Assembly: GCF_024496245.1 (NCBI RefSeq)
Contig: NZ_CP101740.1
Span: 2,479,501-2,543,500 of the forward strand
Source: Sphingomonas qomolangmaensis
GTDB taxonomy: Bacteria > Pseudomonadota > Alphaproteobacteria > Sphingomonadales > Sphingomonadaceae
DNA: 64,000 nt
Direction: 5' to 3'
The position numbers were made by a program, and so were the translations under genes. Shown here piece after piece: positions 1-64,000 of this stretch. Under the pieces are notes generated by a model, which was not told the origin of the DNA, searched no databases, and saw only the letters and a program-made list of their open reading frames with translations. How positions within the stretch are numbered: the first letter of the stretch is position 1; each line of letters opens with the position of its first letter.

Positions 1-308
1 TGTTCGGCGCGATCCCGGTGGCGGAGCGGGTGGTGTTCGACGGCAACCGCGTCACCGGCGGCGGGGTGACCGCGGGAATCGATTTCGCGCTGGCGCTGAT
101 GGCGGCGATCCGCGGCGAGGATCATGCGCGCTTCGTCCAGCTCTCGCTAGAATACGACCCCGCCCCGCCCTTCGAATCGGGCTCGCCCGAGCGTGCCTCG
201 CCCGAAACCGTCGCGCGCTATCGTGCGATGGTGGCACAGCGCGCCCCCGACCGCGCTGAACGCTTCGCCGTCATCGCGCGAAACCAAGCCGCACGCCGCG
301 GGTTGTAG
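1..308 (+). CDS. DJ-1/PfpI family protein (3' part only)
   Basis: This is the C-terminal third of a DJ-1/PfpI (ThiJ) superfamily protein, read in frame from base 3 to the stop at 308. The segment VTGGGVTAGIDFAL followed by VQLSLEYDPAPPF is characteristic of the isonitrile-hydratase-like branch. In that branch the GGVTAGID loop closes the active site, but the catalytic cysteine lies upstream of the window. The family includes isonitrile hydratases, glyoxalase III-type enzymes and transcription regulators, so the substrate cannot be named from this fragment. The family assignment is firm and the exact activity is inference. An aldo-keto reductase gene follows on the same strand 29 bp downstream. 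Confidence 0.8.
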   Translation, partial: FGAIPVAERVVFDGNRVTGGGVTAGIDFALALMAAIRGEDHARFVQLSLEYDPAPPFESGSPERASPETVARYRAMVAQRAPDRAERFAVIARNQAARRGL

Positions 309-337
309 CAGCCAACTCCCAAATCATGAGGCTTTGC

Positions 338-1132
338 ATGCTCGAGCTGAACGACGGCCGCGCCATTCCCCAACTCGGCTTCGGCACCTACAAGGTTCCG
401 CAGGCGATTGCCGCACAAGTCGTGCGATCGGCGATTGATACCGGCTACAAGCTGGTCGACACCGCCGCGCTGTACGAAAACGAACATGGCGTGGGCCAGG
501 CGCTTGCGAGCATCGACGATGTGTTCGTCACCACCAAATTGTGGGCGAACATGCACGAGGATGCCGAGGGCGCGCTCGACCAGAGCCTGGCGCTGCTCGG
601 GCGCGACAGCGTCGATCTGTACCTTATCCACTGGCCGGCACCCGGCCAGGGCAAGTTCGTCGAGGCCTGGAAGGGGCTGGTGCGGCTGCGCGAGGCGGGC
701 AAGGCCAAGTCGATCGGGGTGTCGAACTTCCTGCCAGAGCATATCGAGGCGATCTTCGCCGCGACCGGCGTAATGCCAGCGGTAAACCAGATCGAGCTGC
801 ACCCCGATTTCCAACAGCGCGAGGCGCGTGCCTTCCACGAGCAGCACAGGATCGTCACGCAGAGCTGGAGCCCGCTTGGTCAGGGAACAACGATCAACAG
901 CCCTGTGATCGCCAAGATTGCCGAGAAGCACGGTCGTAGTCCTGCACAGGTGATCCTGCGCTGGCATATCCAGCACGGGCTGGCGGTGATCCCCAAGGCG
1001 TCGGACGAAGCGCATATGCGCGACAATTTCGGCGCCACCGAGGGGATGCTCGATGCCGACGACATGGCGGCGATCGATTCGATGGATCGCGCCGACGGGC
1101 GGCTGGGGCCCGATCCTCTGGCCCAGGGGTGA
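338..1132 (+). CDS. aldo/keto reductase
   Basis: A cytoplasmic NADPH-dependent oxidoreductase of 264 residues with a TIM-barrel fold. The AKR tetrad is visible as Asp41, Tyr46 (DTAALYENE), Lys67 (TTKLW) and His98 (LIHWP). GFGTYKV near the N-terminus and GVSNF in the middle are family signatures, and IPKAS near the C-terminus matches the phosphate-binding segment for NADPH. It most resembles the 2,5-diketo-D-gluconate reductase (DkgA/AKR5) group. I chose the ATG at 338 rather than the one at 326 because a GAGG element ends 7 bases before it and the longer form has no ribosome binding site. Physiological substrates of these enzymes (aldehydes, keto sugars, methylglyoxal) are broad, so none is assigned. 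Confidence 0.88.
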   Translation: MLELNDGRAIPQLGFGTYKVPQAIAAQVVRSAIDTGYKLVDTAALYENEHGVGQALASIDDVFVTTKLWANMHEDAEGALDQSLALLGRDSVDLYLIHWPAPGQGKFVEAWKGLVRLREAGKAKSIGVSNFLPEHIEAIFAATGVMPAVNQIELHPDFQQREARAFHEQHRIVTQSWSPLGQGTTINSPVIAKIAEKHGRSPAQVILRWHIQHGLAVIPKASDEAHMRDNFGATEGMLDADDMAAIDSMDRADGRLGPDPLAQG

Positions 1133-1144
1133 CGTGACCTTCTG

Positions 1145-2533
1145 TTAGCCGAGCCGGGCGGCGGCGGCCTTCAGATCCTCGACGAAACGCGCCGATTCCT
1201 CCGCCGCCTGCGCGGGATCGGTGATCCGTAGTAGATAGCTCGGGTGGACGGTGATCCAGCCCTCGCCGCCGTCCGCGAGCTCGATCGGCCGCCCGCGCTC
1301 GCGGCCGATCGTCACCGTCCGCCCGAGCAGCGAGCGCGCGGCGGTCGCGCCCAGCGCCACCGTCAGCCGCGGGGTCACCAGCATCCGTTCCTGCTCGACC
1401 CACCAGCGGCAGGCGTCGATCTCCCCCACCCCGGGCTTGGAATGGATCCGTCGCTTGCCGCGCGGTTCGAACTTGAAATGCTTGACCGCGTTGGTGACGT
1501 ATACCCGCGTCCGGTCGATGCCCGCCTCCGCCAACGCTTGGTCGAACACTTGCCCCGCAGGCCCGACGAACGGGCGACCCGCCAAATCCTCCTGGTCGCC
1601 CGGCTGTTCGCCGACGAACATCAATTCGGCATCGACCGGCCCCTCGCCGAACACTGTCTGCGTCGCCGGCTTGTAGAGCGGGCAGCGCGTGCAGCCCGCC
1701 GCTTCGTCGCGAAGCGCTACCCATGCGCCCGCGATATTGCCGCCGGTGGCGCTGCGCGCGGTTTCGATCATGCCACTCTCCCGCGCCCGGGCGCCGGCGA
1801 TGAGTTCGCCCACCAGCGCGGTTTCGGGCATGTTCTTCCAATATTTGCGCGGCATCTCGCGCAGCATCGCGCCGACCTTGAGCCGCGCGGGATTGAAGAT
1901 CGACGCATAATAGGTTTTCCACACCGCCTCGATCGGATCGCCGTCGGGGGCATCCTCCTTTGTCGCCGGCGGCCCCTCGGACAGCGTTTCGCAATCCCAG
2001 TGCACCGACAATTCGGGCGTGAGGATCGACCAGCGCATCGAATTGAAGCGATCGACGAAGAAGCGCGCATTGTGGCGCACGATATGGTGCTCGGGCTCGA
2101 ACCACGCGACGAAGCGCGCGGTGCCGTCGTCGTCGGGCAATTCGCGGAAGCGGACGAAGGCGCGCATCTTGTGGATGTCACGGCGCACCGCCTTGGCCAT
2201 TTCGTCGAGCCGGCGGCGCAGGCGGTCGGCGCGGTCGTCGATCAGCCCCGGCTGATCGATCAGCCGCGTCAGCATCGCATAGAGCAGCGCAAAGCGTTCG
2301 GGATCCGCGTGCAGCACGACGCTGCGCGCCAGATCGAGAAAGGCGCGCGGCACGCGAAAGGCCGGCGCGGTGGCAGGCGGCTCGGGCAATGGATCGCCAC
2401 CAAACAAATCGGTCGGCTGCGATCCCACCTGCCATACGACTTCGGACGCCGGCACCTGCGCCGCCGCCAGCGAACGCGCGGCGTCGCGCCAGCCATCGAA
2501 ATCATCGGGCTGCGCCAGCGTCGCGACGCGCAT
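1145..2533 (-). CDS. UdgX-type uracil-DNA glycosylase fused to a TIGR03915-like DNA-metabolism domain
   Basis: A two-domain DNA repair protein of 462 residues. Residues 1 to about 240 match the family called probable DNA metabolism protein (TIGR03915), with the KMRAFVRFRE and HHIVRHNARFFVDRF segments. Residues from about 265 form a UdgX glycosylase. It has CxxC (Cys281/Cys284) for an iron-sulfur cluster, the uracil-pocket motif GEQPGDQED (308-316) and the UdgX hallmark loop KRRIHSKP (360-367). His364 of that loop is expected to form the covalent bond to the abasic sugar that makes UdgX a suicide-type binder. The C-terminal motif is HPSYLLR (430-436). UdgX proteins excise uracil and stay attached to the DNA. 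The gene is the last of a minus-strand cluster, 9 bp after the hemerythrin-like gene. Confidence 0.9.
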   Translation of the reverse strand: MRVATLAQPDDFDGWRDAARSLAAAQVPASEVVWQVGSQPTDLFGGDPLPEPPATAPAFRVPRAFLDLARSVVLHADPERFALLYAMLTRLIDQPGLIDDRADRLRRRLDEMAKAVRRDIHKMRAFVRFRELPDDDGTARFVAWFEPEHHIVRHNARFFVDRFNSMRWSILTPELSVHWDCETLSEGPPATKEDAPDGDPIEAVWKTYYASIFNPARLKVGAMLREMPRKYWKNMPETALVGELIAGARARESGMIETARSATGGNIAGAWVALRDEAAGCTRCPLYKPATQTVFGEGPVDAELMFVGEQPGDQEDLAGRPFVGPAGQVFDQALAEAGIDRTRVYVTNAVKHFKFEPRGKRRIHSKPGVGEIDACRWWVEQERMLVTPRLTVALGATAARSLLGRTVTIGRERGRPIELADGGEGWITVHPSYLLRITDPAQAAEESARFVEDLKAAAARLG

Positions 2534-2542
2534 CAGTGCGGC

Positions 2543-3019
2543 TCAGTCGCGGTCGTCACCGGGCTGCGCATCCTCTGCGGCTTCGAGCTCCTTGGGCTTG
2601 CGGTCCTCGAAGATGTTGCCGAGCCTCGCCTGCTCGATCTCCGACAGCGCCTCGGCGGCAGCGGGGAACATCTCTTTCTCCTCCTCGTCGATATGATGCT
2701 CGTAGCGGTGGCGCATCTCCTCGAACGTGGCCTGCCATTCGGGCGAGTCAGTTTCGAGCTCGAGCATCTCGCCGAAGAAATCGTCGATTTCCTTGTGCTC
2801 GGACACCGAATGGCGTGCCTCGTCGCGCAGCTCGGGCTTGCCGAGCATCGTGGCGTAGAGCGACTCCTCCTCGGCTGCGGCGTGGGCGGTGACTTCGATG
2901 CGGAAATCCTCGAACAGCGCTGCGCGCTTGTCACCTTCGGCGCCGGCGATCGCCTTCAGCAATTCGCGGTGGCGATCGTGATCGGCCTTCAGGTCTTCGA
3001 AAATGCGGGCGTCGGTCAT
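2543..3019 (-). CDS. hemerythrin HHE-domain protein
   Basis: A 158-residue, mostly acidic helical protein with hemerythrin-type metal ligands. The histidine and acid positions are DHDRHRE (about 14-20), HAAAEEESLY (about 45-54), EHKEIDDFF (about 73-82) and HRYEHHIDEEEKEMF (about 103-117), the spacing expected for a di-iron four-helix bundle. Such proteins bind oxygen or nitric oxide, or act in iron or redox sensing. It lies between a radical-SAM gene and a UdgX glycosylase gene whose products both use Fe-S clusters. A role in guarding those clusters against oxygen or nitric oxide is plausible but inferred. The start is the first ATG of the frame. The tail after residue 140 (acidic, GDDRD) is probably disordered. 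Confidence 0.85.
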   Translation of the reverse strand: MTDARIFEDLKADHDRHRELLKAIAGAEGDKRAALFEDFRIEVTAHAAAEEESLYATMLGKPELRDEARHSVSEHKEIDDFFGEMLELETDSPEWQATFEEMRHRYEHHIDEEEKEMFPAAAEALSEIEQARLGNIFEDRKPKELEAAEDAQPGDDRD

Positions 3020-3091
3020 GCGGTAAGCTCCAAATCGAATATCCGAAGCCCAACCGGTGGCAGCCGCGCTGGTTTCACCTGCGAGTCGGTA

Positions 3092-4342
3092 TCACGCCGC
3101 GAACAGCTCGAGCTGGGTTTCGCGCTTGGGCGCCACCAACGGCCGCAGATCGGCGCGGTCGGCCAGCGCGACCGGACGCCAGCCATCGGCAATCAGGAAC
3201 GGGCGCACCTTCGCTACCGACACCGTCAGCCGCGCGACATCCTCGAGGCTCAGTCGCCGCCACCGCCTCGCCGACAGAATCGAGTGCACTGCCTTTACCC
3301 CCAACCCCGGCACGCGCAGCAAATCCTCGCGCGGCGCACGGTTGACGTCGACCGGGAAGCGATCGCGGAACTTCAGCGCCCAGGCGAGCTTGGGATCGAT
3401 GTCGAGCGGCAGCATGCCCGTCGCGTCATCGGCGGCGGCGGCAACTTCATCGGGGCGATAATCGTAGAAGCGCATCAGCCAGTCGGACTGGTACAGCCGA
3501 TGTTCGCGCATCAAGGGCGGGCGCTGAAGCGGCAACACCGCACTCGCGTCGGGGATCGGGCTGAACGCCGAATAATAGACGCGGCGCAGGCCGAAGCGGC
3601 CATAGAGCGACGCCGCCTTGCCAACGATATCGCCATCGGTCGCGGCATCGGCGCCGACGATCATCTGCGTCGATTGGCCTGCGGGCGCGAAGCGCGGTGC
3701 CGATTTGTAACGCTTTTTGGCATCGGCGGTATCGATGATGGCGGTCTTCATCTCGCCCATCGCATCCTCGATCCGCGTCGCCGATTTCTCGGGGGCGAGC
3801 CGCGTCAACCCGCCGACGGTGGGCAGTTCGACGTTGATCGACACACGATCGGCATACAGCCCCGCCTGGTGCACCAACTCGGGATCGGCGTCGGGGATCG
3901 TCTTGAGGTGGATATAACCGCGGAAATCATGGTCCTCGCGCAGCGATCGCGCAACCTCGACCAGCTGCTCCATCGTGTAGTTCGACGAGCGGATGATGCC
4001 CGAGGAAAGGAATAGCCCCTCAATGTAATTGCGGCGATAGAAGCTCAGCGTCAGCGCGACGACTTCCTGCGCGGTGAAGCGCGCGCGGCGAACGTTCGAG
4101 CTCCTGCGATTGATGCAATAATGGCAGTCGAAGATGCAGCTGTTGGTCAGCAGGATCTTGAGCAGGCTGATGCAGCGACCGTCAGGCGCATAGGCATGGC
4201 AGATGCCCGACCCCTCGGTCGAGCCCAGCCCCTTGCCGCCCGAGGATTTGCGCTTGCTGGTGCCCGAGGAGGAGCAGGATGCGTCGTACTTCGCCGCATC
4301 GGCAAGAATGGCGAGCTTTTCGCGGGTGTCGAGTTGCGCCAT
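3092..4342 (-). CDS. putative DNA modification/repair radical SAM protein (UDG-linked, TIGR03916-like)
   Basis: A radical S-adenosylmethionine protein of 416 residues. The cluster motif CxxxCxxC is at Cys69, Cys73 and Cys76 (SCIFDCHYC), preceded by GRCISLLKILLTN. A helix-hairpin-helix DNA-binding segment (LRVPGLGVKAVHSIL) lies near residue 345. This architecture defines the family that is genetically linked to the UdgX/TIGR03915 proteins, and its partner is indeed 0.6 kb downstream here. The reaction is unknown; the HhH suggests action on DNA. The start at 4342 was preferred over an upstream ATG at 4384 because AAGGA sits 5 bases before it and the protein then begins MAQLDTREKL. The ribosome binding site overlaps the end of the upstream membrane-protein gene, only 7 bp away. 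Confidence 0.87.
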   Translation of the reverse strand: MAQLDTREKLAILADAAKYDASCSSSGTSKRKSSGGKGLGSTEGSGICHAYAPDGRCISLLKILLTNSCIFDCHYCINRRSSNVRRARFTAQEVVALTLSFYRRNYIEGLFLSSGIIRSSNYTMEQLVEVARSLREDHDFRGYIHLKTIPDADPELVHQAGLYADRVSINVELPTVGGLTRLAPEKSATRIEDAMGEMKTAIIDTADAKKRYKSAPRFAPAGQSTQMIVGADAATDGDIVGKAASLYGRFGLRRVYYSAFSPIPDASAVLPLQRPPLMREHRLYQSDWLMRFYDYRPDEVAAAADDATGMLPLDIDPKLAWALKFRDRFPVDVNRAPREDLLRVPGLGVKAVHSILSARRWRRLSLEDVARLTVSVAKVRPFLIADGWRPVALADRADLRPLVAPKRETQLELFAA

Positions 4343-4349
4343 TCGTTCC

Positions 4350-5783
4350 TTATATGTTCGGCAACCTTGCCTGTCGAGCGGCAATCACCAACGCCGCCAA
4401 CAGCAACGCGGCAAGCCCCAGATACATCCCCAGTCCCTGCCAGGCGGTGTAGCCAAACCATTCACTGGGAATCGTTCGCAGATAGCCCGGCACGAACCGG
4501 CCTAGCCACACCGCGTCGACCAAGGCGTTGGGGATGTGCTGGGGGGCGGTGATTTCGGCGGCGGCGATGGTGCAGTTGATGGTCATGCTCGCCGCCAGCA
4601 GGGCAGCCAGCGGGACCCGCGCGATGGGGGTGGCTGCCGCCCAAAGCGGGGCAAAACCCAAGGCCAGGAAGGCGATCGCGGGCATCGCGTGGCGCGGTCC
4701 GGTCGAATTGCCGCCGTCCCAATAGACATAGGAGGCGTTGTACAGGAAGGCGATTACCGCGCCCGAGACGGCAAGTGCGACCAGCGAACGCTCGCCACGT
4801 CGCCACAGTCGCGCAAGCCCGAACGGCGCGATCACGAGGATCGGCGCGACCCAGAGCATGCCGCGCCGCGCGCCGACCAGGATTTCGACCAGCGCAGCCG
4901 AACTGGGGCGGGTCAGCCCGAACAAGCCCTGCTTCATCCCATCGAAGCCGACGACGCCCTGATAGCCGAGCCGGAAGGGATCGCCGAACGCGAAGAGGTT
5001 GTAGCCGAGCAGCGGTACCGCCGCGAGCACGCCGCCAATCACCGCTTCGACGATCGCGCGCCGCGCCACCGCTGGCCGTAGCGTGCGCATCCGCCACAGC
5101 GCCCAGAGCCCGATCGGCAGGGCGAACAGCAGCGCGCTATGCTCGATCACGAGCGCCCAGCCGAGCGTGAGCCCGGCAAGCGAGGGATATCGCCCCGGCG
5201 TCGCGCGCCCGCGCAGCGTACCGCGCATCACCAGCCAGATCGCGATCACCAACAGCGAGGCCACCGGCGCATGACCGAACAGCGTGGTCGACCACCCCCA
5301 TAATGGCGTCCCGAGCGCAAAGCCGAGCGCAGCGAACAAGCCTGCCGAGGTAGCGCCGCTGGTGCGGCGGCCGATGTCGAACATCGCGGCGCTGGCAAAC
5401 GCCAGCAAGGTCGCGTTGATCATCGCCGCCGCCAACCAAACGCGCAGCCGCATGTAGCGATCGAGCGCGGGGTCGCTCACGTCCATCGCCATGCCGACGC
5501 TGCTGGCGTCTTCCAGGACATCGGCGATCGCCACCGCGGGCAACGCCATCAGCGTCATGCCCGGCGCCTTGTCCATGTAGAAATTACCACCGAATTGCGC
5601 GCGATCGATCGTGAGATGCGCGAAGCGATCGATTGTCGGCTGGTGTTCCTCGACGATCGCGGCGGCGGCGAACATCCGCACCGCGGTATTGGGGTTCCAG
5701 GCCCAGCAGCCGAACCAGGCAACCGACAGCCAGACCAGTGCGAACAGCAGGACCGGCAAGGAGCGGTGCGGGGTGCGGGTCAT
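4350..5783 (-). CDS. polytopic membrane protein, possible GT-C-type glycosyltransferase relative
   Basis: A 477-residue integral membrane protein with about ten hydrophobic segments. The first is near residues 8-28, several fall between 115 and 260, and the last is near 445-470. A soluble stretch after the first helix contains DRAQFGGNFYMDKAPG, which resembles the first periplasmic loop of the PMT/ArnT family of lipid-linked sugar transferases. The canonical acidic pair for metal and donor binding cannot be identified with certainty, so glycosyltransfer is a suggestion only. The stop is 7 bp before the radical-SAM gene on the same strand, so the two are probably co-transcribed, although no functional link is obvious. 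Confidence 0.65.
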   Translation of the reverse strand: MTRTPHRSLPVLLFALVWLSVAWFGCWAWNPNTAVRMFAAAAIVEEHQPTIDRFAHLTIDRAQFGGNFYMDKAPGMTLMALPAVAIADVLEDASSVGMAMDVSDPALDRYMRLRVWLAAAMINATLLAFASAAMFDIGRRTSGATSAGLFAALGFALGTPLWGWSTTLFGHAPVASLLVIAIWLVMRGTLRGRATPGRYPSLAGLTLGWALVIEHSALLFALPIGLWALWRMRTLRPAVARRAIVEAVIGGVLAAVPLLGYNLFAFGDPFRLGYQGVVGFDGMKQGLFGLTRPSSAALVEILVGARRGMLWVAPILVIAPFGLARLWRRGERSLVALAVSGAVIAFLYNASYVYWDGGNSTGPRHAMPAIAFLALGFAPLWAAATPIARVPLAALLAASMTINCTIAAAEITAPQHIPNALVDAVWLGRFVPGYLRTIPSEWFGYTAWQGLGMYLGLAALLLAALVIAARQARLPNI

Positions 5784-5836
5784 TGCGCTCGCGCTATCCG
5801 AACGCGAGGTCGCTAATCAAGCGATTGCAACGCGGT

Positions 5837-6229
5837 TCAGGGAAGCGGGATGCCTTCCTGCGCCTCGCGGCGCTCGCGACGGATCGCGCGATTGGTGTCG
5901 GCGGCCTGCCCAGCACAGCCGATCATCCCGCCGGCACCGACCGGCGAGCAGCTGCCGATCCCCGAATTGCCGACCCGCAGCGTGTCTTCGGAGCGAACCG
6001 CCCAGGCGCGGTTTTCGGGGGTGATTTCGAGCTCGCGCAGTTCCTGCGGGATTCGGAAGCGCTCCGCCTCGCCCTTGCGCACGCAGACGACGATTTCCTC
6101 GCCATCGGCGTTGGTGGGGCAGCGGTCATTGCCGAAGATCGTCAACGTACCATTTTGCACCTGCGCCGTCGCCGGGGCCGAAATCGCGGGGAGGACAGCC
6201 GCTGCTGCCAGGATCATCCAACGTGCCAT
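5837..6229 (-). CDS. conserved secreted protein of unknown function
   Basis: A 130-residue protein beginning with a signal peptide (hydrophobic to about residue 20, cleavage likely after ATAQ). The mature part contains four cysteines (RCP, VVCVR, GSCSP, GCAG) that could pair in the periplasm. The segment DGEEIVVCVRKGEAERFRIP is typical of a small family seen in sphingomonads. No enzymatic motif is visible. The sequence AAAAGGAG stands 8 bases before the chosen ATG, and an alternative GTG one codon upstream is equally spaced. It lies just downstream of coq7 on the same strand with a 49-bp gap and may be the tail of that operon. Function unknown. Confidence 0.65.
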   Translation of the reverse strand: MARWMILAAAAVLPAISAPATAQVQNGTLTIFGNDRCPTNADGEEIVVCVRKGEAERFRIPQELRELEITPENRAWAVRSEDTLRVGNSGIGSCSPVGAGGMIGCAGQAADTNRAIRRERREAQEGIPLP

Positions 6230-6278
6230 CACTCTCGCTCCTTTTGCCCCTTATAACGCGCAGCGCCCGGAAATCGCC

Positions 6279-6824
6279 TCAAATCCGCTTCGACGCGGCG
6301 ATCGCCACCCGGCATCCGGCGCGGATCGCCGCGGTCATCAACGGATAGGCGGGCGCTAGTTCGGCGCCCGCGGCGAGCGCGGCGTGCTTGTGCTCGATCT
6401 CTTCCTCACGGAACTGCGAGACCTTGGCGCGCAATTCGGCGTCGTCGATGCCGATCTCTTCGAGCTGCTGGCGATAATGTTCGTCGATCTCGGTTTCCAC
6501 CGCGACGGTGCACGCCATCGCCGCCTCGGGCCCGATCGCCGCGGTCACGACGCCCAGCGCATAGCCCGCGCTGTCCCAGAAGGGCTGGAGCAAGGTGGGC
6601 CGCACGCCGCGTTCGACGATCAGCTTGTCGAAATAGGCGCAATGCTCGTCTTCCTGCGCCGCCATCCCTGCGATCGCGCGCGCGGCGGGGACGTGATCGC
6701 CCATGATCGCCAGCTGCCCGGCATAGATGCGGGTCGCGCCATATTCGCCCGCCTGGTCGACGCGGATCATCGTCTGCACCTTTTCGCGCCGGTCACCCGG
6801 GCGCCACCGCTTGGTCGTCATCAT
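6279..6824 (-). CDS. coq7: demethoxyubiquinone hydroxylase (COQ7/CAT5 family)
   Basis: A di-iron monooxygenase of 181 residues that hydroxylates C6 of demethoxyubiquinone, the penultimate step of ubiquinone synthesis, at the inner membrane. The six iron ligands are visible: Glu27 (QAGEYGA), Glu58 and His61 (AQEDEH), Glu110 (AVETEIDEH), and Glu142 and His145 (EEEIEHK). Length is typical for the bacterial and mitochondrial enzyme, which replaces UbiF in many alphaproteobacteria. The start overlaps the dsbB stop by four bases (ATGA), suggesting translational coupling. A second ATG one codon in is equally possible. Other ubiquinone genes in this window are ubiG and a UbiH-type hydroxylase. Confidence 0.95.
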   Translation of the reverse strand: MMTTKRWRPGDRREKVQTMIRVDQAGEYGATRIYAGQLAIMGDHVPAARAIAGMAAQEDEHCAYFDKLIVERGVRPTLLQPFWDSAGYALGVVTAAIGPEAAMACTVAVETEIDEHYRQQLEEIGIDDAELRAKVSQFREEEIEHKHAALAAGAELAPAYPLMTAAIRAGCRVAIAASKRI

Positions 6825-7291
6825 CGTCTCCTGGTCAGCAGCGCCAAGATGGCGACGGCACCCCCCAGCGAAAAGATGGCATTAAAGCCAGCGAGCGAGA
6901 TACCGCCCAGGCTCCATTGCGCGACGTCGCAGCGGATGATCGGCGCCTTGAGCAGCGCATCGAGGAAATCGCCGCCGCCGGGCTGGACGCGGGTTGTGCA
7001 GGCGGTGATCCCCTCCCACCAATGATATTCGACCCCGGCATGGAAGACGCCGATCGCACCGCTGACGGCGATGCCGAACGCTGCAAGCGCGACCAGCGTG
7101 CGCTTCGCCGCGATGCCGGGCACGACAAAGGCGAGCGCCGCCAGCACGATCGCGGCGTAATGCGGCCAGCGCTGCCAGTGGCACATCTCGCACGGATACA
7201 GACCGGCGATATATTGCGACCCGAGCGCTCCCGCCATCAGCGCGACGGGCAGCGCGAGCGCGAGCGCGCGGGCAAGGCGGAATGCGTTCAT
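6821..7291 (-). CDS. dsbB: disulfide bond formation protein B
   Basis: A 156-residue inner-membrane quinone reductase that reoxidises DsbA. Four transmembrane helices are predicted, and both periplasmic cysteine pairs are present: Cys34/Cys37 (YPCEMCHWQRWPHY) and Cys98/Cys121 in the second loop. The QRWPH segment after the first pair is a DsbB hallmark. I start at the ATG at 7291, giving MNAFRLARALALAL. An in-frame upstream extension is arginine-rich and overlaps the ctpA reading frame, so it is not credible. The gene lies between ctpA (43 bp upstream) and coq7 (4-bp overlap). Confidence 0.92.
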   Translation of the reverse strand: MNAFRLARALALALPVALMAGALGSQYIAGLYPCEMCHWQRWPHYAAIVLAALAFVVPGIAAKRTLVALAAFGIAVSGAIGVFHAGVEYHWWEGITACTTRVQPGGGDFLDALLKAPIIRCDVAQWSLGGISLAGFNAIFSLGGAVAILALLTRRR

Positions 7292-7334
7292 CGGTTCAAT
7301 TCCGGCCGGGCCCCGCCGCGTTCGCTGGCGGCTA

Positions 7335-8669
7335 TCAACGCTTACCCACGGGTCGCGCCTGCGCCACCTGCGGCGCTGGGGCCAACCGGCCGATCGTCTT
7401 GAGCGCATATTGCAGCTGGAAGTCCTCGACCCCCTGCTTCTCGAGCGCCTCCGCGGTGGCGGCAAAGCGCGGATCGGTCTTGTCGTCTTCCTCGAGCGCC
7501 TTGTTGTCGACCTTCGCCTCGTTGATCAGATGGCGGCGAAGATCGGCCTCGCGGAACACCGGGCGTGTCTTGTAATCGGGGTCGCTGATCTGCGGCACGA
7601 TCAGGTCGGGTTCGATCCCACCCTCCTGCACCGACTTGCCCGAGGGCGTGAAATAGCGCGCGGTGGTCAGCCTAAGCGCGTTCGATTCGCCCAGCTGCAG
7701 CAGCGTCTGCACCGATCCCTTTCCGAAGGTGCGCACGCCCATCACGATCGCGCGGTGATGGTCCTGCAGCGCGCCGGCGACGATCTCGGAGGCCGAGGCG
7801 GTGCCGGCATCGACCAACACGATGATCGGCGCGCCCTTGGTCAAGTCGCCGGGGCGGGCGTAATAACGTTCGATGTCGCTGCGCTCGCGGCCGCGCTGCG
7901 ACACGATCTCGCCGCGCTCGAGGAACGCGTCGGACACTTCGATTGCCTGGTTGAGCAACCCGCCGCCGTTCGAGCGAAGATCGACGATATAACCGGTGGG
8001 GCGGCGCCCGAGCGACTTTTCGATCGCCATGATAGCGGCGCGGGTGTCGGCGCCGGTCGAGGCCGAGAAGGTGTTGATGTTGACGATGCCGATGCCGTTC
8101 TTGACCTCCCACTTCACCGGCTTCTGAACGATGATCTCGCGCGCCATCGTCAGTTCGAGCGGTTTGTCGCGGCCCGGGCGGACGATCGTCAGCGTTACCT
8201 TGGTACCCGGCTGCCCGCGCATTCCCTCGATCGCCTCATCGAGCGCTTCGCCGAAGATCAGCTGGCCGTTGATATGGGTGATGTAATCGCCCGCCTTGAT
8301 CCCGGCGCGGAAGGCAGGGGTATCCTCGGTCGGCGCAATGACCTTCACCGCGCCATCCTCCTGCGTGACCGTGAGGCCGAGGCCACCATAATTGCCTTCG
8401 GTCTGAATCCGCAGATTCTCGAAATCGAGTTCGTCGACATAGGAGCTGTGCGGATCGAGCGCCGCCAGCATCCCCTGGATCGCGCCCTTGACCAGCACCT
8501 TGTTGTCGACGGTATCGACGTACTGCGACTTCACCTGGTTGTAGACGTCCATGAAGACGTCGAGCTCGCGATAGCTGTTGGTGTCGACCTGCGCCATCGC
8601 GCCGGTGGCCAGCGGCACGAGCGCCAGCGCCGAAACCGCGGCTGTGACCTGAAGAATCGGACGGGACAT
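7335..8669 (-). CDS. ctpA: S41 family carboxy-terminal processing peptidase
   Basis: A periplasmic serine protease of 444 residues. A signal peptide covers residues 1 to about 26 (cleavage near GAMA/Q). A PDZ domain spans about 90-165 and contains the GLGLTV carboxylate-binding loop. The protease core carries the Ser-Lys dyad, Ser294 (ASASEI) and Lys317 (TFGKGSVQ), with Gln321 also conserved. Such enzymes trim C-termini of periplasmic and lipoprotein substrates, including murein hydrolases and their regulators. The envC-like gene lies 121 bp upstream on the same strand, a conserved pairing that points to cell-wall remodelling. The tail after residue 420 is low in complexity. Confidence 0.93.
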   Translation of the reverse strand: MSRPILQVTAAVSALALVPLATGAMAQVDTNSYRELDVFMDVYNQVKSQYVDTVDNKVLVKGAIQGMLAALDPHSSYVDELDFENLRIQTEGNYGGLGLTVTQEDGAVKVIAPTEDTPAFRAGIKAGDYITHINGQLIFGEALDEAIEGMRGQPGTKVTLTIVRPGRDKPLELTMAREIIVQKPVKWEVKNGIGIVNINTFSASTGADTRAAIMAIEKSLGRRPTGYIVDLRSNGGGLLNQAIEVSDAFLERGEIVSQRGRERSDIERYYARPGDLTKGAPIIVLVDAGTASASEIVAGALQDHHRAIVMGVRTFGKGSVQTLLQLGESNALRLTTARYFTPSGKSVQEGGIEPDLIVPQISDPDYKTRPVFREADLRRHLINEAKVDNKALEEDDKTDPRFAATAEALEKQGVEDFQLQYALKTIGRLAPAPQVAQARPVGKR

Positions 8670-8790
8670 GAAGAAACGCTGTCCTTTCGAAAGCGCGATT
8701 GCTTTGGGCGGCAGGATAGCCGCAAGTCGCGTGCCAAGCAAAGGCCAAGGCAGATGATCGCAGGCCGATGAACCTGCGCTGAAACACTGG

Positions 8791-9957
8791 TCAGTCGAGC
8801 AAGGGCACCATGTCGACCGGGCGACCGCGGCGGCGCAGCTCGACGGTCACCACCGGGCGGTCGTGGCTGGGGGCGCTTCCCAAGCGGGCGCCTTGCGGCA
8901 GCTGCTGGCCGCGGCGAACCACGGCGGTGGCGAGCCCCGACATCAGGCTGGTCCAGCCGTTGCCGTGATCGAGGATCACCACGGTGCCATAGCCCGGAAA
9001 CGGTCGGGCAAAGGCGACCCGGCCTGGCGCCGGCGCGACCACCGCCGCGCCGCGCGCGGTCGCCAGCGCCAGGCCGCGCGAACGCACCCCCGAGGGCGAT
9101 ACCTCGCCCAAGCCGGTTACCACGCGGCCAGCCACGGGTAGCATGTAGGGGGGCAATCCCGAGGCCGCCGCGGCGAGCGCTTCGGTCTCTGGACGGGGCA
9201 ATGGGCCTGGCAGTGCAAGCAGCCGTTCGCGGATCGCGCCTGCCGCATCGATTTTCGCCATTCGATCGACGATGTCGCGCGCCTCCTCGCCCATCGCCAG
9301 CGCGCGATCGGATTCGATCAGCGCGCTGCGCCCGAGGTCGCGCGAGCGCAGTCGGCTCGCGGCCTCGAGATCGAGCAAGGCCAGCCTTTCGATCTCGAGC
9401 CGCGCGCGCCCCTCGCGCAGCCCGCGTTCGGCCAGCGCCGCGCGATCGCGCAGCGCGGCGGCGCGCTCGACCTCGGCGCGCACCCCGGCGCTGCGCGCGC
9501 GCACGACCGGCACGACGGTCGCCAGCACCGCGCGGACATGCACCGCGTCGCGGGTCGACCCGGGCTGGAGCAGCCCGAGCGCCGCGGGACGCCGCACGAA
9601 CGACTGGATTGCCGCGACCAGCCGCAGTGTGGGGGCGCGGCGCGCGTCGAGCCGGCGCCGCTGCGCCGCGACCAGCCGATCGATGATCGCGATCCGCGCG
9701 CGTGCCGCGGCGATATCGGCTTCGGCGGCCTGCGCGCGCGCCGCGACGGCGGCGCGATCGGCGGCGGCGCGCGATGCTGCGTTGTTCGCCGCCTCGGCCT
9801 GGCGTTCGAGATCGCCCGACCGTCGCTCGGCTGCGCGCGAGGCGGCGTTGGCGGCGCGCAGCCGCTCGCGCTGTTCGTCGAGCGTGGTCTGCTGCGCGGC
9901 CATCGTCGTGGGAAGGAGCAGCAGTGCCGCGCCGATCGCGATACCCGCCGTGCGCAC
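8791..9957 (-). CDS. EnvC-like murein hydrolase activator with degenerate LytM domain
   Basis: A 388-residue periplasmic protein with a signal peptide (1-21), a long alanine/arginine-rich coiled coil (about 25-250) and a C-terminal LytM/M23 domain (about 270-388). The domain lacks the zinc ligands of active M23 peptidases: the usual HxxxD region reads GVRSRGLALA and the final HxH region reads VTVELR. The structural HGNGW segment remains. That is the pattern of EnvC, which does not cut peptidoglycan itself but activates amidases at the division site. The gene lies 4 bp after rlmH. High arginine and alanine content makes the coiled coil resemble other frames, but the codon use and fixed neighbours support it. 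Confidence 0.88.
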   Translation of the reverse strand: MRTAGIAIGAALLLLPTTMAAQQTTLDEQRERLRAANAASRAAERRSGDLERQAEAANNAASRAAADRAAVAARAQAAEADIAAARARIAIIDRLVAAQRRRLDARRAPTLRLVAAIQSFVRRPAALGLLQPGSTRDAVHVRAVLATVVPVVRARSAGVRAEVERAAALRDRAALAERGLREGRARLEIERLALLDLEAASRLRSRDLGRSALIESDRALAMGEEARDIVDRMAKIDAAGAIRERLLALPGPLPRPETEALAAAASGLPPYMLPVAGRVVTGLGEVSPSGVRSRGLALATARGAAVVAPAPGRVAFARPFPGYGTVVILDHGNGWTSLMSGLATAVVRRGQQLPQGARLGSAPSHDRPVVTVELRRRGRPVDMVPLLD

Positions 9958-9961
9958 GCCT

Positions 9962-10384
9962 TCAGCCTTCGCGGTGATAGGGGTGGTTGGCGAGGATGCT
10001 GGTCGCGCGCCACAATTGCTCGGCGAGCATCGCGCGCGCGATCAGGTGCGGCCAGGTCATTCGCCCGAAGGCGATCAGCCAGTCGGCCTGCGCGCGCATC
10101 GAGTCATCGAACCCGTCGGCCGCGCCGATCAGGAAGCGCGTCTCGCGCACCCCGGTGTCGCGCCACCCCGACAGCCGGTTGGCGAAGTCGACCGAGCCGG
10201 GCTGTTCGCCCTTTTCATCGAGCATCACGATCCGGGTGCCGGGCTCGATCGCGGGCAGCTTGCCACCGCGATCGGGGAGTTCGGTGATCCGCGTCGGCCA
10301 GCCCACGCGCTTGAGATAGCGATCGACCAGCTCGGCCTCGGCGCTGCGGCCGATGCGTCCGCGCGCGACGATATGGAGCAGCAC
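9962..10384 (-). CDS. rlmH: 23S rRNA pseudouridine(1915)-N3-methyltransferase
   Basis: A SPOUT-class methyltransferase of 140 residues that methylates pseudouridine 1915 in helix 69 of 23S rRNA on assembled 70S ribosomes. Recognisable features are LLHIVARGRIG at the N-terminus, IVMLDEKGEQ, the SAM-binding knot FLIGAADGF, and the C-terminal NHPYHR. The start is GTG at 10384. An in-frame extension further upstream runs through the rsfS gene and is rejected. It is about 15 residues shorter than the E. coli enzyme. It lies in the widely conserved nadD-rsfS-rlmH block, 19 bp after rsfS. Confidence 0.94.
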   Translation of the reverse strand: MLLHIVARGRIGRSAEAELVDRYLKRVGWPTRITELPDRGGKLPAIEPGTRIVMLDEKGEQPGSVDFANRLSGWRDTGVRETRFLIGAADGFDDSMRAQADWLIAFGRMTWPHLIARAMLAEQLWRATSILANHPYHREG

Positions 10385-10403
10385 CGGGCGCGCGGGCGGC
10401 GGT

Positions 10404-10802
10404 TCAGGCGGCCTGGTCGCTCGTCGGCAGCGGCGGCGCGTCGCCGAACGCCCACATCCGCTCGAGATTGTAGAAGCTGCGCACTTCGGGGCGGAAGAGG
10501 TGGACGATGACGTCGCCGGCATCGATCAACACCCAATCGGCGGTCGCGAGCCCTTCGACGCGGGCGCGATAGCCGAACTCGGCCTTGATCTTTTCGGCCA
10601 GCTTCTGCGCCATCGACGCGACCTGGCGGGTCGACCGGCCCGAGGCGATGACCATGAAATCGGCGATGCTCGATTTGCCCGCCAGGGGTATCGACACCGT
10701 CTCCTCGGCCTGATCGGCATCGAGCGAGGCAAGGATCATCGCGTGCAGCGCTTCGGCTTCGTTAGGGTCCGATGATCGCAGCGCGGGGGTGGAAGTGGCC
10801 AA
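10404..10802 (-). CDS. rsfS: ribosome silencing factor
   Basis: A 132-residue protein of the RsfS/Iojap family, which binds L14 (uL14) on the 50S subunit and blocks subunit joining during starvation. The conserved core reads SIADFMVIASGRSTRQVASMA, followed by the RVEGLATADWVLIDAGDVIVHLF region and RSFYNLERMW. The first 25 residues are variable, as usual. The gene follows nadD by 8 bp on the same strand and precedes rlmH, the order found across most bacteria. Confidence 0.95.
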   Translation of the reverse strand: MATSTPALRSSDPNEAEALHAMILASLDADQAEETVSIPLAGKSSIADFMVIASGRSTRQVASMAQKLAEKIKAEFGYRARVEGLATADWVLIDAGDVIVHLFRPEVRSFYNLERMWAFGDAPPLPTSDQAA

Positions 10803-10810
10803 TGTAGCTC

Positions 10811-11419
10811 CTAGGGACGTGCGGTGGATTGGCTGGGTCGCCGTTCGTTGGTGAAACGGCGGTGCCAGGCGGGGTCAGCGGCGCGGATGCGGGTCGCCGA
10901 AGTTGGATCGGGGCGGAAGCGCAGCAGCACCAAGGCCGGCAATCTCCACTCGTCCCATTGCTTCGCCTGGCGTGCGGGCCGCACCGAGCGCCGCAACCAG
11001 CCCATCGCTGGACTGGCGAGGGCATCCCCTTCATATCCCGGACGCGCGATTACCGCAATCGGAACCTCGCGCGCGATATCGCGCCATCCCTTCCACCGGT
11101 GGAACCCCGCCAGATTGTCGGCGCCCATGATCCAGATGAAGCGCTTCTTGGGGTGTATCCGCGGCAATTTGGCGAGCAGATCGACGGTGTAGCGGGTCTT
11201 TAGCCGCTGTTCGATCGTGCTGACGCGGATCGGCGCATGCCGCGCCATCGCCCGCGCCGATGCGAAGCGCGCCGAAAACGGCGCCATGTCGGTGGCGGCA
11301 TCCTTGAGCGGATTGCCCGGCGACACGATCCACCACAGCTCGTCGAGCGCGAGCGCGCGGATCGCCTGCAACGCGATCCGCCGATGCCCGCGATGCGCCG
11401 GATTGAACGATCCGCCCAT
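10811..11419 (-). CDS. nadD: nicotinate-nucleotide adenylyltransferase
   Basis: The enzyme that adenylates nicotinate mononucleotide to deamido-NAD. The nucleotidyltransferase signature GGSFNPAHRGH opens the protein, and the ATP-binding motif near the C-terminus reads TSATRIR. From the ATG at 11419 it has 202 residues, but this start cuts into the first beta strand. In-frame codons upstream read LTRIGL and match the usual N-terminus of the family. The only initiation-like codon there is CTG at 11437, which overlaps the stop of the toxin gene (CTGA). A CTG start coupled to toxin translation is therefore likely. The original start region may have been altered when the toxin-antitoxin pair entered between proA and nadD. 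Confidence 0.9.
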   Translation of the reverse strand: MGGSFNPAHRGHRRIALQAIRALALDELWWIVSPGNPLKDAATDMAPFSARFASARAMARHAPIRVSTIEQRLKTRYTVDLLAKLPRIHPKKRFIWIMGADNLAGFHRWKGWRDIAREVPIAVIARPGYEGDALASPAMGWLRRSVRPARQAKQWDEWRLPALVLLRFRPDPTSATRIRAADPAWHRRFTNERRPSQSTARP

Positions 11420-11433
11420 GAGCCCGATGCGGG

Positions 11434-11721
11434 TCAGGTTGCCAACTGCCAGTCTTCACGTTCGTTGCGAACGCGCAGGATTTGCACGCCCGCTTCGATG
11501 ATACGGTAGAAGATCAGATAGCCTGATCCGTAAACGACCAAGATGCGAATGCCGTCGCGTTCGGGGCGACCGGCATGCGGAAACTCCTCCAGCGATTGCG
11601 CACGAAGGCGGATGTCGAGCAACGCCTGCATCGCAACGTGAGGTGTTCGGTTCGCAATCAGCCACCGCTCTATCGCGCGTAAATCCTTCAGCGCCTCAGG
11701 CGTCCAGTTCAGGTCGAGCAT
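11434..11721 (-). CDS. RelE/ParE family toxin
   Basis: A 95-residue toxin of the RelE/ParE superfamily. Typical elements are LNWTPEALKDLRAIERWL at the N-terminus, FPHAGRPERDGIRILVV in the middle and YLIFYRI followed by ILRVRNEREDW at the C-terminus. ParE members poison gyrase, while RelE members cleave mRNA on the ribosome. The central GRP segment and RVRNERE end are more ParE-like, but the target is not proven. It starts inside the antitoxin gene (13-bp overlap) and ends 14 bp before the nadD ATG, so it interrupts an otherwise conserved housekeeping order. Confidence 0.87.
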   Translation of the reverse strand: MLDLNWTPEALKDLRAIERWLIANRTPHVAMQALLDIRLRAQSLEEFPHAGRPERDGIRILVVYGSGYLIFYRIIEAGVQILRVRNEREDWQLAT

Positions 11722-11978
11722 CGCGCCCGTTGCTTGGCGATCATCGCGTCGAGCTCTGCCATCACCTGCGCATGCGGGATCAATTCGCCGCGATCGGCGC
11801 TGTCGACACCCTTCTGGATGAACGCAAGGTAGTCGGCATCACTCTCAGCCGCGCGCTGGACGGCTTCGGCGACGAACTCGGCTTCGCTGCGTCCGGTCGC
11901 CATCGTCACCTGTCGCAACAGGTCATGGGTTCGGGCGTCGATTTCGGCCGACACCGTGATGCGCGTAAGCTTGCTCAT
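11709..11978 (-). CDS. ribbon-helix-helix antitoxin
   Basis: An 89-residue antitoxin paired with the overlapping ParE-like toxin. Residues 1-45 (LTRITVSAEIDARTHDLLRQV followed by GRSEAEFVAEAV) fit a ribbon-helix-helix DNA-binding fold that would autoregulate the operon. The rest (about 50-89) is the likely toxin-wrapping segment. It precedes the toxin, the usual order. No good ribosome binding site stands before the ATG, so translation could be leaderless. The gap to proA is only 31 bp, so its promoter may lie inside the proA 3' end. Confidence 0.82.
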   Translation of the reverse strand: MSKLTRITVSAEIDARTHDLLRQVTMATGRSEAEFVAEAVQRAAESDADYLAFIQKGVDSADRGELIPHAQVMAELDAMIAKQRARCST

Positions 11979-12009
11979 GGCGAGAACGTACGCCTGCCAC
12001 AGCCCGGCA

Positions 12010-13281
12010 TCAAGGACGCACCTGGCCGGTGCCGCGCACCACCCATTTATACGTCGTCAGCCCTTCGAGCGCGACCGGGCCGCGAGCATGCAGCCGGCCG
12101 GTGGCGATGCCGATCTCGGCACCCAGCCCGAATTCGCCGCCATCGGCGAACTGGGTCGAGGCATTCCACATCACGATCGCCGAATCGACCTGCGCCAGGA
12201 AGCGCTCGGCGACGGTGGCGTCGGCGGTGACGATCGCGTCGGTATGGTGCGATCCGTGCGCGGCGATATGCGCAATCGCGGCGTCGACCCCGCCGACGAT
12301 CCGCATCGCCAGGATCGCGTCGAGATATTCGGTGTCCCAATCCTCATCATCGGCGGACAAGACACGAGGATCGATCGCGCACGCTTCGGCGTCACCGCGC
12401 AGCTCGCAGCCGGCATCGGCAAGCGCCGCCAGGATCGGGCCGGGCGCCGCGAAGCCGCGGTCGATCAACAGCGTCTCGGTTGCGCCGCAGATGCCGGTGC
12501 GCCGCATCTTGGCGTTGAGCGCGATCGCCCGCGCCATCGCCGGATCGGCGGCGGCGTCGATATAGGTGTGGTTGATCCCGTCGAGATGCGCGAGCACCGG
12601 CACCCGCGCCTCGGCCTGGACGCGCGCGACCAGGCTCTTGCCGCCGCGGGGGATGACCAGGTCGATATGGCCATCGGCGGCGAGCATCGCGCCGACCGCG
12701 GCGCGATCGGTGTCGTCGATCAGCTGGACCGCGTGCGGCGTCACCCCCGCAGCCCCCAGGCCGGCGACGAACGCGGCATGTAGCGCGCGATTGGTCTCGA
12801 TCGCCTCCGACCCGCCGCGCAGGATCGCGGCATTGCCCGCCATCACGCATAGCGCGCCGGCATCGGCGGTGACGTTGGGGCGGCTTTCGAAGATGATGCC
12901 GATCACCCCGATCGGCACGCGCACCCGATCGAGCACCAGCCCATTGGGGCGCTCGCGCCGATCGACCAAGATTCCCACCGGATCGTCGAGCGCAGCGACC
13001 GATTCGACGCCAGCCGCGGTCGCTTCGAGCCGCGCGGCATCGAGCTTCAGCCGGTCGAGCAACGCAGGGGCGAGACCCGAGGTCTGCGCACGTACCATGT
13101 CGCGCGCGTTGGCATCGAGGATCGGCCCGGCAGTGGCGCGGATCGACGCTGCCGCCGATCGCAGCGCATCGGCGCGGGTGGCCCCGGGCATCGCCGCGAG
13201 CACGCGCGCGGCAGCGCGCGCGCGCTGGCCCAGCACGCGCATCTGCGCGGTCCAGTCGGTGGTGCGGGGCTTCGTCGCCAT
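12010..13281 (-). CDS. proA: glutamate-5-semialdehyde dehydrogenase (gamma-glutamyl phosphate reductase)
   Basis: The second enzyme of proline synthesis, reducing gamma-glutamyl phosphate with NADPH. It has 423 residues in the aldehyde dehydrogenase superfamily. Family motifs include [17 protein letters not shown] (about 122-138), PRGGKSL (about 211-217) and the catalytic cysteine Cys265 in [10 protein letters not shown]. The C-terminal [21 protein letters not shown] is diagnostic. The start at 13281 gives [10 protein letters not shown]; an in-frame upstream extension overlaps the divergent DUF3667 gene and is rejected. In relatives proA is directly followed by nadD, whereas here a toxin-antitoxin pair intervenes. 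Confidence 0.96.
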
Positions 13282-13344
13282 CTTCGTCTCCGTCGCAAAG
13301 CAAATGCTCGCAAGCGCAATATACAGCTGATACACTCGCCGTCG

Positions 13345-14409
13345 ATGGGTGGGGACCTCTCGGCTGCCGGCGATTTCGCCACCGGCGCGCTGCTGGCGCG
13401 CAGCGTCGAGCCGACTCGCGGCGAGGCGCATGGCGGCGCCCCCGATCTTTGCCTCAATTGCGGGACAGCGCTGGTCGGTGCCTATTGCCACGCGTGCGGC
13501 CAGGCGGGGCATGTCCACCGCTCGCTCGGCGCGATCTGGCACGAAATCCTGCACGGCGTCGTGCATTTCGAGGGCAAATTGTGGCGGACGCTGCCGATGC
13601 TGGCGTTTCGGCCCGGCGAACTGACCCGCCGCTACATCGACGGCGAGCGTGCGCGCTTCGTGTCGCCGATGGCGGGTTTCCTGTTCTCGGTCTTCACCTT
13701 GTTCACCGTGATGTCGATCCTGGGGATCGCCCCGCCCGCCGATCTCGGCGATGCGCGCAGCCAGGCCGCGGCGGGGGTGGTCGAGGTCCGCAAGGAAATG
13801 GTCGCAGCGCGGCAGGAGGCGATCGCCGAGCGTGATTCGCGCGGATCGACGCCGCAGGAACGCGCCGCAGCGATCACCGCCATCGCCGAACTAGAGAGTG
13901 AAATCCGGCTGGTCGATTCGGCGCGCCCGGCGTTCGGCGACACCGACAGCCCGTTCGATCGCATCAAGACCGGGTGGAAGCGGCTCGACTATGGCATCGA
14001 GAAGGCGCGGAAGAATCCTGGGCTGATGCTCTACAAGCTGCAGGCGAACAGCTATAAATTCTCGTGGCTGCTGATCCCGCTATCGGTGCCGTTCCTGTGG
14101 CTGATGTTCGCGTGGAAGCGGCAATATCACGCTTATGACCATGCGGTGTTCGTCACCTATTCGATCGCGTTCATGTCGCTGCTGTTCATCGTACTGACGA
14201 TTCTGGGGGCGATCGGCGTGAGCATGGGGGTGCTCGGGACCATCGCGATGCTGGTGCCGCCGTTCCATATCTATCGCCAGCTGCGCGGCGCCTATCGGCT
14301 GCGGCGGTCGAGCGCGCTAGTGCGGATGCTGTTGCTGGTATTGGTGTTCATCCAGCTCGTGTTCGGGCTGTTTGTAGCGCTGGTGCTAGGCTTAGGGCTG
14401 ATCGGCTGA
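13345..14409 (+). CDS. DUF3667 domain membrane protein
   Basis: A 354-residue protein with an N-terminal zinc-ribbon-like knuckle (CLNCG...CHACGQ, about residues 36-53), the signature of the DUF3667 family. A conserved stretch follows ([43 protein letters not shown], quoted here as an approximate span at residues 66-108). Four or five transmembrane segments lie near 110-128, 235-255, 268-290, 293-310 and 328-350. A charged cytoplasmic or periplasmic segment sits between the first and second helix. The function of DUF3667 is unknown. It is transcribed divergently from proA across a 63-bp gap. Confidence 0.85.
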
Positions 14410-14410
14410 C

Positions 14411-14788
14411 TCAGCAGGGGAAGCGCTTGCGCATGATCGCGTAGAAGGCGTCCTTCATGCTGGTAGTGCGCGCCTGCGCCGCAGGGATAGCCTGCAGATC
14501 GGCGAGGAACGCTTTGCCGCCCAGCTTCGCCTTCGCGCTGCCCTTGGGCGGCGGGCAGCTGTGCGGCGTGCGACCCGCCGCGCGCGCGCCTTCGACATCG
14601 GTGCGGTACGCGGCGCCGATCATCTCCATCTCGGTCTTGAGCAAGCCGATATCGGGCGATCCGATCGCCATGATCCCCTTGGCCTTGAGCGCATTCGCCT
14701 TGGCGAGGAATTCGGCGACACTCATCGCCTGCGCCGTCGCCGGCAGCACTACCAACGTCAGCGCAAAAGTCAGTTTGATCGCCCGCAT
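14411..14788 (-). CDS. small secreted protein of unknown function
   Basis: A 125-residue protein with a clear signal peptide (MRAIKLTFALTLVVLPATAQA). The mature part is basic and helical (SVAEFLAKANALKAKG), with a cysteine in HSCPPPKGSAK and a C-terminal cysteine (KRFPC) that may form a disulfide. No catalytic motif is seen. GGGGA stands 8 bases upstream of the ATG. An in-frame extension runs through the ftsH 3' end and is rejected. It is 61 bp downstream of ftsH on the same strand, after a hairpin that probably terminates ftsH transcription, and converges with the DUF3667 gene one base away. Function unknown. Confidence 0.7.
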   Translation of the reverse strand: MRAIKLTFALTLVVLPATAQAMSVAEFLAKANALKAKGIMAIGSPDIGLLKTEMEMIGAAYRTDVEGARAAGRTPHSCPPPKGSAKAKLGGKAFLADLQAIPAAQARTTSMKDAFYAIMRKRFPC

Positions 14789-14790
14789 AT

Positions 14791-14821
14791 GAAAATCCCC
14801 GCCGGTTGCCCGACGGGGATT
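14791..14821 (-). terminator. probable Rho-independent terminator of ftsH
   Basis: On the minus strand the sequence forms a stem AATCCCCG/CGGGGATT (14794-14821) followed by TTTTC, 30 bp after the ftsH stop. The T-run lies directly before the start of the small secreted protein gene, so that gene may be translated from read-through or from its own promoter. Confidence 0.65.
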
Positions 14822-14849
14822 GTCGCTTGTCGGCTGAATGCCAAGTGAA

Positions 14850-16808
14850 TTATGCCGGCTGAGGCGTGCCGAACGGTCCTTTGGGACGCCGTGTCTTGGG
14901 GATCGAGGTGCCCGCAGCGACGACCGGGGTGTTCTTCGCTCCGGGCTGGCCGCGGTCGATGTCCTCGCCCGCCATGATCCGCTTGATCTCGTCGCCCGAC
15001 AGCGTCTCGAACTCGAGCAGCGCGCCCGCGACGAGGTGGAGCTGATCCACATGCTCGGTCAGCAGCTGCTTGGCCTTGTCATAGCCGCCCTCGACGATCG
15101 ACTTGATTTCCTTGTCAATCAGCTGCGCGGTCTCGTTCGACATCGAGACGTTGTTCTGGCGCGAATAGCCGAGGAACACTTCCTCCTCGCCTTCCGAATA
15201 CATCAGCGGCCCGATCTTGTCCGACATGCCCCATTTGGTGACCATATCGCGTGCCAGCTTGGTCGCGTACTGGATGTCGCCCGATGCGCCCGACGAGACC
15301 TTGTCGTAGCCGAAGATGATCTCCTCGGCGACGCGGCCGCCCATCGATACCGACAAATTGGCGTACATCTTGTCGCGATGATAGCTGTACGAATCGCGCT
15401 CGGGGAGCCGCATCACCATGCCCAGCGCGCGACCACGCGGGATGATCGTCGCCTTGTGGATCGGATCCGACGCCGCCTCGTGCAGCGCGACGACGGCATG
15501 GCCCGCCTCGTGATAAGCAGTCATCCGCTTCTCATCGTCGGTCATCACCATCGAGCGCCGCTCGGCACCCATCATGACCTTGTCCTTGGCTTCCTCGAAC
15601 TCGAGCATCGCCACCAGCCGCTTGCCCTTGCGTGCAGCGGTCAGCGCGGCTTCGTTTACCAGGTTCGCGAGATCAGCACCCGAGAAGCCCGGCGTACCGC
15701 GCGCGATCGTCCGCGCATCGACGTCGGGTGCAAGCGGCACCTTCTTCATATGTACTTCGAGGATCTTCACGCGACCATCGATGTCGGGACGCGGCACGAC
15801 GACCTGGCGGTCGAAGCGACCCGGGCGCAGCAGGGCGGGATCGAGCACGTCGGGACGGTTGGTCGCGGCGATGATGATGATGCCTTCGTTCGCCTCGAAG
15901 CCGTCCATCTCGACCAGCAGCTGGTTGAGCGTCTGCTCGCGCTCGTCATTGCCGTTGCCCAGGCCCGCACCACGGTGGCGACCAACCGCGTCGATCTCGT
16001 CGATGAAGACGATGCACGGCGCCGACTTCTTGGCCTGTTCGAACATGTCGCGCACGCGGCTTGCGCCGACGCCGACGAACATCTCGACAAAGTCCGAACC
16101 CGAAATGGTGAAGAACGGCACGCCCGCCTCGCCCGCGATCGCGCGCGCCAGCAGAGTCTTGCCGGTACCCGGCGAACCCACGAGCAACGCGCCCTTGGGA
16201 ATCTTGCCGCCGAGACGCGCGAACTTGGTCGGGTCCTTGAGGAACTCGACGATCTCCTCGAGCTCCTCGCGCGCTTCGTCGATGCCGGCGACGTCGGCGA
16301 AGGTGACCTTGCCTTCCTTCTGCGTCAGCAATTTGGCCTTCGACTTGCCGAAGCCCATCGCGCCGCCCGCACCCGAATTCTTCTGCATCTGGCGCAGCAC
16401 GAAGAACGCGATGCCAAGGAACAGCAGGAACGGCAGCGACTGATACAGCAGCACCATCCAGATGTTCGGCCCTTCCTCGGGCCGCGCGTTGATCGTCACG
16501 CCGCGGGTGCGCAGGCGCTCGATCAGCTGCGGATCATTGGGGGTGTTGGTGCGGAAACGCTCGGCGTTGCTGAGCGTGCCGGTGATGACGTTGGGCGCCA
16601 CATTGACCTCGCGCACCGACCCTTCCTCGACCTTGTCGAGGAACGCCGAATAGGCGATCGTGTTGCCGGCCGACTGGCTGCCGCGGCCGTCGAACATGGT
16701 CACGAAAAGCGCGAGTGCGAGCAGGATGCCGACCCAGATCATCAGGCTGCGCATCCAAGGATTGCCGCCGCCGTTCTCCGGGCCCTGCTGCTTGTCGTTG
16801 TCGTTCAT
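14850..16808 (-). CDS. ftsH: ATP-dependent zinc metalloprotease FtsH
   Basis: A membrane-anchored AAA protease of 652 residues that degrades unassembled membrane proteins and regulators. Two transmembrane helices (about 21-38 and 117-137) flank a periplasmic domain. The AAA module has Walker A GSPGTGKT (211-218), Walker B FIDE (268-271) and the second region of homology ([20 protein letters not shown], 315-334). The zinc site is HEAGH (433-437). The C-terminal tail after about 615 is basic and variable. It follows tilS by 100 bp; tilS-ftsH is the conserved order in this class. Confidence 0.97.
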
Positions 16809-16908
16809 GTGGCGAGATACCTTTCCTTGGATATCAAGATAGGCGAACGCGGGTTAATGGCAATGGAACAGCGCCGATCAGTGGCATCGGATGGACCAAG
16901 GGACAGGG

Positions 16909-17955
16909 TCAAGGCGCGCGCCGCGGCGGTGCCGGCGCGAAATGCCAGGCGGTGCCGTTGTCGGGGCGGGTCACCACATCGCCCTTGACGCCCCCGAGCA
17001 CCGCCGGTCGGCCCGAATCGAGCGCGCGGACGAAGCGCACCAATGCCTCGCCGCGCATGTCGATCGCCGGATCGATCGCGCGCAGGCAGCGCTCGACGAT
17101 TCGGCGACGTAGCTCGAAGGGAATATCGCCGACGTCAAAGACGATGCCCTTCGCCGCGCGACGGCAATCGCTGTCGAACAATTGCCGCGCGGTCCAGCCG
17201 AGCGCGTCGTCGGCGTCGGCGAGCGCCGAAGCGCTGGCTACCACCCCGGCGGCGTCGAGCAGCAGGTCGTCGCGCAGCGCCTTGCGCAATCGTGCGCGGT
17301 CGTAGCGATCGTCGATATTGCTCGGGTCGTCGATCGCGCTGATGCCGCAAGCCGCGACGATCGCCGCCAAGTCGCTGCGCCTCCAGCCGAGCAGCGGGCG
17401 GACGATCCTGCCGCCGCCCGCGCGGATCCCCGCGAGCCCCGCGACCCCCGCTCCGCGGTTGAGCCGCATCACGACGGTTTCGATCTGGTCGTCGGCGTGG
17501 TGCCCTGTCGCCAGCCGATCGGCGCCGACCTCGGCCATGTGCGCCTCGAGCAGCGCATAGCGCAGCGCGCGCGCTCGGGTCGACAAATTGGCGGTGCGGC
17601 CGACGCGCGGGGGTAGATCGCCGGTCAGCACGCGGTGGCGGATGCCCCGATCGGCGCACAGCCGCGCGACGAAGGCGGCTTCATCGGCGGCGGCGCTGCG
17701 GATACCGTGATCCACCGTCGCCGCCGAGCAACGGTCGCCCAATACCGCGCTTGCCAGCAGCAACAGCGCCAGGCTGTCGGCCCCGCCCGACACCGCCACC
17801 AGCAGCTGGACGCGTTCGATATCGACCAGCCGAGCGAGATCGCCGCGAAACCGCGCGACCGCCCCGGCATCGGGGATCAGCGTGTCAGCTGCACTTGGCA
17901 GCGGTACGTGCCCTTGCGACGTCGGCGGCCATGCTCGCCGCGATGCGATCGCCAT
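16909..17955 (-). CDS. tilS: tRNA(Ile)-lysidine synthetase
   Basis: Attaches lysine to C34 of the CAU-anticodon isoleucine tRNA so that it reads AUA. The N-type ATP pyrophosphatase loop SGGADS (about 56-61) is clear, followed by ATVDHGIRSAAADEAAFV and the LATGHHADDQIETVVMRL block. RARLRKALRDDLL fits the linker. Length is 348 residues from the ATG at 17955, which overlaps the cpoB 3' end by 71 bp. No ribosome binding site decides the start, and the true start may lie closer to residue 25-35 using a non-ATG codon. The C-terminal third is short compared with the E. coli enzyme, as in other alphaproteobacteria. Confidence 0.93.
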   Translation of the reverse strand: MAIASRRAWPPTSQGHVPLPSAADTLIPDAGAVARFRGDLARLVDIERVQLLVAVSGGADSLALLLLASAVLGDRCSAATVDHGIRSAAADEAAFVARLCADRGIRHRVLTGDLPPRVGRTANLSTRARALRYALLEAHMAEVGADRLATGHHADDQIETVVMRLNRGAGVAGLAGIRAGGGRIVRPLLGWRRSDLAAIVAACGISAIDDPSNIDDRYDRARLRKALRDDLLLDAAGVVASASALADADDALGWTARQLFDSDCRRAAKGIVFDVGDIPFELRRRIVERCLRAIDPAIDMRGEALVRFVRALDSGRPAVLGGVKGDVVTRPDNGTAWHFAPAPPRRAP

Positions 17956-18817
17956 AGACGTCGGTCAGCTCGCCATAGACCTTGCAGGCATCTGCCGGCT
18001 TCTTGAGCTGGACCAGCGCCTGCCCCAGATAGAACAGGCTGTCGGGCGCTCGCTCGCCGTCGGGCAGCTTCTTGTAATTGTCGTAAAAGGCGATCGAAGC
18101 CAGGCTCGGCTTGCCCTCGTCGAGATAAGCACGCCCGAGCAAATTCTGCGCGAAACTGGCGCGGCGGTGATTGGGATGGGCGGCGACCATCTTCTTCAGC
18201 TCGGCCTGGGCTTCGGGATAGAGCTTGGCCTGCCAGAGCCGAAAGCCATAGGTGTAGCTGTCCTCGGCAGCATCGCCGGTGTCGGGCCGCGCGACCGCGC
18301 CGACAAGCTCGGCGCGCGCGGGGTCGCGCGAGGGCGCGGTCGCGGTTTCGGTGGCGGCGGCGGGGCGGGTACCGCCGGCCGGACGTGTATCCCCCGCGGC
18401 TGCGGCGCCGGGCGACGGGGTGAGCGTGCCGCGCCCTTCGATCGCAGTGATCCGCGCGTCATTGGTCTTGCGATACGCCTCGACCGCCTGCTCAAGCTGG
18501 CGCAGGCGATATTCGCCCTGTTCGATCTGCCCGGTCATCGTCGCGAGCTGCGATTCGAGCGCGTTCACGCGCGCGTTGAGATCGGCGATCGCGCTGGTTG
18601 CCGGCGTACCGGGTGCCGCCTGCGGCGTCTGCGGCGCGGTGATCTGGGGTTCGAGCGTCTGGCCGGCACCGCCGGGGAAGACCTTGCGCTGCACCGCGCG
18701 CATTTCGCGCTCGAGCCGGCCGACACGGCCTTCGACTCCAGCGGCGGTCTGCGCCAGCACCGGCGGTGCGGCAACCAGCATCGTGGCGGCGAGCAGCATC
18801 GTAATCGTCAGGCGCAT
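17885..18817 (-). CDS. cpoB: Tol-Pal system protein CpoB (YbgF)
   Basis: A periplasmic protein of 310 residues that coordinates outer-membrane constriction with septal peptidoglycan synthesis. Signal peptide 1-22 (cleavage after VLAQ region). An N-terminal trimerising coiled coil spans about 28-125 in two parts, a proline/alanine/threonine-rich linker covers about 125-175, and the C-terminal TPR domain begins near 180 (EDSYTYGFRLWQAKLYPEAQAELK) and ends in AAKCS. Length and architecture match the family. Here it is next to rodZ and tilS rather than tol-pal. Confidence 0.9.
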   Translation of the reverse strand: MRLTITMLLAATMLVAAPPVLAQTAAGVEGRVGRLEREMRAVQRKVFPGGAGQTLEPQITAPQTPQAAPGTPATSAIADLNARVNALESQLATMTGQIEQGEYRLRQLEQAVEAYRKTNDARITAIEGRGTLTPSPGAAAAGDTRPAGGTRPAAATETATAPSRDPARAELVGAVARPDTGDAAEDSYTYGFRLWQAKLYPEAQAELKKMVAAHPNHRRASFAQNLLGRAYLDEGKPSLASIAFYDNYKKLPDGERAPDSLFYLGQALVQLKKPADACKVYGELTDVYGDRIAASMAADVARARTAAKCS

Positions 18818-18880
18818 CGTTCACCCCCCGGTGTCGTGGTCGGCAGCAGCATAGCTATACGCCGCATCCTGTCACCAGCA

Positions 18881-19675
18881 TTAAGCATCGGGCGTGGCTG
18901 AAGAAGCGCGTGCGCGCAGCGCCTGCGCATCGATGGCGACGTCCTTGATCGCGCGGCGCCCGTCACCCAGCGGTGCGACGGTACCGCCGTCGATCGTCAC
19001 CGCGAGCTGGTCGGGGCGACCGACATTGATCATCGGCCCCGTCGCGGTCATCGGCACGTCGTAACGCTCGCCGGGCTGCATCGTCTTGAGCAGCAACGTC
19101 TGGTCATTCGAATCATAGACGCGCACCCACACCTCGTCGGTCGCGGTAAGCGTCACCTGCCCTGCACCGGCGGGGGTCGCGGCAGGCGTCGGCGCTGCCG
19201 AAGGGACCGGCGTGGTCGCGACCACCGCCTCGGCCGACGGTGCTTCCTCGGCGCGGAACAGCCCGGTGCCGTACCACAAGGCGACGCCGATCAGCAGCAG
19301 CACCGCGACCGCGACCCCGGCCAGCGCCAGCCCGCGGGGTGGCACGCGTGCCGGATCGTGCAGGTTATAGGGCTCGTGGCGCGGCACCGCTTCCCAGGTG
19401 TCGGCGATCTCGACGCGCAAATCGCGCGCGATGCCGACCTCGTCGGCGCCGATCGCGCGGGCATAGGCGCGGGTGAACCCCATCGCGTAGGTGATCGAGG
19501 GCAGCGAGACATAGTTCGACGCCTCGATCGCTTCGAGGTGGCGCTGCGGGACGCGGGTGCGCTGGGCGATGTCGGCCAGCGCGAGGCCCTGGGCTTCACG
19601 CGCGATACGCAACCGATCCCCGACCCTGGTCGCGATCGGTGGGCGGTTGGCGCCTTCGGCCTCCTCGGTCATCAA
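18881..19675 (-). CDS. RodZ-like helix-turn-helix membrane protein
   Basis: A 264-residue bitopic protein with a cytoplasmic helix-turn-helix domain (about 18-85, GDRLRIAREAQGLALADIAQRTRVPQRHL as an approximate span), a basic juxtamembrane segment, one transmembrane helix (about 114-135) and a periplasmic C-terminal domain of the DUF4115 type (about 170-245, VTLTATDEVWVRVYD). This is the architecture of RodZ, which links MreB to the elongasome. The HTH contacts MreB rather than DNA in E. coli. It lies between ptsP and cpoB on the same strand. Confidence 0.85.
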   Translation of the reverse strand: MMTEEAEGANRPPIATRVGDRLRIAREAQGLALADIAQRTRVPQRHLEAIEASNYVSLPSITYAMGFTRAYARAIGADEVGIARDLRVEIADTWEAVPRHEPYNLHDPARVPPRGLALAGVAVAVLLLIGVALWYGTGLFRAEEAPSAEAVVATTPVPSAAPTPAATPAGAGQVTLTATDEVWVRVYDSNDQTLLLKTMQPGERYDVPMTATGPMINVGRPDQLAVTIDGGTVAPLGDGRRAIKDVAIDAQALRARASSATPDA

Positions 19676-19780
19676 TGTCTCCAGCGGAAGGGTTGCGACC
19701 CCGGGTGCTCCCGCATTGCAGCGTCTCTAGCACGAGCGATCGGCTGTCAACGAGGGGGAAGACGCATCTTTCGAATGATT

Positions 19781-22057
19781 TCAGGCGAGTTCGACCCCCG
19801 ATGCCATCGCCCATTCCTCGAGCATCGCGCGCATGTCGGCGGGCGGGGTAGCCAGCGCGGGCCCCATGACTTCGCGCAGCGCGCCCAGGTCGAGCGAGCG
19901 GATCATCGCCTTGACGGGCCCCACCGCGGCGGGGGTGATCGACAGGCGTTCGATGCCGATGCCGAGCAGTGCCATCGCCTCGAGCGGGCGCCCGCCCATC
20001 TCGCCGCACACCGCCACCGGCACCGCGGCGTCGCGGCACGGTTCGATCACCCGGCGCAGGAAGCGCAGGATCGGCGTGCTGAGCCAATCATAGCGCAGCG
20101 CCAGCTTGGGATGCGCACGATCGGCAGCGAAAAGGAACTGCGTCAGATCGTTGGTGCCGATCGACAGAAAGTCGACCTTGGGCAGCAACAGATCGAGCAC
20201 TTCGGCAAGCGCCGGCACTTCGAGCATCGCGCCGTAGCGGATGTCGATCGGCAGCTTGCGCCCGCGCGTTACCAACCAGTCGCGCTGTTTTTCGAAGATC
20301 GCCTTGGCGGCGTCGAATTCCCAGGGTTCGGACACCATCGGGAACATGACGTTGAGCGTCCTGCCCGCGCCCGCCTCGAGCAGCGCGCGCGCCTGCGCCT
20401 TCATCAACCCGTCGCGTTCGAGCGCTAGGCGAAGCGCGCGCCAGCCCATCGCCGGGTTCTCCTCGACATAGCCGTCGCCGTGATCGAGATAGGGCAGCGC
20501 CTTGTCGCCACCGATATCGACGGTGCGGAACACTACGGGGCGATCGCCCGCGACTTCGAGCACGTCGCGATATAGTCGCTGCTGGCGTTCGCGCTGCGGC
20601 AGCGTTGCCGACACGAGAAACTGAAATTCGGTGCGGAACAGGCCGATGCCGTCGGCGCCGGTCAGGTCGAGCGCGGCGGCGTCGTCGCGCAGCCCGGCAT
20701 TGACCATCAGCGTGATCCGCTGGCCGTCCCTGGTCACCGGCGGTTCGGCGCGCATCGCGGTGAAGGCGGCGCGGCGCTTCTGGCTGATCGCCAGCTTGGC
20801 GTCGAACGCCTCTTCCATCGCCAGCGACGGGCGCACCACCAGCGCCTCGGCGGGCACATCGAGCAGCAGCCGGTCACCCTCGGCGATCAGCCGCTTGACG
20901 TCGCGGACGCGCCCGAGGACCGGGATCCCCATCGCGCGCGCGACGATCGTGACGTGCGCGGTGAGCGAGCCTTCCTCGAGCACCACGCCCTTCAGCCGGC
21001 GGCGATCATATTCGAGCAGTTCGGCGGGGCCGAGATTGCGCGCGATCAGGATCGAATCCTGCCGCAGCCCCATCTGCGCCGCAGTCCCCAATTGCCCCGA
21101 GACGATCCGCAGCAAGCGGTTCGACAGGTCCTCTAGATCGTGCATCCGATCACGCAGCAGCGGGTCGCCGATCTCGCGCATCCGCATCCGCGTGCGTTGC
21201 TGCACCCGTTCGATCGCCGCCTCGGCAGTCAGGCCGCTGTCGATCGCCTCGTTGATCCTGCGTGCCCAGCCCTCGTCATAGGCGAACATCTTGTAGGTCT
21301 CGAGCACCTCGTCATGTTCGCCGCCGACGCCGAAATCGGCCTGGTTGGACATGCGCTCGATCTGCTCGCGCATCTTGTCGAACGCGCCGTAGACGCGGTG
21401 GCGTTCGGCCTCGGTATCCTCGGCGACGGTATGCTCGATCGTGATCCGCGGCTGGTGGAACACCGCCGCGCCCGCCGCCATCCCGTCGACCAGCTTGAAG
21501 CCGGGCACGCGCACCGGCGCGGTCGATTGCGGGCGGAGCGTCGTGCCGCCGGCAGGGTCGATCAGCCCGGCATTGGCGATCAGTTCGGACAGCACCATCG
21601 CGACGGTCTGCAGCGCTTCGATCTCGATATCGGCATAGCGGCGCGGATCGGCATGCTGCACCGCGAGCACCCCCACCGCGCGTTCGCGGCGGATGATCGG
21701 CACGCCGGCAAAACTGTGGAATTTCTCCTCGCCGGTCTCGGGGCGATAGGCGAAATCGGGGTGGGCGGCGGCCTGGTCGAGGTTGAGCGTCTCGACATTG
21801 CCCGCAATTGTGCCGACCAGGCCTTCGCCGAGCGCGAGCTTGGTGACGTGAACCGCTTCCTGCGCGAGGCCGCGCGTCGCGAAGAGTTCGAGCACGCCTT
21901 CGCGCAGCAGATAGATCGAACAGACCTCGCTATCGAGCGCCTCGCCGATGATGTTGACCACCGCGTTCAACTTGGCCTGCGCAGCGGTTCGCGCCGCCAT
22001 CACATCGTGCAGGCGGACGAGGATTTCGCGGGCGGAGGCAGCGGCCGAAACGGACAT
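19781..22057 (-). CDS. ptsP: phosphoenolpyruvate-protein phosphotransferase of the nitrogen PTS (EI-Ntr)
   Basis: A 758-residue EI-Ntr that autophosphorylates from PEP and passes phosphate to NPr. A GAF sensor domain spans about 15-160. The swivelling phospho-histidine domain has His368 in EGSLTAHVTIVARAMG, and the PEP-binding barrel has RTEFQFL, NPAMGWRALR and the catalytic cysteine loop VAVCGEMGG near residue 685. GAF regulation distinguishes it from sugar-PTS EI. In alphaproteobacteria this system senses nitrogen through glutamine binding to GAF and controls regulators and potassium uptake. No other PTS gene is in the window. lysC lies 2.3 kb upstream on the same strand, separated by two genes. 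Confidence 0.95.
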   Translation of the reverse strand: MSVSAAASAREILVRLHDVMAARTAAQAKLNAVVNIIGEALDSEVCSIYLLREGVLELFATRGLAQEAVHVTKLALGEGLVGTIAGNVETLNLDQAAAHPDFAYRPETGEEKFHSFAGVPIIRRERAVGVLAVQHADPRRYADIEIEALQTVAMVLSELIANAGLIDPAGGTTLRPQSTAPVRVPGFKLVDGMAAGAAVFHQPRITIEHTVAEDTEAERHRVYGAFDKMREQIERMSNQADFGVGGEHDEVLETYKMFAYDEGWARRINEAIDSGLTAEAAIERVQQRTRMRMREIGDPLLRDRMHDLEDLSNRLLRIVSGQLGTAAQMGLRQDSILIARNLGPAELLEYDRRRLKGVVLEEGSLTAHVTIVARAMGIPVLGRVRDVKRLIAEGDRLLLDVPAEALVVRPSLAMEEAFDAKLAISQKRRAAFTAMRAEPPVTRDGQRITLMVNAGLRDDAAALDLTGADGIGLFRTEFQFLVSATLPQRERQQRLYRDVLEVAGDRPVVFRTVDIGGDKALPYLDHGDGYVEENPAMGWRALRLALERDGLMKAQARALLEAGAGRTLNVMFPMVSEPWEFDAAKAIFEKQRDWLVTRGRKLPIDIRYGAMLEVPALAEVLDLLLPKVDFLSIGTNDLTQFLFAADRAHPKLALRYDWLSTPILRFLRRVIEPCRDAAVPVAVCGEMGGRPLEAMALLGIGIERLSITPAAVGPVKAMIRSLDLGALREVMGPALATPPADMRAMLEEWAMASGVELA

Positions 22058-22122
22058 GCACCATCGCTATCAGATTGCGTCAGCGAGCGCCAAGACGTTC
22101 GGGCCGAATGGGTTGGCCGCGG

Positions 22123-22851
22123 TCAACGCGCGGCGAACATCACCCGCCCGCGTACGGTGACGTCGGTGCCCGCGACGAAGATCTGCGGATCGACCGTCAG
22201 CCGCGGCACTGAAGGCGCCTGCCCCGCCTTCCACTGTGCGAGCTCGATCCGATAGCCATGATAGGCGGCGTAGAAATCGGTGAAGGGGCGATCGAGCGCC
22301 GCCAGCGCGCCGGGGGCAAAGGCGGGGAGCGTCGCGGCGGTGGTGGCCGCAGCCTGCGTGATCAGCGGTTCGGCGGCGGCGCAATAGGCGGCGCGCGCGG
22401 GGGGCTGGGCGTAGAAATTGTAGAGACGGGTCATCGAATCATCGAACGAATCCTGCCATTGCGCGCCGGCCCGGCCGCGATATTCCGCTTCAAGCGTCTT
22501 GAACGCCGCTGCCAGGTCGGTCTTGTGCGCCGCTAGAAACGCGTTGTAGCCGGCTTCGGCGGGGTCGCCGGGCTTGGCGCATTGGAGCACCGCGACGTTG
22601 AGCGCGGCGCGCAGATGCCAGATCGTCGCGGCGGGCGACAGGCCCCGGTTGGGGGTGGCGAAGCTGCCATCGGCGGCGGGCTGTGGCAGCGCGAGCGTCG
22701 GCGCAGCGTTGAGCGGCGGACGCGGCATCGGCGCTGCCACGACCGGGGCGGCTGGCGGCGCGACCGCTACCGCGACCGGGGTGCGTGCGCAGCCGCCAAG
22801 GACCGGAAGCAGCGCCAGCATTGGCAGCATCAGATAGCGTGTACGCGACAT
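22123..22851 (-). CDS. putative lipoprotein of unknown function
   Basis: A 242-residue protein with a lipoprotein signal peptide (MSRTRYLMLPMLALLPVLGGC; lipobox LGGC with the modified cysteine at residue 21). A valine/alanine/proline-rich linker follows, and a helical globular domain from about 65 (GLSPAATIWHLRAALNVAVLQC) to the end. A conserved tyrosine/alanine-rich centre reads YNAFLAAHK. It has no recognisable catalytic motif and looks like a sphingomonad-specific envelope protein. It is 65 bp upstream of ptsP on the same strand. Function unknown. Confidence 0.7.
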   Translation of the reverse strand: MSRTRYLMLPMLALLPVLGGCARTPVAVAVAPPAAPVVAAPMPRPPLNAAPTLALPQPAADGSFATPNRGLSPAATIWHLRAALNVAVLQCAKPGDPAEAGYNAFLAAHKTDLAAAFKTLEAEYRGRAGAQWQDSFDDSMTRLYNFYAQPPARAAYCAAAEPLITQAAATTAATLPAFAPGALAALDRPFTDFYAAYHGYRIELAQWKAGQAPSVPRLTVDPQIFVAGTDVTVRGRVMFAAR

Positions 22852-23198
22852 GGCCGTTCCCTTTTTCGCACCCCCCAGCGCGTTGACCCGGAGGATGAAG
22901 GGATGTGCCTAAGAAGACGTTAACGGATGCGGGATGGTATTGGCACTTCGGCGCAAATCATGAGCTGCGAGGGAAAACTGCACCGAACGCATGTGCAGGG
23001 GAGTACCGGCGGATCGTAATCGCCCGTCGCGCTTCCGGTTTGCCGATGAGAATGAGCGGGTTTAGCGCCGCCGCCCCGTTCGTTTCGAGCGCGGTCGAGA
23101 AACGGTCCTGGGTAGGCGCGCGAGGTTTCTCGACTTCGCTCGAAACGAACGGAGCCGGGCAGGAGCGGCTTGCCACTATCCCCCCTTGTAGGACAGCG
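22852..23198. other. intergenic region of about 350 bp with an inverted repeat
   Basis: No convincing gene is seen between the lipoprotein gene and the flavin oxidoreductase gene. The main content is the inverted repeat at 23076-23152, listed separately. The rest has mixed GC and no clear promoter. Confidence 0.6.
23076..23152. repeat. interspersed repeat, inverted pair (family A)
   Basis: Two 28-bp arms (23076-23103 and 23125-23152) are inverted copies matching at 26 of 28 positions. Each contains the core CGCTCGAAACGAAC (or its complement). Single copies of the same arm are found at 28596-28623 and 42425-42450, so this is a dispersed family. The pair can fold into a long hairpin downstream of the flavin oxidoreductase gene and could act as a transcription terminator or mRNA 3' stabiliser. 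Confidence 0.85.
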
Positions 23199-24257
23199 TC
23201 AGGCGGCGCGCTTTTCGAGCGCCTGCGCGGCTTGCGCCATCAGCGATTCGATGATCTCGGCGACGGGTTCTTCCTTGGTGACCATGCCGACCGACTGGCC
23301 CGCCATCAGGCTGCCATGTTCGACATCGCCATCGACCACCGCACGGCGAAGCGCGCCCGCCCAATAATGTTCGATCTGCAACTGCGCCTCGAGCATCGCG
23401 GCCTTGTCGGTCGACAGCGTGTCGAGCGTCGCGGCAACTTCGCGCTGCTTGGCGGTGAACAGGTCCGACCCGGCATTTTTGAGCGCGCGCACCGGGATCA
23501 CCGGCAGCCGCGGATCGACCTGGACGGTCGCGACCGCGTCGCGCGCCGAGGCACGCAGGAACGCCTTCTTGAAATTGAGGTGCGCGATCGATTCGGTGGC
23601 GCAGACGAAGCGCGTGCCGAGCTGGACGCCCGCCGCGCCCATGTCGAGATAGCCCGCAATCGCCTCGCCGCGGCCGATGCCGCCGGCGACGAACACCGGC
23701 ACCTGGTCGGCGATCTCGGGCAGCATTTCCTGCGCCAGCACGCTGGTCGAGACCGGGCCGATATGGCCGCCGGCCTCCATCCCCTCGATCACCAGCGCGT
23801 CGACCCCCGATTTGATGAGCTTCTTGGCGAGGCTGAGCGCGGGGGCGAAGGCGATGACCTTGGCGCCGGTCGCCTTGATCGCCTCGAGGCTACCCTTGGG
23901 CGGCAGGCCGCCGGCGAGGACGATATGCGTGACGCCGTGGCGCGCGCAGACGTCGATCAGCTCGAACAATTGCGGGTGCATCGTGATGAGGTTCACGCCG
24001 AACGGCTTGTCGGTGAGGTTGCCGGTGGCGGCGATCTCACGGTCGAGCAGTTCGGGGGTCATCGCGCCGCAGGCGATCACGCCGAAGCCGCCGGCGTTCG
24101 ATATCGCAGCGACGAGATTGCGCTCGCTGACCCACGACATCGCGCCGCACATGATCGCGACTTCGGAGCCGAGGAATTCGACGCCGCGCGCCATGCGGCG
24201 GGTTAGGCGATCCTGACCGGTGGTGGTTGCGGCGGGGCGGAGGTTAGTGTCGGTCAT
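23199..24257 (-). CDS. NAD(P)H-dependent flavin oxidoreductase, nitronate monooxygenase family
   Basis: A 352-residue FMN-binding TIM-barrel enzyme. Family motifs are VAIMCGAMSWVS near residue 33, SNAGGFGVIACG, the phosphate-binding VFVAGGIGRGEAIAGYLDMGAAGVQLGTRF region (approximate span 207-236) and EGMEAGGHIG, with the histidine near residue 165 that acts as catalytic base in class I nitronate monooxygenases. Some relatives are enoyl reductases or quinone reductases, so the substrate is uncertain. It lies on the same strand 110 bp downstream of lysC, separated by a palindromic repeat. Confidence 0.85.
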   Translation of the reverse strand: MTDTNLRPAATTTGQDRLTRRMARGVEFLGSEVAIMCGAMSWVSERNLVAAISNAGGFGVIACGAMTPELLDREIAATGNLTDKPFGVNLITMHPQLFELIDVCARHGVTHIVLAGGLPPKGSLEAIKATGAKVIAFAPALSLAKKLIKSGVDALVIEGMEAGGHIGPVSTSVLAQEMLPEIADQVPVFVAGGIGRGEAIAGYLDMGAAGVQLGTRFVCATESIAHLNFKKAFLRASARDAVATVQVDPRLPVIPVRALKNAGSDLFTAKQREVAATLDTLSTDKAAMLEAQLQIEHYWAGALRRAVVDGDVEHGSLMAGQSVGMVTKEEPVAEIIESLMAQAAQALEKRAA

Positions 24258-24311
24258 GCTAATAGGCTTTCGGTTTGCTGTATCTGGCAGGACAGACCCT
24301 CACCCTTCCCA

Positions 24312-24360
24312 CGCCGCTTCGCGGCGCGGGCCCCTTCCCTCTCCCGCAGGCGGGAGAGGG
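24312..24360. repeat. palindromic repeat pair between lysC and the flavin oxidoreductase gene
   Basis: Two hairpins are seen: 24312-24326 (CGCCGC/GCGGCG) and 24337-24360, a perfect 10-bp stem CCCTCTCCCG/CGGGAGAGGG with a 4-base loop. The second resembles the CTCCC...GGGAG cores found inside leuS and at other intergenic sites. No T-run follows on the minus strand, so a classical terminator is not assigned. Confidence 0.75.
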
Positions 24361-24366
24361 AAAGCA

Positions 24367-25623
24367 TCACGCTGCAACCACTTCGGGCGCGTCGAGGCCG
24401 TAGGCGGTGTGAAGGACGCGAACCGCCAGCTCGGTGTAATCCTCTTCGACAAGAACGCTCACCTTGATCTCGCTGGTGGCGATCGCGAGGATGTTGATGC
24501 CGCGCGCACCCAGCGTCTCGAACATCGTCGCGGCGACGCCGGCGTGGCTGCGCATGCCGACGCCGACCACCGAGATCTTGGCGACGCGAGGATCGTGGAT
24601 CAGCTTGGCGAAGCCGATCGTCGCGCGTTCCTTTTCGAGCGTGTCGAGCGCGCGCGCCAGATCGGCCTTGGGCACGGTGAAGGTCACGTCGGTCGAGCCG
24701 CTCGAATGCGCGACGTTCTGGACGATCATGTCGACGTTGATGCCCGCGGTGGCGAGCGGGCCGAAGATCGCCGCAACCGCGCCGGGGCGATCGGGGACTT
24801 CGGCGAGCGTCACCTTCGCCTCGTTCTTGTCGTGCGCGATACCGGTGATGAGCTGGCTTTCCATATCGTCGATCTCCTCTTCGCCCACGATCATCGTGCC
24901 GGGGCGGGGCGCCCCGTCTTCGCCGACGAAGGACGACAGCACCTGGATGCGCACGCCCTCCTTCATCGCCAGCCCGACCGAGCGCGTCTGGAGCACCTTG
25001 GCGCCGACGCTCGCGAGTTCGAGCATTTCTTCGTATGTCACCTTCTGCAGCTTGCGGGCACGCGGCACGATGCGCGGATCGGTGGTGTAGACGCCATCGA
25101 CGTCGGTGTAGATGTCGCAGCGATCGGCCTTCATCGCCGCCGCCATCGCGACCGCCGAGGTGTCCGACCCGCCGCGCCCGAGCGTCGTCACGCGATTGGC
25201 GTCGGACACGCCCTGGAACCCTGGCACCACCGCGACGATCCGCGCGGCGAGGCTGGCATTGAGCGCGTCGGTCTCGATCTCACCGATCCGCGCCGAGGCG
25301 TGGGCGTCCGAGGTGTGGATCGGCAATTGCCAGCCGAGCCAGCTGCGCGCCGGCACGCCGGCTGCCTGGAGCGCGATCGCGAGCAAGCCCGACGTCACCT
25401 GCTCGCCGCTCGACACCACGACGTCATATTCGCGCGGATCGTAGAGCGAGGATGCCTCGCGGCAAAAGCCCACCAGCCGATCGGTGTCGCCCGCCATCGC
25501 CGAGACCACCACCGCGATCTCGTGCCCGGCATCCCATTCGCGCTTCACGAGCGCAGCCACGGTGCGGATACGCTCGATGCCCGCCATCGAGGTGCCGCCG
25601 AATTTCATCACGATGCGCGCCAT
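24367..25623 (-). CDS. lysC: aspartate kinase
   Basis: Phosphorylates aspartate, the first step to lysine, threonine, methionine and diaminopimelate. It has 418 residues, with the kinase core starting MARIVMKFGGTSMAG (KFGGTS at 7-12), GRGGSDTSAVAMA for ATP/aspartate binding and DVDGVYTTDPRIV. Two ACT domains occupy about 265-418 (MDGVQ-like feedback segment; NVDMIVQNVAHS). The start at 25623 was chosen over an in-frame ATG nine codons upstream because MARIVMKFGG is the family N-terminus. It is transcribed divergently from ubiG across 52 bp. Confidence 0.95.
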   Translation of the reverse strand: MARIVMKFGGTSMAGIERIRTVAALVKREWDAGHEIAVVVSAMAGDTDRLVGFCREASSLYDPREYDVVVSSGEQVTSGLLAIALQAAGVPARSWLGWQLPIHTSDAHASARIGEIETDALNASLAARIVAVVPGFQGVSDANRVTTLGRGGSDTSAVAMAAAMKADRCDIYTDVDGVYTTDPRIVPRARKLQKVTYEEMLELASVGAKVLQTRSVGLAMKEGVRIQVLSSFVGEDGAPRPGTMIVGEEEIDDMESQLITGIAHDKNEAKVTLAEVPDRPGAVAAIFGPLATAGINVDMIVQNVAHSSGSTDVTFTVPKADLARALDTLEKERATIGFAKLIHDPRVAKISVVGVGMRSHAGVAATMFETLGARGINILAIATSEIKVSVLVEEDYTELAVRVLHTAYGLDAPEVVAA

Positions 25624-25675
25624 GCCGCCTTCAGACCCTCTTGGGAGCAATGGCGCGGACTGTTAGGAAAGCCCA

Positions 25676-26401
25676 ATGACAAAGGCAATCACGATCGATC
25701 CCGCCGAAGCCGCGCATTTCGGCACGCTCGCCGCCGACTGGTGGAACCCCAAGGGAAGCTCGGCGATGCTGCACCGGCTGAACCCGGTGCGGCTGCGGCA
25801 TATCCGGCAGGCGGCGGACGCGCATTGGGGGTGCGAGCCCAACGACTATCAGCCGCTGCGCGGCCGCAGCGCGCTCGACGTCGGCTGCGGCGCGGGGCTG
25901 CTCGCCGAACCGCTGGCGCGATTGGGGGCGAAGGTGACGGGGGTCGATGCGGCACCCGAGAATGTCGGCGCAGCGGCGGCGCATGCGCAGGCTGCGGGGC
26001 TCGACGTCCGCTATCTGGCGGGCGAACTCGATTTGCTGGCGGGCGAGCGGTTCGACCTGGTGTGCTCGATGGAGGTGATCGAGCATGTCGCCGACCCGGC
26101 GGGGTTCGTGCGCGGGCTGGCCGATGCGCTGGCCGAGGACGGGCTGCTGGTGCTGTCGACCCCCAATCGCACCGCGCTGTCGCGGGTGGCGATGGTGTCG
26201 GTGGCCGAGGGGTTCGGGATGATCCCGCGGGGGACGCATGACTGGGACAAGTTCCTGACCCCCGAGGAGCTGACCGCGTTGCTTGGCCTAGCGGGGCTGC
26301 GCGTAACCGACATCCGGGGCCTGTCGTTCAGCCCGGCGCGGGGGTTCGTGCTGGGCGACGATCTGTCGCTCGATTATCTGGTGACCGCGGTGCGCGGCTG
26401 A
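25676..26401 (+). CDS. ubiG: ubiquinone biosynthesis O-methyltransferase
   Basis: A SAM-dependent methyltransferase of 241 residues that performs both O-methylations in ubiquinone synthesis. UbiG signatures are HFGTLAADWWNPKGSSAMLHRLNPVRL at the N-terminus (approximate span), SAM motif I LDVGCGAGLLAEPLARLGA (about 65-83), VTGVDAAPENV, and CSMEVIEHV for post-motif contacts. A C-terminal amphipathic LSFSPARGFVLGDDLSLDYLVT-type segment fits membrane association. It is divergent from lysC, as in many alphaproteobacteria. Confidence 0.95.
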   Translation: MTKAITIDPAEAAHFGTLAADWWNPKGSSAMLHRLNPVRLRHIRQAADAHWGCEPNDYQPLRGRSALDVGCGAGLLAEPLARLGAKVTGVDAAPENVGAAAAHAQAAGLDVRYLAGELDLLAGERFDLVCSMEVIEHVADPAGFVRGLADALAEDGLLVLSTPNRTALSRVAMVSVAEGFGMIPRGTHDWDKFLTPEELTALLGLAGLRVTDIRGLSFSPARGFVLGDDLSLDYLVTAVRG

Positions 26402-26416
26402 TCAGAACAGGCTTGG

Positions 26417-26788
26417 TCAGAACAGGCGGCCGCCGTCGGGGACCGGCTGGCTGGGGCGGACCAGCACGACGCGGCCTTCGGCGTCGGGGAAGCCCAACGT
26501 CAGCACTTCGGACATCATCGGGCCGATCTGGCGCGGCGGGAAGTTGACCACCGCGGCGACCTGGGTGCCGACCAATTCCTGCGGGGTATAATGCTCGGTG
26601 ATCTGCGCCGAGGAGCGCCGGGTGCCGATCGCGGGGCCGAAATCGATCGTGAGGATATAAGCGGGCTTGCGCGCCTTGGCGAAGACCTCGGCCGCAACGA
26701 TGGTGCCGACGCGGATGTCGACGCTGAGGAACTGGTCGAAGCCGATCGTCGGGGCGGGCGGCGCGGCGGGATCGTGGGTGGCGTGCAT
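26417..26788 (-). CDS. CsaA-like tRNA-binding domain protein
   Basis: A 123-residue protein made of one OB-fold tRNA-binding domain, as in CsaA/YgjH. Conserved parts are FLSVDIRVGTIVAAEVF (about 20-36), KPAYILTIDFGPAIGTRRSSAQIT and VAAVVNFPPRQIGPMMSEVLTLGF. Homologues form dimers that bind tRNA or act as export-related chaperones in Bacillus; the role in proteobacteria is unsettled. It converges with ubiG 15 bp away and is divergent from the DUF427 gene. Confidence 0.87.
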   Translation of the reverse strand: MHATHDPAAPPAPTIGFDQFLSVDIRVGTIVAAEVFAKARKPAYILTIDFGPAIGTRRSSAQITEHYTPQELVGTQVAAVVNFPPRQIGPMMSEVLTLGFPDAEGRVVLVRPSQPVPDGGRLF

Positions 26789-26819
26789 CGGGCGAGCTTA
26801 GCTTGCCTGGGGCGGCGAA

Positions 26820-26849
26820 GGCGATAGGGTCGAGGGCGATAGGGTCGAG
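26820..26849. repeat. 15-bp tandem duplication
   Basis: The 15-mer GGCGATAGGGTCGAG occurs twice in direct succession in the gap between the csaA-like gene and the DUF427 gene. It probably arose by slippage and no protein-binding role can be claimed. Confidence 0.8.
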
Positions 26850-26871
26850 CAGGGCAATCGGGAGCATGACG

Positions 26872-27156
26872 ATGGTAGAGGCACGCTGGAACGGACAGGT
26901 GATCGCGTCGAGCGACGATACCGTGGTGGTCGAGGGCAATCATTATTTCCCCGCCGATTCGGTCGACCCGGCGCTTCTGAAGGCCAGCGCCACGACGAGC
27001 AACTGCCCGTGGAAGGGGACCGCGCACTATCATACGCTGGTCGTCGACGGGGCCGAGAACCGCGACGCGGTGTGGTATTATCCCGAGCCCAAGGACAAGG
27101 CGGCACAGATCAAGGGGCGGCTGGCGTTCTGGAAGGGTGTCGAGGTCAAGGCGTGA
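26872..27156 (+). CDS. DUF427 domain protein
   Basis: A 94-residue single-domain DUF427 protein. The family motifs are VVEGNHYFPADSV, SNCPWKGTAHYHTLVVDG and AVWYYPEPKD. DUF427 forms a compact beta barrel with a conserved cysteine-containing CPWKG loop; its function is unknown. The ATG at 26872 is preferred to one at 26866 because GGAG lies 7 bases before it and only 1 base before the other. The last codon overlaps the next gene (GTGA), indicating coupled translation with the PhnA-like gene. Confidence 0.85.
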   Translation: MVEARWNGQVIASSDDTVVVEGNHYFPADSVDPALLKASATTSNCPWKGTAHYHTLVVDGAENRDAVWYYPEPKDKAAQIKGRLAFWKGVEVKA

Positions 27157-27452
27157 GCGGCGACGACTATGTCTATGACGAGGCGAGCGGCGGGTGGGTT
27201 GCGGCGGGGGCGGCGGTTGCCGTCGCTGCCGACGATGGCGTCGTGGTGCGCGATTCGGTGGGCAATGTGCTGGCCGATGGCGACCAGGTGACCTTGATCA
27301 AGGACCTGACGGTCAAGGGCGCGGGGCAGACGCTCAAGCGCGGCACGCTGATCAAATCGATCCGGCTGACCGGCGACGCGCAGGAAATCGACTGCAAGTT
27401 CGACGGCATCAAGGGGCTGGTGCTGCGCGCCGAATTCGTTCGCAAGCGCTAG
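27153..27452 (+). CDS. PhnA-family protein lacking the zinc ribbon
   Basis: A 99-residue protein whose C-terminal 70 residues match the PhnA/YjdM domain: VRDSVGNVLADGDQVTLIKDL, VKGAGQTLKRGTLIKSIRL and DCKFDGIKGLVLRAEFVRK. Full-length PhnA proteins start with a four-cysteine zinc ribbon. Here the corresponding stretch reads DDYVYDEASGGWVAAGAA, keeping the aromatic Y-Y/W spacing but with none of the cysteines. The start is GTG at 27153, overlapping the DUF427 stop. Despite the name, PhnA has no established role in phosphonate use. Function unknown. Confidence 0.83.
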   Translation: MSGDDYVYDEASGGWVAAGAAVAVAADDGVVVRDSVGNVLADGDQVTLIKDLTVKGAGQTLKRGTLIKSIRLTGDAQEIDCKFDGIKGLVLRAEFVRKR

Positions 27453-27517
27453 CTGGCGGGGCGGCGCGAACCGGCGTATTGTCGGCATGGGGCCTCCCGC
27501 CTCTTCAGGAACCGATC

Positions 27518-27643
27518 ATGGCCAAGGGCCAGAAAAAGACCAGCCGCGAGACGCGCAAGCCCAAGGCCGAAAAGCCCCCCAAGCAGAACGCGTCGAACCC
27601 GTCGACCAAGGGCAAGCCGGTGGGGCTCGACGCGAAGAATTGA
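27518..27643 (+). CDS. small lysine-rich protein
   Basis: A 41-residue, strongly basic and probably disordered protein (MAKGQKKTSRETRKPKAEK at its start, ending PVGLDAKN). The composition and codon use are those of a real gene. Similar short lysine-rich proteins are common downstream of small metabolic genes in sphingomonads. A weak AGGAA element lies about 9 bases upstream of the ATG. It may bind nucleic acid, but there is no direct evidence. Confidence 0.6.
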   Translation: MAKGQKKTSRETRKPKAEKPPKQNASNPSTKGKPVGLDAKN

Positions 27644-27689
27644 GGTTCGGGGGCGGGGCTCACGGTGGCGGAACGCTACAAAAGCTACA

Positions 27690-28493
27690 CTACGTACCCC
27701 CCGGATTCGCCCCTTCCGGGCCCGCCGACCCATCTGCCGCCGCACCCGCCTGGCTGGCCGCAGCGATGCTCGCGCGCAGCTCGGCGAGGTCGAATTCGGC
27801 ATCGTCGGCACGTTCGGCCTCTTTGCCCCAGTCCTGGCGAAGCCGGTCGTTTTCGGCGACCAGCTTCTCATGCGCCTCTTCGGGGGTGTCGGGCATGACG
27901 CAGCGGGAGCCCGGCGACATCGGACGCCGGCGCGCGGGCGGATCGCCGAACTGTTCGAGATGCGCATCGTCGCACAGCGCGATCATCGCATCGAAGAGCC
28001 CCAAGGTGTTTGCCTCGGGGTGCCGGCTGGCGGACTTCACCTTGTCGATCCAAGCGCCGTAGCGCATCGGATCGCGATAGCGCAGCAGGAACATCGCCAA
28101 CCTTTCGTCATAATAGCGCCGCTCGCCGACCTGTTTCCCTTGGAAGAAGACCGGGCGCGCGACGCCGTGGATCGCGCGCGAGGTCACCGCGTCCGAAAGC
28201 TGCCCGACGGCATGTTCGAGCGCCCAGCGCCATGCCGCGCGAAAGCTGGCCGCCCTTGGATCGCCGCGCAGCCGATAGGCGGCGACGCGGTTCATCCCCA
28301 CCGATTCGGCGGCCTGGGCGACGCAGCCGGTGGCGGCGAGCGCTTCGATGAACTCGATCTGGCGATCGGGGGTCCAGCCGTCGCTGCGTTCGCGCAGCGG
28401 GACCGGATCGAAATCGGGCATGGCGTTCGCGGCATCGTCGGCTGGCGGCGCGGGCGGGATGGGGCGGCGCGATCTTGGCATGGCGCGAGGCAA
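27690..28493 (-). CDS. HTH-containing protein of unknown function
   Basis: A 267-residue protein. Residues about 38-90 (GWTPDRQIEFIEALAATGCV, then AAESVGMNRVAAYRLRGDP) form a helix-turn-helix resembling terminase small subunits or transposase N-termini. A conserved centre follows with AIHGVARPVFFQGKQVGERRYYDERLAMFLLRYRDP (approximate span 105-140). The C-terminus has a charged coiled coil (EEAHEKLVAENDRLRQDW) and a low-complexity end. This family is frequent in sphingomonad chromosomes as a stand-alone gene; no phage gene is nearby. A second in-frame start at Met25 is possible. Function unknown. Confidence 0.65.
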   Translation of the reverse strand: MPRAMPRSRRPIPPAPPADDAANAMPDFDPVPLRERSDGWTPDRQIEFIEALAATGCVAQAAESVGMNRVAAYRLRGDPRAASFRAAWRWALEHAVGQLSDAVTSRAIHGVARPVFFQGKQVGERRYYDERLAMFLLRYRDPMRYGAWIDKVKSASRHPEANTLGLFDAMIALCDDAHLEQFGDPPARRRPMSPGSRCVMPDTPEEAHEKLVAENDRLRQDWGKEAERADDAEFDLAELRASIAAASQAGAAADGSAGPEGANPGGT

Positions 28494-28595
28494 GCATGAA
28501 TCGGGGGTTGTAGGACAGCGCGTTTAGGCGCGGGTTGGACCGAAATGGCGGTTTGTGTGGGGGTTTGGCATCCATCAGTGGTGGGGCGTGGGGCG

Positions 28596-28623
28596 GTTTC
28601 TCGACTACGCTCGAAACGAACGG
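28596..28623. repeat. interspersed repeat, single arm (family A)
   Basis: This 28-bp stretch matches the right arm at 23125-23152 with one or two changes (GACTACGCTCGAAACGAACG core). It lies alone in the 206-bp gap between two divergent genes. Confidence 0.8.
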
Positions 28624-28699
28624 GGGGCGGGAAACGGACGGTTGGGGGGCACGAAAGCAACGGCTTGGGGGATGATGGCGCTGGGCTTATGCTGGCGCG

Positions 28700-29128
28700 A
28701 TGACCGATGCCGCTGCCCTGATCGCCCGCCTGGACCTCGCCCCGCATCCCGAGGGCGGCTGGTATCGCGAGACGTGGCGCGCCCCTGCCCCCGCGGGCGA
28801 GCGCGCGAGTGCGAGCGCGATCCTGTTCCTGCTCGATGCCGGCGAGCGATCGCACTGGCACCGGGTGGATGCCGCCGAATTGTGGCTGTGGCACGCTGGC
28901 AGCCCGCTCGCGCTGCGCACCGCGGCGAGCGACGCGGGGCCGGTGGAGACGCTGCGGCTGGGCGGCGACGTGCTGGCGGGCGAGATGCCGCAGGGGCTGG
29001 TGCCCGCCGGGTGGTGGCAGGCGGCCGAGGCGACCGAAGGCTGGGCGCTGGTGAGCTGCGTGGTGTCGCCGGGGTTCGGGTTCGAGGGGTTCGAACTGGC
29101 GGCGGCGGGGTGGGCGCCGGGGGATTGA
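28700..29128 (+). CDS. cupin-fold DUF985 protein
   Basis: A 142-residue single-domain cupin of the DUF985/YML079w-like family. Signatures are LDLAPHPEGGWYRETWRAP, AILFLLDAGERSHWHRVDAAELWLWHAG and the C-terminal VSCVVSPGFGFEGFEL. The HWHRVDAAE segment corresponds to the metal/ligand face of cupins. Members bind small molecules, but no reaction is established. It begins the plus-strand run that continues into the toxin-antitoxin genes. Confidence 0.87.
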   Translation: MTDAAALIARLDLAPHPEGGWYRETWRAPAPAGERASASAILFLLDAGERSHWHRVDAAELWLWHAGSPLALRTAASDAGPVETLRLGGDVLAGEMPQGLVPAGWWQAAEATEGWALVSCVVSPGFGFEGFELAAAGWAPGD

Positions 29129-29158
29129 TGTTCGCGCGTTGAGGCGGATGCGCGCTTG

Positions 29159-29172
29159 CTATACCTGTATAG
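29159..29172. promoter_or_regulatory. palindrome at the promoter of the RHH/ParE module, probable autoregulatory operator
   Basis: CTATACCTGTATAG is a perfect 6+2+6 palindrome 15 bp upstream of the antitoxin ATG. It overlaps a possible -10 (TATACC, 29160-29165) with a weak -35 (TTGAGG, 29139-29144) 15 bp before it. Ribbon-helix-helix antitoxins commonly repress their own promoter at such sites, so this is a likely operator. AGGAGG at 29177-29182 is the ribosome binding site. Confidence 0.6.
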
Positions 29173-29187
29173 CGACAGGAGGCGGCG

Positions 29188-29406
29188 ATGCTGGCAGTGC
29201 GATTGGACACCGAAACCGAGGCGAGGCTCGAAGCGCTCGCCGCGCGGACGGGGCGGACCAAGACCTTCTATGCACGCGAGGCGATCGTCGCGCATCTCGA
29301 CGATCTCGAGGATTTCTATCTGGCCGAGGAGCGGCTGCGCGATTTCCGCGACGGCGACGCGATCCCGCTTGCCGATCTGAAGGCGCAGCTTGGCCTGGCG
29401 GATTGA
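29188..29406 (+). CDS. ribbon-helix-helix antitoxin (RelB/ParD-like)
   Basis: A 72-residue antitoxin. Residues 1-45 (MLAVRLDTETEARLEALAAR, then GRTKTFYAREAIVAHL) fit a ribbon-helix-helix fold, and the remainder (FYLAEERLRDFRDGDAIPLADL) is the toxin-binding tail seen in the RelB/StbD-DinJ-like group. A strong AGGAGG ribosome binding site lies 5 bases upstream. It overlaps the downstream toxin by 17 bp. The 14-bp palindrome at 29159-29172 is its likely operator. Confidence 0.85.
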   Translation: MLAVRLDTETEARLEALAARTGRTKTFYAREAIVAHLDDLEDFYLAEERLRDFRDGDAIPLADLKAQLGLAD

Positions 29407-29656
29407 GTTCCTGCCCGAGGCGGCAAAGGAACTGGCCAAGCTCGATCGCACCGCAGCGGCGCGGATCATCAAGACGTTGGAAACGCGGATAGCGGTGCAG
29501 GATGATCCGCGTTCGCTGGGGAGCACGCTCACGGGTGACCATGCTGGATATTGGCGCTGGCAGATCGGTGACTATCACGTGGTGGCGCGGATCGAGGATG
29601 ACCGGGTGTTGATCCTGGTGGTGCGGGTGGCGCATCGGCGCGGGGTGTATCGGTGA
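29390..29656 (+). CDS. RelE/ParE family toxin
   Basis: An 88-residue RelE-type toxin starting at TTG 29390 inside the antitoxin gene. Typical segments are AWRIEFLPEAAKELAKLDRTAAARIIKTL, GDHAGYWRWQIGDYHVVARIEDDRVLILVVRVAHRR (approximate spans). The C-terminal VRVAHRRGVYR matches the RelE catalytic arginine/histidine region, so mRNA cleavage on the ribosome is the likeliest activity. It is paired with the overlapping RHH antitoxin and is the first of two toxin-antitoxin modules in tandem. Confidence 0.87.
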   Translation: MAWRIEFLPEAAKELAKLDRTAAARIIKTLETRIAVQDDPRSLGSTLTGDHAGYWRWQIGDYHVVARIEDDRVLILVVRVAHRRGVYR

Positions 29657-29712
29657 GGGTGGCGGCGTTCGGGCGGGACGATTGCCGCCCCGTTTTACGG
29701 GCACGTCGCGCA

Positions 29713-29740
29713 TTGATGTTTGTACGCGATGGCGTACATT
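29713..29740 (+). promoter_or_regulatory. YefM/YoeB promoter with embedded palindromic operator
   Basis: A possible -35 (TTGATG, 29713-29718) and -10 (TACATT, 29735-29740) are 16 bp apart. Between and over them lies the palindrome TGTACGC-GATG-GCGTACA (29721-29738). YefM antitoxins of E. coli recognise TGTACA-type half-sites, so this fits the known specificity. The expected transcription start falls at or next to the ATG at 29747, implying a leaderless message. Confidence 0.65.
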
Positions 29741-29746
29741 GGCGGC

Positions 29747-30001
29747 ATGGAAAGCCTGAGCATCTCCGAAGCGCGCGCCAATATGAAGGCGGTCGTCGAT
29801 CGCGTCGTCGCCGACAAGGCACCGGTGGCGATCACCCGCCAGCGCGGTGAGGGCGTGGTGATGATATCGGCGAGCGAATGGGCGTCGATCGAGGAAACAT
29901 TGTACCTGCTGCAGTCGCCGGCGAACGCGCGCGCGCTGATCGAATCGATCGCCGAGCTGGACGCCGGCAAGGGTAGCGAGCGCGACCTGATCGCGCCGTG
30001 A
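29747..30001 (+). CDS. yefM: YefM/Phd family antitoxin
   Basis: An 84-residue antitoxin of the Phd/YefM fold. Signatures are SISEARANMKAVVDRVV (5-21), VAITRQRGEGVVMISASEWASIEETLYLL and the end segment ARALIESIAELDAGKG. It neutralises the adjacent YoeB toxin and with it represses the operon. I start at the ATG at 29747; an in-frame TTG nine codons upstream lies inside the palindromic operator. No ribosome binding site is seen, which agrees with leaderless initiation. The stop overlaps the toxin start (GTGA). Confidence 0.9.
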   Translation: MESLSISEARANMKAVVDRVVADKAPVAITRQRGEGVVMISASEWASIEETLYLLQSPANARALIESIAELDAGKGSERDLIAP

Positions 30002-30264
30002 AGCTGGTCTTCTCGTCGCGCGCCTGGGACCAGTATCTCGAATGGCAGGGCGACGATCGGCGCGGGGTGGAGCGGATCAACGCGCTGCTCAAGGAATGCA
30101 TGCGCGATCCCTTTCGCGGGACCGGAAAGCCCGAGCCACTGGGTGGCAACCTAGGGGGCTGGTGGTCGGGCCGCATCACCCGCGAGGATCGGCTGGTGTA
30201 TCGGGTTACGGGTAAGGGTGAGGGGCAGGCGTTGGAAGTGGCGCAGTGCCGGTATCATTATTGA
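29998..30264 (+). CDS. yoeB: YoeB/Txe family toxin
   Basis: An 88-residue ribosome-dependent mRNA interferase. It has the typical start KLVFSSRAWDQYLEWQGDD, the conserved RINALLKECMRDPFRGTGKPEPL, GWWSGRITREDRLVYRV, and the catalytic C-terminus CRYHY (His87/Tyr88, with Glu and Arg upstream). GTG start at 29998 overlaps the YefM stop. A strong terminator overlaps its last codons, closing the operon. Confidence 0.94.
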   Translation: MKLVFSSRAWDQYLEWQGDDRRGVERINALLKECMRDPFRGTGKPEPLGGNLGGWWSGRITREDRLVYRVTGKGEGQALEVAQCRYHY

Positions 30265-30283
30265 TACCGGCACTGCGCGTTTT
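30241..30283 (+). terminator. strong Rho-independent terminator of yefM-yoeB
   Basis: A perfect 17-bp stem (30241-30257 with 30262-30278) and a 4-base loop are followed by GTTTT. The stem includes the last codons and stop of yoeB, so the gene ends inside its own terminator. The convergent gene ends at 30282. Confidence 0.9.
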
Positions 30284-30818
30284 AAATCGCCGCTGGTGGA
30301 GCCCCTTTCGTAGCAGGCCGACCCCCTAGGGCGCGAAAAGCTTGGACCGAGCGATGTGCGCGGCGATCGACATAGGCGAGTACAGCCGCATTCACTTGCC
30401 GTTTAAGCTCTCGTTGGTCGTCTGTCACATTTTTGCGCCGACGATAGAAAACTAGATATTCTGTAGCATCACTATGGCTTATGATCCGGAGCTTGCGAAA
30501 CATTTCGATCGCTTCCTTATTTAAGGAGCGATTTTCGTCATCTCTCACCCGCTTAATCGCAGAAAATATGCGTTTGGACCGCATCCCTAAGAAGCGTTCG
30601 ACGCACACGTTACCGACTTCTGCTGTACTTTGCGTGATCTGGTTCCGCAGAGTGCATATTTGGAAGATAGGATTGTGTCCGCAGAGACAGTCCCGTTCCT
30701 CGCTGGCGCGAAACACGTCCTCCAAATCCCATTCTAGCTTGGCCTGTTGCCAGTCTTGCTCGCTACTGCGCGCAATCATTTCAGCCTTTAGCTGCTCGAA
30801 GTTATACCCTTGACCCAT
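30282..30818 (-). CDS. unknown protein with a Cys-rich putative zinc module
   Basis: A 178-residue cytoplasmic protein that is clearly more AT-rich than its neighbours. Residues about 43-76 read DCLCGHNPIFQIC, then a polar stretch and VGNVCVERFLG. This CxCGH...C...VGxxC arrangement looks like a small zinc knuckle found in various phage- and mobile-element-linked proteins. The rest is charged and helical (SAIKRVRDDENRSLNKEAIEMF). GGAG lies 8 bases before the ATG. No known family can be named with confidence. Base composition and position next to toxin-antitoxin modules suggest horizontal gain. Confidence 0.65.
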   Translation of the reverse strand: MGQGYNFEQLKAEMIARSSEQDWQQAKLEWDLEDVFRASEERDCLCGHNPIFQICTLRNQITQSTAEVGNVCVERFLGMRSKRIFSAIKRVRDDENRSLNKEAIEMFRKLRIISHSDATEYLVFYRRRKNVTDDQRELKRQVNAAVLAYVDRRAHRSVQAFRALGGRPATKGAPPAAI

Positions 30819-30899
30819 CTTGAAAGCTCCGATGGAGCGATCCTGCCAGCATCGCCAACATAGCTGATGCGACCGGCGAGCGGACTCGCCGGTCGGCTT

Positions 30900-31037
30900 T
30901 CAGGCTTTGTCGTTATCGTTCAGGGGAATCCGAAATGCTTGTCCCTTGGGCTTGCAGATGCGGGTCCCATTCCGAAGCGTGATGCATTGACGGAAAATGT
31001 ATGTCTTTCCATCATCACGCATGGCGCGATCTGCCAT
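30900..31037 (-). CDS. 45-residue small protein of unknown function
   Basis: A short protein with the central segment YIFRQCITLRNGTRICKPKG, which has two cysteines in an IFRQCITLxNGxRIC pattern, and the end FRIPLNDNDKA. A near-perfect ribosome binding site (AAGGAG) stands 8 bases before the ATG. The strong initiation signal and the balanced composition make it a credible gene. The fold may be a beta hairpin with a disulfide or metal. It is AT-richer than the core genes. A longer reading frame from 31199 lacks such a signal and is not used. Function unknown. Confidence 0.6.
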   Translation of the reverse strand: MADRAMRDDGKTYIFRQCITLRNGTRICKPKGQAFRIPLNDNDKA

Positions 31038-31332
31038 GGAACGTCTCCTTAAAGGTTGACCCTTTCGTCGGAGCGTGCGATTCCCGCTTTGCACAGCTGA
31101 GGTTTCGCGTCGTTCCGACGTTGAGGCATTGGGGAGGCCGGCCGAAAGGTCGGTCCTCTTCGTCTTCCGGCATTGCCGGGTCCCACATTGATAGGTCACG
31201 TCTCCCGATTCGCTGATTGCCCAATCGTGTCATAGCACGATGAGCACTCAGTGCAACACTTTGGAGTCCGAATGTTCTTGCTTTGGTGGACTTTTAAGAC
31301 TTTGGTTACCGGCGTGCTGCTAGGGTGTCACA
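31038..31332. other. AT-richer spacer without a recognised gene
   Basis: Between the 45-residue gene and the following HTH gene no convincing reading frame is seen. A GNRA-type hairpin (CCGGCCGAAAGGTCGG near 31138-31153) stands out and could be part of a small RNA or the 5' leader of the minus-strand gene. A promoter for the downstream plus-strand gene probably lies near 31270-31320. Confidence 0.45.
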
Positions 31333-31785
31333 ATGGATGATCTGCTACGACAAGCGTACGAGCGTCGAGAGAGGCTTAGACGCGAGCTAGCCGCGCTCGA
31401 TGTTTTTATCGCCAACTCGGAATCGATCGCTTCGGGACCCTCGCCGGACACTCGAGCGAACTATGAGTTCAGATTGGAACCTCCTTCGGCTTCACGCGGG
31501 CGGGCGGTGCGGACTCCGAACCTGAACAAACTTTATGAAGCTGCAGAGCAGACAATACTTCAGGCGGGAAAACCGCTTTCTCGAAGCGAGTTGCTAAAAA
31601 GGCTGGAGCAACAAGGGTTTAGCTTTCCAGGCACTGACAAGGTGAAGGTTTTTGGAACCAACCTCTGGCGTTCGCGCCGCTTCATCAGCCTTAAAGGATT
31701 CGGTTACTGGCCGGAAACACACCCGCTGCCAGCCGCATATGGCAATGCGGAACCCCGAGCATCTATGCTGAAGGCAAACGAATAA
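31333..31785 (+). CDS. putative winged-helix (HARE-HTH-like) protein
   Basis: A 150-residue protein of low GC for this genome. Residues 1-27 form a short coiled coil (AYERRERLRRELAALDVFI). The C-terminal half contains LYEAAEQTILQAGKPLSRSELLKRLEQQGFSFPG then KVFGTNLWRSRRFISLKGFGYW (approximate spans 65-100 and 102-124). That pattern (a helix pair, ..GxPLxxxEL...L...G, then a K..V...L.....F....G..W strand) matches HARE-HTH/winged-helix domains of restriction-linked and chromatin proteins. It may bind DNA. The start has only a weak ribosome binding site. Function unknown; horizontal gain is likely. Confidence 0.6.
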   Translation: MDDLLRQAYERRERLRRELAALDVFIANSESIASGPSPDTRANYEFRLEPPSASRGRAVRTPNLNKLYEAAEQTILQAGKPLSRSELLKRLEQQGFSFPGTDKVKVFGTNLWRSRRFISLKGFGYWPETHPLPAAYGNAEPRASMLKANE

Positions 31786-31810
31786 GCCGCCAAACAAAGG
31801 TCATTAAAGC

Positions 31811-31835
31811 AATCCTCCCCCTTTGGGGGAGGATT
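31811..31835. terminator. palindromic hairpin between convergent genes
   Basis: AATCCTCCCCC/GGGGGAGGATT is a perfect 11-bp stem with a TTT loop between the HTH gene and thiC. It shares the ATCCTCCCCC core with the repeat inside thiC 150 bp away and may serve as a bidirectional terminator. Confidence 0.7.
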
Positions 31836-31840
31836 AGGCT

Positions 31841-33925
<2,085 letters not shown>

Positions 33926-33933
33926 GCAGCACG

Positions 33934-34278
33934 CTAGGCGGGTTCGGGGGCGTCGGCAAGCGCGGCGTGCCAGGCGGCATAGGGGGTGTTGTGCGCCATG
34001 TGGCGGTTGAGGTCAGGGGCGCCGTCGGTCCACCAGACGGGGCCGCGCTCGCCCAAGCCTAGCTTGGCGGCGTCGACGCGGGCGCGGGCCTTGGCCATCG
34101 CTTCGGGGTCGTCGGCGCGCTTGGCTGCCCCCACCGCGCGGCGTGCGTCCATCAGGTCGTGGACCAGCGCGGCGCGGGTGGCTTCGGGGAGGGCCGGGTT
34201 CGCACGGCGCCAGAGCCGGCCGCGCACGACGATGTAGCGGCCGTCGGGGGTTACCGGCGGCTCAGAACGAATAGGCAA
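33934..34278 (-). CDS. conserved protein of unknown function
   Basis: A 114-residue soluble protein with the conserved start SEPPVTPDGRYIVVRGRLWR, a helical centre (VHDLMDARRAVGAAKRA) and the end GLGERGPVWWTDGAPDLNRHMAHNTPYAAW (approximate span). This family is widespread in proteobacteria, usually as a solitary gene, and has no known function. The apparent start is TTG at 34278, inside the last codons of the MipA gene (17-bp overlap), which suggests translational coupling. thiC and its riboswitch follow. Confidence 0.75.
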   Translation of the reverse strand: MPIRSEPPVTPDGRYIVVRGRLWRRANPALPEATRAALVHDLMDARRAVGAAKRADDPEAMAKARARVDAAKLGLGERGPVWWTDGAPDLNRHMAHNTPYAAWHAALADAPEPA

Positions 34279-35146
34279 GGCCGACGGTGCCGAGCCACTG
34301 GTGCGGCGAACCCGCGATCGCGGTGACCGGGCTGGCGCTGAAATCGCCCAGCAACCGGCGATAGGTGCCGCCGACCACCATCTGCAGCCCGCCGGTCAGG
34401 TCGCCGGTGAGCGAATGCGCGCCGGCGAAACCGATCGTGTAGTTCTTCCACCCGCCATCGGCATCGTACACCGGCAGCCCGCTGCGCAGCGATTCGGCGG
34501 CCGAAACGCTGAAATAGGCGTCGCCATAGCCGTTTTCGACGCGCTCGGCCGAGAGGAACAGCCCGACCAGCGCCTTGGTGCTGAGCGGGGTGGTGTAGGC
34601 GACCGTCGGCGTCAGGATGCCGCTGTCGTGCGCGCCGGCGACGTCGTAGCGATAGCTGATCGTCGCCGACAGCCGGTCATAGTCGCTGGTGAGCACCCCG
34701 GTCTTGCCGATGCCGACATAGCCGCCGAGTTCGATCGCGGTGTTGCGCTCGTCGAGCAGCGCCACCTGCGGATCGTCGATCGCGTCGGCGCTGGTGCGGT
34801 TGAAGCCGATGACGCCGATCGGGCCGGCCTGGAGGTCGACCGTCGGGCCATAGCCGTCGCGGATCAGGTCGACGCTGAGGCGGTTGCCGAGGAAACTGTA
34901 GCGGAAGCCCTCGATCTGGCCGATCGCCGCGGGGACCGGCGAGAAGCCGTAATCGTCCGAGCCTTCGTAATTGGGCAGGATTCCCGCGCCGACGCCGACG
35001 ATCGTGAAGTCGCCGCGCGGATCGGCGGTCTCGGGGTCGGGGATCGCCGAAGGCGGGGGGACGGCGTCCTGCGCCAGCGCGGGGACCGACAGCAACGACA
35101 GGCCGGCACCGGCCAGCAACAAAAGCTTGGTTTTCAAGGAAGACAC
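34262..35146 (-). CDS. MipA/OmpV family outer-membrane protein
   Basis: A 294-residue beta-barrel protein with a signal peptide (1-25, cleavage after ALAQ region). Family features are GDFTIVGVGAGILPNYEGSDDYGFSPVPAA (approximate span 45-74), GRGPxxD-like DGYGPTVDLQAGPIGV and a terminal phenylalanine (GLAYSF) for BAM-dependent assembly. MipA scaffolds MltA and PBP1B in E. coli, whereas OmpV-like members are immunogenic barrels or take part in kanamycin and nutrient responses. The exact role is not decided by sequence. Confidence 0.88.
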   Translation of the reverse strand: MSSLKTKLLLLAGAGLSLLSVPALAQDAVPPPSAIPDPETADPRGDFTIVGVGAGILPNYEGSDDYGFSPVPAAIGQIEGFRYSFLGNRLSVDLIRDGYGPTVDLQAGPIGVIGFNRTSADAIDDPQVALLDERNTAIELGGYVGIGKTGVLTSDYDRLSATISYRYDVAGAHDSGILTPTVAYTTPLSTKALVGLFLSAERVENGYGDAYFSVSAAESLRSGLPVYDADGGWKNYTIGFAGAHSLTGDLTGGLQMVVGGTYRRLLGDFSASPVTAIAGSPHQWLGTVGLAYSF

Positions 35147-35203
35147 ACTCCGAGGATTTCCAGCCGAACGCCAGCGTTCAGTTATTGGTTCCGCCGCAGC
35201 GCG

Positions 35204-35611
35204 TCATAGCATGTAACGAAGCTTCACCTGTTGTATTTGGGCATCGTTGCCGAAGGCGAAGCGCGCCGCCGAAAAGCGCGGCGGGCCAAAGCCGATGCGC
35301 GGGTTGCGCGAGAATCCGAAGCCTTCGCGCGGGATGCCCGCGAAGGTATCGAGCTTGCGGTTGGCGTTCTCGTCGTGGAACACCGCGATCGCGTAATTGC
35401 CGTGGGGGAGCGCGTCGAAGCGCATCGCGCGGTCGCCCGCGGGAACGACGCGGCTCACCGCGCGGGCGTCGTCGATGCAATTGGGGAAATTGTCGGGATC
35501 GGCGGTGAGGCAGAATTGGAGCACGCCGCGCGCGTTGCGCAGCTCGGCGACCTCAACCTTCAGCTGCGACACCGGCATCGCGCCGCCCAGCGCGATCGCC
35601 GCCAGCGGCAA
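35204..35611 (-). CDS. DUF2141 secreted protein
   Basis: A small periplasmic protein of the DUF2141 family: KVEVAELRNARGVLQFCLTAD, DALPHGNYAIAVFHDENANRKLDTF and PREGFGFSRNPRIGFGPPRF are the conserved parts. The start is unclear. The hydrophobic signal segment (LLALPLAAIALGGA) begins inside the 3' end of the sterol desaturase gene and no ATG precedes it. TTG at 35611 is the nearest usual start; a CTG at 35629 would give a fuller signal peptide. Overlap with the desaturase gene suggests that a small deletion or frameshift fused the two ends. Function of DUF2141 is unknown. Confidence 0.75.
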   Translation of the reverse strand: MPLAAIALGGAMPVSQLKVEVAELRNARGVLQFCLTADPDNFPNCIDDARAVSRVVPAGDRAMRFDALPHGNYAIAVFHDENANRKLDTFAGIPREGFGFSRNPRIGFGPPRFSAARFAFGNDAQIQQVKLRYML

Positions 35612-36386
35612 CGCCAGCAGCCCGCCCAGGCGCCGGCTTGGCGAAATCGCGCGTACCCGAAGGTTCGGCGAAATCGCCCAGGCCCTTGTCGGTACCGCAG
35701 ACGCGGTCCCAGAAGCGGAAATATAGCCCATAGTTGCACCCATATCGTTCATGATGCCGCTGGTGATGGCTGGCGGTAATCAACCAGCGTCCCAATGGCC
35801 CCTGCACGATGAACCTAGGGAAAACCTCCCAGCCCATGTGGTTGGTGACCCCCATAACGGTCATGACGGTAAGGACAATGCACAGTCCGACGGTGTGGAT
35901 CGGAATCACGAACACCAGTAGCGGAATTATCACGGCACCGGTGAGCGCTTCAACCGGGTGGAACGCCATCGCCGCCCAGGCGGTGGGCGGGCGGCTGGCA
36001 TGGTGAACGGCGTGCGCGATGCGAAACCACTTGGGAATGTGCATCCAGCGATGCGTCCAATAGAACCACGTATCGTGCAGGAAGAGATACGCCAGCACCG
36101 ATACCGGCAGATACCATAAGGGATAGGCGTTCACGTCGCTGTAGATCCGCGTCCAGCCGTGATTGTCCCAGCCCCAGGCGATGATCCCTGCGGGAATGCC
36201 GTAGATCGCCGCCGACATCATCGACCATTTGATCTCGCGCCCGATCTGCTGGTCGAGCCCGGTATAGAGCCCGGGCCGCGTCGCGCGGGTGAGCAATGCG
36301 AACGCGCCGCTGGCGAGGAGATAGCGGACACCGACGATGACCGTCATCGCGAGCGCCGAGAGGAGGATGGCGAGACCGATCGACAT
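35553..36386 (-). CDS. sterol desaturase/fatty acid hydroxylase family protein
   Basis: A 277-residue membrane di-iron enzyme. The three histidine boxes are HDTWFYWTHRWMH, HAVHHASRPP and HHQRHHERYGCNYG, followed by the family end FRFWDRVCGTD. Four to five transmembrane helices frame them. Bacterial members hydroxylate fatty acids, carotenoids or sterol-like lipids; the substrate here is unknown. The last 30-35 residues after GLGDFAEPSG are alanine/glycine-rich, unlike the family, and read through the start of the DUF2141 gene in another frame. That suggests a lost stop codon. Confidence 0.85.
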   Translation of the reverse strand: MSIGLAILLSALAMTVIVGVRYLLASGAFALLTRATRPGLYTGLDQQIGREIKWSMMSAAIYGIPAGIIAWGWDNHGWTRIYSDVNAYPLWYLPVSVLAYLFLHDTWFYWTHRWMHIPKWFRIAHAVHHASRPPTAWAAMAFHPVEALTGAVIIPLLVFVIPIHTVGLCIVLTVMTVMGVTNHMGWEVFPRFIVQGPLGRWLITASHHQRHHERYGCNYGLYFRFWDRVCGTDKGLGDFAEPSGTRDFAKPAPGRAAGVAAGGDRAGRRDAGVAAEG

Positions 36387-36468
36387 GGGGGGGATGTAGG
36401 GCAGTGGGGGGGCGGACGCTAGGGGATTGGGTGGGTCTAGGCCTGCGCTGAAGCAGCCAACCCCCGGG

Positions 36469-37965
36469 TCAGTGCGGCGCCAGCCCCATTTCTACGCCGG
36501 TCTTGTCGTGCAGCGCGAAGCGATCGACGATGTCGGCGCTTGCGCGGTTATAGCCCACGACCTCGACCTCGCGCCCGTCGCGGCGCAGGCGCGCAACGAT
36601 CTTGTCGAGGGCGGCGACCCCCGAAATGTCCCAGAAATGCGCGCCGGTAACGTCGATGCGAACCCGGCGCGCGCTGTCTTCGCCCTGGAACGCCTGGGTG
36701 AAGCGATCGACCGACGCGAAGAATATCTCGCCGACGACGCGGTAGTTCGCCTTTTCGCCGTCCGGCGATATCTCGCGCTCGACCGAGAACATCCGCTGCA
36801 CCTTGCCGGCGAAGAAGATGCCCGACAGCAGCACCCCGGCGAGCACGCCCAGCGACAGGTCGTGCGTGGCGACGACGACGACGACCGTGGTGAGCATCAC
36901 CACCGACGACGCCGGCGGGTGACGGCGCAGGTTGGGGATCGAATTCCAGCTGAAGGTGCCGATCGACACCATGATCATGACGGCAACCAGCGCGGGCATC
37001 GGCACGCGCCCGACAAAGGGGCCGAGGACGGTCAGCAGGAACAACAGGAAGGCGCCGGCAACGAAGGTGGAGAGCCGGCCGCGCCCGCCCGAGGTAACGT
37101 TGATGACCGACTGGCCGATCATCGCGCACCCGCCCATCCCGCCGAACAGCGCGGCGACGATGTTGGCGCCGCCCTGCCCCGCGCATTCCTGCCGCTTGTT
37201 GCTGTCGGTGTCGGTCATGTCGTCGACGATCTGTGCGGTGAGCAGCGATTCGAGCAGCCCGACCGCGGCCATCGTCAGCGAATAGGGCAAGATGATCCAC
37301 AAGGTGTCGAGCGTGAGCGGCACCTGCGGCAGTACGAGGCTGGGGAGTCCGTCGGGCAGTTCGCCCATGTCGCTGACGGTGTTGACCGACAGGCCCAGGC
37401 CAATGCTGATGCCGCTGAGCACCAGGATCGCGACCAGCGGCGACGGTATCGCCCTGGTGAGGCGCGGAAAGCCGTAGATGATCGCGAGGCCGGCGGCGAC
37501 CATCGCATAGGTTTCCCAGCCGACGTTGGTCAGTTGCGGCAGCTGCGCCAGGAAGATGAGGATCGCGAGCGCGTTGACGAAGCCGGTGATCACCGAGCGC
37601 GAGACGAACTGCATGACGAGATCGAGCCGAAGCAGTCCGGCGGCGATCTGGATGAGGCCCATCAGGATCGTCGCGGCGAAGAGATAGTCGACGCCATGGT
37701 CGCGCACCAGCGGCACCACGAGCACTGCCACCGCGGCGGTGGCGGCCGAGACCATCCCCGGACGCCCGCCGATCAGCGCGATGGTGATGGCGATCGCCAC
37801 CGAGGCGTAGAGGCCGACGCGCGGATCGACGCCGGCGATGATCGAGAAGCCAATCGCTTCGGGAATCAGCGCGAGCGCGACGACGATGCCCGCCAACACA
37901 TCGCGGCGGGCGGCGGCGCCATCGGTGAACCATTGGCGGCGATAGGCGGGAAGATCGAAGGTCAT
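36469..37965 (-). CDS. SulP family inorganic anion transporter
   Basis: A 498-residue permease with about 12 transmembrane segments and a C-terminal STAS domain (about 405-495). Core signatures are [36 protein letters not shown] (approximate span), [26 protein letters not shown] and the STAS block [22 protein letters not shown]. SulP members carry sulfate, bicarbonate or dicarboxylates; sulfate or bicarbonate are the likeliest cargoes. The ATG at 37965 begins [12 protein letters not shown]. The reading frame stays open for more than 800 codons further upstream, but that part is an antisense shadow of cstA. A structured leader precedes the start. Confidence 0.9.
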
Positions 37966-38080
37966 CTTGGGTTCCACAACAGGGCACGGGGCGCCAAGCG
38001 GCGCGTCAGCATGGGTGCGTGTTGTTGTCCGGCGGATCGGCGGCCGGAATAGCCACCCGGAATTGCACCGGGTCCTTGCG
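37966..38080 (-). ncRNA. structured 5' leader of the SulP gene, candidate cis-regulatory RNA
   Basis: On the minus strand the leader holds a hairpin ACCCGG/CCGGGT (38068-38073 with 38055-38060), a GCGCC-GCTT-GGCGC tetraloop hairpin (38004-37991), and an enclosing stem in which ACAACA (38028-38023) pairs with TGTTGT (37981-37976) only 10 bases before the ATG. Conserved RNA motifs upstream of sulfate transporters (the sul1 motif) have been described in Alphaproteobacteria; whether this is one needs a covariance search. Confidence 0.45.
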
Positions 38081-38158
38081 AATGCAGGCCCCCTACTCGA
38101 TCGGGGTGCGGGAAAGCAACCTGCGGGGGTGGGCTGGGAACCGCGTCCGCGGGGCGGG

Positions 38159-38273
38159 TGAGGTGGCAGCCTGCGGGCTGACGGAGGGGGCGTCGCCGAA
38201 ACGCCGCGACCGCCTCCGCCCCCTCCACCACCGCTTCGCGGCGGTCCCCCTCCCCCTGGCGGGGGAGGATTTA
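38159..38273. repeat. intergenic palindromic repeats upstream of cstA (family B)
   Basis: 38159-38191 reads GAGGTGGCA, a 10-base stem CAGCCTGCGGGCTG and CGGAGGGGGC, matching the block order of the thiC insert. It is followed by hairpins around 38229-38243 (ACCGC/GCGGT) and 38248-38268 (CTCCCCC/GGGGGAG type). The cstA promoter is expected somewhere in this 310-bp region, but no clear one is seen. Confidence 0.7.
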
Positions 38274-38352
38274 GGAGATGCGTCAACGCGCGGGTGATGG
38301 CATCACCGCGCAAAGCGATCGGCGCCGCGCCGACGAACCGGAGGATTTCGCC

Positions 38353-40434
38353 ATGGCCGTTGCCGCCGTATCGCCCCCCTTCCTGCCGCGCGGGCCGGCG
38401 CTGATCGGTTGGGTGGCGGTGGCGCTTGCCGGCGCGGGGGCGCTGGGGTTCGTGGCGCTGGTGCGCGGCGAGCCGATCAATGCGCTGTGGCTGGTGGTCG
38501 CGGCTTTGTGCACCTACGCGATCGCGTATCGATTCTATGGGCTGTTCATCGAGCGCAAGGTGCTGGGGATCGATCCGGCGCGGTCGACCCCGGCGGTGCG
38601 GCGCAACGACGGACTCGATTACGTGCCGACCAACCGCAACGTCCTGTTCGGGCATCATTTCGCGGCGATCGCCGGGGCGGGGCCGCTGGTGGGGCCGGTG
38701 CTGGCGGCGCAGATGGGGTATCTGCCGGGCACCTTGTGGCTGCTGGCAGGCGTGGTGTTTGCAGGCGCGGTGCAGGATTTCCTGATCCTGACCTTTTCGA
38801 CGCGGCGCGATGCGCGGTCGCTCGGCGACATGGTGCGATCCGAGATGGGGCGGGTGCCCGGCACGATCGCATTGGTCGCGGTGCTGATGATCATGGTGAT
38901 CCTGCTCGCGGTGCTGGCGCTGGTGGTGGTCAAGGCGCTCGAGGGGAGCCCGTGGGGCACCTTCACCGTGTTTGCGACGATCCCGATCGCGCTGTTGATG
39001 GGGATTTACGGCCGGTTCGTACGGCCTGGGCGGATCGGCGAGATGTCGGCGATCGGCTTCGTGCTGCTGATGCTGGCGATCGTCGGGGGCGAGCCGGTGG
39101 CGCGATCGGCGACGCTGGCGCCGTGGTTCACCTTTAGCGGGCCGACCTTGGCGCTGTTGCTGATGGCCTATGGCTTTATCGCGTCGGTGGTGCCGGTGTG
39201 GCTGTTGCTGGCGCCGCGCGATTATCTGTCGACCTTCCTGAAGATCGGGGTGATCGCGGGGCTGGCGCTGGGCATATTGATCGTCCGGCCCGAATTGCAG
39301 ATGCCTGCGGTCACCCGCTTCGTCGATGGCACCGGGCCGGCGTTTGCGGGGACGATCTTCCCCTTCCTGTTCATCACCATCGCGTGCGGCGCGGTATCGG
39401 GATTCCACGCGCTGATTTCGAGCGGGACGACGCCCAAGATGATCGAGAGCGAGGGCGACCTTCGCTTCATCGGCTATGGCGCGATGCTGACCGAGAGCTT
39501 CGTCGCGGTGATGGCGCTGATCGCGGCGTGCGTGCTCGACCCCGCGGTGTATTTCGCGATGAACGCGCCCGCCGCGCTGATCGGCACCACCAGCGCCGAA
39601 GCGGCGCGCGCGATCGCCGAATGGGGCTTCGTGGTGACGCCGGAAGCGCTCGACGGGATCGCGCGCGATGTCGGCGAGGGGACGATCCTGTCGCGCGCGG
39701 GCGGCGCGCCGACGCTGGCGGTGGGGATGGCGCAGATCTTGAGCCAGGTGATCGGCGGCCAGGCGCTGATGGCGTTCTGGTATCATTTCGCGATTTTGTT
39801 CGAGGCGTTGTTCATCCTCACCACGGTCGATGCGGGCACGCGGGTGGCGCGGTTCATGATCCAGGATTTGCTGGGTTCGGTGGTGCCGGCGATGAAGGAA
39901 ACGCAGCGGCTCGGGCCGAACCTGCTGGCGACCGCGCTGGCGGTGAGCGCCTGGGGTTATTTCCTCTATCAGGGGGTGACCGACCCGCTGGGGGGGATCA
40001 ACACGCTGTGGCCGCTGTTCGGCATCTCGAACCAGATGCTCGCGGCAATCGCACTGACGCTGGCGACGGTGATCCTGTTCAAGATGAAGCGCCAGCGCTT
40101 TGCCTGGGTGACGATTCTGCCGACGAGCTGGCTGTTGATCTGCACGCTGACCGCCGGGTGGCAGAAGATGTTCGACGCCGATCCGCGGATCGGGTTCCTG
40201 GCGCATGCGCGGATTTTCTCCGACGCCGCGGCGCGCGGCGAGGTGCTGGCGCCCGCCAAGTCGATGGCAGAGATGGGGCGGATCGTGTTCAACGACCGGA
40301 TCGATGCGGGGTTGTGCGCGCTGTTCATGATCGCGGTGCTGGCGATCGTGGCGTACGGGATCGGCGCGTGCCGGCAGGCGCTGGCGAGCGAGCGGCCGAG
40401 CGTGCAGGAGGTGGGCGATGTCGTGGTTGCTTGA
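38353..40434 (+). CDS. cstA: carbon starvation protein A (pyruvate/peptide transporter)
   Basis: A 693-residue transporter of the CstA family, with about 16 membrane helices. Family motifs include YRFYGLFIERKVLGID, TNRNVLFGHHFAAIAGAGPLVGPVLAAQMGYLPG (approximate span), IACGAVSGFHALISSGTTPK and a C-terminal LFGISNQMLAAIAL. CstA and its paralogue BtsT import pyruvate and peptides during carbon limitation. GGAGG lies 9 bases before the ATG; an in-frame start 25 codons upstream is less likely. The stop overlaps the ybdD start by 17 bp, the usual arrangement. Confidence 0.95.
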   Translation: MAVAAVSPPFLPRGPALIGWVAVALAGAGALGFVALVRGEPINALWLVVAALCTYAIAYRFYGLFIERKVLGIDPARSTPAVRRNDGLDYVPTNRNVLFGHHFAAIAGAGPLVGPVLAAQMGYLPGTLWLLAGVVFAGAVQDFLILTFSTRRDARSLGDMVRSEMGRVPGTIALVAVLMIMVILLAVLALVVVKALEGSPWGTFTVFATIPIALLMGIYGRFVRPGRIGEMSAIGFVLLMLAIVGGEPVARSATLAPWFTFSGPTLALLLMAYGFIASVVPVWLLLAPRDYLSTFLKIGVIAGLALGILIVRPELQMPAVTRFVDGTGPAFAGTIFPFLFITIACGAVSGFHALISSGTTPKMIESEGDLRFIGYGAMLTESFVAVMALIAACVLDPAVYFAMNAPAALIGTTSAEAARAIAEWGFVVTPEALDGIARDVGEGTILSRAGGAPTLAVGMAQILSQVIGGQALMAFWYHFAILFEALFILTTVDAGTRVARFMIQDLLGSVVPAMKETQRLGPNLLATALAVSAWGYFLYQGVTDPLGGINTLWPLFGISNQMLAAIALTLATVILFKMKRQRFAWVTILPTSWLLICTLTAGWQKMFDADPRIGFLAHARIFSDAAARGEVLAPAKSMAEMGRIVFNDRIDAGLCALFMIAVLAIVAYGIGACRQALASERPSVQEVGDVVVA

Positions 40435-40618
40435 GGGCTGGCGGGGTGCCGCCAAGACCGCGCGACTGATGGTGGGGGTGCCCGATTATGACGGCTATGT
40501 CGCGCACCGCGCGGCGCTGCACCCGGGCGAGCCGGTGATGACGCTGGCCGAGTTCCACCGGAATCGGATCGAGCGGCGGTACGGGACCGGGCCGGGGTCC
40601 ACGCCAAGGTGCTGCTGA
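40418..40618 (+). CDS. YbdD/YjiX family protein
   Basis: A 66-residue partner of CstA. It carries the family pattern MVGVPDYDGYVAHRAALHPGEPVMT followed by EFHRNRIERRYG and ends with a Cys-Cys pair. YbdD-type proteins are always encoded next to cstA or btsT and are required for transport activity in E. coli. Overlap with cstA (17 bp) implies coupled translation. Confidence 0.92.
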   Translation: MSWLLEGWRGAAKTARLMVGVPDYDGYVAHRAALHPGEPVMTLAEFHRNRIERRYGTGPGSTPRCC

Positions 40619-40619
40619 C

Positions 40620-41000
40620 CTAGCTCCCCTCCCTGAAAGGGAGGGGTTGGGGGTGGGTCGACGCCCGCGCGACGGTGGTTTGGATCGTGGTGATTACGCC
40701 TTCGAGGTTTTCGAGGACATCGTTGTTCCAGAAGCGGAGGACGGTCCAGCCTTGGGCTGTGAGGTAAGCGGTTCGGGCGGCATCTTCTTCGACTTGCAGC
40801 GCGTGTTGGCCGCCGTCTAGTTCCACCGCGATCTTGGCGGATCGGCAGGCGAAGTCGAGGATGTAGTGGCCGACGACCAGTTGCCGCGTGAAGCGGGGGT
40901 GGTGGGTTCTCAGCGCTTGCCAGACGGCGCGTTTGGCAGGGGTGGGGTCGCGGCGCAGCGCGCGGGCGTTGGTTGTCAGTTCTGGCGGGGTGCGCTGCAT
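40620..41000 (-). CDS. DUF559 (Vsr/endonuclease-fold) protein
   Basis: A 126-residue protein with the DUF559 domain: TPAKRAVWQALR, FTRQLVVGHYILDFACRSAKIAVELDGGQH and GWTVLRFWNNDVLENLEGV (approximate spans). The D...ExDGxQH core matches the PD-(D/E)XK active site of Vsr-like nucleases. The last residues, STHPQPLPFREGS, are encoded by a palindromic repeat that ends the gene. The gene is framed by a 21-bp inverted repeat (40649-40669 and 41024-41044). The biological role of DUF559 proteins is not established; they occur sporadically and as fusions to helicases. Confidence 0.85.
   Translation of the reverse strand: MQRTPPELTTNARALRRDPTPAKRAVWQALRTHHPRFTRQLVVGHYILDFACRSAKIAVELDGGQHALQVEEDAARTAYLTAQGWTVLRFWNNDVLENLEGVITTIQTTVARASTHPQPLPFREGS
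40626..40646. terminator. palindromic hairpin between ybdD and DUF559 (family C repeat core)
   Basis: CCCCTCCCT-GAA-AGGGAGGGG is a perfect 9-bp stem inside the last codons of the DUF559 gene, just after the ybdD stop. It lies next to GGGGGTGGGTCGAC. Related cores are at 49898-49927 and 53297-53333. It could terminate cstA-ybdD, although no T-run is present. Confidence 0.7.
40649..40669. repeat. left 21-bp inverted repeat flanking DUF559
   Basis: This 21-mer (core GGGTGGGTCGACGCCCGCG) is an exact reverse complement of 41024-41044. It lies inside the 3' coding end of the DUF559 gene. Confidence 0.9.
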
Positions 41001-41023
41001 GCGCTGGAGATTAACGACCGGCT

Positions 41024-41044
41024 CGCGGGCGTCGACCCACCCCC
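41024..41044. repeat. right 21-bp inverted repeat flanking DUF559
   Basis: Exact reverse complement of 40649-40669, located 24 bp upstream of the DUF559 start. Together the two copies bound a segment of about 395 bp holding only this gene. Confidence 0.9.
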
Positions 41045-41049
41045 GGCCC

Positions 41050-41113
41050 AGTGTCGGGTGAACAGCGCCCCGCGCTGTTCAGGTCATGCCGGGGGCATAA
41101 CCGACCCGACACT
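41050..41113. repeat. 64-bp branched palindrome
   Basis: The ends AGTGTCGGGT (41050-41059) and ACCCGACACT (41104-41113) pair perfectly. They enclose two hairpins: GAACAGCGC/GCGCTGTTC (41060-41080, 9-bp stem) and ATGCC/GGCAT (41086-41098). Before it stands CCCACCCCCGGCCC and after it CTTTCAGGGAGGGG, which are the two halves of a family C repeat, so the element looks nested. Confidence 0.85.
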
Positions 41114-41145
41114 CTTTCAGGGAGGGGGGAAGAAGGGGTCGTCGG

Positions 41146-42357
41146 TTAGACCGACATCCCTTTCAGCAGCTTTGGTAGGTCACCGCTCTCTCCGCGCGCT
41201 TCGGCCATGAAGCGGTTCTTTAGCGGGGGGATCGCGTTGACCGCCGAGATGCCGAAGCGGCGGACGGCCGAGGCGCTTTTGCCGGGGATGCCGAACAGGC
41301 GGGTGAGGCCGTCGGTGGCGAGCGCGACCAGGAAGGTGTCGAGCCCGCGCCAGCGTTCGTAGCGCGCGAGGAGTTGGGCGTCGCCGAGGTCAAGGCCCAG
41401 GCGCTTGCCCTCGACCAGCACCTCGACCAGCGTGGCGACGTCGCGGAAGCCGAGGTTCAGCCCCTGGCCGGCGATCGGGTGGATGCCGTGCGCTGCGTCA
41501 CCCACCAGCGCGAGGCGGTTCGCGGTGATCGTCGCGGCGTGGTGGAAGCCCAAAGGATAGCTGGTGCGCTTCGAGAGCGGGCCGAGCTTGCCGAGGAACC
41601 CGCCCATCGCCTTTTCGGCCTCGTGCAGCCACGCGCGGTCCGAAAGCTTGAGCATGCCGGGGGCGTCCTTCTCGTGGACGGTCCACACGAGCGCCGAACG
41701 GTGGCCGTGCTCGTCGTCGCCCAGCGGCAGGATCGCGAAGGGGCCGGCGGGGTAGAAGATTTCGTAGGCGCAATTGTCGTTGGGGTGTTCGTGGCCGAAG
41801 GTCGCGATCATCGCGACATGCTGGTAGCGCCACTTGGCCATGCGGATGCCAGCAGCCTCGCGCGTCGGCGAGTTGCGCCCCTCGGCGGCGATCAGCAATT
41901 GCGCGGTGACGGTGCTGCCATTGTCGAGCGTGGCGGTGACGCCGGCATCGTGGCGTTCGACATGCACCGCGCGGGTGTTCATCCGCAGGTCGACCCCTGG
42001 CGTCTCGGCGGCGGCACCGTGGAGCGCGGCGCGCAAATGGCGGTTCTCGTACATGACGCCGAGCACGCCGTCGTTTGCGTCGGGGACGAAATCGAGCGCG
42101 CCGGGTTCGAGGCCATCGCTGACGCGGATCGAGGCGATCGGGCAGCCCTTGCCCGCCAGCCGCGCGCCGACGCCGATCGCGTCGAGCATCCGGTGGCTGG
42201 CGCTGGCGACCGCGGTGGCGCGGCCGTCATAATCGGCGGCCAGGATGGTTGCGGGGTCGGCGGGGTCGATCACGGTGGCGGTGACGCCATGCGAACCGAG
42301 GGCGGTAGCCAGCGCACTGCCGACAAGGCCCGCGCCGAGGATCAGGACATCGCTCAT
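41146..42357 (-). CDS. UbiH/UbiF-type FAD-dependent ubiquinone hydroxylase
   Basis: A 403-residue flavoprotein monooxygenase of the UbiH/COQ6 family. The FAD motif is ILGAGLVGSALATALG (5-20), the middle motif is LLIAAEGRNSPTREAAG and the second FAD motif is LALVGDAAHGIHPIAGQGLNLGFRD (approximate span). These enzymes hydroxylate the ring during ubiquinone synthesis; C5 or another position cannot be assigned from sequence alone. The ATG at 42357 begins MSDVLILGAG. An in-frame extension upstream runs through intergenic repeats and is rejected. The window also holds coq7 and ubiG. Confidence 0.9.
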   Translation of the reverse strand: MSDVLILGAGLVGSALATALGSHGVTATVIDPADPATILAADYDGRATAVASASHRMLDAIGVGARLAGKGCPIASIRVSDGLEPGALDFVPDANDGVLGVMYENRHLRAALHGAAAETPGVDLRMNTRAVHVERHDAGVTATLDNGSTVTAQLLIAAEGRNSPTREAAGIRMAKWRYQHVAMIATFGHEHPNDNCAYEIFYPAGPFAILPLGDDEHGHRSALVWTVHEKDAPGMLKLSDRAWLHEAEKAMGGFLGKLGPLSKRTSYPLGFHHAATITANRLALVGDAAHGIHPIAGQGLNLGFRDVATLVEVLVEGKRLGLDLGDAQLLARYERWRGLDTFLVALATDGLTRLFGIPGKSASAVRRFGISAVNAIPPLKNRFMAEARGESGDLPKLLKGMSV

Positions 42358-42424
42358 GGCGCTGATGTAGGCGATGTGCGGCGCGTTGGGAACGGACCTT
42401 GGGGGGTATCGTGTGGTTGGGGCG

Positions 42425-42540
42425 GTTTCTCGACTTCGCTCGAAACGAACCGATGATTGCGCTCCGTCATTCCCGCGAAGGCGGGAATCCAGGGGCCGTG
42501 GGAGGCGCGGCTCTGGATCCCCGCTTTCGCGGGGATGACG
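42425..42540. repeat. two interspersed repeats side by side
   Basis: 42425-42450 is a copy of the family A arm (GACTTCGCTCGAAACGAAC). 42466-42540 is a different inverted repeat whose arms begin GTCATTCCCGCGAAGGCGGG and end CTTTCGCGGGGATGAC, a type common in many proteobacteria. They fill the gap between the convergent-side Hsp70-like stop and the hydroxylase start. Confidence 0.85.
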
Positions 42541-42587
42541 AGGGGGCGCGGGGATGACGAACGGGGCCGGGGTGATCGGGGCACGGA

Positions 42588-43871
42588 TTACGCGGCCCAG
42601 GCGGCGACGTCGTCCTGCGCGCCGATCAGCGCCAGGCCGTGCGCGATCGAGGTGAGTTCGCCGCCGGTGGCGATCCGGTCGTCGCCGAAGCGATCGGTGA
42701 ACAGCCGGCGGATTCGCGGGGTCAGCGAGGTGCCGCCGGTCAGGAACACGCGGTCGATCGCGGCGGGTTCGGTGGCCGAGGCGGTGAGCGCGCGGGTCAC
42801 GGCGTCGTCGATCCGCGCGATGTCGGGGGCGATCCAGGCTTCGAACTGGCCGCGGGTGACCTCGGTCTCGATTCCGACGCCGCCGCCTTCGAAGGCGAAG
42901 CACGCGGTGTCGGCTGCCGACAGGTCGCGCTTGGCGCAGCCGACGGCGTCGTAGAGGCGATAGCCCTGTTCGGCCTCGATCACCGCGATCATCCGGCCGA
43001 TCGCGGCGGGATCGGTGGCGTTGCGCTGGAGCTTTTCGAGTTCGGCGAGCGTGCGGCGGTTGCGCATCAGCGCGAGCCGCGACCAATCGGCGAAATCGGC
43101 GAAATAGCCGCCGGGGATGTCGAGCACCTTGTCGAACGAGCGATAGGTGCCGCCCTTGCCGAGCAGCGGCAGGACGAGCCGATCGATCAGCCGCGCGTCG
43201 AAGCGATCGCCGGCGATGCCGACGCCGGCATGGCCCAGCGGCACGCAGCGGCGCGCGGCGCCGGGGCGCTCGATCCGCACCACCGAAAAGTCGCTGGTGC
43301 CGCCGCCGAAATCGGCGACCAGGATCGTCGCTGGCTCGTCGATCCGCGCGGCATAGCTGAACGCCGCGCCGACGGGTTCATAGACATAGTGCAAATCGGT
43401 GCCGAGCGCGGCGAACATCGCGGCGTAGCGGGTGCGCGCGAGCGCCTCGTCGGGGCGGGCACCGGCATATTCGACCGGGCGGCCGACGACGATCCGGCGG
43501 TTGCCGCCGTCCAGTGCGCCGTTCGCCCGCGCGGCGAGGCGGTCGAGGAACAGGCGCCCGAGTTCCTCGAAGCGATAGCGGCGGTCGAAGACGCTGGCAT
43601 GTTCGAAGCTGGTGCTGGCGGCGACCGATTTGAACGATTGGAGGAAGCGGCTGTCCTGCGGATATTCGAGATATTCGGCGATCGCCCAGGGGCCAGCCTC
43701 GGCCGCGACGCCGCCGGGCGCGTCGTCGTCCTGCCAGAAGCACAAGGCCGAGCGGAAAACCGCGTCGTGGCCGGCGGGCGATTCGAGTTCGACCAGGTCG
43801 GCGGTCTGGGTATCGCGCGCGATCGCGATGACGCTGTTGGTGGTGCCGAAGTCGATGCCGATGGCGGCCAT
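42588..43871 (-). CDS. Hsp70-like (YegD-type) ATPase
   Basis: A 427-residue protein of the Hsp70/actin ATPase fold without a substrate-binding domain. Nucleotide-binding motifs are IGIDFGTTNSVIAIA (phosphate 1), VADFGGGTSDFSVVRI (phosphate 2) and VFLTGGTSLTPRIRRLF (adenosine). VGAAFSYA forms the connect region. The length and lack of a C-terminal domain match YegD-like proteins, whose role is unknown but which are assumed to act as atypical chaperones. It is transcribed divergently from ftsK with a 187-bp gap. Confidence 0.88.
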   Translation of the reverse strand: MAAIGIDFGTTNSVIAIARDTQTADLVELESPAGHDAVFRSALCFWQDDDAPGGVAAEAGPWAIAEYLEYPQDSRFLQSFKSVAASTSFEHASVFDRRYRFEELGRLFLDRLAARANGALDGGNRRIVVGRPVEYAGARPDEALARTRYAAMFAALGTDLHYVYEPVGAAFSYAARIDEPATILVADFGGGTSDFSVVRIERPGAARRCVPLGHAGVGIAGDRFDARLIDRLVLPLLGKGGTYRSFDKVLDIPGGYFADFADWSRLALMRNRRTLAELEKLQRNATDPAAIGRMIAVIEAEQGYRLYDAVGCAKRDLSAADTACFAFEGGGVGIETEVTRGQFEAWIAPDIARIDDAVTRALTASATEPAAIDRVFLTGGTSLTPRIRRLFTDRFGDDRIATGGELTSIAHGLALIGAQDDVAAWAA

Positions 43872-44058
43872 GAAACATCCAAACGCTGTGCAGGGCGGGT
43901 GCCCCTACACGGCCAACCGGCGATTGTCGCGCCTCAGCTTGCGATCGGACGACATCGGCCGCCCGCCCCCAACCTTGACGCCACCCCGGCTTTCGCGCGA
44001 TGATTCCCGGTACGTTCCGGCCGTGATCGACGCCGAAACCGAATCAGGGGAAGTTTCG

Positions 44059-46398
44059 ATGGCGAGCCGTGCGCAGCCCAGGCTCTGGCGCGACACCATG
44101 CGGGCCGGCGCGATGCGATCGGGCGCGATGCTGGGGGCGGCGGCGCTGCTGCTGCTGGTGATCGCGCTGACGGTGTCGCTGGCGACCTATCGCCCGAGCG
44201 ATCCAGGGTTCAACACCGCAGCGGGCGGCCCTGCCGAGAATTGGCTGGGGACGCCGGGGTCCTATGCCGCCGACCTGTTGCTGAGCCTGTTCGGGGTGCC
44301 CGCGGTGATGCTGTTGCCGCTGGGCGTCGTGCTCGCGCTGCGGCTGTGGCGCGACCGGCCGGTGGGCGACTGGAAGGCGATGCTGCGCAATTGCGTGATC
44401 GGGGCGGTGCTGATGGGGACCGCGCTTGCCTTCGTCGCGGGCGGTTCGGTGCTGGCGCTGCCCGCGGGCTATGGCGGCATCTTCGCGATGGGGATCGCCG
44501 CGGCGGCGAACTGGGCAATCGATTTCATCGGCCAGCCGGTCGCCGAATTGTGGACCGGGCGCGGCGTCGGCGCGCTCGCGGGGATCGCTGGCGCGGTGCT
44601 CTGGGGGCGTGGGCTGACGATCCAGTGGGTCGATCGCAACTGGCTGCCGCGCCGCGCGCGGACCGAGCCGGTCGGCGATGCGATCGATCATGACGAAGAC
44701 GACGAGCGCGACGCCGCGCCCTTCGTGCTCGCCGATCACGAGGCACTCACCGAAAAGCGGATGCCCTCGCCGCCGCGCAAGCCGGTGACCCCCGACAACC
44801 GCCCCGCGCCGGTGATCGCCGAGCCGAGCCTCGCCCCGCCGCCCGCCAAGCCCAAGCCGCAGACCAGCCTGGACCTGCGCGATCATTACAAGCTGCCGCC
44901 GCTCGACCTGCTGACCCCCGCGCCGGTGGGAGCCAAGAACACGATCGACAAGGCGTCGCTCGAGCGCAATGCGCGGCTGCTCGAAAGCGTGCTCGACGAT
45001 TTCCACGTCAAGGGCGCGATCGTCGGGGTGCGCCCCGGGCCGGTGGTGACGATGTACGAACTCGAGCCCGCAGCGGGGATCAAGGCGAGCCGGGTGATCC
45101 AGCTGGCCGACGATATCGCGCGCAACATGTCGGCGATCTCGGCACGCGTCGCGACGATACCGGGGCGAACGGTGATCGGCATCGAGCTGCCCAACGCGCG
45201 GCGCGAGCCGGTGAATTTGCACGAGCTGGTAGGCAGCCAGGGCTTTGCCGACCAATCGGCGACGCTGCCGATCGTGCTCGGCAAGAACATCTCGGGCGAT
45301 GCAGTGATCGCCGATCTCGCGCCGATGCCGCATCTGCTGGTCGCGGGTACCACCGGCTCGGGCAAGTCGGTGGGGCTCAACTGCATGATCCTGTCGCTGC
45401 TGTACCGACTGACCCCCGACCAGTGCCGGCTGATCATGATCGATCCCAAGATGCTCGAGTTGAGCATGTACAAGGGAATCCCGCACCTGCTCGCCGACGT
45501 CGTCACCGACCCGCCCAAGGCGGTGCGCGCGCTCAAATGGGCGGTCGAGCAGATGGAGGATCGCTATCGGATGATGGCGAGCGTCAACGTGCGCAGCCTG
45601 GCGAGCTTCAACGAGAAGGTACGCGGCGCCAAGGCCAAGGGGCAGAAACTGGGCCGCAAGGTGCAGGTCGGCTATGACGACAATGGTCGCCCGGTGCACG
45701 AGGAAGAGACGCTCGACCTGTCGGTGCTACCGCAGATCGTGATCATCGTCGACGAGCTCGCCGACCTTATGATGACCGCGGGCAAGGAGGTCGAATTCCT
45801 GATCCAGCGGCTCGCGCAAAAGGCGCGCGCGGCGGGGATCCACCTGATCATGGCGACGCAGCGCCCCTCGGTCGACGTCATCACCGGGGTGATCAAGGCG
45901 AACCTGCCGACGCGGATCAGCTTCCACGTGACGTCGAAGATCGATTCGCGCACCATTTTGGGCGAACAGGGTGCCGAGCAGCTGCTGGGCAAGGGCGACA
46001 TGCTCTACATGCCCTATGGCAAGCAGATCAGCCGCGTCCACGGGCCGTTCGTGAGCGACGACGAGGTGCAGGCGGTCGCCGATTTCTGGCGCGCGCAGGG
46101 TGAGCCCGATTATATCGACGCGGTGACCAACGAGCCCGAGGACGATGCCGGCTTCAGCATGGACGGCGCGCCCGAGGGCGGCGACAGCCCCGAAGACCAG
46201 ATGTATCGCAACGCGATCGCGCTGGTGGCGCAGAGCCAGAAGGCGTCGACCTCGTGGCTGCAGCGCCAGTTGCGGGTGGGCTATAATTCGGCGGCGCGGT
46301 TGATCGAGCGGATGGAGAAGGACGGGCTGGTATCGAAGCCCGACCATGTCGGCCGCCGCGAAGTGCAGATGGACGAGGAGGGGCGGCCGCTGGGGTGA
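44059..46398 (+). CDS. ftsK: DNA translocase FtsK
   Basis: A 779-residue septal DNA pump that clears and aligns chromosome termini during division. Four or five N-terminal membrane helices (about 25-185) are followed by a proline-rich linker (about 230-285) and the motor. The motor has Walker A GTTGSGKS (430-437), Walker B IVIIVDELADLMM and the KANLPTRISF region. The gamma winged-helix domain at the end (ASTSWLQRQLRVGYNSAARLIERMEKDG, approximate span) binds KOPS. The linker is much shorter than in E. coli. GGGGAA precedes the ATG by about 7 bases. A longer frame upstream overlaps the Hsp70 gene and is rejected. Confidence 0.95.
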   Translation: MASRAQPRLWRDTMRAGAMRSGAMLGAAALLLLVIALTVSLATYRPSDPGFNTAAGGPAENWLGTPGSYAADLLLSLFGVPAVMLLPLGVVLALRLWRDRPVGDWKAMLRNCVIGAVLMGTALAFVAGGSVLALPAGYGGIFAMGIAAAANWAIDFIGQPVAELWTGRGVGALAGIAGAVLWGRGLTIQWVDRNWLPRRARTEPVGDAIDHDEDDERDAAPFVLADHEALTEKRMPSPPRKPVTPDNRPAPVIAEPSLAPPPAKPKPQTSLDLRDHYKLPPLDLLTPAPVGAKNTIDKASLERNARLLESVLDDFHVKGAIVGVRPGPVVTMYELEPAAGIKASRVIQLADDIARNMSAISARVATIPGRTVIGIELPNARREPVNLHELVGSQGFADQSATLPIVLGKNISGDAVIADLAPMPHLLVAGTTGSGKSVGLNCMILSLLYRLTPDQCRLIMIDPKMLELSMYKGIPHLLADVVTDPPKAVRALKWAVEQMEDRYRMMASVNVRSLASFNEKVRGAKAKGQKLGRKVQVGYDDNGRPVHEEETLDLSVLPQIVIIVDELADLMMTAGKEVEFLIQRLAQKARAAGIHLIMATQRPSVDVITGVIKANLPTRISFHVTSKIDSRTILGEQGAEQLLGKGDMLYMPYGKQISRVHGPFVSDDEVQAVADFWRAQGEPDYIDAVTNEPEDDAGFSMDGAPEGGDSPEDQMYRNAIALVAQSQKASTSWLQRQLRVGYNSAARLIERMEKDGLVSKPDHVGRREVQMDEEGRPLG

Positions 46399-46454
46399 TC
46401 GATTCACTTTCGATCAAAGATCGGGTAGGCATTCGCACGCTTGGGAGAACGGCC

Positions 46455-46706
46455 TTGGATAAAGAACGTCAGCAGCGTGAGATCGAGATTAATTTCGATC
46501 GGTTCGAGCGGATGCTCGCGCAGTATCTCCTGACCCAGCGCGATCGGTTCGCACTGATGCGCGATGGCGAAGTCATCGGGTTCTTTGACACCGCCAGTGA
46601 AGCCGGCTTGGCAGGTGCGGCTCGCTTCGAGGACCGCATCTATTCGATTCAGAAAGTTACCGACGAACCCGTGGAGTTCGGCATCTACGCCCATGCCATC
46701 CATTAA
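46455..46706 (+). CDS. small protein paired with a retropepsin-like protease
   Basis: A protein of about 83 residues: EIEINFDRFERMLAQYLL, RFALMRDGEVIGFFDTASEAG and FSIQ-type IYSIQKVTDEPVEFGIYAHAIH (approximate spans). This pattern (a helix, then LMRDGEVIGFFDT) recurs in bacterial genomes in front of retropepsin-like genes, and neither has a known function. The start could be GTG at 46395, overlapping the ftsK stop, but TTG at 46455 has GGGAG 7 bases upstream and gives the usual length. It overlaps the downstream protease gene by 14 bp. Confidence 0.65.
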   Translation: MDKERQQREIEINFDRFERMLAQYLLTQRDRFALMRDGEVIGFFDTASEAGLAGAARFEDRIYSIQKVTDEPVEFGIYAHAIH

Positions 46707-47130
46707 ATGGCGGCATAGTCGGCGACAATTGCTGCTGCCGGTGGTTATATTGAGCGCACCCGACGACGCTAATCCGTTCCTGACGCTGCACACGGTCGGT
46801 CTGCTCGACACCGGTGCAACCGGTTCGGCCTTTCATCCGCGGGTAATCGACAGGTTGGGGTTGCAGCGTCGGGGCCGGCGTCGCGTCGGTACCGCGAATG
46901 GCATCATCGTGGCAGCCGAGGTGAATGCGCGGATCGGCTTTCCCACCGGCAATACCGACGACGAGCGCCTATCGGCCGACCCGCAGCAGCTATATGTGCT
47001 CGAAGAAGGGCTATTGGCGTTCGAGCTGCTGGTAAGCTTCGATCACGACGTGCTCATCGGCATGGACGTCATCGGGCAGTGCGACCTGCACATCCGCCGC
47101 GACGGAACCGCTACGCTCACGCTGCCTTGA
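46693..47130 (+). CDS. retropepsin-like aspartic protease
   Basis: A 145-residue single-domain protein of clan AA. The active-site motif is GLLDTGATGSAF (catalytic aspartate in DTGA), and the closing psi motif is VLIGMDVIGQCDLHI with the following beta strand. Bacterial one-domain retropepsins act as homodimers, like HIV protease. Their substrates in bacteria are mostly unknown. It is translated with the small partner gene (14-bp overlap). This two-gene cassette interrupts the usual ftsK-lolA order. The N-terminus (MPSIKWRHSRRQLLLP) has no signal peptide. Confidence 0.82.
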   Translation: MPSIKWRHSRRQLLLPVVILSAPDDANPFLTLHTVGLLDTGATGSAFHPRVIDRLGLQRRGRRRVGTANGIIVAAEVNARIGFPTGNTDDERLSADPQQLYVLEEGLLAFELLVSFDHDVLIGMDVIGQCDLHIRRDGTATLTLP

Positions 47131-47188
47131 GCAGTTCACCCCGCCTTCATCGCGGAACCTCTATCCCGCTTGCATGCTTTGGAGCCCC

Positions 47189-47812
47189 ATGACCGCACTC
47201 GCCCCCTATGCCGCGCTTGCCGCGGCGATCGTCGCCCCTGTCGCCGTCGTGGCGCAGCAGGCCCCCTCGCGCGATCTCGCCGCAGTACAGGCGCATCTGC
47301 GCGCGACCGAGAGCATGACCGCCGATTTCACCCAGACCGACCGCAACGGCAAGGTGCTCGGCGGCGCGCTGACGCTCAAGAAGCCCGGCAAGATCCGCTT
47401 CCAATATGAAAAGGGCGTGCCGATCCTGATCGTCGGCGACGGCAAGGCGATCTGGTTCCTCGATTACGCGGTGGGGCAGCGATCGCGCTGGCCGATCGGC
47501 GATTCACCGCTCGGGGTGCTGATCGATCCCAGCCGCGACATCGCCAAATATGCCAAGGTGGTGCCGGGCAACGACCCATCGGTGCTGAGCGTCGAGGCCT
47601 ATGACCCCAAGCGCCCCGAATATGGCCGCATCACGCTGATCTTCTCGCGCCAGGCATCGGCGCCGTCGGGGCTGATGCTGCAAGGCTGGGTCGCGCTCGA
47701 TTCGCAGAACAACCGCACGACGATCCGGCTGTCGAACCAACGCTTCAACGTGCCGGTGTCCGACGGAACGTTCCGTTTCAACGACCCACGGAAGGGCGCG
47801 CGGCGAAGCTGA
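47189..47812 (+). CDS. lolA: outer-membrane lipoprotein carrier protein LolA
   Basis: A 207-residue periplasmic chaperone that moves lipoproteins from LolCDE to LolB. The signal peptide is MTALAPYAALAAAIVAPVAVVAQ. The mature part has HLRATESMTADFTQTDRNGKVLGGALTLKKPGKIRFQYEKG (approximate span), the typical LolA start, and SPLGVLIDPSRDI, EAYDPKRPEYGRITLIFSR and the end VSDGTFRFNDP. The ATG at 47189 has GGAG 5 bases upstream; an earlier in-frame ATG at 47174 lacks one. Confidence 0.93.
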   Translation: MTALAPYAALAAAIVAPVAVVAQQAPSRDLAAVQAHLRATESMTADFTQTDRNGKVLGGALTLKKPGKIRFQYEKGVPILIVGDGKAIWFLDYAVGQRSRWPIGDSPLGVLIDPSRDIAKYAKVVPGNDPSVLSVEAYDPKRPEYGRITLIFSRQASAPSGLMLQGWVALDSQNNRTTIRLSNQRFNVPVSDGTFRFNDPRKGARRS

Positions 47813-47955
47813 CGATTCGTTCATCGTGGGGCAAGGCGCAAAACCTTAATACCGGCCTTGCAGAGCACGGGGCCTGCCGGGATTTTTCCCCCTGTTGCCC
47901 GGTTCGTACCCGACTTTGCCATGCGTGACGAACGCTGGTTGGCCCTCGCTCCATG

Positions 47956-47975
47956 CCCCCGGAGCGGGGGTCTTT
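47956..47975 (+). terminator. possible Rho-independent terminator downstream of lolA
   Basis: CCCCCG-GAG-CGGGGG is a 6-bp stem with a short loop followed by TCTTTCC, 140 bp after the lolA stop and 45 bp before xthA. The surrounding 205-bp gap contains no other clear feature. Confidence 0.5.
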
Positions 47976-48018
47976 CCATGTCTGGCGGTAGCGCCGCCGC
48001 GCCGCTACATCGCTGGCC

Positions 48019-48816
48019 ATGACCGACACGCTCAAGATCGCTTCGTGGAACATCAATTCGGTGCGGTTTCGCATGGCCATCGTCGAACAGTTCCTGCGCG
48101 ACGCCGCGCCCGACATATTGTGCCTGCAGGAAACCAAGGTGGTCGACGGCGACTTCCCGCACGAACCGCTGCGCGCGCTGGGGTATGCGCATATCGTCAT
48201 CCACGGCCAGCGGATGCATCACGGCGTCGCGATCCTGAGCAAGATCCCGTTGGTCGAAGACGATCGCTTCGACTGGCAGGCCAATGGCGAGGCGCGGCAT
48301 GTCGGGGTGCGGCTGCCGAACGGGCTGCGGATCGAGAATGTCTATGTGCCAGCGGGCGGCGATGTTCCCGATCGCGAGGTGAACCCCAAATTCGGCCAGA
48401 AGCTCGATTTCCTCGAGCGGATGACGCGCTGGTCCGAGGGGCTGGCGGGGATTCCGACGCTGCTGGTGGGCGATTTCAACGTCGCGCCGCTCGAAAGCGA
48501 TGTTTGGAGCCACAAGCAGTTGCTCGACGTGGTGAGCCATACGCCGATCGAGGTCGAGACGCTCGCGCGGCTGCAGGCGGCGAACGACTGGGTCGATCTG
48601 GGGCGGCATTTCTTGCCCGCGCCCGCGCGGCTGTTCACCTGGTGGAGCTATCGCGCCAAGGATTGGGCGGCGTCGGATCGGGGGCGGCGGCTCGACCATA
48701 TGTGGGCGTCGCGCGACGTCGCCGCCAAGGCGGTGGCGCACCGGGTGCACGAGGATTGCCGCGGCTGGCTCAAGCCATCGGACCATGTGCCGATCCTGAC
48801 CGAGTTCGCGTTTTGA
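48019..48816 (+). CDS. xthA: exodeoxyribonuclease III
   Basis: An AP endonuclease/3'-5' exonuclease of 265 residues of the EEP family. Motifs are ASWNINSVRFR at the start, CLQETKVVDGDFP (Mg-binding glutamate), VYVPAGGDVPDREVNPKF, LVGDFNVAP and GRRLDHMWAS with the final SDHVPILTEF. It repairs abasic sites. The stop overlaps the TTG start of ribA by four bases. xthA after lolA is the conserved order in this group. Confidence 0.95.
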   Translation: MTDTLKIASWNINSVRFRMAIVEQFLRDAAPDILCLQETKVVDGDFPHEPLRALGYAHIVIHGQRMHHGVAILSKIPLVEDDRFDWQANGEARHVGVRLPNGLRIENVYVPAGGDVPDREVNPKFGQKLDFLERMTRWSEGLAGIPTLLVGDFNVAPLESDVWSHKQLLDVVSHTPIEVETLARLQAANDWVDLGRHFLPAPARLFTWWSYRAKDWAASDRGRRLDHMWASRDVAAKAVAHRVHEDCRGWLKPSDHVPILTEFAF

Positions 48817-49883
48817 GCGGCCCGCAGGCGACGGCACGCGCGATCGACGCGATGCGGCGCGGCTGGCCGGTGGCGATCGCGGGCGCGAGCGGGGTGCTGA
48901 CCTTGCTGGCGATCGAGAGCGCCGATCCGGTGCGGCTGGCGGCGTTCGATACCGAGGGCAGCGCAGGGGTGCTGCTGTCGGCGGGGCGCGCGGCGACGCT
49001 GAAGCTGGCGAATCAGCGCGAGGCGGCAGTGCCCGACGCGCCGGTGCTGGTGGCGCGCGTGGCGTGGCTCAACTTCGCCGCGGCGACCGCGCTCGCCGAT
49101 CCGCAATTCGACCTGGCGACGCCGATGAAGGGGCCGTTTCGCGCGATCGCGGTGCCGGTTGCCGACGCCGCGGCGGCGGCGCTGCGGCTGGCGCGGATCG
49201 CGGGGATATTGCCCGCCTTCTTCGTGATCGAGGGCGGCCAAGACGCGGACAATACGCATGCGCTGTCGATCGCCGACATCGATGCGCACGAGGATGCCGG
49301 GCGCCTGGCGATCGCGACGCGCGCGCGGCTGCCGATCGCGCACGCCGAGGATGCCGAGATCGTCGCGTTCCGCACCCCCGAGGCGGCGGGCGAGCATGTC
49401 GCGCTGCTGATCGGCGCCCCCGATGGCCGCCCGCCGCTGGTGCGGCTGCACAGCGAATGCCTGACCGGCGACGTGCTGGGCAGCCTGAAATGCGATTGCG
49501 GACCGCAATTGGATGCCGCGCTCGCGGCGATGGTCGCCGATGGCTGGGGAATCCTGCTGTATCTGCGGCAGGAGGGGCGCGGGATCGGGCTGGTCAACAA
49601 ATTGCGCGCCTATGCGCTGCAGGACCAGGGGTTCGACACCGTCGATGCCAATACCCGGCTGGGCTTCGCCGTCGATGCGCGCGATTTCGGGGTGGCGGCG
49701 CGGATGCTGGCGCTGCTCAAGCAGGACCGGATTCGGTTGCTGACCAACAATCCGGCCAAGGTGGCGGCACTCGAGGCGGCAGGGGTCGAGGTGGTCGAGC
49801 GGGTGCCGCACGCGTTGCCGGCGAATGCGCATAATGCGCGGTATCTGGCGACCAAGCGCGATCGGACCGGGCACCAGTTGTAG
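48813..49883 (+). CDS. ribA: GTP cyclohydrolase II
   Basis: A 356-residue enzyme that opens GTP to start riboflavin synthesis. The C-terminal 200 residues carry the RibA core: VRLHSECLTGDVLGSLKCDCGPQL (zinc cysteines Cys-x10-Cys-x-Cys), LYLRQEGRGIGLVNKLRAYALQDQG and RLLTNNPAKV. The first 150 residues form an additional domain (VLTLLAIESADPVRLAAFD...) seen in sphingomonad RibA, somewhat like a degenerate RibB-type half without its motif. Start is TTG at 48813, overlapping the xthA stop. Confidence 0.93.
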   Translation: MSGPQATARAIDAMRRGWPVAIAGASGVLTLLAIESADPVRLAAFDTEGSAGVLLSAGRAATLKLANQREAAVPDAPVLVARVAWLNFAAATALADPQFDLATPMKGPFRAIAVPVADAAAAALRLARIAGILPAFFVIEGGQDADNTHALSIADIDAHEDAGRLAIATRARLPIAHAEDAEIVAFRTPEAAGEHVALLIGAPDGRPPLVRLHSECLTGDVLGSLKCDCGPQLDAALAAMVADGWGILLYLRQEGRGIGLVNKLRAYALQDQGFDTVDANTRLGFAVDARDFGVAARMLALLKQDRIRLLTNNPAKVAALEAAGVEVVERVPHALPANAHNARYLATKRDRTGHQL

Positions 49884-49897
49884 GGTGATGGCGCCCG

Positions 49898-49927
49898 CGC
49901 GCTCCCTTCCCTGAAAGGGAGGGAGCT
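49898..49927. repeat. palindromic hairpin after ribA (family C core)
   Basis: CTCCCTTCCCT-GAA-AGGGAGGGAG forms a long stem with one bulged base. It lies between convergent ribA and the HAD gene and probably terminates both. The CCCT-GAA-AGGG centre is shared with 40626-40646. Confidence 0.7.
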
Positions 49928-50588
49928 AAGCTAGCAGTCGCGCTACTTCGTCGAAGTCGCCCGCGACGTCATGCACGCCGATCGCGCGTAGCGTCTCGGC
50001 GTGATCGGGCGGGCAATGCGCGCCGGCGTGGATGCCGATGACATGCGCGCCCGAGGCTACCGCGCCGGTCGCGCCGACGGGGGAGTCCTCGAGGATCACG
50101 CAGCGATCGATCGGCACGCCCAGTTGCGCGGCAGCGTAGAGGTACAGATCGGGGGCGGGCTTGCCGCGGGTTACGTGTTCGCGGCCCGAATAGAGGTGGT
50201 CACCGAACACGTCGGCGACGCCGAGATGCTCGAGATGGGTGCGGATCCAGTGGGTCGAGCTCGAGGAAGCGACCGCGCGGGGGAGCTCGGCGGGGAGCGA
50301 GCGCAGGAAGGCGCGGGCGCCGGCGACTTCCTCCAACCCTTCGCGCAGGACGCGGGCATCTTCTTCGGCGCGCGCGGCGTGGAAATCATTGGGGATGTCG
50401 CGGCCGATATAATGCTCGACCCGGTCGAGGAAATCCTTGCCCGCGAGCCCCATGAAGTTCGCCATCGCATCGGCGGGCGTGGTCGGATGACCGAGATCGG
50501 TCAAATAGGCGGCGAGGTGACGGTTGCCGGCATATTCGCTTTCGAGCAGCACGCCGTCGAAATCGAAGAGTATCGCATCGAAACGCAT
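49926..50588 (-). CDS. HAD-superfamily phosphatase/phosphoglucomutase-like
   Basis: A 220-residue haloacid dehalogenase-fold hydrolase of subclass I. Motif I is DFDGVLLESE (nucleophile Asp in DFDGV), motif II is VASSSST, motif III GKPAPDLYLYAA, and motif IV LEDSPVGATGA. The cap domain is helical. These enzymes dephosphorylate sugar or nucleotide phosphates, or isomerise sugar phosphates; the substrate is unknown. I start at the ATG at 50588 with CGGAA 6 bases before it. Confidence 0.88.
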   Translation of the reverse strand: MRFDAILFDFDGVLLESEYAGNRHLAAYLTDLGHPTTPADAMANFMGLAGKDFLDRVEHYIGRDIPNDFHAARAEEDARVLREGLEEVAGARAFLRSLPAELPRAVASSSSTHWIRTHLEHLGVADVFGDHLYSGREHVTRGKPAPDLYLYAAAQLGVPIDRCVILEDSPVGATGAVASGAHVIGIHAGAHCPPDHAETLRAIGVHDVAGDFDEVARLLA

Positions 50589-50657
50589 GGGAATTCCGTT
50601 CATCGGGGGAGCACGCCATGTAGGACGCCCGCCGTGTCACTCAACCAGTAGCCGTGC

Positions 50658-51326
50658 TCAGCCGCGCTGGCCGAACAGTGCGCTGCCGACGCGGACATGC
50701 GTCGCGCCGAGCGTCACCGCGGTTTCGTAATCACCCGACATGCCCATGCTGAGTCCCGCCAGGCCTTGGTCGCGCGCGAGCTTCGCGAGCAGCGCAAAGA
50801 AGGGTGCCGCCTCGATATCGAAGGGGGGCACCGCCATCAGCCCGGCAAGCGGCAGATCGGCGGCGCGCGCGGCGGCGAGCAGCGCGGGCAGATCGGCGAC
50901 CGCGACGCCGCCCTTCTGTTCCTCGTCGCCGATATTCACCTGGATGAAGCAGGCGGGGCGGCGATCGGCCTTGTCCATCGCCTTGGCGAGCGCGGTCACC
51001 AGCGAGGGGCGATCGACCGAATGGATCGCGTCGAACAACGCGACGGCGTCGTCGGCCTTGTTCGACTGGAGCTGGCCGACGAGGTGGAGCGCGATCCCAG
51101 GGGTTTCGGCCTGGAGCGCGGGCCATTTGCCCTGTGCCTCCTGGACACGATTTTCGCCGAATACGCGCTGGCCGGCGGCGATGAGCGGGCGGATCGCTTC
51201 GGCGTCGTGCGTCTTCGATACCGCGATCAGCGTGGTATCGGCGGGGTCGCGCGTCGCGGTGCGCGCGGCCTTGGCGATGCGCGTCTGGACGGCGGCGAGC
51301 GCGATACGGGCTTCGTCTGGGGTCAT
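50658..51326 (-). CDS. YggS family PLP homeostasis protein
   Basis: A 222-residue PLP-binding protein of the PLPBP/YggS family, fold type III. The lysine that binds PLP is in LIAVSKTHDAEAIRPLI, and VFGENRVQEAQGKW, HLVGQLQSNKAD, FIQVNIGDEEQKGG and LSMGMSGDYETAVTLGATHVRVGSALFG are the family blocks (approximate spans). It has no known enzyme activity and keeps free PLP and amino acid pools in balance. It is divergent from the thiE-like gene with only 22 bp between start codons. Confidence 0.93.
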   Translation of the reverse strand: MTPDEARIALAAVQTRIAKAARTATRDPADTTLIAVSKTHDAEAIRPLIAAGQRVFGENRVQEAQGKWPALQAETPGIALHLVGQLQSNKADDAVALFDAIHSVDRPSLVTALAKAMDKADRRPACFIQVNIGDEEQKGGVAVADLPALLAAARAADLPLAGLMAVPPFDIEAAPFFALLAKLARDQGLAGLSMGMSGDYETAVTLGATHVRVGSALFGQRG

Positions 51327-51348
51327 GGTCGCGGCTATACGCAGCGCG

Positions 51349-51909
51349 ATGCAGCGCCGCCACCCCCTGCCCCGCCCGCCTTTCGGCACCCGCGCCCTGC
51401 CCCAGCAGTGGCTGATGACCGACGAGCGGATGGGCGAGGCGCTATGGGCCGCGCTCGAGCGGCTGCCGCGCGGCGGCGGGGTGGTGTTTCGGCATTATGC
51501 GACGCCGGTGACCGAGCGGCGCGCGCTGTTCGCGCGAGTGCTCAGGGTAGCGCAGCGGCGGAGACTGGTGCTGGTGCGCGCTGGCAAGGTGGCGATGCGC
51601 GGCGAGATGGGGGTGCATAACGCCCGCGGGCGCGGCCTGCGGACGCGCGCGGTGCATGATCCCGCCGAGGCGATGGTGGCACGGCGCGCGGGGGCGGATG
51701 CGGTGTTCGTGTCGCCGGTATTCGCCACCCGCTCGCATGCTGGCGCGCGGGGACTGGGAGTGGTGCGGCTGGGGTTGCTGCTGCGGGGCGTTGCGCAGCC
51801 GGCGGTGGCGATGGGGGGGATCGACGCGGGTACGATCCGGCGGTTGCGGGGGTTGGGCGTGCATGGCTGGGCGGGGATAGATGCGTGGCTGGATCACGGC
51901 GACGGTTAG
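51349..51909 (+). CDS. thiamine phosphate synthase/TenI-like protein
   Basis: A 186-residue TIM-barrel protein of the ThiE/TenI superfamily. Recognisable blocks are WLMTDERMGEALWAALERLPRGGGVVFRHYAT, then VHDPAEAMVARRAGADAVFVSPVFATRSHAGARGLG and PAVAMGGIDAGTIRRL (approximate spans). The SPVFATxS loop binds the phosphate in ThiE. Residues needed for HMP-PP in true ThiE are only partly visible, so it could be a TenI-like aminase or regulator. It shares a promoter region with yggS. The stop overlaps the convergent membrane gene. Confidence 0.78.
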   Translation: MQRRHPLPRPPFGTRALPQQWLMTDERMGEALWAALERLPRGGGVVFRHYATPVTERRALFARVLRVAQRRRLVLVRAGKVAMRGEMGVHNARGRGLRTRAVHDPAEAMVARRAGADAVFVSPVFATRSHAGARGLGVVRLGLLLRGVAQPAVAMGGIDAGTIRRLRGLGVHGWAGIDAWLDHGDG

Positions 51910-52214
51910 CGTCCGCGCAAGCGACTCCATAGCCAGCGCCAGAACCGCGCCTCGGCCAGCATCAGGCGGGCCAGCAACGGGGGTATGCCTTGCCGTTCGA
52001 GCTGCTGCGCATCGGGGTCGGCGCCGAAGACCACGCGTAGCGCGGCGATGATGACGAAAGCTTCGGCCACGACCAACACCGCGATACCGATCATGCGCAG
52101 CCAGCCCAACTGGGGGAGAATGGTTTGCGCCGATGCGGGGACGACCAGCCCCGCGATCCAGATCCCGCCGCAGACCAGCGCAAGCAGCCGGATCAGCAGC
52201 GCGCGACGCGGCAT
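51906..52214 (-). CDS. small membrane protein of unknown function
   Basis: A 102-residue protein with two transmembrane helices (about 8-30 and 38-62) and a basic C-terminus (AEARFWRWLWSRLRGR). No family is recognised. Its stop overlaps that of the convergent thiE-like gene. It follows the 54-residue small protein by 24 bp on the same strand, so the two may form an operon. Confidence 0.6.
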   Translation of the reverse strand: MPRRALLIRLLALVCGGIWIAGLVVPASAQTILPQLGWLRMIGIAVLVVAEAFVIIAALRVVFGADPDAQQLERQGIPPLLARLMLAEARFWRWLWSRLRGR

Positions 52215-52238
52215 GGCGCGGTAGCAAATAGCATAGAG

Positions 52239-52403
52239 CTAGGGCACGAACACGCACCAGTCGAACAGCGCGGTCGCTTCGCCGATCGCGGGACTCTCGG
52301 TCCATGGATGGGTCGCGCGAAAGCCGAATGCGATCGCGAGCCACAGCGGCAGCAGTAGGTAGAACCAGTGGCTTCGCGCGTGGTCGATCAACGAAACCTG
52401 CAT
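52239..52403 (-). CDS. 54-residue small membrane protein
   Basis: A short protein (start MQVSLIDHARSHWFYLLLP, end LFDWCVFVP) with one transmembrane segment at about 13-28. A perfect AGGAGG stands 6 bases before the ATG. Function unknown. It is followed 24 bp later by another small membrane protein gene. Confidence 0.65.
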   Translation of the reverse strand: MQVSLIDHARSHWFYLLLPLWLAIAFGFRATHPWTESPAIGEATALFDWCVFVP

Positions 52404-52580
52404 CCGTGCCCTCCTGTCGTCGGGCGATCATACCCCGCCGGCGGAGCGCGTTGAAGCGTGGCTTTGGGGGAAACAGCGCAGTTGGTGGCAAAAGATCGCG
52501 GCGATGCTGGCCTGAACCAGCGGGTGCGCTAGCATGGCACAACCATATGGCTCTGGTGACTGTGGCTAAGGGAGGAAGCG

Positions 52581-53237
52581 ATGTTTCTGGCGACGGCGTT
52601 GATGCTGGTGATGCAGGACGCGCCGACCTTGGCGATGGTGCAGCGGCTGCCGCCCGCTGCGGCTGGCGAATTGGTGCTGCGCGGCAAGAACCGACAGCCG
52701 ATCGAGGCAGTCGTGCCCGAGCGCAACACCGCGTTGCAGCCGCCGGGACATAGCGACCTCGAGATGGTCGAGCGCGCGGTGGCGGGGGACGGGGGTTGTT
52801 CGCGGGTGCGCTGGCGGGTCGGTTTTGCCGCGCCGGTGGGCGAGCCGAAAGAAACGGGGTTGATGCAAAGCGCGTATCCGTCGACCGAGGTGGCCTTGGC
52901 ACGCGGCGGGCGCTGTCCGGTCGGTGGGTATGTTCGGGTTCATAGCGGGGCTACGGTTGAGGTCGCCTTCAGGGCGCTCAGGGTTCTCGCGACCCTGCCG
53001 AAGCAATCGACGCGGGCGGCGTTTGCTTGTGTCGATGAGACATTTTCGAATTTATGCGCGAGTCCGAAGGCGATACGAGCAGAGTTGGCGACGTTGACGC
53101 CTTGGGCGGTGAACCAGGACGGGGATGTGGTGGAGTTCTGGCTCGATGCGCCTGGCCGGGCGCTAACCGAGGTGCGTTTCTCGCTTACGGCGCCTGCCAA
53201 GGTTTCGGTTCGGCGGCGGGTGCCTCCGCCTGCATGA
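52581..53237 (+). CDS. hypothetical protein
   Basis: A 218-residue protein of unknown function. GGAGG lies 6 bases before the ATG, so the start is well supported. Cysteines at GGCSR, GRCPV and FACVD could form disulfides if exported, but the N-terminus (MFLATALMLVMQDAPTLAMV) is only a weak signal peptide. The segment LATLPKQSTRAAFACVDETF might derive in part from an interspersed repeat (CCTGCCGAAGCA in the DNA), but that is uncertain. No conserved domain is recognised. Confidence 0.55.
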   Translation: MFLATALMLVMQDAPTLAMVQRLPPAAAGELVLRGKNRQPIEAVVPERNTALQPPGHSDLEMVERAVAGDGGCSRVRWRVGFAAPVGEPKETGLMQSAYPSTEVALARGGRCPVGGYVRVHSGATVEVAFRALRVLATLPKQSTRAAFACVDETFSNLCASPKAIRAELATLTPWAVNQDGDVVEFWLDAPGRALTEVRFSLTAPAKVSVRRRVPPPA

Positions 53238-53296
53238 CGCGCGAGGTGCGCAGATACGGCGGGTTATTTCCCCGCACGCTGCGGATCAGGACCACT

Positions 53297-53333
53297 CGAC
53301 CCACCCCAGCCCCTCGCTTGCAGGGAGGGGAGC
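53297..53333. repeat. family C palindromic repeat copy
   Basis: CGACCCACCCCAGCCCCTC followed by GCTTGCAGGGAGGGGAGC matches the layout of the repeat at the DUF559 3' end. It lies in the 146-bp gap between the hypothetical gene and the convergent outer-membrane protein gene. Confidence 0.75.
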
Positions 53334-53383
53334 CAGGCATGACGTCGGCTTTCGTTGGGCGACGATCGGGCGCCGGACGCGAA

Positions 53384-54112
53384 TCAGAAGCGGAAGGCGG
53401 TGCCTACGTAGACCGCTTGGCTGTCGCGGCGGTTGTCGGGGAGCTGTTGCAGGCGCATCCGGTCGGTTTCGGTGCGATAGCGGACGCCGGCGGTGACATC
53501 GAGGTTGCGCGTCAGCGAATAGGAGGTGCCGACGTCGACCGAATAGCTCGGCGCCTCGGCGACCAGCTGCGGCTGGCCATCGGTAGGCTTGGCTGCGTTG
53601 GCGGAAAGCCGGCCGCTCAACCGGCGGCCGGTGTAGCTGACGCCGACATCAACCGATTCGCGTCCGCCGGGCAGCGCCGCGGTGTCGAGCCTCGACACAT
53701 CACCCGACACCGCGAAGCGGCGCCAGCCGACCGACATGCCGAGATTGTAGGCGATCGGCTGCATGCTGACCGCAGCGACGGTCGGTGCCGAAAGCGTGCG
53801 CGTCAGGCCGCCATCGTCGCGCGTGGTGCGCGCGCGCACCGCGACGGTGACTTCCTGGCGCTTCAGCCGCGATTCGGAGGGGGCGAAGCGAAAACCAGTG
53901 GCCGACAGCCCGGTACGCGCCATCGCCGCGGCGAGCCGCGGATCGGCCGACGCCGGGGTGAACGAACCAATCCCCGAGCGCGCGAACGACGGCGTCTTGC
54001 GCAATTGACGGGTTTCCTGAGTACCCGGCGCGCCAATCGCGGGCGCAAGCGCGATGCCGGCAGCGACGAGCGCTCCCCCTGCAACCGCAACTATGGCCCG
54101 ACGAACCGACAT
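53384..54112 (-). CDS. putative outer-membrane beta-barrel protein
   Basis: A 242-residue exported protein. The signal peptide is MSVRRAIVAVAGGALVAAGIA with cleavage near IGA/P. A serine/threonine-rich stretch follows, then alternating strands (YSVDVGTSYSLTRNLDVTAGVRYRTETDRM, approximate span) ending in AVYVGTAFRF with a terminal phenylalanine. This is the usual layout of a small outer-membrane barrel. The specific function is unknown. GGGGATTTTC precedes the ATG at 54112; a longer frame upstream lacks support. Confidence 0.7.
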   Translation of the reverse strand: MSVRRAIVAVAGGALVAAGIALAPAIGAPGTQETRQLRKTPSFARSGIGSFTPASADPRLAAAMARTGLSATGFRFAPSESRLKRQEVTVAVRARTTRDDGGLTRTLSAPTVAAVSMQPIAYNLGMSVGWRRFAVSGDVSRLDTAALPGGRESVDVGVSYTGRRLSGRLSANAAKPTDGQPQLVAEAPSYSVDVGTSYSLTRNLDVTAGVRYRTETDRMRLQQLPDNRRDSQAVYVGTAFRF

Positions 54113-54298
54113 GAAAATCCCCTGTCTCCTGCACGTTGCACTACCATGACTCGGCGTGCCCGTTCCATGGCCCCGACGCTTTTTGTCTGACCTGTTGCCG
54201 ATCGCCCACAGCGGACGAGACACGGGCGCTGCTTGCGGGGTTCGCTACAGTATCTATAGAGGCTTTTCGTAGCGTCCCCATCCTTGAGGAATCCGCCG

Positions 54299-54736
54299 AT
54301 GTATCGCCGTCTGGCTTTTGTTTTCCCGCTCGCCCCAGCCCTCGCTCTGGCGCTGGCCGGCTGCGGTGGCGGCGGCGATCGCCCGCGCGAACTCGCGCCT
54401 TCGCAGATCACCACAATCGGCGTGAACAGCTATTTGTGGCGCGCCAGCCTCGACACGCTGAGCTTCATGCCGCTGTTGCAGACCGATTCGGCGGGCGGCG
54501 TGATCGTTACCGACTGGTATGTGAACCCCAACACCCCGACCGAGCGGATGAAGGTGACGGTGTCGATCCTCGATACCGACCTGCGCGCCGATGCGGTGCG
54601 GGTCGCGGCGCTGCGCGAAGTCAATCGCGGCGGCCAGTGGGTCGCATCGCCGGTCCAGGCAGCGACGGTGCAGAAGCTGGAAGACGTCATCCTGACGCGC
54701 GCCCGCGACCTGCGCCGCTCCGCGGTCGCCGGCTGA
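54299..54736 (+). CDS. DUF3576 lipoprotein
   Basis: A 145-residue putative lipoprotein (lipobox LAGC, signal 1-24). The core ITTIGVNSYLWRASLDTLSFMPLLQTDSAGGVIVTDWY (approximate span 42-79) is diagnostic for DUF3576, a family found in alphaproteobacteria immediately upstream of leuS. It probably works in the envelope together with LptE, but no role is established. GAGGAA lies 8 bases before the ATG. Confidence 0.88.
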   Translation: MYRRLAFVFPLAPALALALAGCGGGGDRPRELAPSQITTIGVNSYLWRASLDTLSFMPLLQTDSAGGVIVTDWYVNPNTPTERMKVTVSILDTDLRADAVRVAALREVNRGGQWVASPVQAATVQKLEDVILTRARDLRRSAVAG

Positions 54737-54832
54737 GCATAGAATCTACCGTGCGGTGCTGCCCGCTCCCCCGCCCGGCATTGCCGACGGGGCGGCGTGG
54801 CGGTGCCGCCTCTCGACGGAGTTGAGCATAGC

Positions 54833-57418
54833 ATGGCGTCACGCTTCAATGCGCTGAAGGCGGATGCGGCGTGGCAGAAGGTGTGGGAAGACCGCGCCAC
54901 CTTCGCCGCGCGCGACGACAGCCCCAAGCCCAAGAGCTATGTGCTCGAGATGTTCCCCTATCCATCGGGGAAGATCCATATGGGGCACGTCCGCAACTAC
55001 ACGATGGGCGACGTGCTGGCGCGCTTCCGGCGGATGCAGGGGATGGAAGTGCTCCACCCGATGGGGTGGGACGCGTTCGGGATGCCCGCCGAGAATGCGG
55101 CGATGGAGCGCGGCGTCCATCCGGGCGGCTGGACCTACGAGAATATCGCGACGATGCGCGCGCAGTTGAAGCGGCTGGGCTTCGCGCTCGACTGGACGCG
55201 CGAGCTCGCGACCTGCGATCCTGCCTATTACGGGCATGAGCAGGCGCTGTTCCTCGATCTCTATGCCGCGGGGCTAGTCTATCGCAAGGAAAGCGCGGTC
55301 AATTGGGACCCGGTCGACATGACGGTGCTCGCCAACGAGCAGGTGATCGACGGGCGCGGCTGGCGTTCGGGGGCGCTGGTCGAGCGGCGGAAATTGTCGC
55401 AGTGGTTCCTGAAGATCACCGATTTCGCCGATGAATTGCTCGACGGGCTGGGGTCGCTCGAGAAGTGGCCCGACAAGGTTCGGCTGATGCAGGAGAACTG
55501 GATCGGCAAGAGCGTGGGGTTGCAGTTTCGGTTTGTGCTGAACCTCCCCTCCCGCTTGCGGGAGGGGTCGGGGGAGGGCCTGTCTTCGACCCAAACGCCC
55601 GAACATTCCCTCCCCCAGCCCCTCCCGCAAGCGGGAGGGGAGCAGTCGGTCGAAGTCTTCACCACGCGCCCCGACACGATCTTCGGCGCGAGTTTCGTCG
55701 CGGTCGCCGCCGATCATCCGATCGCGCAAGGGCTCGCCGACAACCCTCAGGTTGCCGCGTTCATCGCGCGGTGCAAGCAGGGGGGGACCACCGCCGCCGA
55801 GCTCGAAACGCAGGAAAAGCTGGGGTTCGACACCGGCCTCACCGCGACGCACCCGTTCGATCCGACGTGGCAATTGCCAGTCTACATCGCCAATTTCGTG
55901 CTGATGGACTATGGCACCGGCGCAGTGTTCGGCGTGCCCGCGCACGACCAGCGCGATCTCGATTTCGCGCGCAAATACGACCTGCCGGTGACGCGAGTCG
56001 TCGGTGATGGCGACCGCACCGATCCGCTGTTCGAGGGCAACGAGGCGTATACCGGCCCGGGCGCGCTGGTGAATTCGCGCTTCCTCGACGGGATGGACAT
56101 CGATGCCGCCAAGCGCGCGGTGATCGGGCGCGCCGAGGCCGAGGGCTGGGGGCATGGCACCACCGTGTGGCGGCTGCGCGATTGGGGGGTGTCGCGGCAA
56201 CGCTATTGGGGGACGCCGATCCCGATCGTCCATTGCGACGATTGCGGCGCGGTGGCGGTGCCCGCCGACCAATTGCCGGTGGTGCTGCCCGAAGATGTGA
56301 GCTTCGACATTCCGGGCAACCCGCTCGACCGGCATCCGACGTGGAAGCATGTCGACTGTCCCGCGTGCGGCAAGCCCGCGCGGCGCGAGACCGACACGCT
56401 CGACACCTTCGTCGATTCCTCCTGGTATTTCATCCGCTTTGCCAGCCAGCCCCAGGACAAACCGTTCGACAAGGCAGTGGCCGAAAGCTGGCTGCCGGTG
56501 GCGCAATATATCGGCGGGGTCGAGCATGCGATCCTGCATCTGCTCTACGCCCGCTTTTGGACGCGCGCGCTGCGGCATATCGGCAAGCTCGATGTCGCCG
56601 AACCGTTTGCGGGGCTGTTCACGCAAGGGATGGTGACGCACGAGACGTACAAATCGGCAAGCGGCAAGTGGCTGTCGCCCGAGGAAGTGCGCGACGGCAC
56701 CGAGATCGCGACCGGCGAGGCCATCACGCTCGGCCGCATCGAGAAGATGTCGAAGTCGAAGAAGAACACCGTCGATCCGACCGGCATCGTCGACCAGTAC
56801 GGCGCCGACGCGGTGCGCTGGTTCATGCTGTCGGACAGCCCGCCCGAGCGCGACCTGCAATGGTCCGAAAGCGGGATCGAGGGGGCGTGGCGCTTCGTCC
56901 AGCGGCTGTGGCGGCTGTTCGATGCGGTGGAGCCGGCCGAAGGCCAGGACAAGGCGCTCGATCGCAAGCTGCACCAGACGATCGCGGGCGTCGCGGGCGA
57001 TATCGAGGCGCTGCAGTTCAACAAGGCGGTCGCCAAATTGTACGAGCTGGTGAGCGCGATCGAGAAGGCGGCGCCTTCGGCATCGCGTACCGCCGCGATC
57101 CGTGCGCTGGTACGCATCGTCGCGCCCATGACGCCGCATATCGCCGAGGAAGCCTGGGCCGCGATGGGGGCCGAGGGGCTGATCGCCGATGCGCTATGGC
57201 CCGAAGTCGATCCGGCACTGCTGGTCGAGGACGAGGTGACGATCGCGATCCAGGTCAACGGCAAGTTGCGCGATACGCTGACGATCCCGCGAGGGATGGC
57301 GCGCGAGGCGGTCGAAGCCGCTGCGCTGGCGTCACCCAATGTGCTACGCGTCCTCGACGGCAAACCGCCGCGAAAGGTGATCGTCGTGCCCGACCGTCTG
57401 GTGAACCTGGTCGCATGA
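54833..57418 (+). CDS. leuS: leucyl-tRNA synthetase
   Basis: A class I synthetase of 861 residues. Signature motifs are [11 protein letters not shown] (about 43-52; HIGH type) and KMSKS (638-642). The editing domain begins [15 protein letters not shown] at about 274-288, with the TTRPDT threonine-rich editing site. Just before it, residues about 238-271 are an extra segment encoded by a palindromic repeat ([15 protein letters not shown]...PLPQAGGEQ) that keeps the frame and lies in the loop joining two strands at the editing-domain entrance. The enzyme is essential, so the insert must be tolerated. The ATG at 54833 is preferred to GTG at 54797. Confidence 0.97.
55544..55642 (+). repeat. palindromic repeat inserted in frame in leuS (family D)
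   Basis: Two 35-bp arms (55544-55578 and 55608-55642) are inverted copies with 33 of 35 identical positions, separated by 29 bases. Each arm is itself palindromic at its start (CTCCCCTCCCG/CGGGAGGGG). The whole element, 99 bp, is a multiple of three and adds no stop. It shows the same CCCG...CGGG cores as intergenic repeats in this window. Confidence 0.93.
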
Positions 57419-57915
57419 AACAGCTGATCGCGCTGCTGGCGCTCGCCGCCGCATTGCCGGGTTGCGGGATGCGCCCGCTCTATGGCGGCGGGCCCAATGG
57501 CGCGGTGCGCCAGACGCTCGCCTCGGTCGAGGTCGCTCCGATCGAGGGGCAGCAGGGGTGGCTGATGTCGAACGCGCTGCGCGATCGGCTGGCGCCAAGC
57601 AGCGGCAGCGCGGCGCGCTACCGGTTGCAGGTAGTGCTCGACGACCAGATCACCGGGCTCGGCGTGCGGCGCAACGACACGATCACGCGCGAGCGACGGA
57701 CGCTGCGCGCGCGCTACCAGCTGGTCGACCTCGCCAATGGCGGGGTGCTGGTCGACGCCACGGCGGGGTCCGACGCGGGAATCGACGTCGTGGGTTCGGA
57801 ATATGCGACGATCGCCGCCGAGCAGACCGCGCTCGAGCGGCTGTCGGGGATCGTGGCCGACCAGATCGTCGCGCGGATCGCGCTGTACGCGCAGCGCACC
57901 GACGGGGTGGAGTGA
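57415..57915 (+). CDS. lptE: LPS assembly lipoprotein LptE
   Basis: A 166-residue outer-membrane lipoprotein that plugs LptD and helps place lipopolysaccharide in the outer leaflet. Lipobox near residue 17 ([12 protein letters not shown]). The mature part ([25 protein letters not shown], then YRLQVVLDD and [14 protein letters not shown]) matches the LptE/RlpB family. It overlaps the leuS stop (ATGA) and the holA start (GTGA), the conserved leuS-lptE-holA operon. Confidence 0.92.
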
Positions 57916-58928
57916 ACCTCAAGCCGCAGGCGATGCGCGCGCGCCTGGAGGCGCCCGACGCCGATACGCGGCTATACCTTCTGCACGGCCCCGACGAGGC
58001 GAGCGCCAATGAACTTGCCGGGCGGCTGGCCAAAGCGCTGGGCGACGGCGCCGAGCGCGTCGATTTCGAGGGCAGCTTCCTCAAGAACAATCCCGGGCGG
58101 CTGGCCGACGAGGCGGCGTCGATGTCGCTGTTCGGCGACCGGCGCTTCATCCGCGTGACCGGCGCGGGCGAAGAATGCCTCGAGGCCTTCACGCTGCTGC
58201 TGGCGGCCGAGCGTGCGGGCAACCCGGTGGTGGCGATCGCGCCGACGGTGAAAAAGTCGGGCAAGATCGTGAAGCTGGCCGAGGGCGCGCGGACCGCCGC
58301 CGCTTGCGCCTTCTACGTTCCCGAGGGGCAGGAAGCGGTGCGGATGGTGCAGGGCATCGCGCGCGACCATGGGCTGCGGCTGGGTGCGCATGTCGGCGAA
58401 CGGTTGCTGGCGGCGACGGGGGGCGACCGCGCGATCTTGGCGCAGGAGATCGAAAAGCTGGCGTTGTTCGTCGATGCCGCGCCCAACCGGCCGGTCGATG
58501 CCGATCTCGACGCGATCGAAGCGATCGGCGCCGATCTCGACGAAAGCGGGATGTTCGCGGCGATCGAGGCGGTGATCGGCGGCGATGCGGCCGGCGCCGC
58601 GGCGGCGTTGCATCTGGTGAGCGCGGAGAATGCCAACATCCCGATGCTGCGGCAGTTGGTGCGCCGGCTGATGGCGCTGGCCGAGATGCGCCGCGAGGTC
58701 GATGGCGGCGAGGGAATCGAGGCGGTGGTCGAGCGCAATCGGATATTCTGGAAGGAAAAGCCCAATACTGTCAAAGCGTTGCGCAAATGGTCTTCGCCGC
58801 AGCTGGCGCGTGCGATTGACCGGGTCCGCGGCGCCGAGCGGGCGATCGTCGCGCCGGCGAACGCTGGGGCGATATTGGCCGAGGGAGAGTGTCTGGCGAT
58901 CGCTCGGGCGGCAGCGCGGTTCGGGTAG
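57912..58928 (+). CDS. holA: DNA polymerase III subunit delta
   Basis: The 338-residue clamp-loader delta subunit that opens the beta clamp. RLYLLHGPDEASANELAGRL at the N-terminus stands where the P-loop is in related ATPases (no ATP hydrolysis is expected). Conserved parts include DEAASMSLFGDRRFIRV, GDRAILAQEIEKLALF and the C-terminal collar. Start is GTG at 57912 overlapping lptE. It converges with parB across a palindromic repeat. Confidence 0.93.
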   Translation: MNLKPQAMRARLEAPDADTRLYLLHGPDEASANELAGRLAKALGDGAERVDFEGSFLKNNPGRLADEAASMSLFGDRRFIRVTGAGEECLEAFTLLLAAERAGNPVVAIAPTVKKSGKIVKLAEGARTAAACAFYVPEGQEAVRMVQGIARDHGLRLGAHVGERLLAATGGDRAILAQEIEKLALFVDAAPNRPVDADLDAIEAIGADLDESGMFAAIEAVIGGDAAGAAAALHLVSAENANIPMLRQLVRRLMALAEMRREVDGGEGIEAVVERNRIFWKEKPNTVKALRKWSSPQLARAIDRVRGAERAIVAPANAGAILAEGECLAIARAAARFG

Positions 58929-58952
58929 GCGTTAGGTTAACCCGCCCTCAAC

Positions 58953-59043
58953 CGTTGGTGCTGAGCTTGTCGAAGCAGTGGTGTTTTCCTTCGATTGGCG
59001 CCTGATAGAAGAACGGTGCTTCGACAGGCTCAGCACCAACGGC
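58953..59043. repeat. interspersed inverted repeat between holA and parB
   Basis: Two 26-bp arms (58953-58978 and 59018-59043) are inverted copies with 25 of 26 matches; each contains GTTGGTGCTGAGC. This type of repeat is widespread in alphaproteobacteria and gammaproteobacteria. Position between convergent genes suggests terminator use. Confidence 0.88.
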
Positions 59044-59063
59044 GATAGGGCGTGACCTGAGTC

Positions 59064-59987
59064 CTAGATCACATCGCCGCTCAGCCGCTGACAGACCATG
59101 TCGAGCTGGTCGAGCGTCGAATAGCTGATCGTCAGCGTGCCCCCCTGCCCGGCATGCGCGACGCGCACCGTCAGCCCCAGGACATCGCCGAGCTGGCGTT
59201 CGAGCGCTTCGATATCGGCACCCCCCTCGCCGCCGCCATTGCCCTGCGTCACCGCGACGCGCTTCTGACCGCCGCCCTGTTTCTCGCGCGCTAGCTGCTC
59301 GGTATCGCGTACCGACAGTCCCTTGGCGATCACGCGTTCGGCGAGCGTTTCTGGATCGGGGGCGTTGATGAGCGCGCGGGCGTGGCCCATGCTGAGCGCG
59401 CCGTCGATCACCTGCTTCTGCACCATCACCGGCAAATCGAGCAGGCGCAGCAGGTTGGCGACGTGGCTGCGCGATTTGCCGACCAGCTTGGCGAGCGCTT
59501 CCTGGGTGTGGCCGAACGCCTCGATCAGCTTGTGATAGGCGTCGGCCTCCTCGATCGCGTTGAGGTCCTGGCGCTGGATATTCTCGACCAGCGCGATTTC
59601 GAGCGTTTCGGCGTCGTCGAGGTCGCGGACGATCACCGGCACCTCGTGCAGCCGCGCGCGCTGCGCCGCGCGCCAGCGGCGCTCGCCTGCGACGATCTGA
59701 TAATCCTTGCCGTGCGGGCGGACGACGATCGGCTGGATCAGCCCGCGCTGCGCGATCGATTGCGCGAGGTCCTCGAGCGCGGTCTCGTCGAAATGGCGGC
59801 GCGGCTGCCCCGGATGCGGGGTGAGCGAGCTGACGGGCAGCATCCGCAAGCCCGAGGATACCGGCATGCTGCCGTCCTCGTTGGGAGCATCGCGCGCGGG
59901 CGTCGCGTCGCCGAGGAGGGCGCTGAGGCCACGGCCGAGACCGGGGCGCGGCTTGCGCGATCCCGGGGTGGGGACGGGATCGGTCAT
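59064..59987 (-). CDS. parB: chromosome partitioning protein ParB
   Basis: A 307-residue CTP-dependent DNA clamp that binds parS and spreads to build the segregation complex. Features are the N-terminal basic segment GLGRGLSALLGD, the CTP site (QIVAGERRWRAAQRARL, including GERR), the ENIQRQDLNAIEEA region, a helix-turn-helix around residues 160-200 (LAKLVGKSRSHVANLLRLL) and the C-terminal dimer domain. The ATG overlaps the parA stop by 3 bases. An in-frame extension upstream is rejected. Two parS sites lie 0.8 and 3.3 kb upstream. Confidence 0.96.
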   Translation of the reverse strand: MTDPVPTPGSRKPRPGLGRGLSALLGDATPARDAPNEDGSMPVSSGLRMLPVSSLTPHPGQPRRHFDETALEDLAQSIAQRGLIQPIVVRPHGKDYQIVAGERRWRAAQRARLHEVPVIVRDLDDAETLEIALVENIQRQDLNAIEEADAYHKLIEAFGHTQEALAKLVGKSRSHVANLLRLLDLPVMVQKQVIDGALSMGHARALINAPDPETLAERVIAKGLSVRDTEQLAREKQGGGQKRVAVTQGNGGGEGGADIEALERQLGDVLGLTVRVAHAGQGGTLTISYSTLDQLDMVCQRLSGDVI

Positions 59988-60766
59988 GCTGCTGCCTTCG
60001 CGAGGTTGGGGAGCCGGCCGATGACTTCGCGGGCCAGCGCGATATAGGCCTGCGACCCTGCGCATTTATAGTCGTAGATCAGCGCGGGCATGCCGTGGCT
60101 CGGTGCCTCAGACAGCCGGACGTTGCGCGGGATGACCGTCTCGAACACGACCTTGCCTAGCACGGTGCGGACGTCGTCAGAGACCTGGTCGGTCAGGCGG
60201 TTGCGGCGATCGTACATCGTCAGCACCACGCCGAGGATCGAGAGCCCGGGATTGAAGCGGCTGCGGATCCTTTCGACCGTGGTGAGGAGCTGGCTCAACC
60301 CCTCGAGCGCGAAGAACTCGCATTGCAGCGGCACCAGCAGCGCGTGTGAGGCGACCATCGCGTTGATCGTCAGCAGGCCCAGCGATGGCGGGCAATCGAT
60401 CAGCACGACGTCCCAATGCTGTGCGCCGCGCGCGATCGCCTGGTCGAGCCGATGGGTGCGCGCCTCGAACTCGATCAGCTCGATCTCGGCGCCCGAAAGG
60501 TCGACGGTGGCGGGGACGATATCGAGCCGGGGGACGCGGGTGGCGATCGCGGCTTCCTCGGGCGACGTATCACCGACGAGCAGATCGTAACTCGATCGCT
60601 CGCGGTCGTTGCGGCCGATGCCTAAGCCGGTCGAGGCGTTGCCCTGCGGATCGAGATCGATCAGCAGTACGCGCAGCCCGGTCGCGGCGAGCGCGGTGCC
60701 GACGTTGATCGCGGTGGTGGTTTTCCCCACCCCGCCCTTCTGGTTGGCGACGGTCACGACGATCAT
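59984..60766 (-). CDS. parA: chromosome partitioning ATPase ParA
   Basis: A 260-residue Walker-type ATPase that moves ParB-parS complexes. The deviant Walker A is KGGVGKTT (residues 10-17), followed by LLIDLDPQGNAS, and the Walker B-like VVLIDCPPSLGLLTI. TMYDRRNRLTDQVSDDVR is typical for ParA near the C-terminus. The start at 60766 is chosen because [15 protein letters not shown] is the family N-terminus. It overlaps rsmG by 4 bases. Confidence 0.97.
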   Translation of the reverse strand: MIVVTVANQKGGVGKTTTAINVGTALAATGLRVLLIDLDPQGNASTGLGIGRNDRERSSYDLLVGDTSPEEAAIATRVPRLDIVPATVDLSGAEIELIEFEARTHRLDQAIARGAQHWDVVLIDCPPSLGLLTINAMVASHALLVPLQCEFFALEGLSQLLTTVERIRSRFNPGLSILGVVLTMYDRRNRLTDQVSDDVRTVLGKVVFETVIPRNVRLSEAPSHGMPALIYDYKCAGSQAYIALAREVIGRLPNLAKAAA

Positions 60767-61383
60767 CGAAGCATCACCCCTGTTGCGACCACGATCTGCG
60801 AGTCGGCAGCCGTTACGCTCTGTTCCACGTGGAACAGTCCATGCCATCGATGCTGCGCCGATTCCAATTCGGATTGCGCCGACCGGCCTTTTGGCAGCAG
60901 CCAGAGCGTCTGTTTGTCCGCAAGGTGCGAGGCGGATTCGAAGAGCGGGTCGAGCGCGGCGACCGCGCGGGCGGACAGCACGGCGTTGCCCGACGCGCGG
61001 AAGGTTTCGATACGCGATTGCTCTACGTTTGTACCAGCAATGGCGAGGCGTTCGACTGCAGCGCTAAGGAAATCGGCACGGCGGCGGCGGGGCTCGACCA
61101 AGGTCACCGGGCGACGCTGGAGGATCGCCGCGACGATTCCGGGGAGCCCGGCGCCGCTGCCGATGTCGATCCAATTGCCCTGCCCCGCGCGCGCATCGGC
61201 GATCGCCACCAGCTGCGCCGAATCGACGATGTGCCGGGTCCAGAAATGATCGAGGGTCGAGGGCGCGACGAGGTTCTGCTGGCCGGCTTCTCCGCGTACC
61301 AGGGATTCATAGGCGTTCAGGCGATCGATCGCCTCGGCGGGCCAGCGCTCGGCCATCCATGCGCGCGCATCGTCCTCGGTCAT
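60763..61383 (-). CDS. rsmG: 16S rRNA (guanine527-N7)-methyltransferase
   Basis: A 206-residue SAM-dependent methyltransferase (GidB) that modifies G527 of 16S rRNA; its loss gives low-level streptomycin resistance. SAM motif: [16 protein letters not shown]; also [19 protein letters not shown] and [15 protein letters not shown] parS site lies inside its coding sequence near the C-terminus and encodes LFHVEQ. Overlaps by four bases with both mnmG and parA. Confidence 0.96.
60821..60836. promoter_or_regulatory. parS centromere site inside rsmG
   Basis: TGTTCCACGTGGAACA is a perfect 16-bp palindrome matching the bacterial parS consensus. It is 55-70 bp upstream of the parA start codon, within the rsmG 3' end. 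It nucleates ParB loading and marks the origin region. Confidence 0.95.
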
Positions 61384-63218
61384 GCGGCCTGGCGCTTTGC
61401 ATGGAGCAGGATCGCGGTCATCGCCGCGGGGGTGATCCCGCGAACGCGCGCCGCGCCGCCGATCGTGGTGGGGCGCGCCGCCGAGAGGCGTTCGGCCATC
61501 TCGACCGACAGACCTGGGATGTCGCCGAACGCCAGCTGGGCAGGAATCGGGATCATGTCATTGGCACGCATCGTGGCGACTTCGGCATCCTGGCGTTCGA
61601 GATAGGGGGCGTAATGCGCGTCCTGCACCGCCTCGGCGAGGACCGCCGCGTCGAAGGCATAGACGTCGTCGAGGACGTGGGCGGGCTGGACCGCGGGGAA
61701 GCGGAGCCAGTCGGCACCGCTGCGACGACCGGCGTCGAGCGCGACATCGGCGCCGCGCAGCCGTAGCGCTTGTGGCGGCCATTGTCGGCCGAGCGCATCG
61801 TCGATCGCGGCGCGGGCTTCCTGGCGTCGTGCGAAATGCGTCTGGCGCGTTTGGCCGATGCAGCCGAGCGCGATGCCTGTCGGGGTCAGCCGGGTTTCGG
61901 CATTGTCGGCACGCAGGCGAAGGCGGTATTCGGCGCGCGCGGTGAGCATGCGATAGGGTTCGGTCACGCCCTGCAACACCAAATCGTCGATCATCACGCC
62001 GAGATAGCTTGTCGCGCGATCAAAGATCGCGGGGGCAAGCCCGAGCGCATGCGCAGCAGCGTTGAGGCCCGCGACTAGCCCCTGCCCCGCGGCTTCCTCG
62101 TAGCCAGTAGTACCGTTGATCTGACCCGCGCAGAACAGCCCCGGCGCGCTGCGCACCCCGAGCGTCGGCGCGAGCGCGCGCGGATCGATATGGTCGTATT
62201 CGACCGCATAGCCGGGGGCGGTGATCCGCGCGCGCTCGAGGCCATCGATCGAAGCAATCATCGCCGCCTGCACATCGGTCGGGAGCGAGGTCGAGATGCC
62301 GTTGGGGTAGATCGTCGGATCGTCGAGCCCTTCGGGTTCGAGGAATATCTGGTGGCCGTCGCGGTCGGCGAAGCGGTGGATCTTGTCCTCAATCGAGGGG
62401 CAATAGCGTGGCCCCTGCGCATCGATCGCGCCGGTGAACAGCGGCGAGCGCGAGAGTGCGGCACGGATAACGTCATGGGTGTGATCGTTGGTGCGGGTGA
62501 TGGCGCAGAATAATTGCGGCAGGCGCGTGGGCTGCGGCAGCGACGACATCGTCCATTGCTCGGCATCCGAGACCTGCTGCGGCAGTCGCGCCCAGTCGAT
62601 TGTCCGACCGTCGATGCGTGGCGGGGTGCCGGTCTTGAGCCGCGCCATCGGCAGGCCTTGGTCGCGCAACTGGAAGGCAAGCTTCGTCGCGGCACGTTCT
62701 TCGATCCGCCCGCCCTCGCCGCGCTCTTCGCCGCGGAAGATACGGCCGCCGAGGAAGGTGCCGGTCGCAAGCACGACGGCCTGCGATTCGATTCGGGTGC
62801 CGTCGGATAGCTCGACACCGCCGACGCTGCCGTCGGGGTTGAAGATCAGCGCGACCGCTTCACCCTCGGCAATTTCAAGATCGCGCTGGTCGGCGAGCAT
62901 TGCCTGGATCGCGGCGGCGTAGCGCTTGCGATCGGCCTGGACGCGCGGGCCCTGGACGGCGCTGCCCTTGCTGCGGTTGAGCATGCGGTAATGGATCGCT
63001 GCGGCATCGGCGGCGCGTGCGATCAGGCCGTCGAGCGCATCGACTTCGCGGACGAGATGCCCTTTGCCGAGCCCGCCGATCGCGGGGTTGCACGACATGG
63101 CCCCGAGCGTTGCACGCGAAAAGCTCAGCAGCAGGGTGCGCGCACCGCGCCGGGCTGCGGCAGCCGCGGCTTCGGTGCCGGCGTGGCCGCCGCCGATCAC
63201 GATCACGTCATAGGTCAT
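61380..63218 (-). CDS. mnmG: tRNA uridine-5-carboxymethylaminomethyl modification enzyme MnmG (GidA)
   Basis: A 612-residue FAD enzyme that works with MnmE to modify U34 of certain tRNAs. FAD motif [19 protein letters not shown] (7-25), [36 protein letters not shown] and [20 protein letters not shown] are diagnostic. Overlaps rsmG by four bases. The order mnmE-mnmG-rsmG-parA-parB is conserved near the origin. Confidence 0.97.
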
Positions 63219-63256
63219 CGCCGACGATTAGAAGCACCGAGCGCGACCGTCAAAGC

Positions 63257-63272
63257 TGTTCCACGTGGAACA
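63257..63272. promoter_or_regulatory. parS centromere site between mnmE and mnmG
   Basis: A second TGTTCCACGTGGAACA palindrome, directly adjacent to the mnmE stop codon (63273-63275). The two sites are 2.4 kb apart and flank mnmG. Confidence 0.95.
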
Positions 63273-64000
63273 TCACTTGCCGATGCAGAAACGCCCGAAC
63301 AATGCGTCGAGCATCGCTTCGACATCGGCACGGCCGGTAATGCGATCGAAGGCGAGGCGTGCCCGGCGAAGGTGTTCGGCGACCAGCAAAAGATCGGTCT
63401 CGCGCGATGCGGCTTCCACGGCATCGCGCGAATGGCCCATCAGCGCGTGCTGGCGCTGGTTCATCGCTACGCTGTCGGCAGGGGGCGTCAGGTCGGCGAT
63501 CGCGGCGATGACGCGTTGCCACAATTCGGGAAAGCCCTCGCCGGTGCGCGCGGAAATCGCCAGCCGGCCCTCTCGGGTGCCTCCCCTGCCCGCTTCGTCG
63601 GCGCGGGGATGCAGCGCGATGGCGCGATCGGCATGAGCCCGGGGCACGACATCGTCGCCCAGCCACAAAATAACATCGGCCTGCGCCATCGCGTCATGCG
63701 CGCGTGCGATGCCCATGCGTTCGATCGCGTCACTGCTGTCTTCGGCCAAGCCGGCGGTGTCGGTCAACATGATCGGGTAGCCTTCGACGACGACATGCGC
63801 TTCGATCCGGTCGCGGGTGGTGCCGGCGATGTCGGACACGATCGCGACCTCGCGGTCGACGAGCGCGTTGATGAGCGTCGACTTGCCGCTGTTGGGCGGA
63901 CCGGCGAGGACGACGCGAAATCCGTCGCGCAGGCGATCGACGGTAGGGCGTACGAGCAGGTCGGTCAGTGTTGCGGCCAGCTTGGCGATGTCGGTCCGCA
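63273..64000 (-). CDS. mnmE: tRNA modification GTPase MnmE (C-terminal part)
   Basis: The C-terminal part of MnmE (TrmE), continuing beyond the window. The G domain has P-loop GPPNSGKST, VSDIAGTTRD (switch) and DTAGLAEDSSDAIERMG. The protein ends FGRFCIGK, where the CIGK cysteine is conserved for tRNA U34 modification. The MnmE N-terminal folate-binding domain is outside the window. It lies 54 bp before mnmG, with a parS site between. Confidence 0.95.
   Translation of the reverse strand, partial: RTDIAKLAATLTDLLVRPTVDRLRDGFRVVLAGPPNSGKSTLINALVDREVAIVSDIAGTTRDRIEAHVVVEGYPIMLTDTAGLAEDSSDAIERMGIARAHDAMAQADVILWLGDDVVPRAHADRAIALHPRADEAGRGGTREGRLAISARTGEGFPELWQRVIAAIADLTPPADSVAMNQRQHALMGHSRDAVEAASRETDLLLVAEHLRRARLAFDRITGRADVEAMLDALFGRFCIGK

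Follow-up and report, generated by a model that had tools for sequence, protein, structure and literature searches.

Palindromic DNA has been inserted in frame into leuS, the leucyl-tRNA synthetase gene of the window (the whole 64-kb stretch of DNA that was analysed), and the insertion is confirmed as real. The same turn of LeuRS and one loop each in ValRS, the GlyRS beta subunit and RNase R hold several kinds of palindrome, and close relatives differ in what they carry there. The leuS insert is best explained as one copy of a REP-like palindrome composed of two imperfect hairpin units arranged head to head. Such non-autonomous palindromes very probably persist where a permissive loop has taken them up in frame, and are later nested or replaced by others. 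Under this explanation palindromes would land widely in the genome, and in indispensable enzymes only in-frame insertions in permissive surface loops would survive. The inserted peptide would be translated and mostly disordered, and turnover would proceed as new palindromes inserted into the resident one or replaced it. Over a genus, mobile palindromes would serve as a natural insertion-scanning experiment, marking the loops at which essential enzymes tolerate an additional 30-60 residues or so and the pace of turnover there.

The palindromic element in leuS

Features of the element are listed in Table 1. The leuS open reading frame as listed opens with a GTG codon at 54797, upstream of the ATG at 54833 from which residues are numbered here, and its protein scored 995.8 bits against the NCBIfam model leuS_bact (cut-off 548.4). 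An earlier note on this DNA had described a 99-bp inverted repeat lying in frame in leuS with no stop, and both the arm search and the open reading frame bear this out: the leuS frame is continuous across the element with zero stops, and all six frames of the element are stop-free. The inverted arms given in that note were found again, but at 40 nt rather than 35 bp, with 90% complementarity and a separation of 19 nt. The site was likewise correct, but the added segment, given as about 34 residues at 238-271, comes to 33.

Table 1. The leuS element and its parts (window coordinates).
Feature	Position	Strand	Remarks
leuS, leucyl-tRNA synthetase	54833..57418	+	861 aa from ATG 54833
Palindromic element, 99 bp, in frame in leuS	55544..55642	+	residues 238-270
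Left arm, 40 nt	55544..55583	+	inverted-repeat search
Small palindrome CCCCTCCCGCTTGCGGGAGGGG within left arm	55546-55567		22 nt
Spacer between arms, 19 nt	55584..55602	+	inverted-repeat search
Right arm, 40 nt	55603..55642	+	inverted-repeat search
Second small palindrome CCCCTCCCGCAAGCGGGAGGGG within right arm	55619-55640		22 nt

Among inverted pairs with arms of at least 18 nt and at most 150 apart, the leuS element is the longest in the window. RNA corresponding to positions 55535-55650 was folded and compared with 200 dinucleotide shuffles. The predicted energy was -92 kcal/mol versus -51.7 kcal/mol (sd 4.1) for the shuffled sequences (z -9.7), and none of the shuffles folded as low. A chance inverted repeat is ruled out by the 40-nt arms, by this z value and by the copies elsewhere in the genome that are described below.

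In an AlphaFold2 model of LeuRS (mean pLDDT 77.5, pTM 0.70, 32 sequences), residues 242-269 have pLDDT values below 50 and lie between strands 225-237 and 272-277. The insert is therefore predicted as a loop of low confidence that joins two strands immediately ahead of the LeuRS editing region, in agreement with the earlier proposal of a tolerant loop between strands. Note that low pLDDT is to be expected wherever a stretch lacks aligned homologues, and that a few other stretches of the model, for example 157-184, also have low values. PDB chains of ∼180-230 residues, which we take to be isolated editing domains, align from residues 267-273 to ∼440 of LeuRS. Length variation at the turn is ordinary, since additional residues are aligned there in 6q89, the best PDB match, as well.

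Copies across the chromosome

The genome to which the window belongs (G000) is a single contig of 3.43 Mb. The element region gave 84 matches in it, counting both strands, which correspond to leuS and 39 other places, one of them adjoined by one additional short piece. These counts cover the 40 of 107 candidates that were scored, and copies were inspected at about 50 places, a subset of the total. When the arm pattern was searched with up to two mismatches, 180 occurrences were found versus 10 for the reversed control; the 180 include a variant family, TCTCCCGC/GCGGGAGA.

The copies are variable in their interiors. None of the 39 other loops compared with the leuS loop matches it closely (best 62%). 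The loops of the glyS and carA copies are 97% identical, and the next best of the 780 loop pairs reaches 67%, a pattern to be expected if the whole element was copied or one copy converted the other. Among 38 full-length copies, length is divisible by three in 18, and in 37 two to five of the six frames are open.

For 41 copies with flanking sequence, 14 lie inside an open reading frame of gene-like composition, 12 straddle the border of such a frame and 15 fall outside. Several of the 14 sit at gene ends, which may reflect start-site calls. Copies deep within genes and in frame were found in valS, glyS, putA and rnr, identified by profile match, and in carA and metH, which were among seven further stretches. 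The rnr product scored 572.8 bits, below the RNase_R cut-off (597.85) and above that of its superfamily. An effect confined to aminoacyl-tRNA synthetases is ruled out by the deep copies in rnr, putA, carA and metH.

The arms had also been said to have cores in common with intergenic repeats of the window. One recurrence of the CCTCCCG/CGGGAGG core was found outside leuS (24340-24357, two mismatches), but shuffled sequence yields a mean of 1.1, and the claim does not extend to further repeats in the window, the copies being mostly elsewhere in the chromosome. The recurrence is itself one TCTCCCGC/GCGGGAGA palindrome and so belongs to the variant family, of which the genome has further copies elsewhere. 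Two more palindromes of the window (23073-23155 and 58952-59042) are of a TTCGA-rich type and by eye resemble the inserts in leuS of genome G003 and valS of genome G010. A separate observation concerns the C-terminal part of G000 GlyRS beta (locus L158), where a second apparently repeat-derived peptide (PAKAGVSG..APAFAGATG) lies within a stretch, approximately residues 745-850, that is skipped by most matches to congeners.

The LeuRS site in congeners

The segment between the NWIGKS and TTRPDT motifs was compared in 60 congeneric genomes; G000 is counted in this and the other genome totals. Genome G019 was left out (no full match), and leuS of G047 was not read by the script. The turn is short in 48 of the 60 (7-12 residues), and 11 carry an insert of 35-64 residues, measured as the scripted segment. 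In the remaining genome, G047, there is a frame change at the insert site, which may be an assembly fault. One ancient, vertically inherited segment is ruled out by the 48 short turns.

At a strict cut the 11 inserts fall into four clusters, and at a looser cut into three. The palindrome families named here are clusters defined in this analysis, and the family of the window element merges with two others at the looser cut. Where this family occupies leuS in other genomes (G029, G018, G024 and G058), it is read in a different frame from that used in G000. Among 80 named leuS loci (L137 excluded), one more palindromic insert was found, in Sphingomonas vulcanisoli, and in a further locus (L095) the loop is longer without being palindromic. 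The window family occurs in 35 of 61 genomes and a second family in 53 of 61; because the window family is so widespread, finding it in a genome that also has it in leuS is little evidence by itself.

These data support the reading proposed in the earlier note, in which the palindrome is mobile and protein-coding and sits in a loop that tolerates it. Mobility is indicated by the dispersed copies in G000, by the short turn of most congeners and by the deep in-frame copies in conserved genes; the opposite pattern, with the same segment in all close relatives and no repeat elsewhere, was not observed. The view of the site as an insertion also holds, but not as a single event: it has been occupied repeatedly by different palindromes.

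Inserts in ValRS, GlyRS beta and RNase R

ValRS carries inserts at one loop, following the motif LGWPE, in 13 of the 57 genomes read. Rows for G024, G011, G030 and G014 are missing from the scripted reading; valS of the draft genome G024 has an additional insert with a broken frame, which may be an assembly fault. Inserts were found at one loop of GlyRS beta in 38 of 53 genomes read (G012, G043, G059, G054, G007, G025, G020 and G035 were left out). Each insert of LeuRS, ValRS and GlyRS beta was called palindromic if no more than 2 of 200 codon shuffles were as good, and 57 of the 62 inserts tested passed. The five that failed are in valS of G010 and in glyS of G032, G011, G055 and G036.

For RNase R, 20 loci from the 30 best matches were read, and 12 contain palindromic inserts. 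Outside the genus, GlyRS beta has inserts in 18 of the 29 best-matching loci (from 58 other genera), and 16 of the 18 are palindromic; the rate of insertion in this set should be considered biased, because the best-matching loci were read first.

Retention of palindromy in most inserts, together with the very stable hairpin (-92 kcal/mol), would be expected if the mRNA hairpin or the extra peptide were useful, for instance as a folding pause, for RNA stability or in tuning of editing, such that any palindrome landing there was kept. We consider selection of this kind improbable, because most congeners (48 of 60) make do with a short LeuRS turn, because families, frames, peptides and loop lengths all vary, and because a recent insertion would be palindromic in any case.

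Turnover between close relatives

Presence and absence of inserts were mapped onto a tree of concatenated core columns, which required at least 7 changes at leuS, at least 8 at valS and at least 11 at glyS. In these counts gain and loss are not told apart, and glyS of G042 and valS of G024 were entered as inserts by hand.

The genome closest to G000 in the sample is G010, and the two carry inserts of different clusters at leuS, valS and glyS when the strict cut is used. The difference at glyS is the weaker one, since the looser cut joins the window family with the glyS family of G010. In leuS the inserts of the two genomes are 47% identical, versus 87% for the ten preceding codons and 92-100% for other segments. 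In valS the corresponding values are 49% for the insert and 92-97% elsewhere. The rnr palindrome of G010 resembles its G000 counterpart but encloses a further, structured element. Turnover at these loops looks fast.

A family that differs between related genomes could also arise by horizontal replacement of gene segments bearing different inserts, rather than by insertion in place, and glyS might be read in this way: identity between G000 and G010 drops downstream of the insert as well, to 85% and then 76%, in a region where other length changes lie. Such replacement is nevertheless very improbable as the general cause, given that in leuS and valS the loss of identity is centred on the insert (47% against 87-100% in leuS, 49% against 92-97% in valS), a pattern with which a short conversion tract is still compatible. 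Insertion in place, with nesting or replacement of the resident palindrome, is the reading retained.

Nested elements and tRNA 3' ends

A 64-bp element predicted to form a three-way junction is nested in resident palindromes in leuS of G022, glyS of G036, rnr of G010 and carA of G000 (loci L046, L309, L351 and L291). It consists of a 10-bp closing stem and two 9-bp hairpins. In an alignment of the four copies there are 28 pairs, 6 with changes on both sides, and 98.2% of cells are paired. Rfam was searched with four loci, three of which contain the element, and gave no match. By eye, metH of G000 and glyS of G060 have a similar architecture of other sequence.

In two genomes, G003 (L247) and G030 (L303), the glyS loop reads as a tRNA 3' end in frame, from the T-arm through CCA, and the same type is present at the glyS loop in two other genera (G088, L369; G103, L384). 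These tRNA 3' ends stand alone or precede a palindrome. The glyS loop of G040 (L315) may contain a decayed one. A search of the G003 and G030 genomes with the tRNA 3' end pattern, allowing one mismatch, returned the glyS copy only, and ARAGORN called no tRNA gene in the two glyS loci. Sequence identical to the G003 tRNA 3' end occurs in 74 viral-contig stretches, which does not settle its source.

Nesting of this kind invites the alternative that docking is targeted, with the resident palindrome or the DNA of the bare turn attracting the next element, so that occupancy would reflect insertion preference more than tolerance. Three of the four nested three-way-junction elements follow the same arm sequence, CTCCCGCTTGCG, the glyS site is highly occupied (38 of 53 read), and tRNA 3' ends recur there in four genomes across genera. 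We regard targeted docking as possible, if somewhat doubtful: palindromes insert outside such loops too, as the distribution of the 41 G000 copies makes clear (14 within an open reading frame, 12 at an edge and 15 outside), and several families would need to have a preference in common. A broader version, which we offer tentatively and consider rather unlikely as it stands, is that the loops of LeuRS, ValRS, GlyRS beta and RNase R are long-lived docking sites in sphingomonads. The resident palindrome would mark the spot, to be invaded or replaced in frame by one newcomer after another (other palindromes, mini-elements with a three-way junction, tRNA 3' ends), and the peptide would change faster than the enzyme around it.

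Relation to known systems and the question of a mobiliser

REPINs are built from a pair of REP-like hairpins in inverted orientation that flank a variable interior, and are present in many copies. The window element has the same organization, its two imperfect palindromes being inverted and enclosing an interior that varies, and is like the elements of REPIN/RAYT systems (PMC3116915) in its hairpins, its interior and its copy number. It is unlike them in its genome, G000, where Y1_Tnp (PF01797), the sole transposase family sought, gave no match. A RAYT-driven REPIN in G000 was rejected on this ground, with that family as the only one tried. Matches to PF01797 occur in 4 of 61 genomes, and that of the sister genome G010 is split over two frames. 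As a guess, the mobiliser could be a hairpin-recognising transposase that is only intermittently present or acts in trans. The findings pose a narrow question: what moves palindromes in genomes where the Y1 transposase search gave no match, and what singles out these loops.

Translational bypass elements (mitochondrial byps) are inserts skipped by the ribosome, and their frame and stops are free to vary. Bypass is disfavoured here because the frame is kept open in nearly all inserts, the exceptions being valS of G024 and leuS of G047.

E. litoralis and S. alaskensis belong to the Sphingomonadales. Both are named, together with X. oryzae, in the section of PMC3733652 on intragenic REPs as having GTAG- or CGTC-tagged REPs, often dimers, in tRNA synthetase genes. 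The window element is like these in being a palindrome inside an open reading frame, tRNA synthetase genes included. The earlier note had proposed an analogue in a sphingomonad of the palindromic elements of Rickettsia; the protein-coding palindrome stands, but on that section's evidence it is not new to the group. According to the same source, recB of two Xanthomonas species has REPs that differ although they lie at roughly the same site, and its section on intragenic REPs does not describe genus-wide turnover at several genes. The literature searched likewise gave no account of a genus in which several palindrome families turn over at the same loops of several core enzymes. Intragenic palindromes are thus a known kind, from Rickettsia and from the intragenic REPs of PMC3733652, and what is apparently new is that they turn over at set loops in several core enzymes. 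Short non-autonomous inverted repeats are also what the window element has in common with MITEs, which in Coxiella are said to bear on protein evolution (PMC5896051).

Rickettsia palindromic elements (RPE) are described in PMC3733652 as palindromic, repeated and inserted in frame in open reading frames that likely encode functional proteins. The window element, a dispersed palindromic repeat found in frame in conserved genes, answers to this description and is in that respect a protein-coding palindromic element; the likeness is one of description (palindromic, repeated, in frame). Several families at one loop are, by contrast, a feature of the sphingomonad case. Sphingomonads, as relatives that live freely, offer a setting for testing how coding palindromes of the Rickettsia type arose. 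RPE-4 and RPE-6 correspond to CGTC-tagged REPs according to the same paper, and the CGTC tag is absent from the window element. Membership of the GTAG/CGTC-tagged REPs is ruled out for it, neither tag being present: the leuS insert segment of G000 contains no CGTC, GACG, GTAG or CTAC. Unlike the window element, the glyS-site inserts of G047 and G009 look like CGTC dimers.
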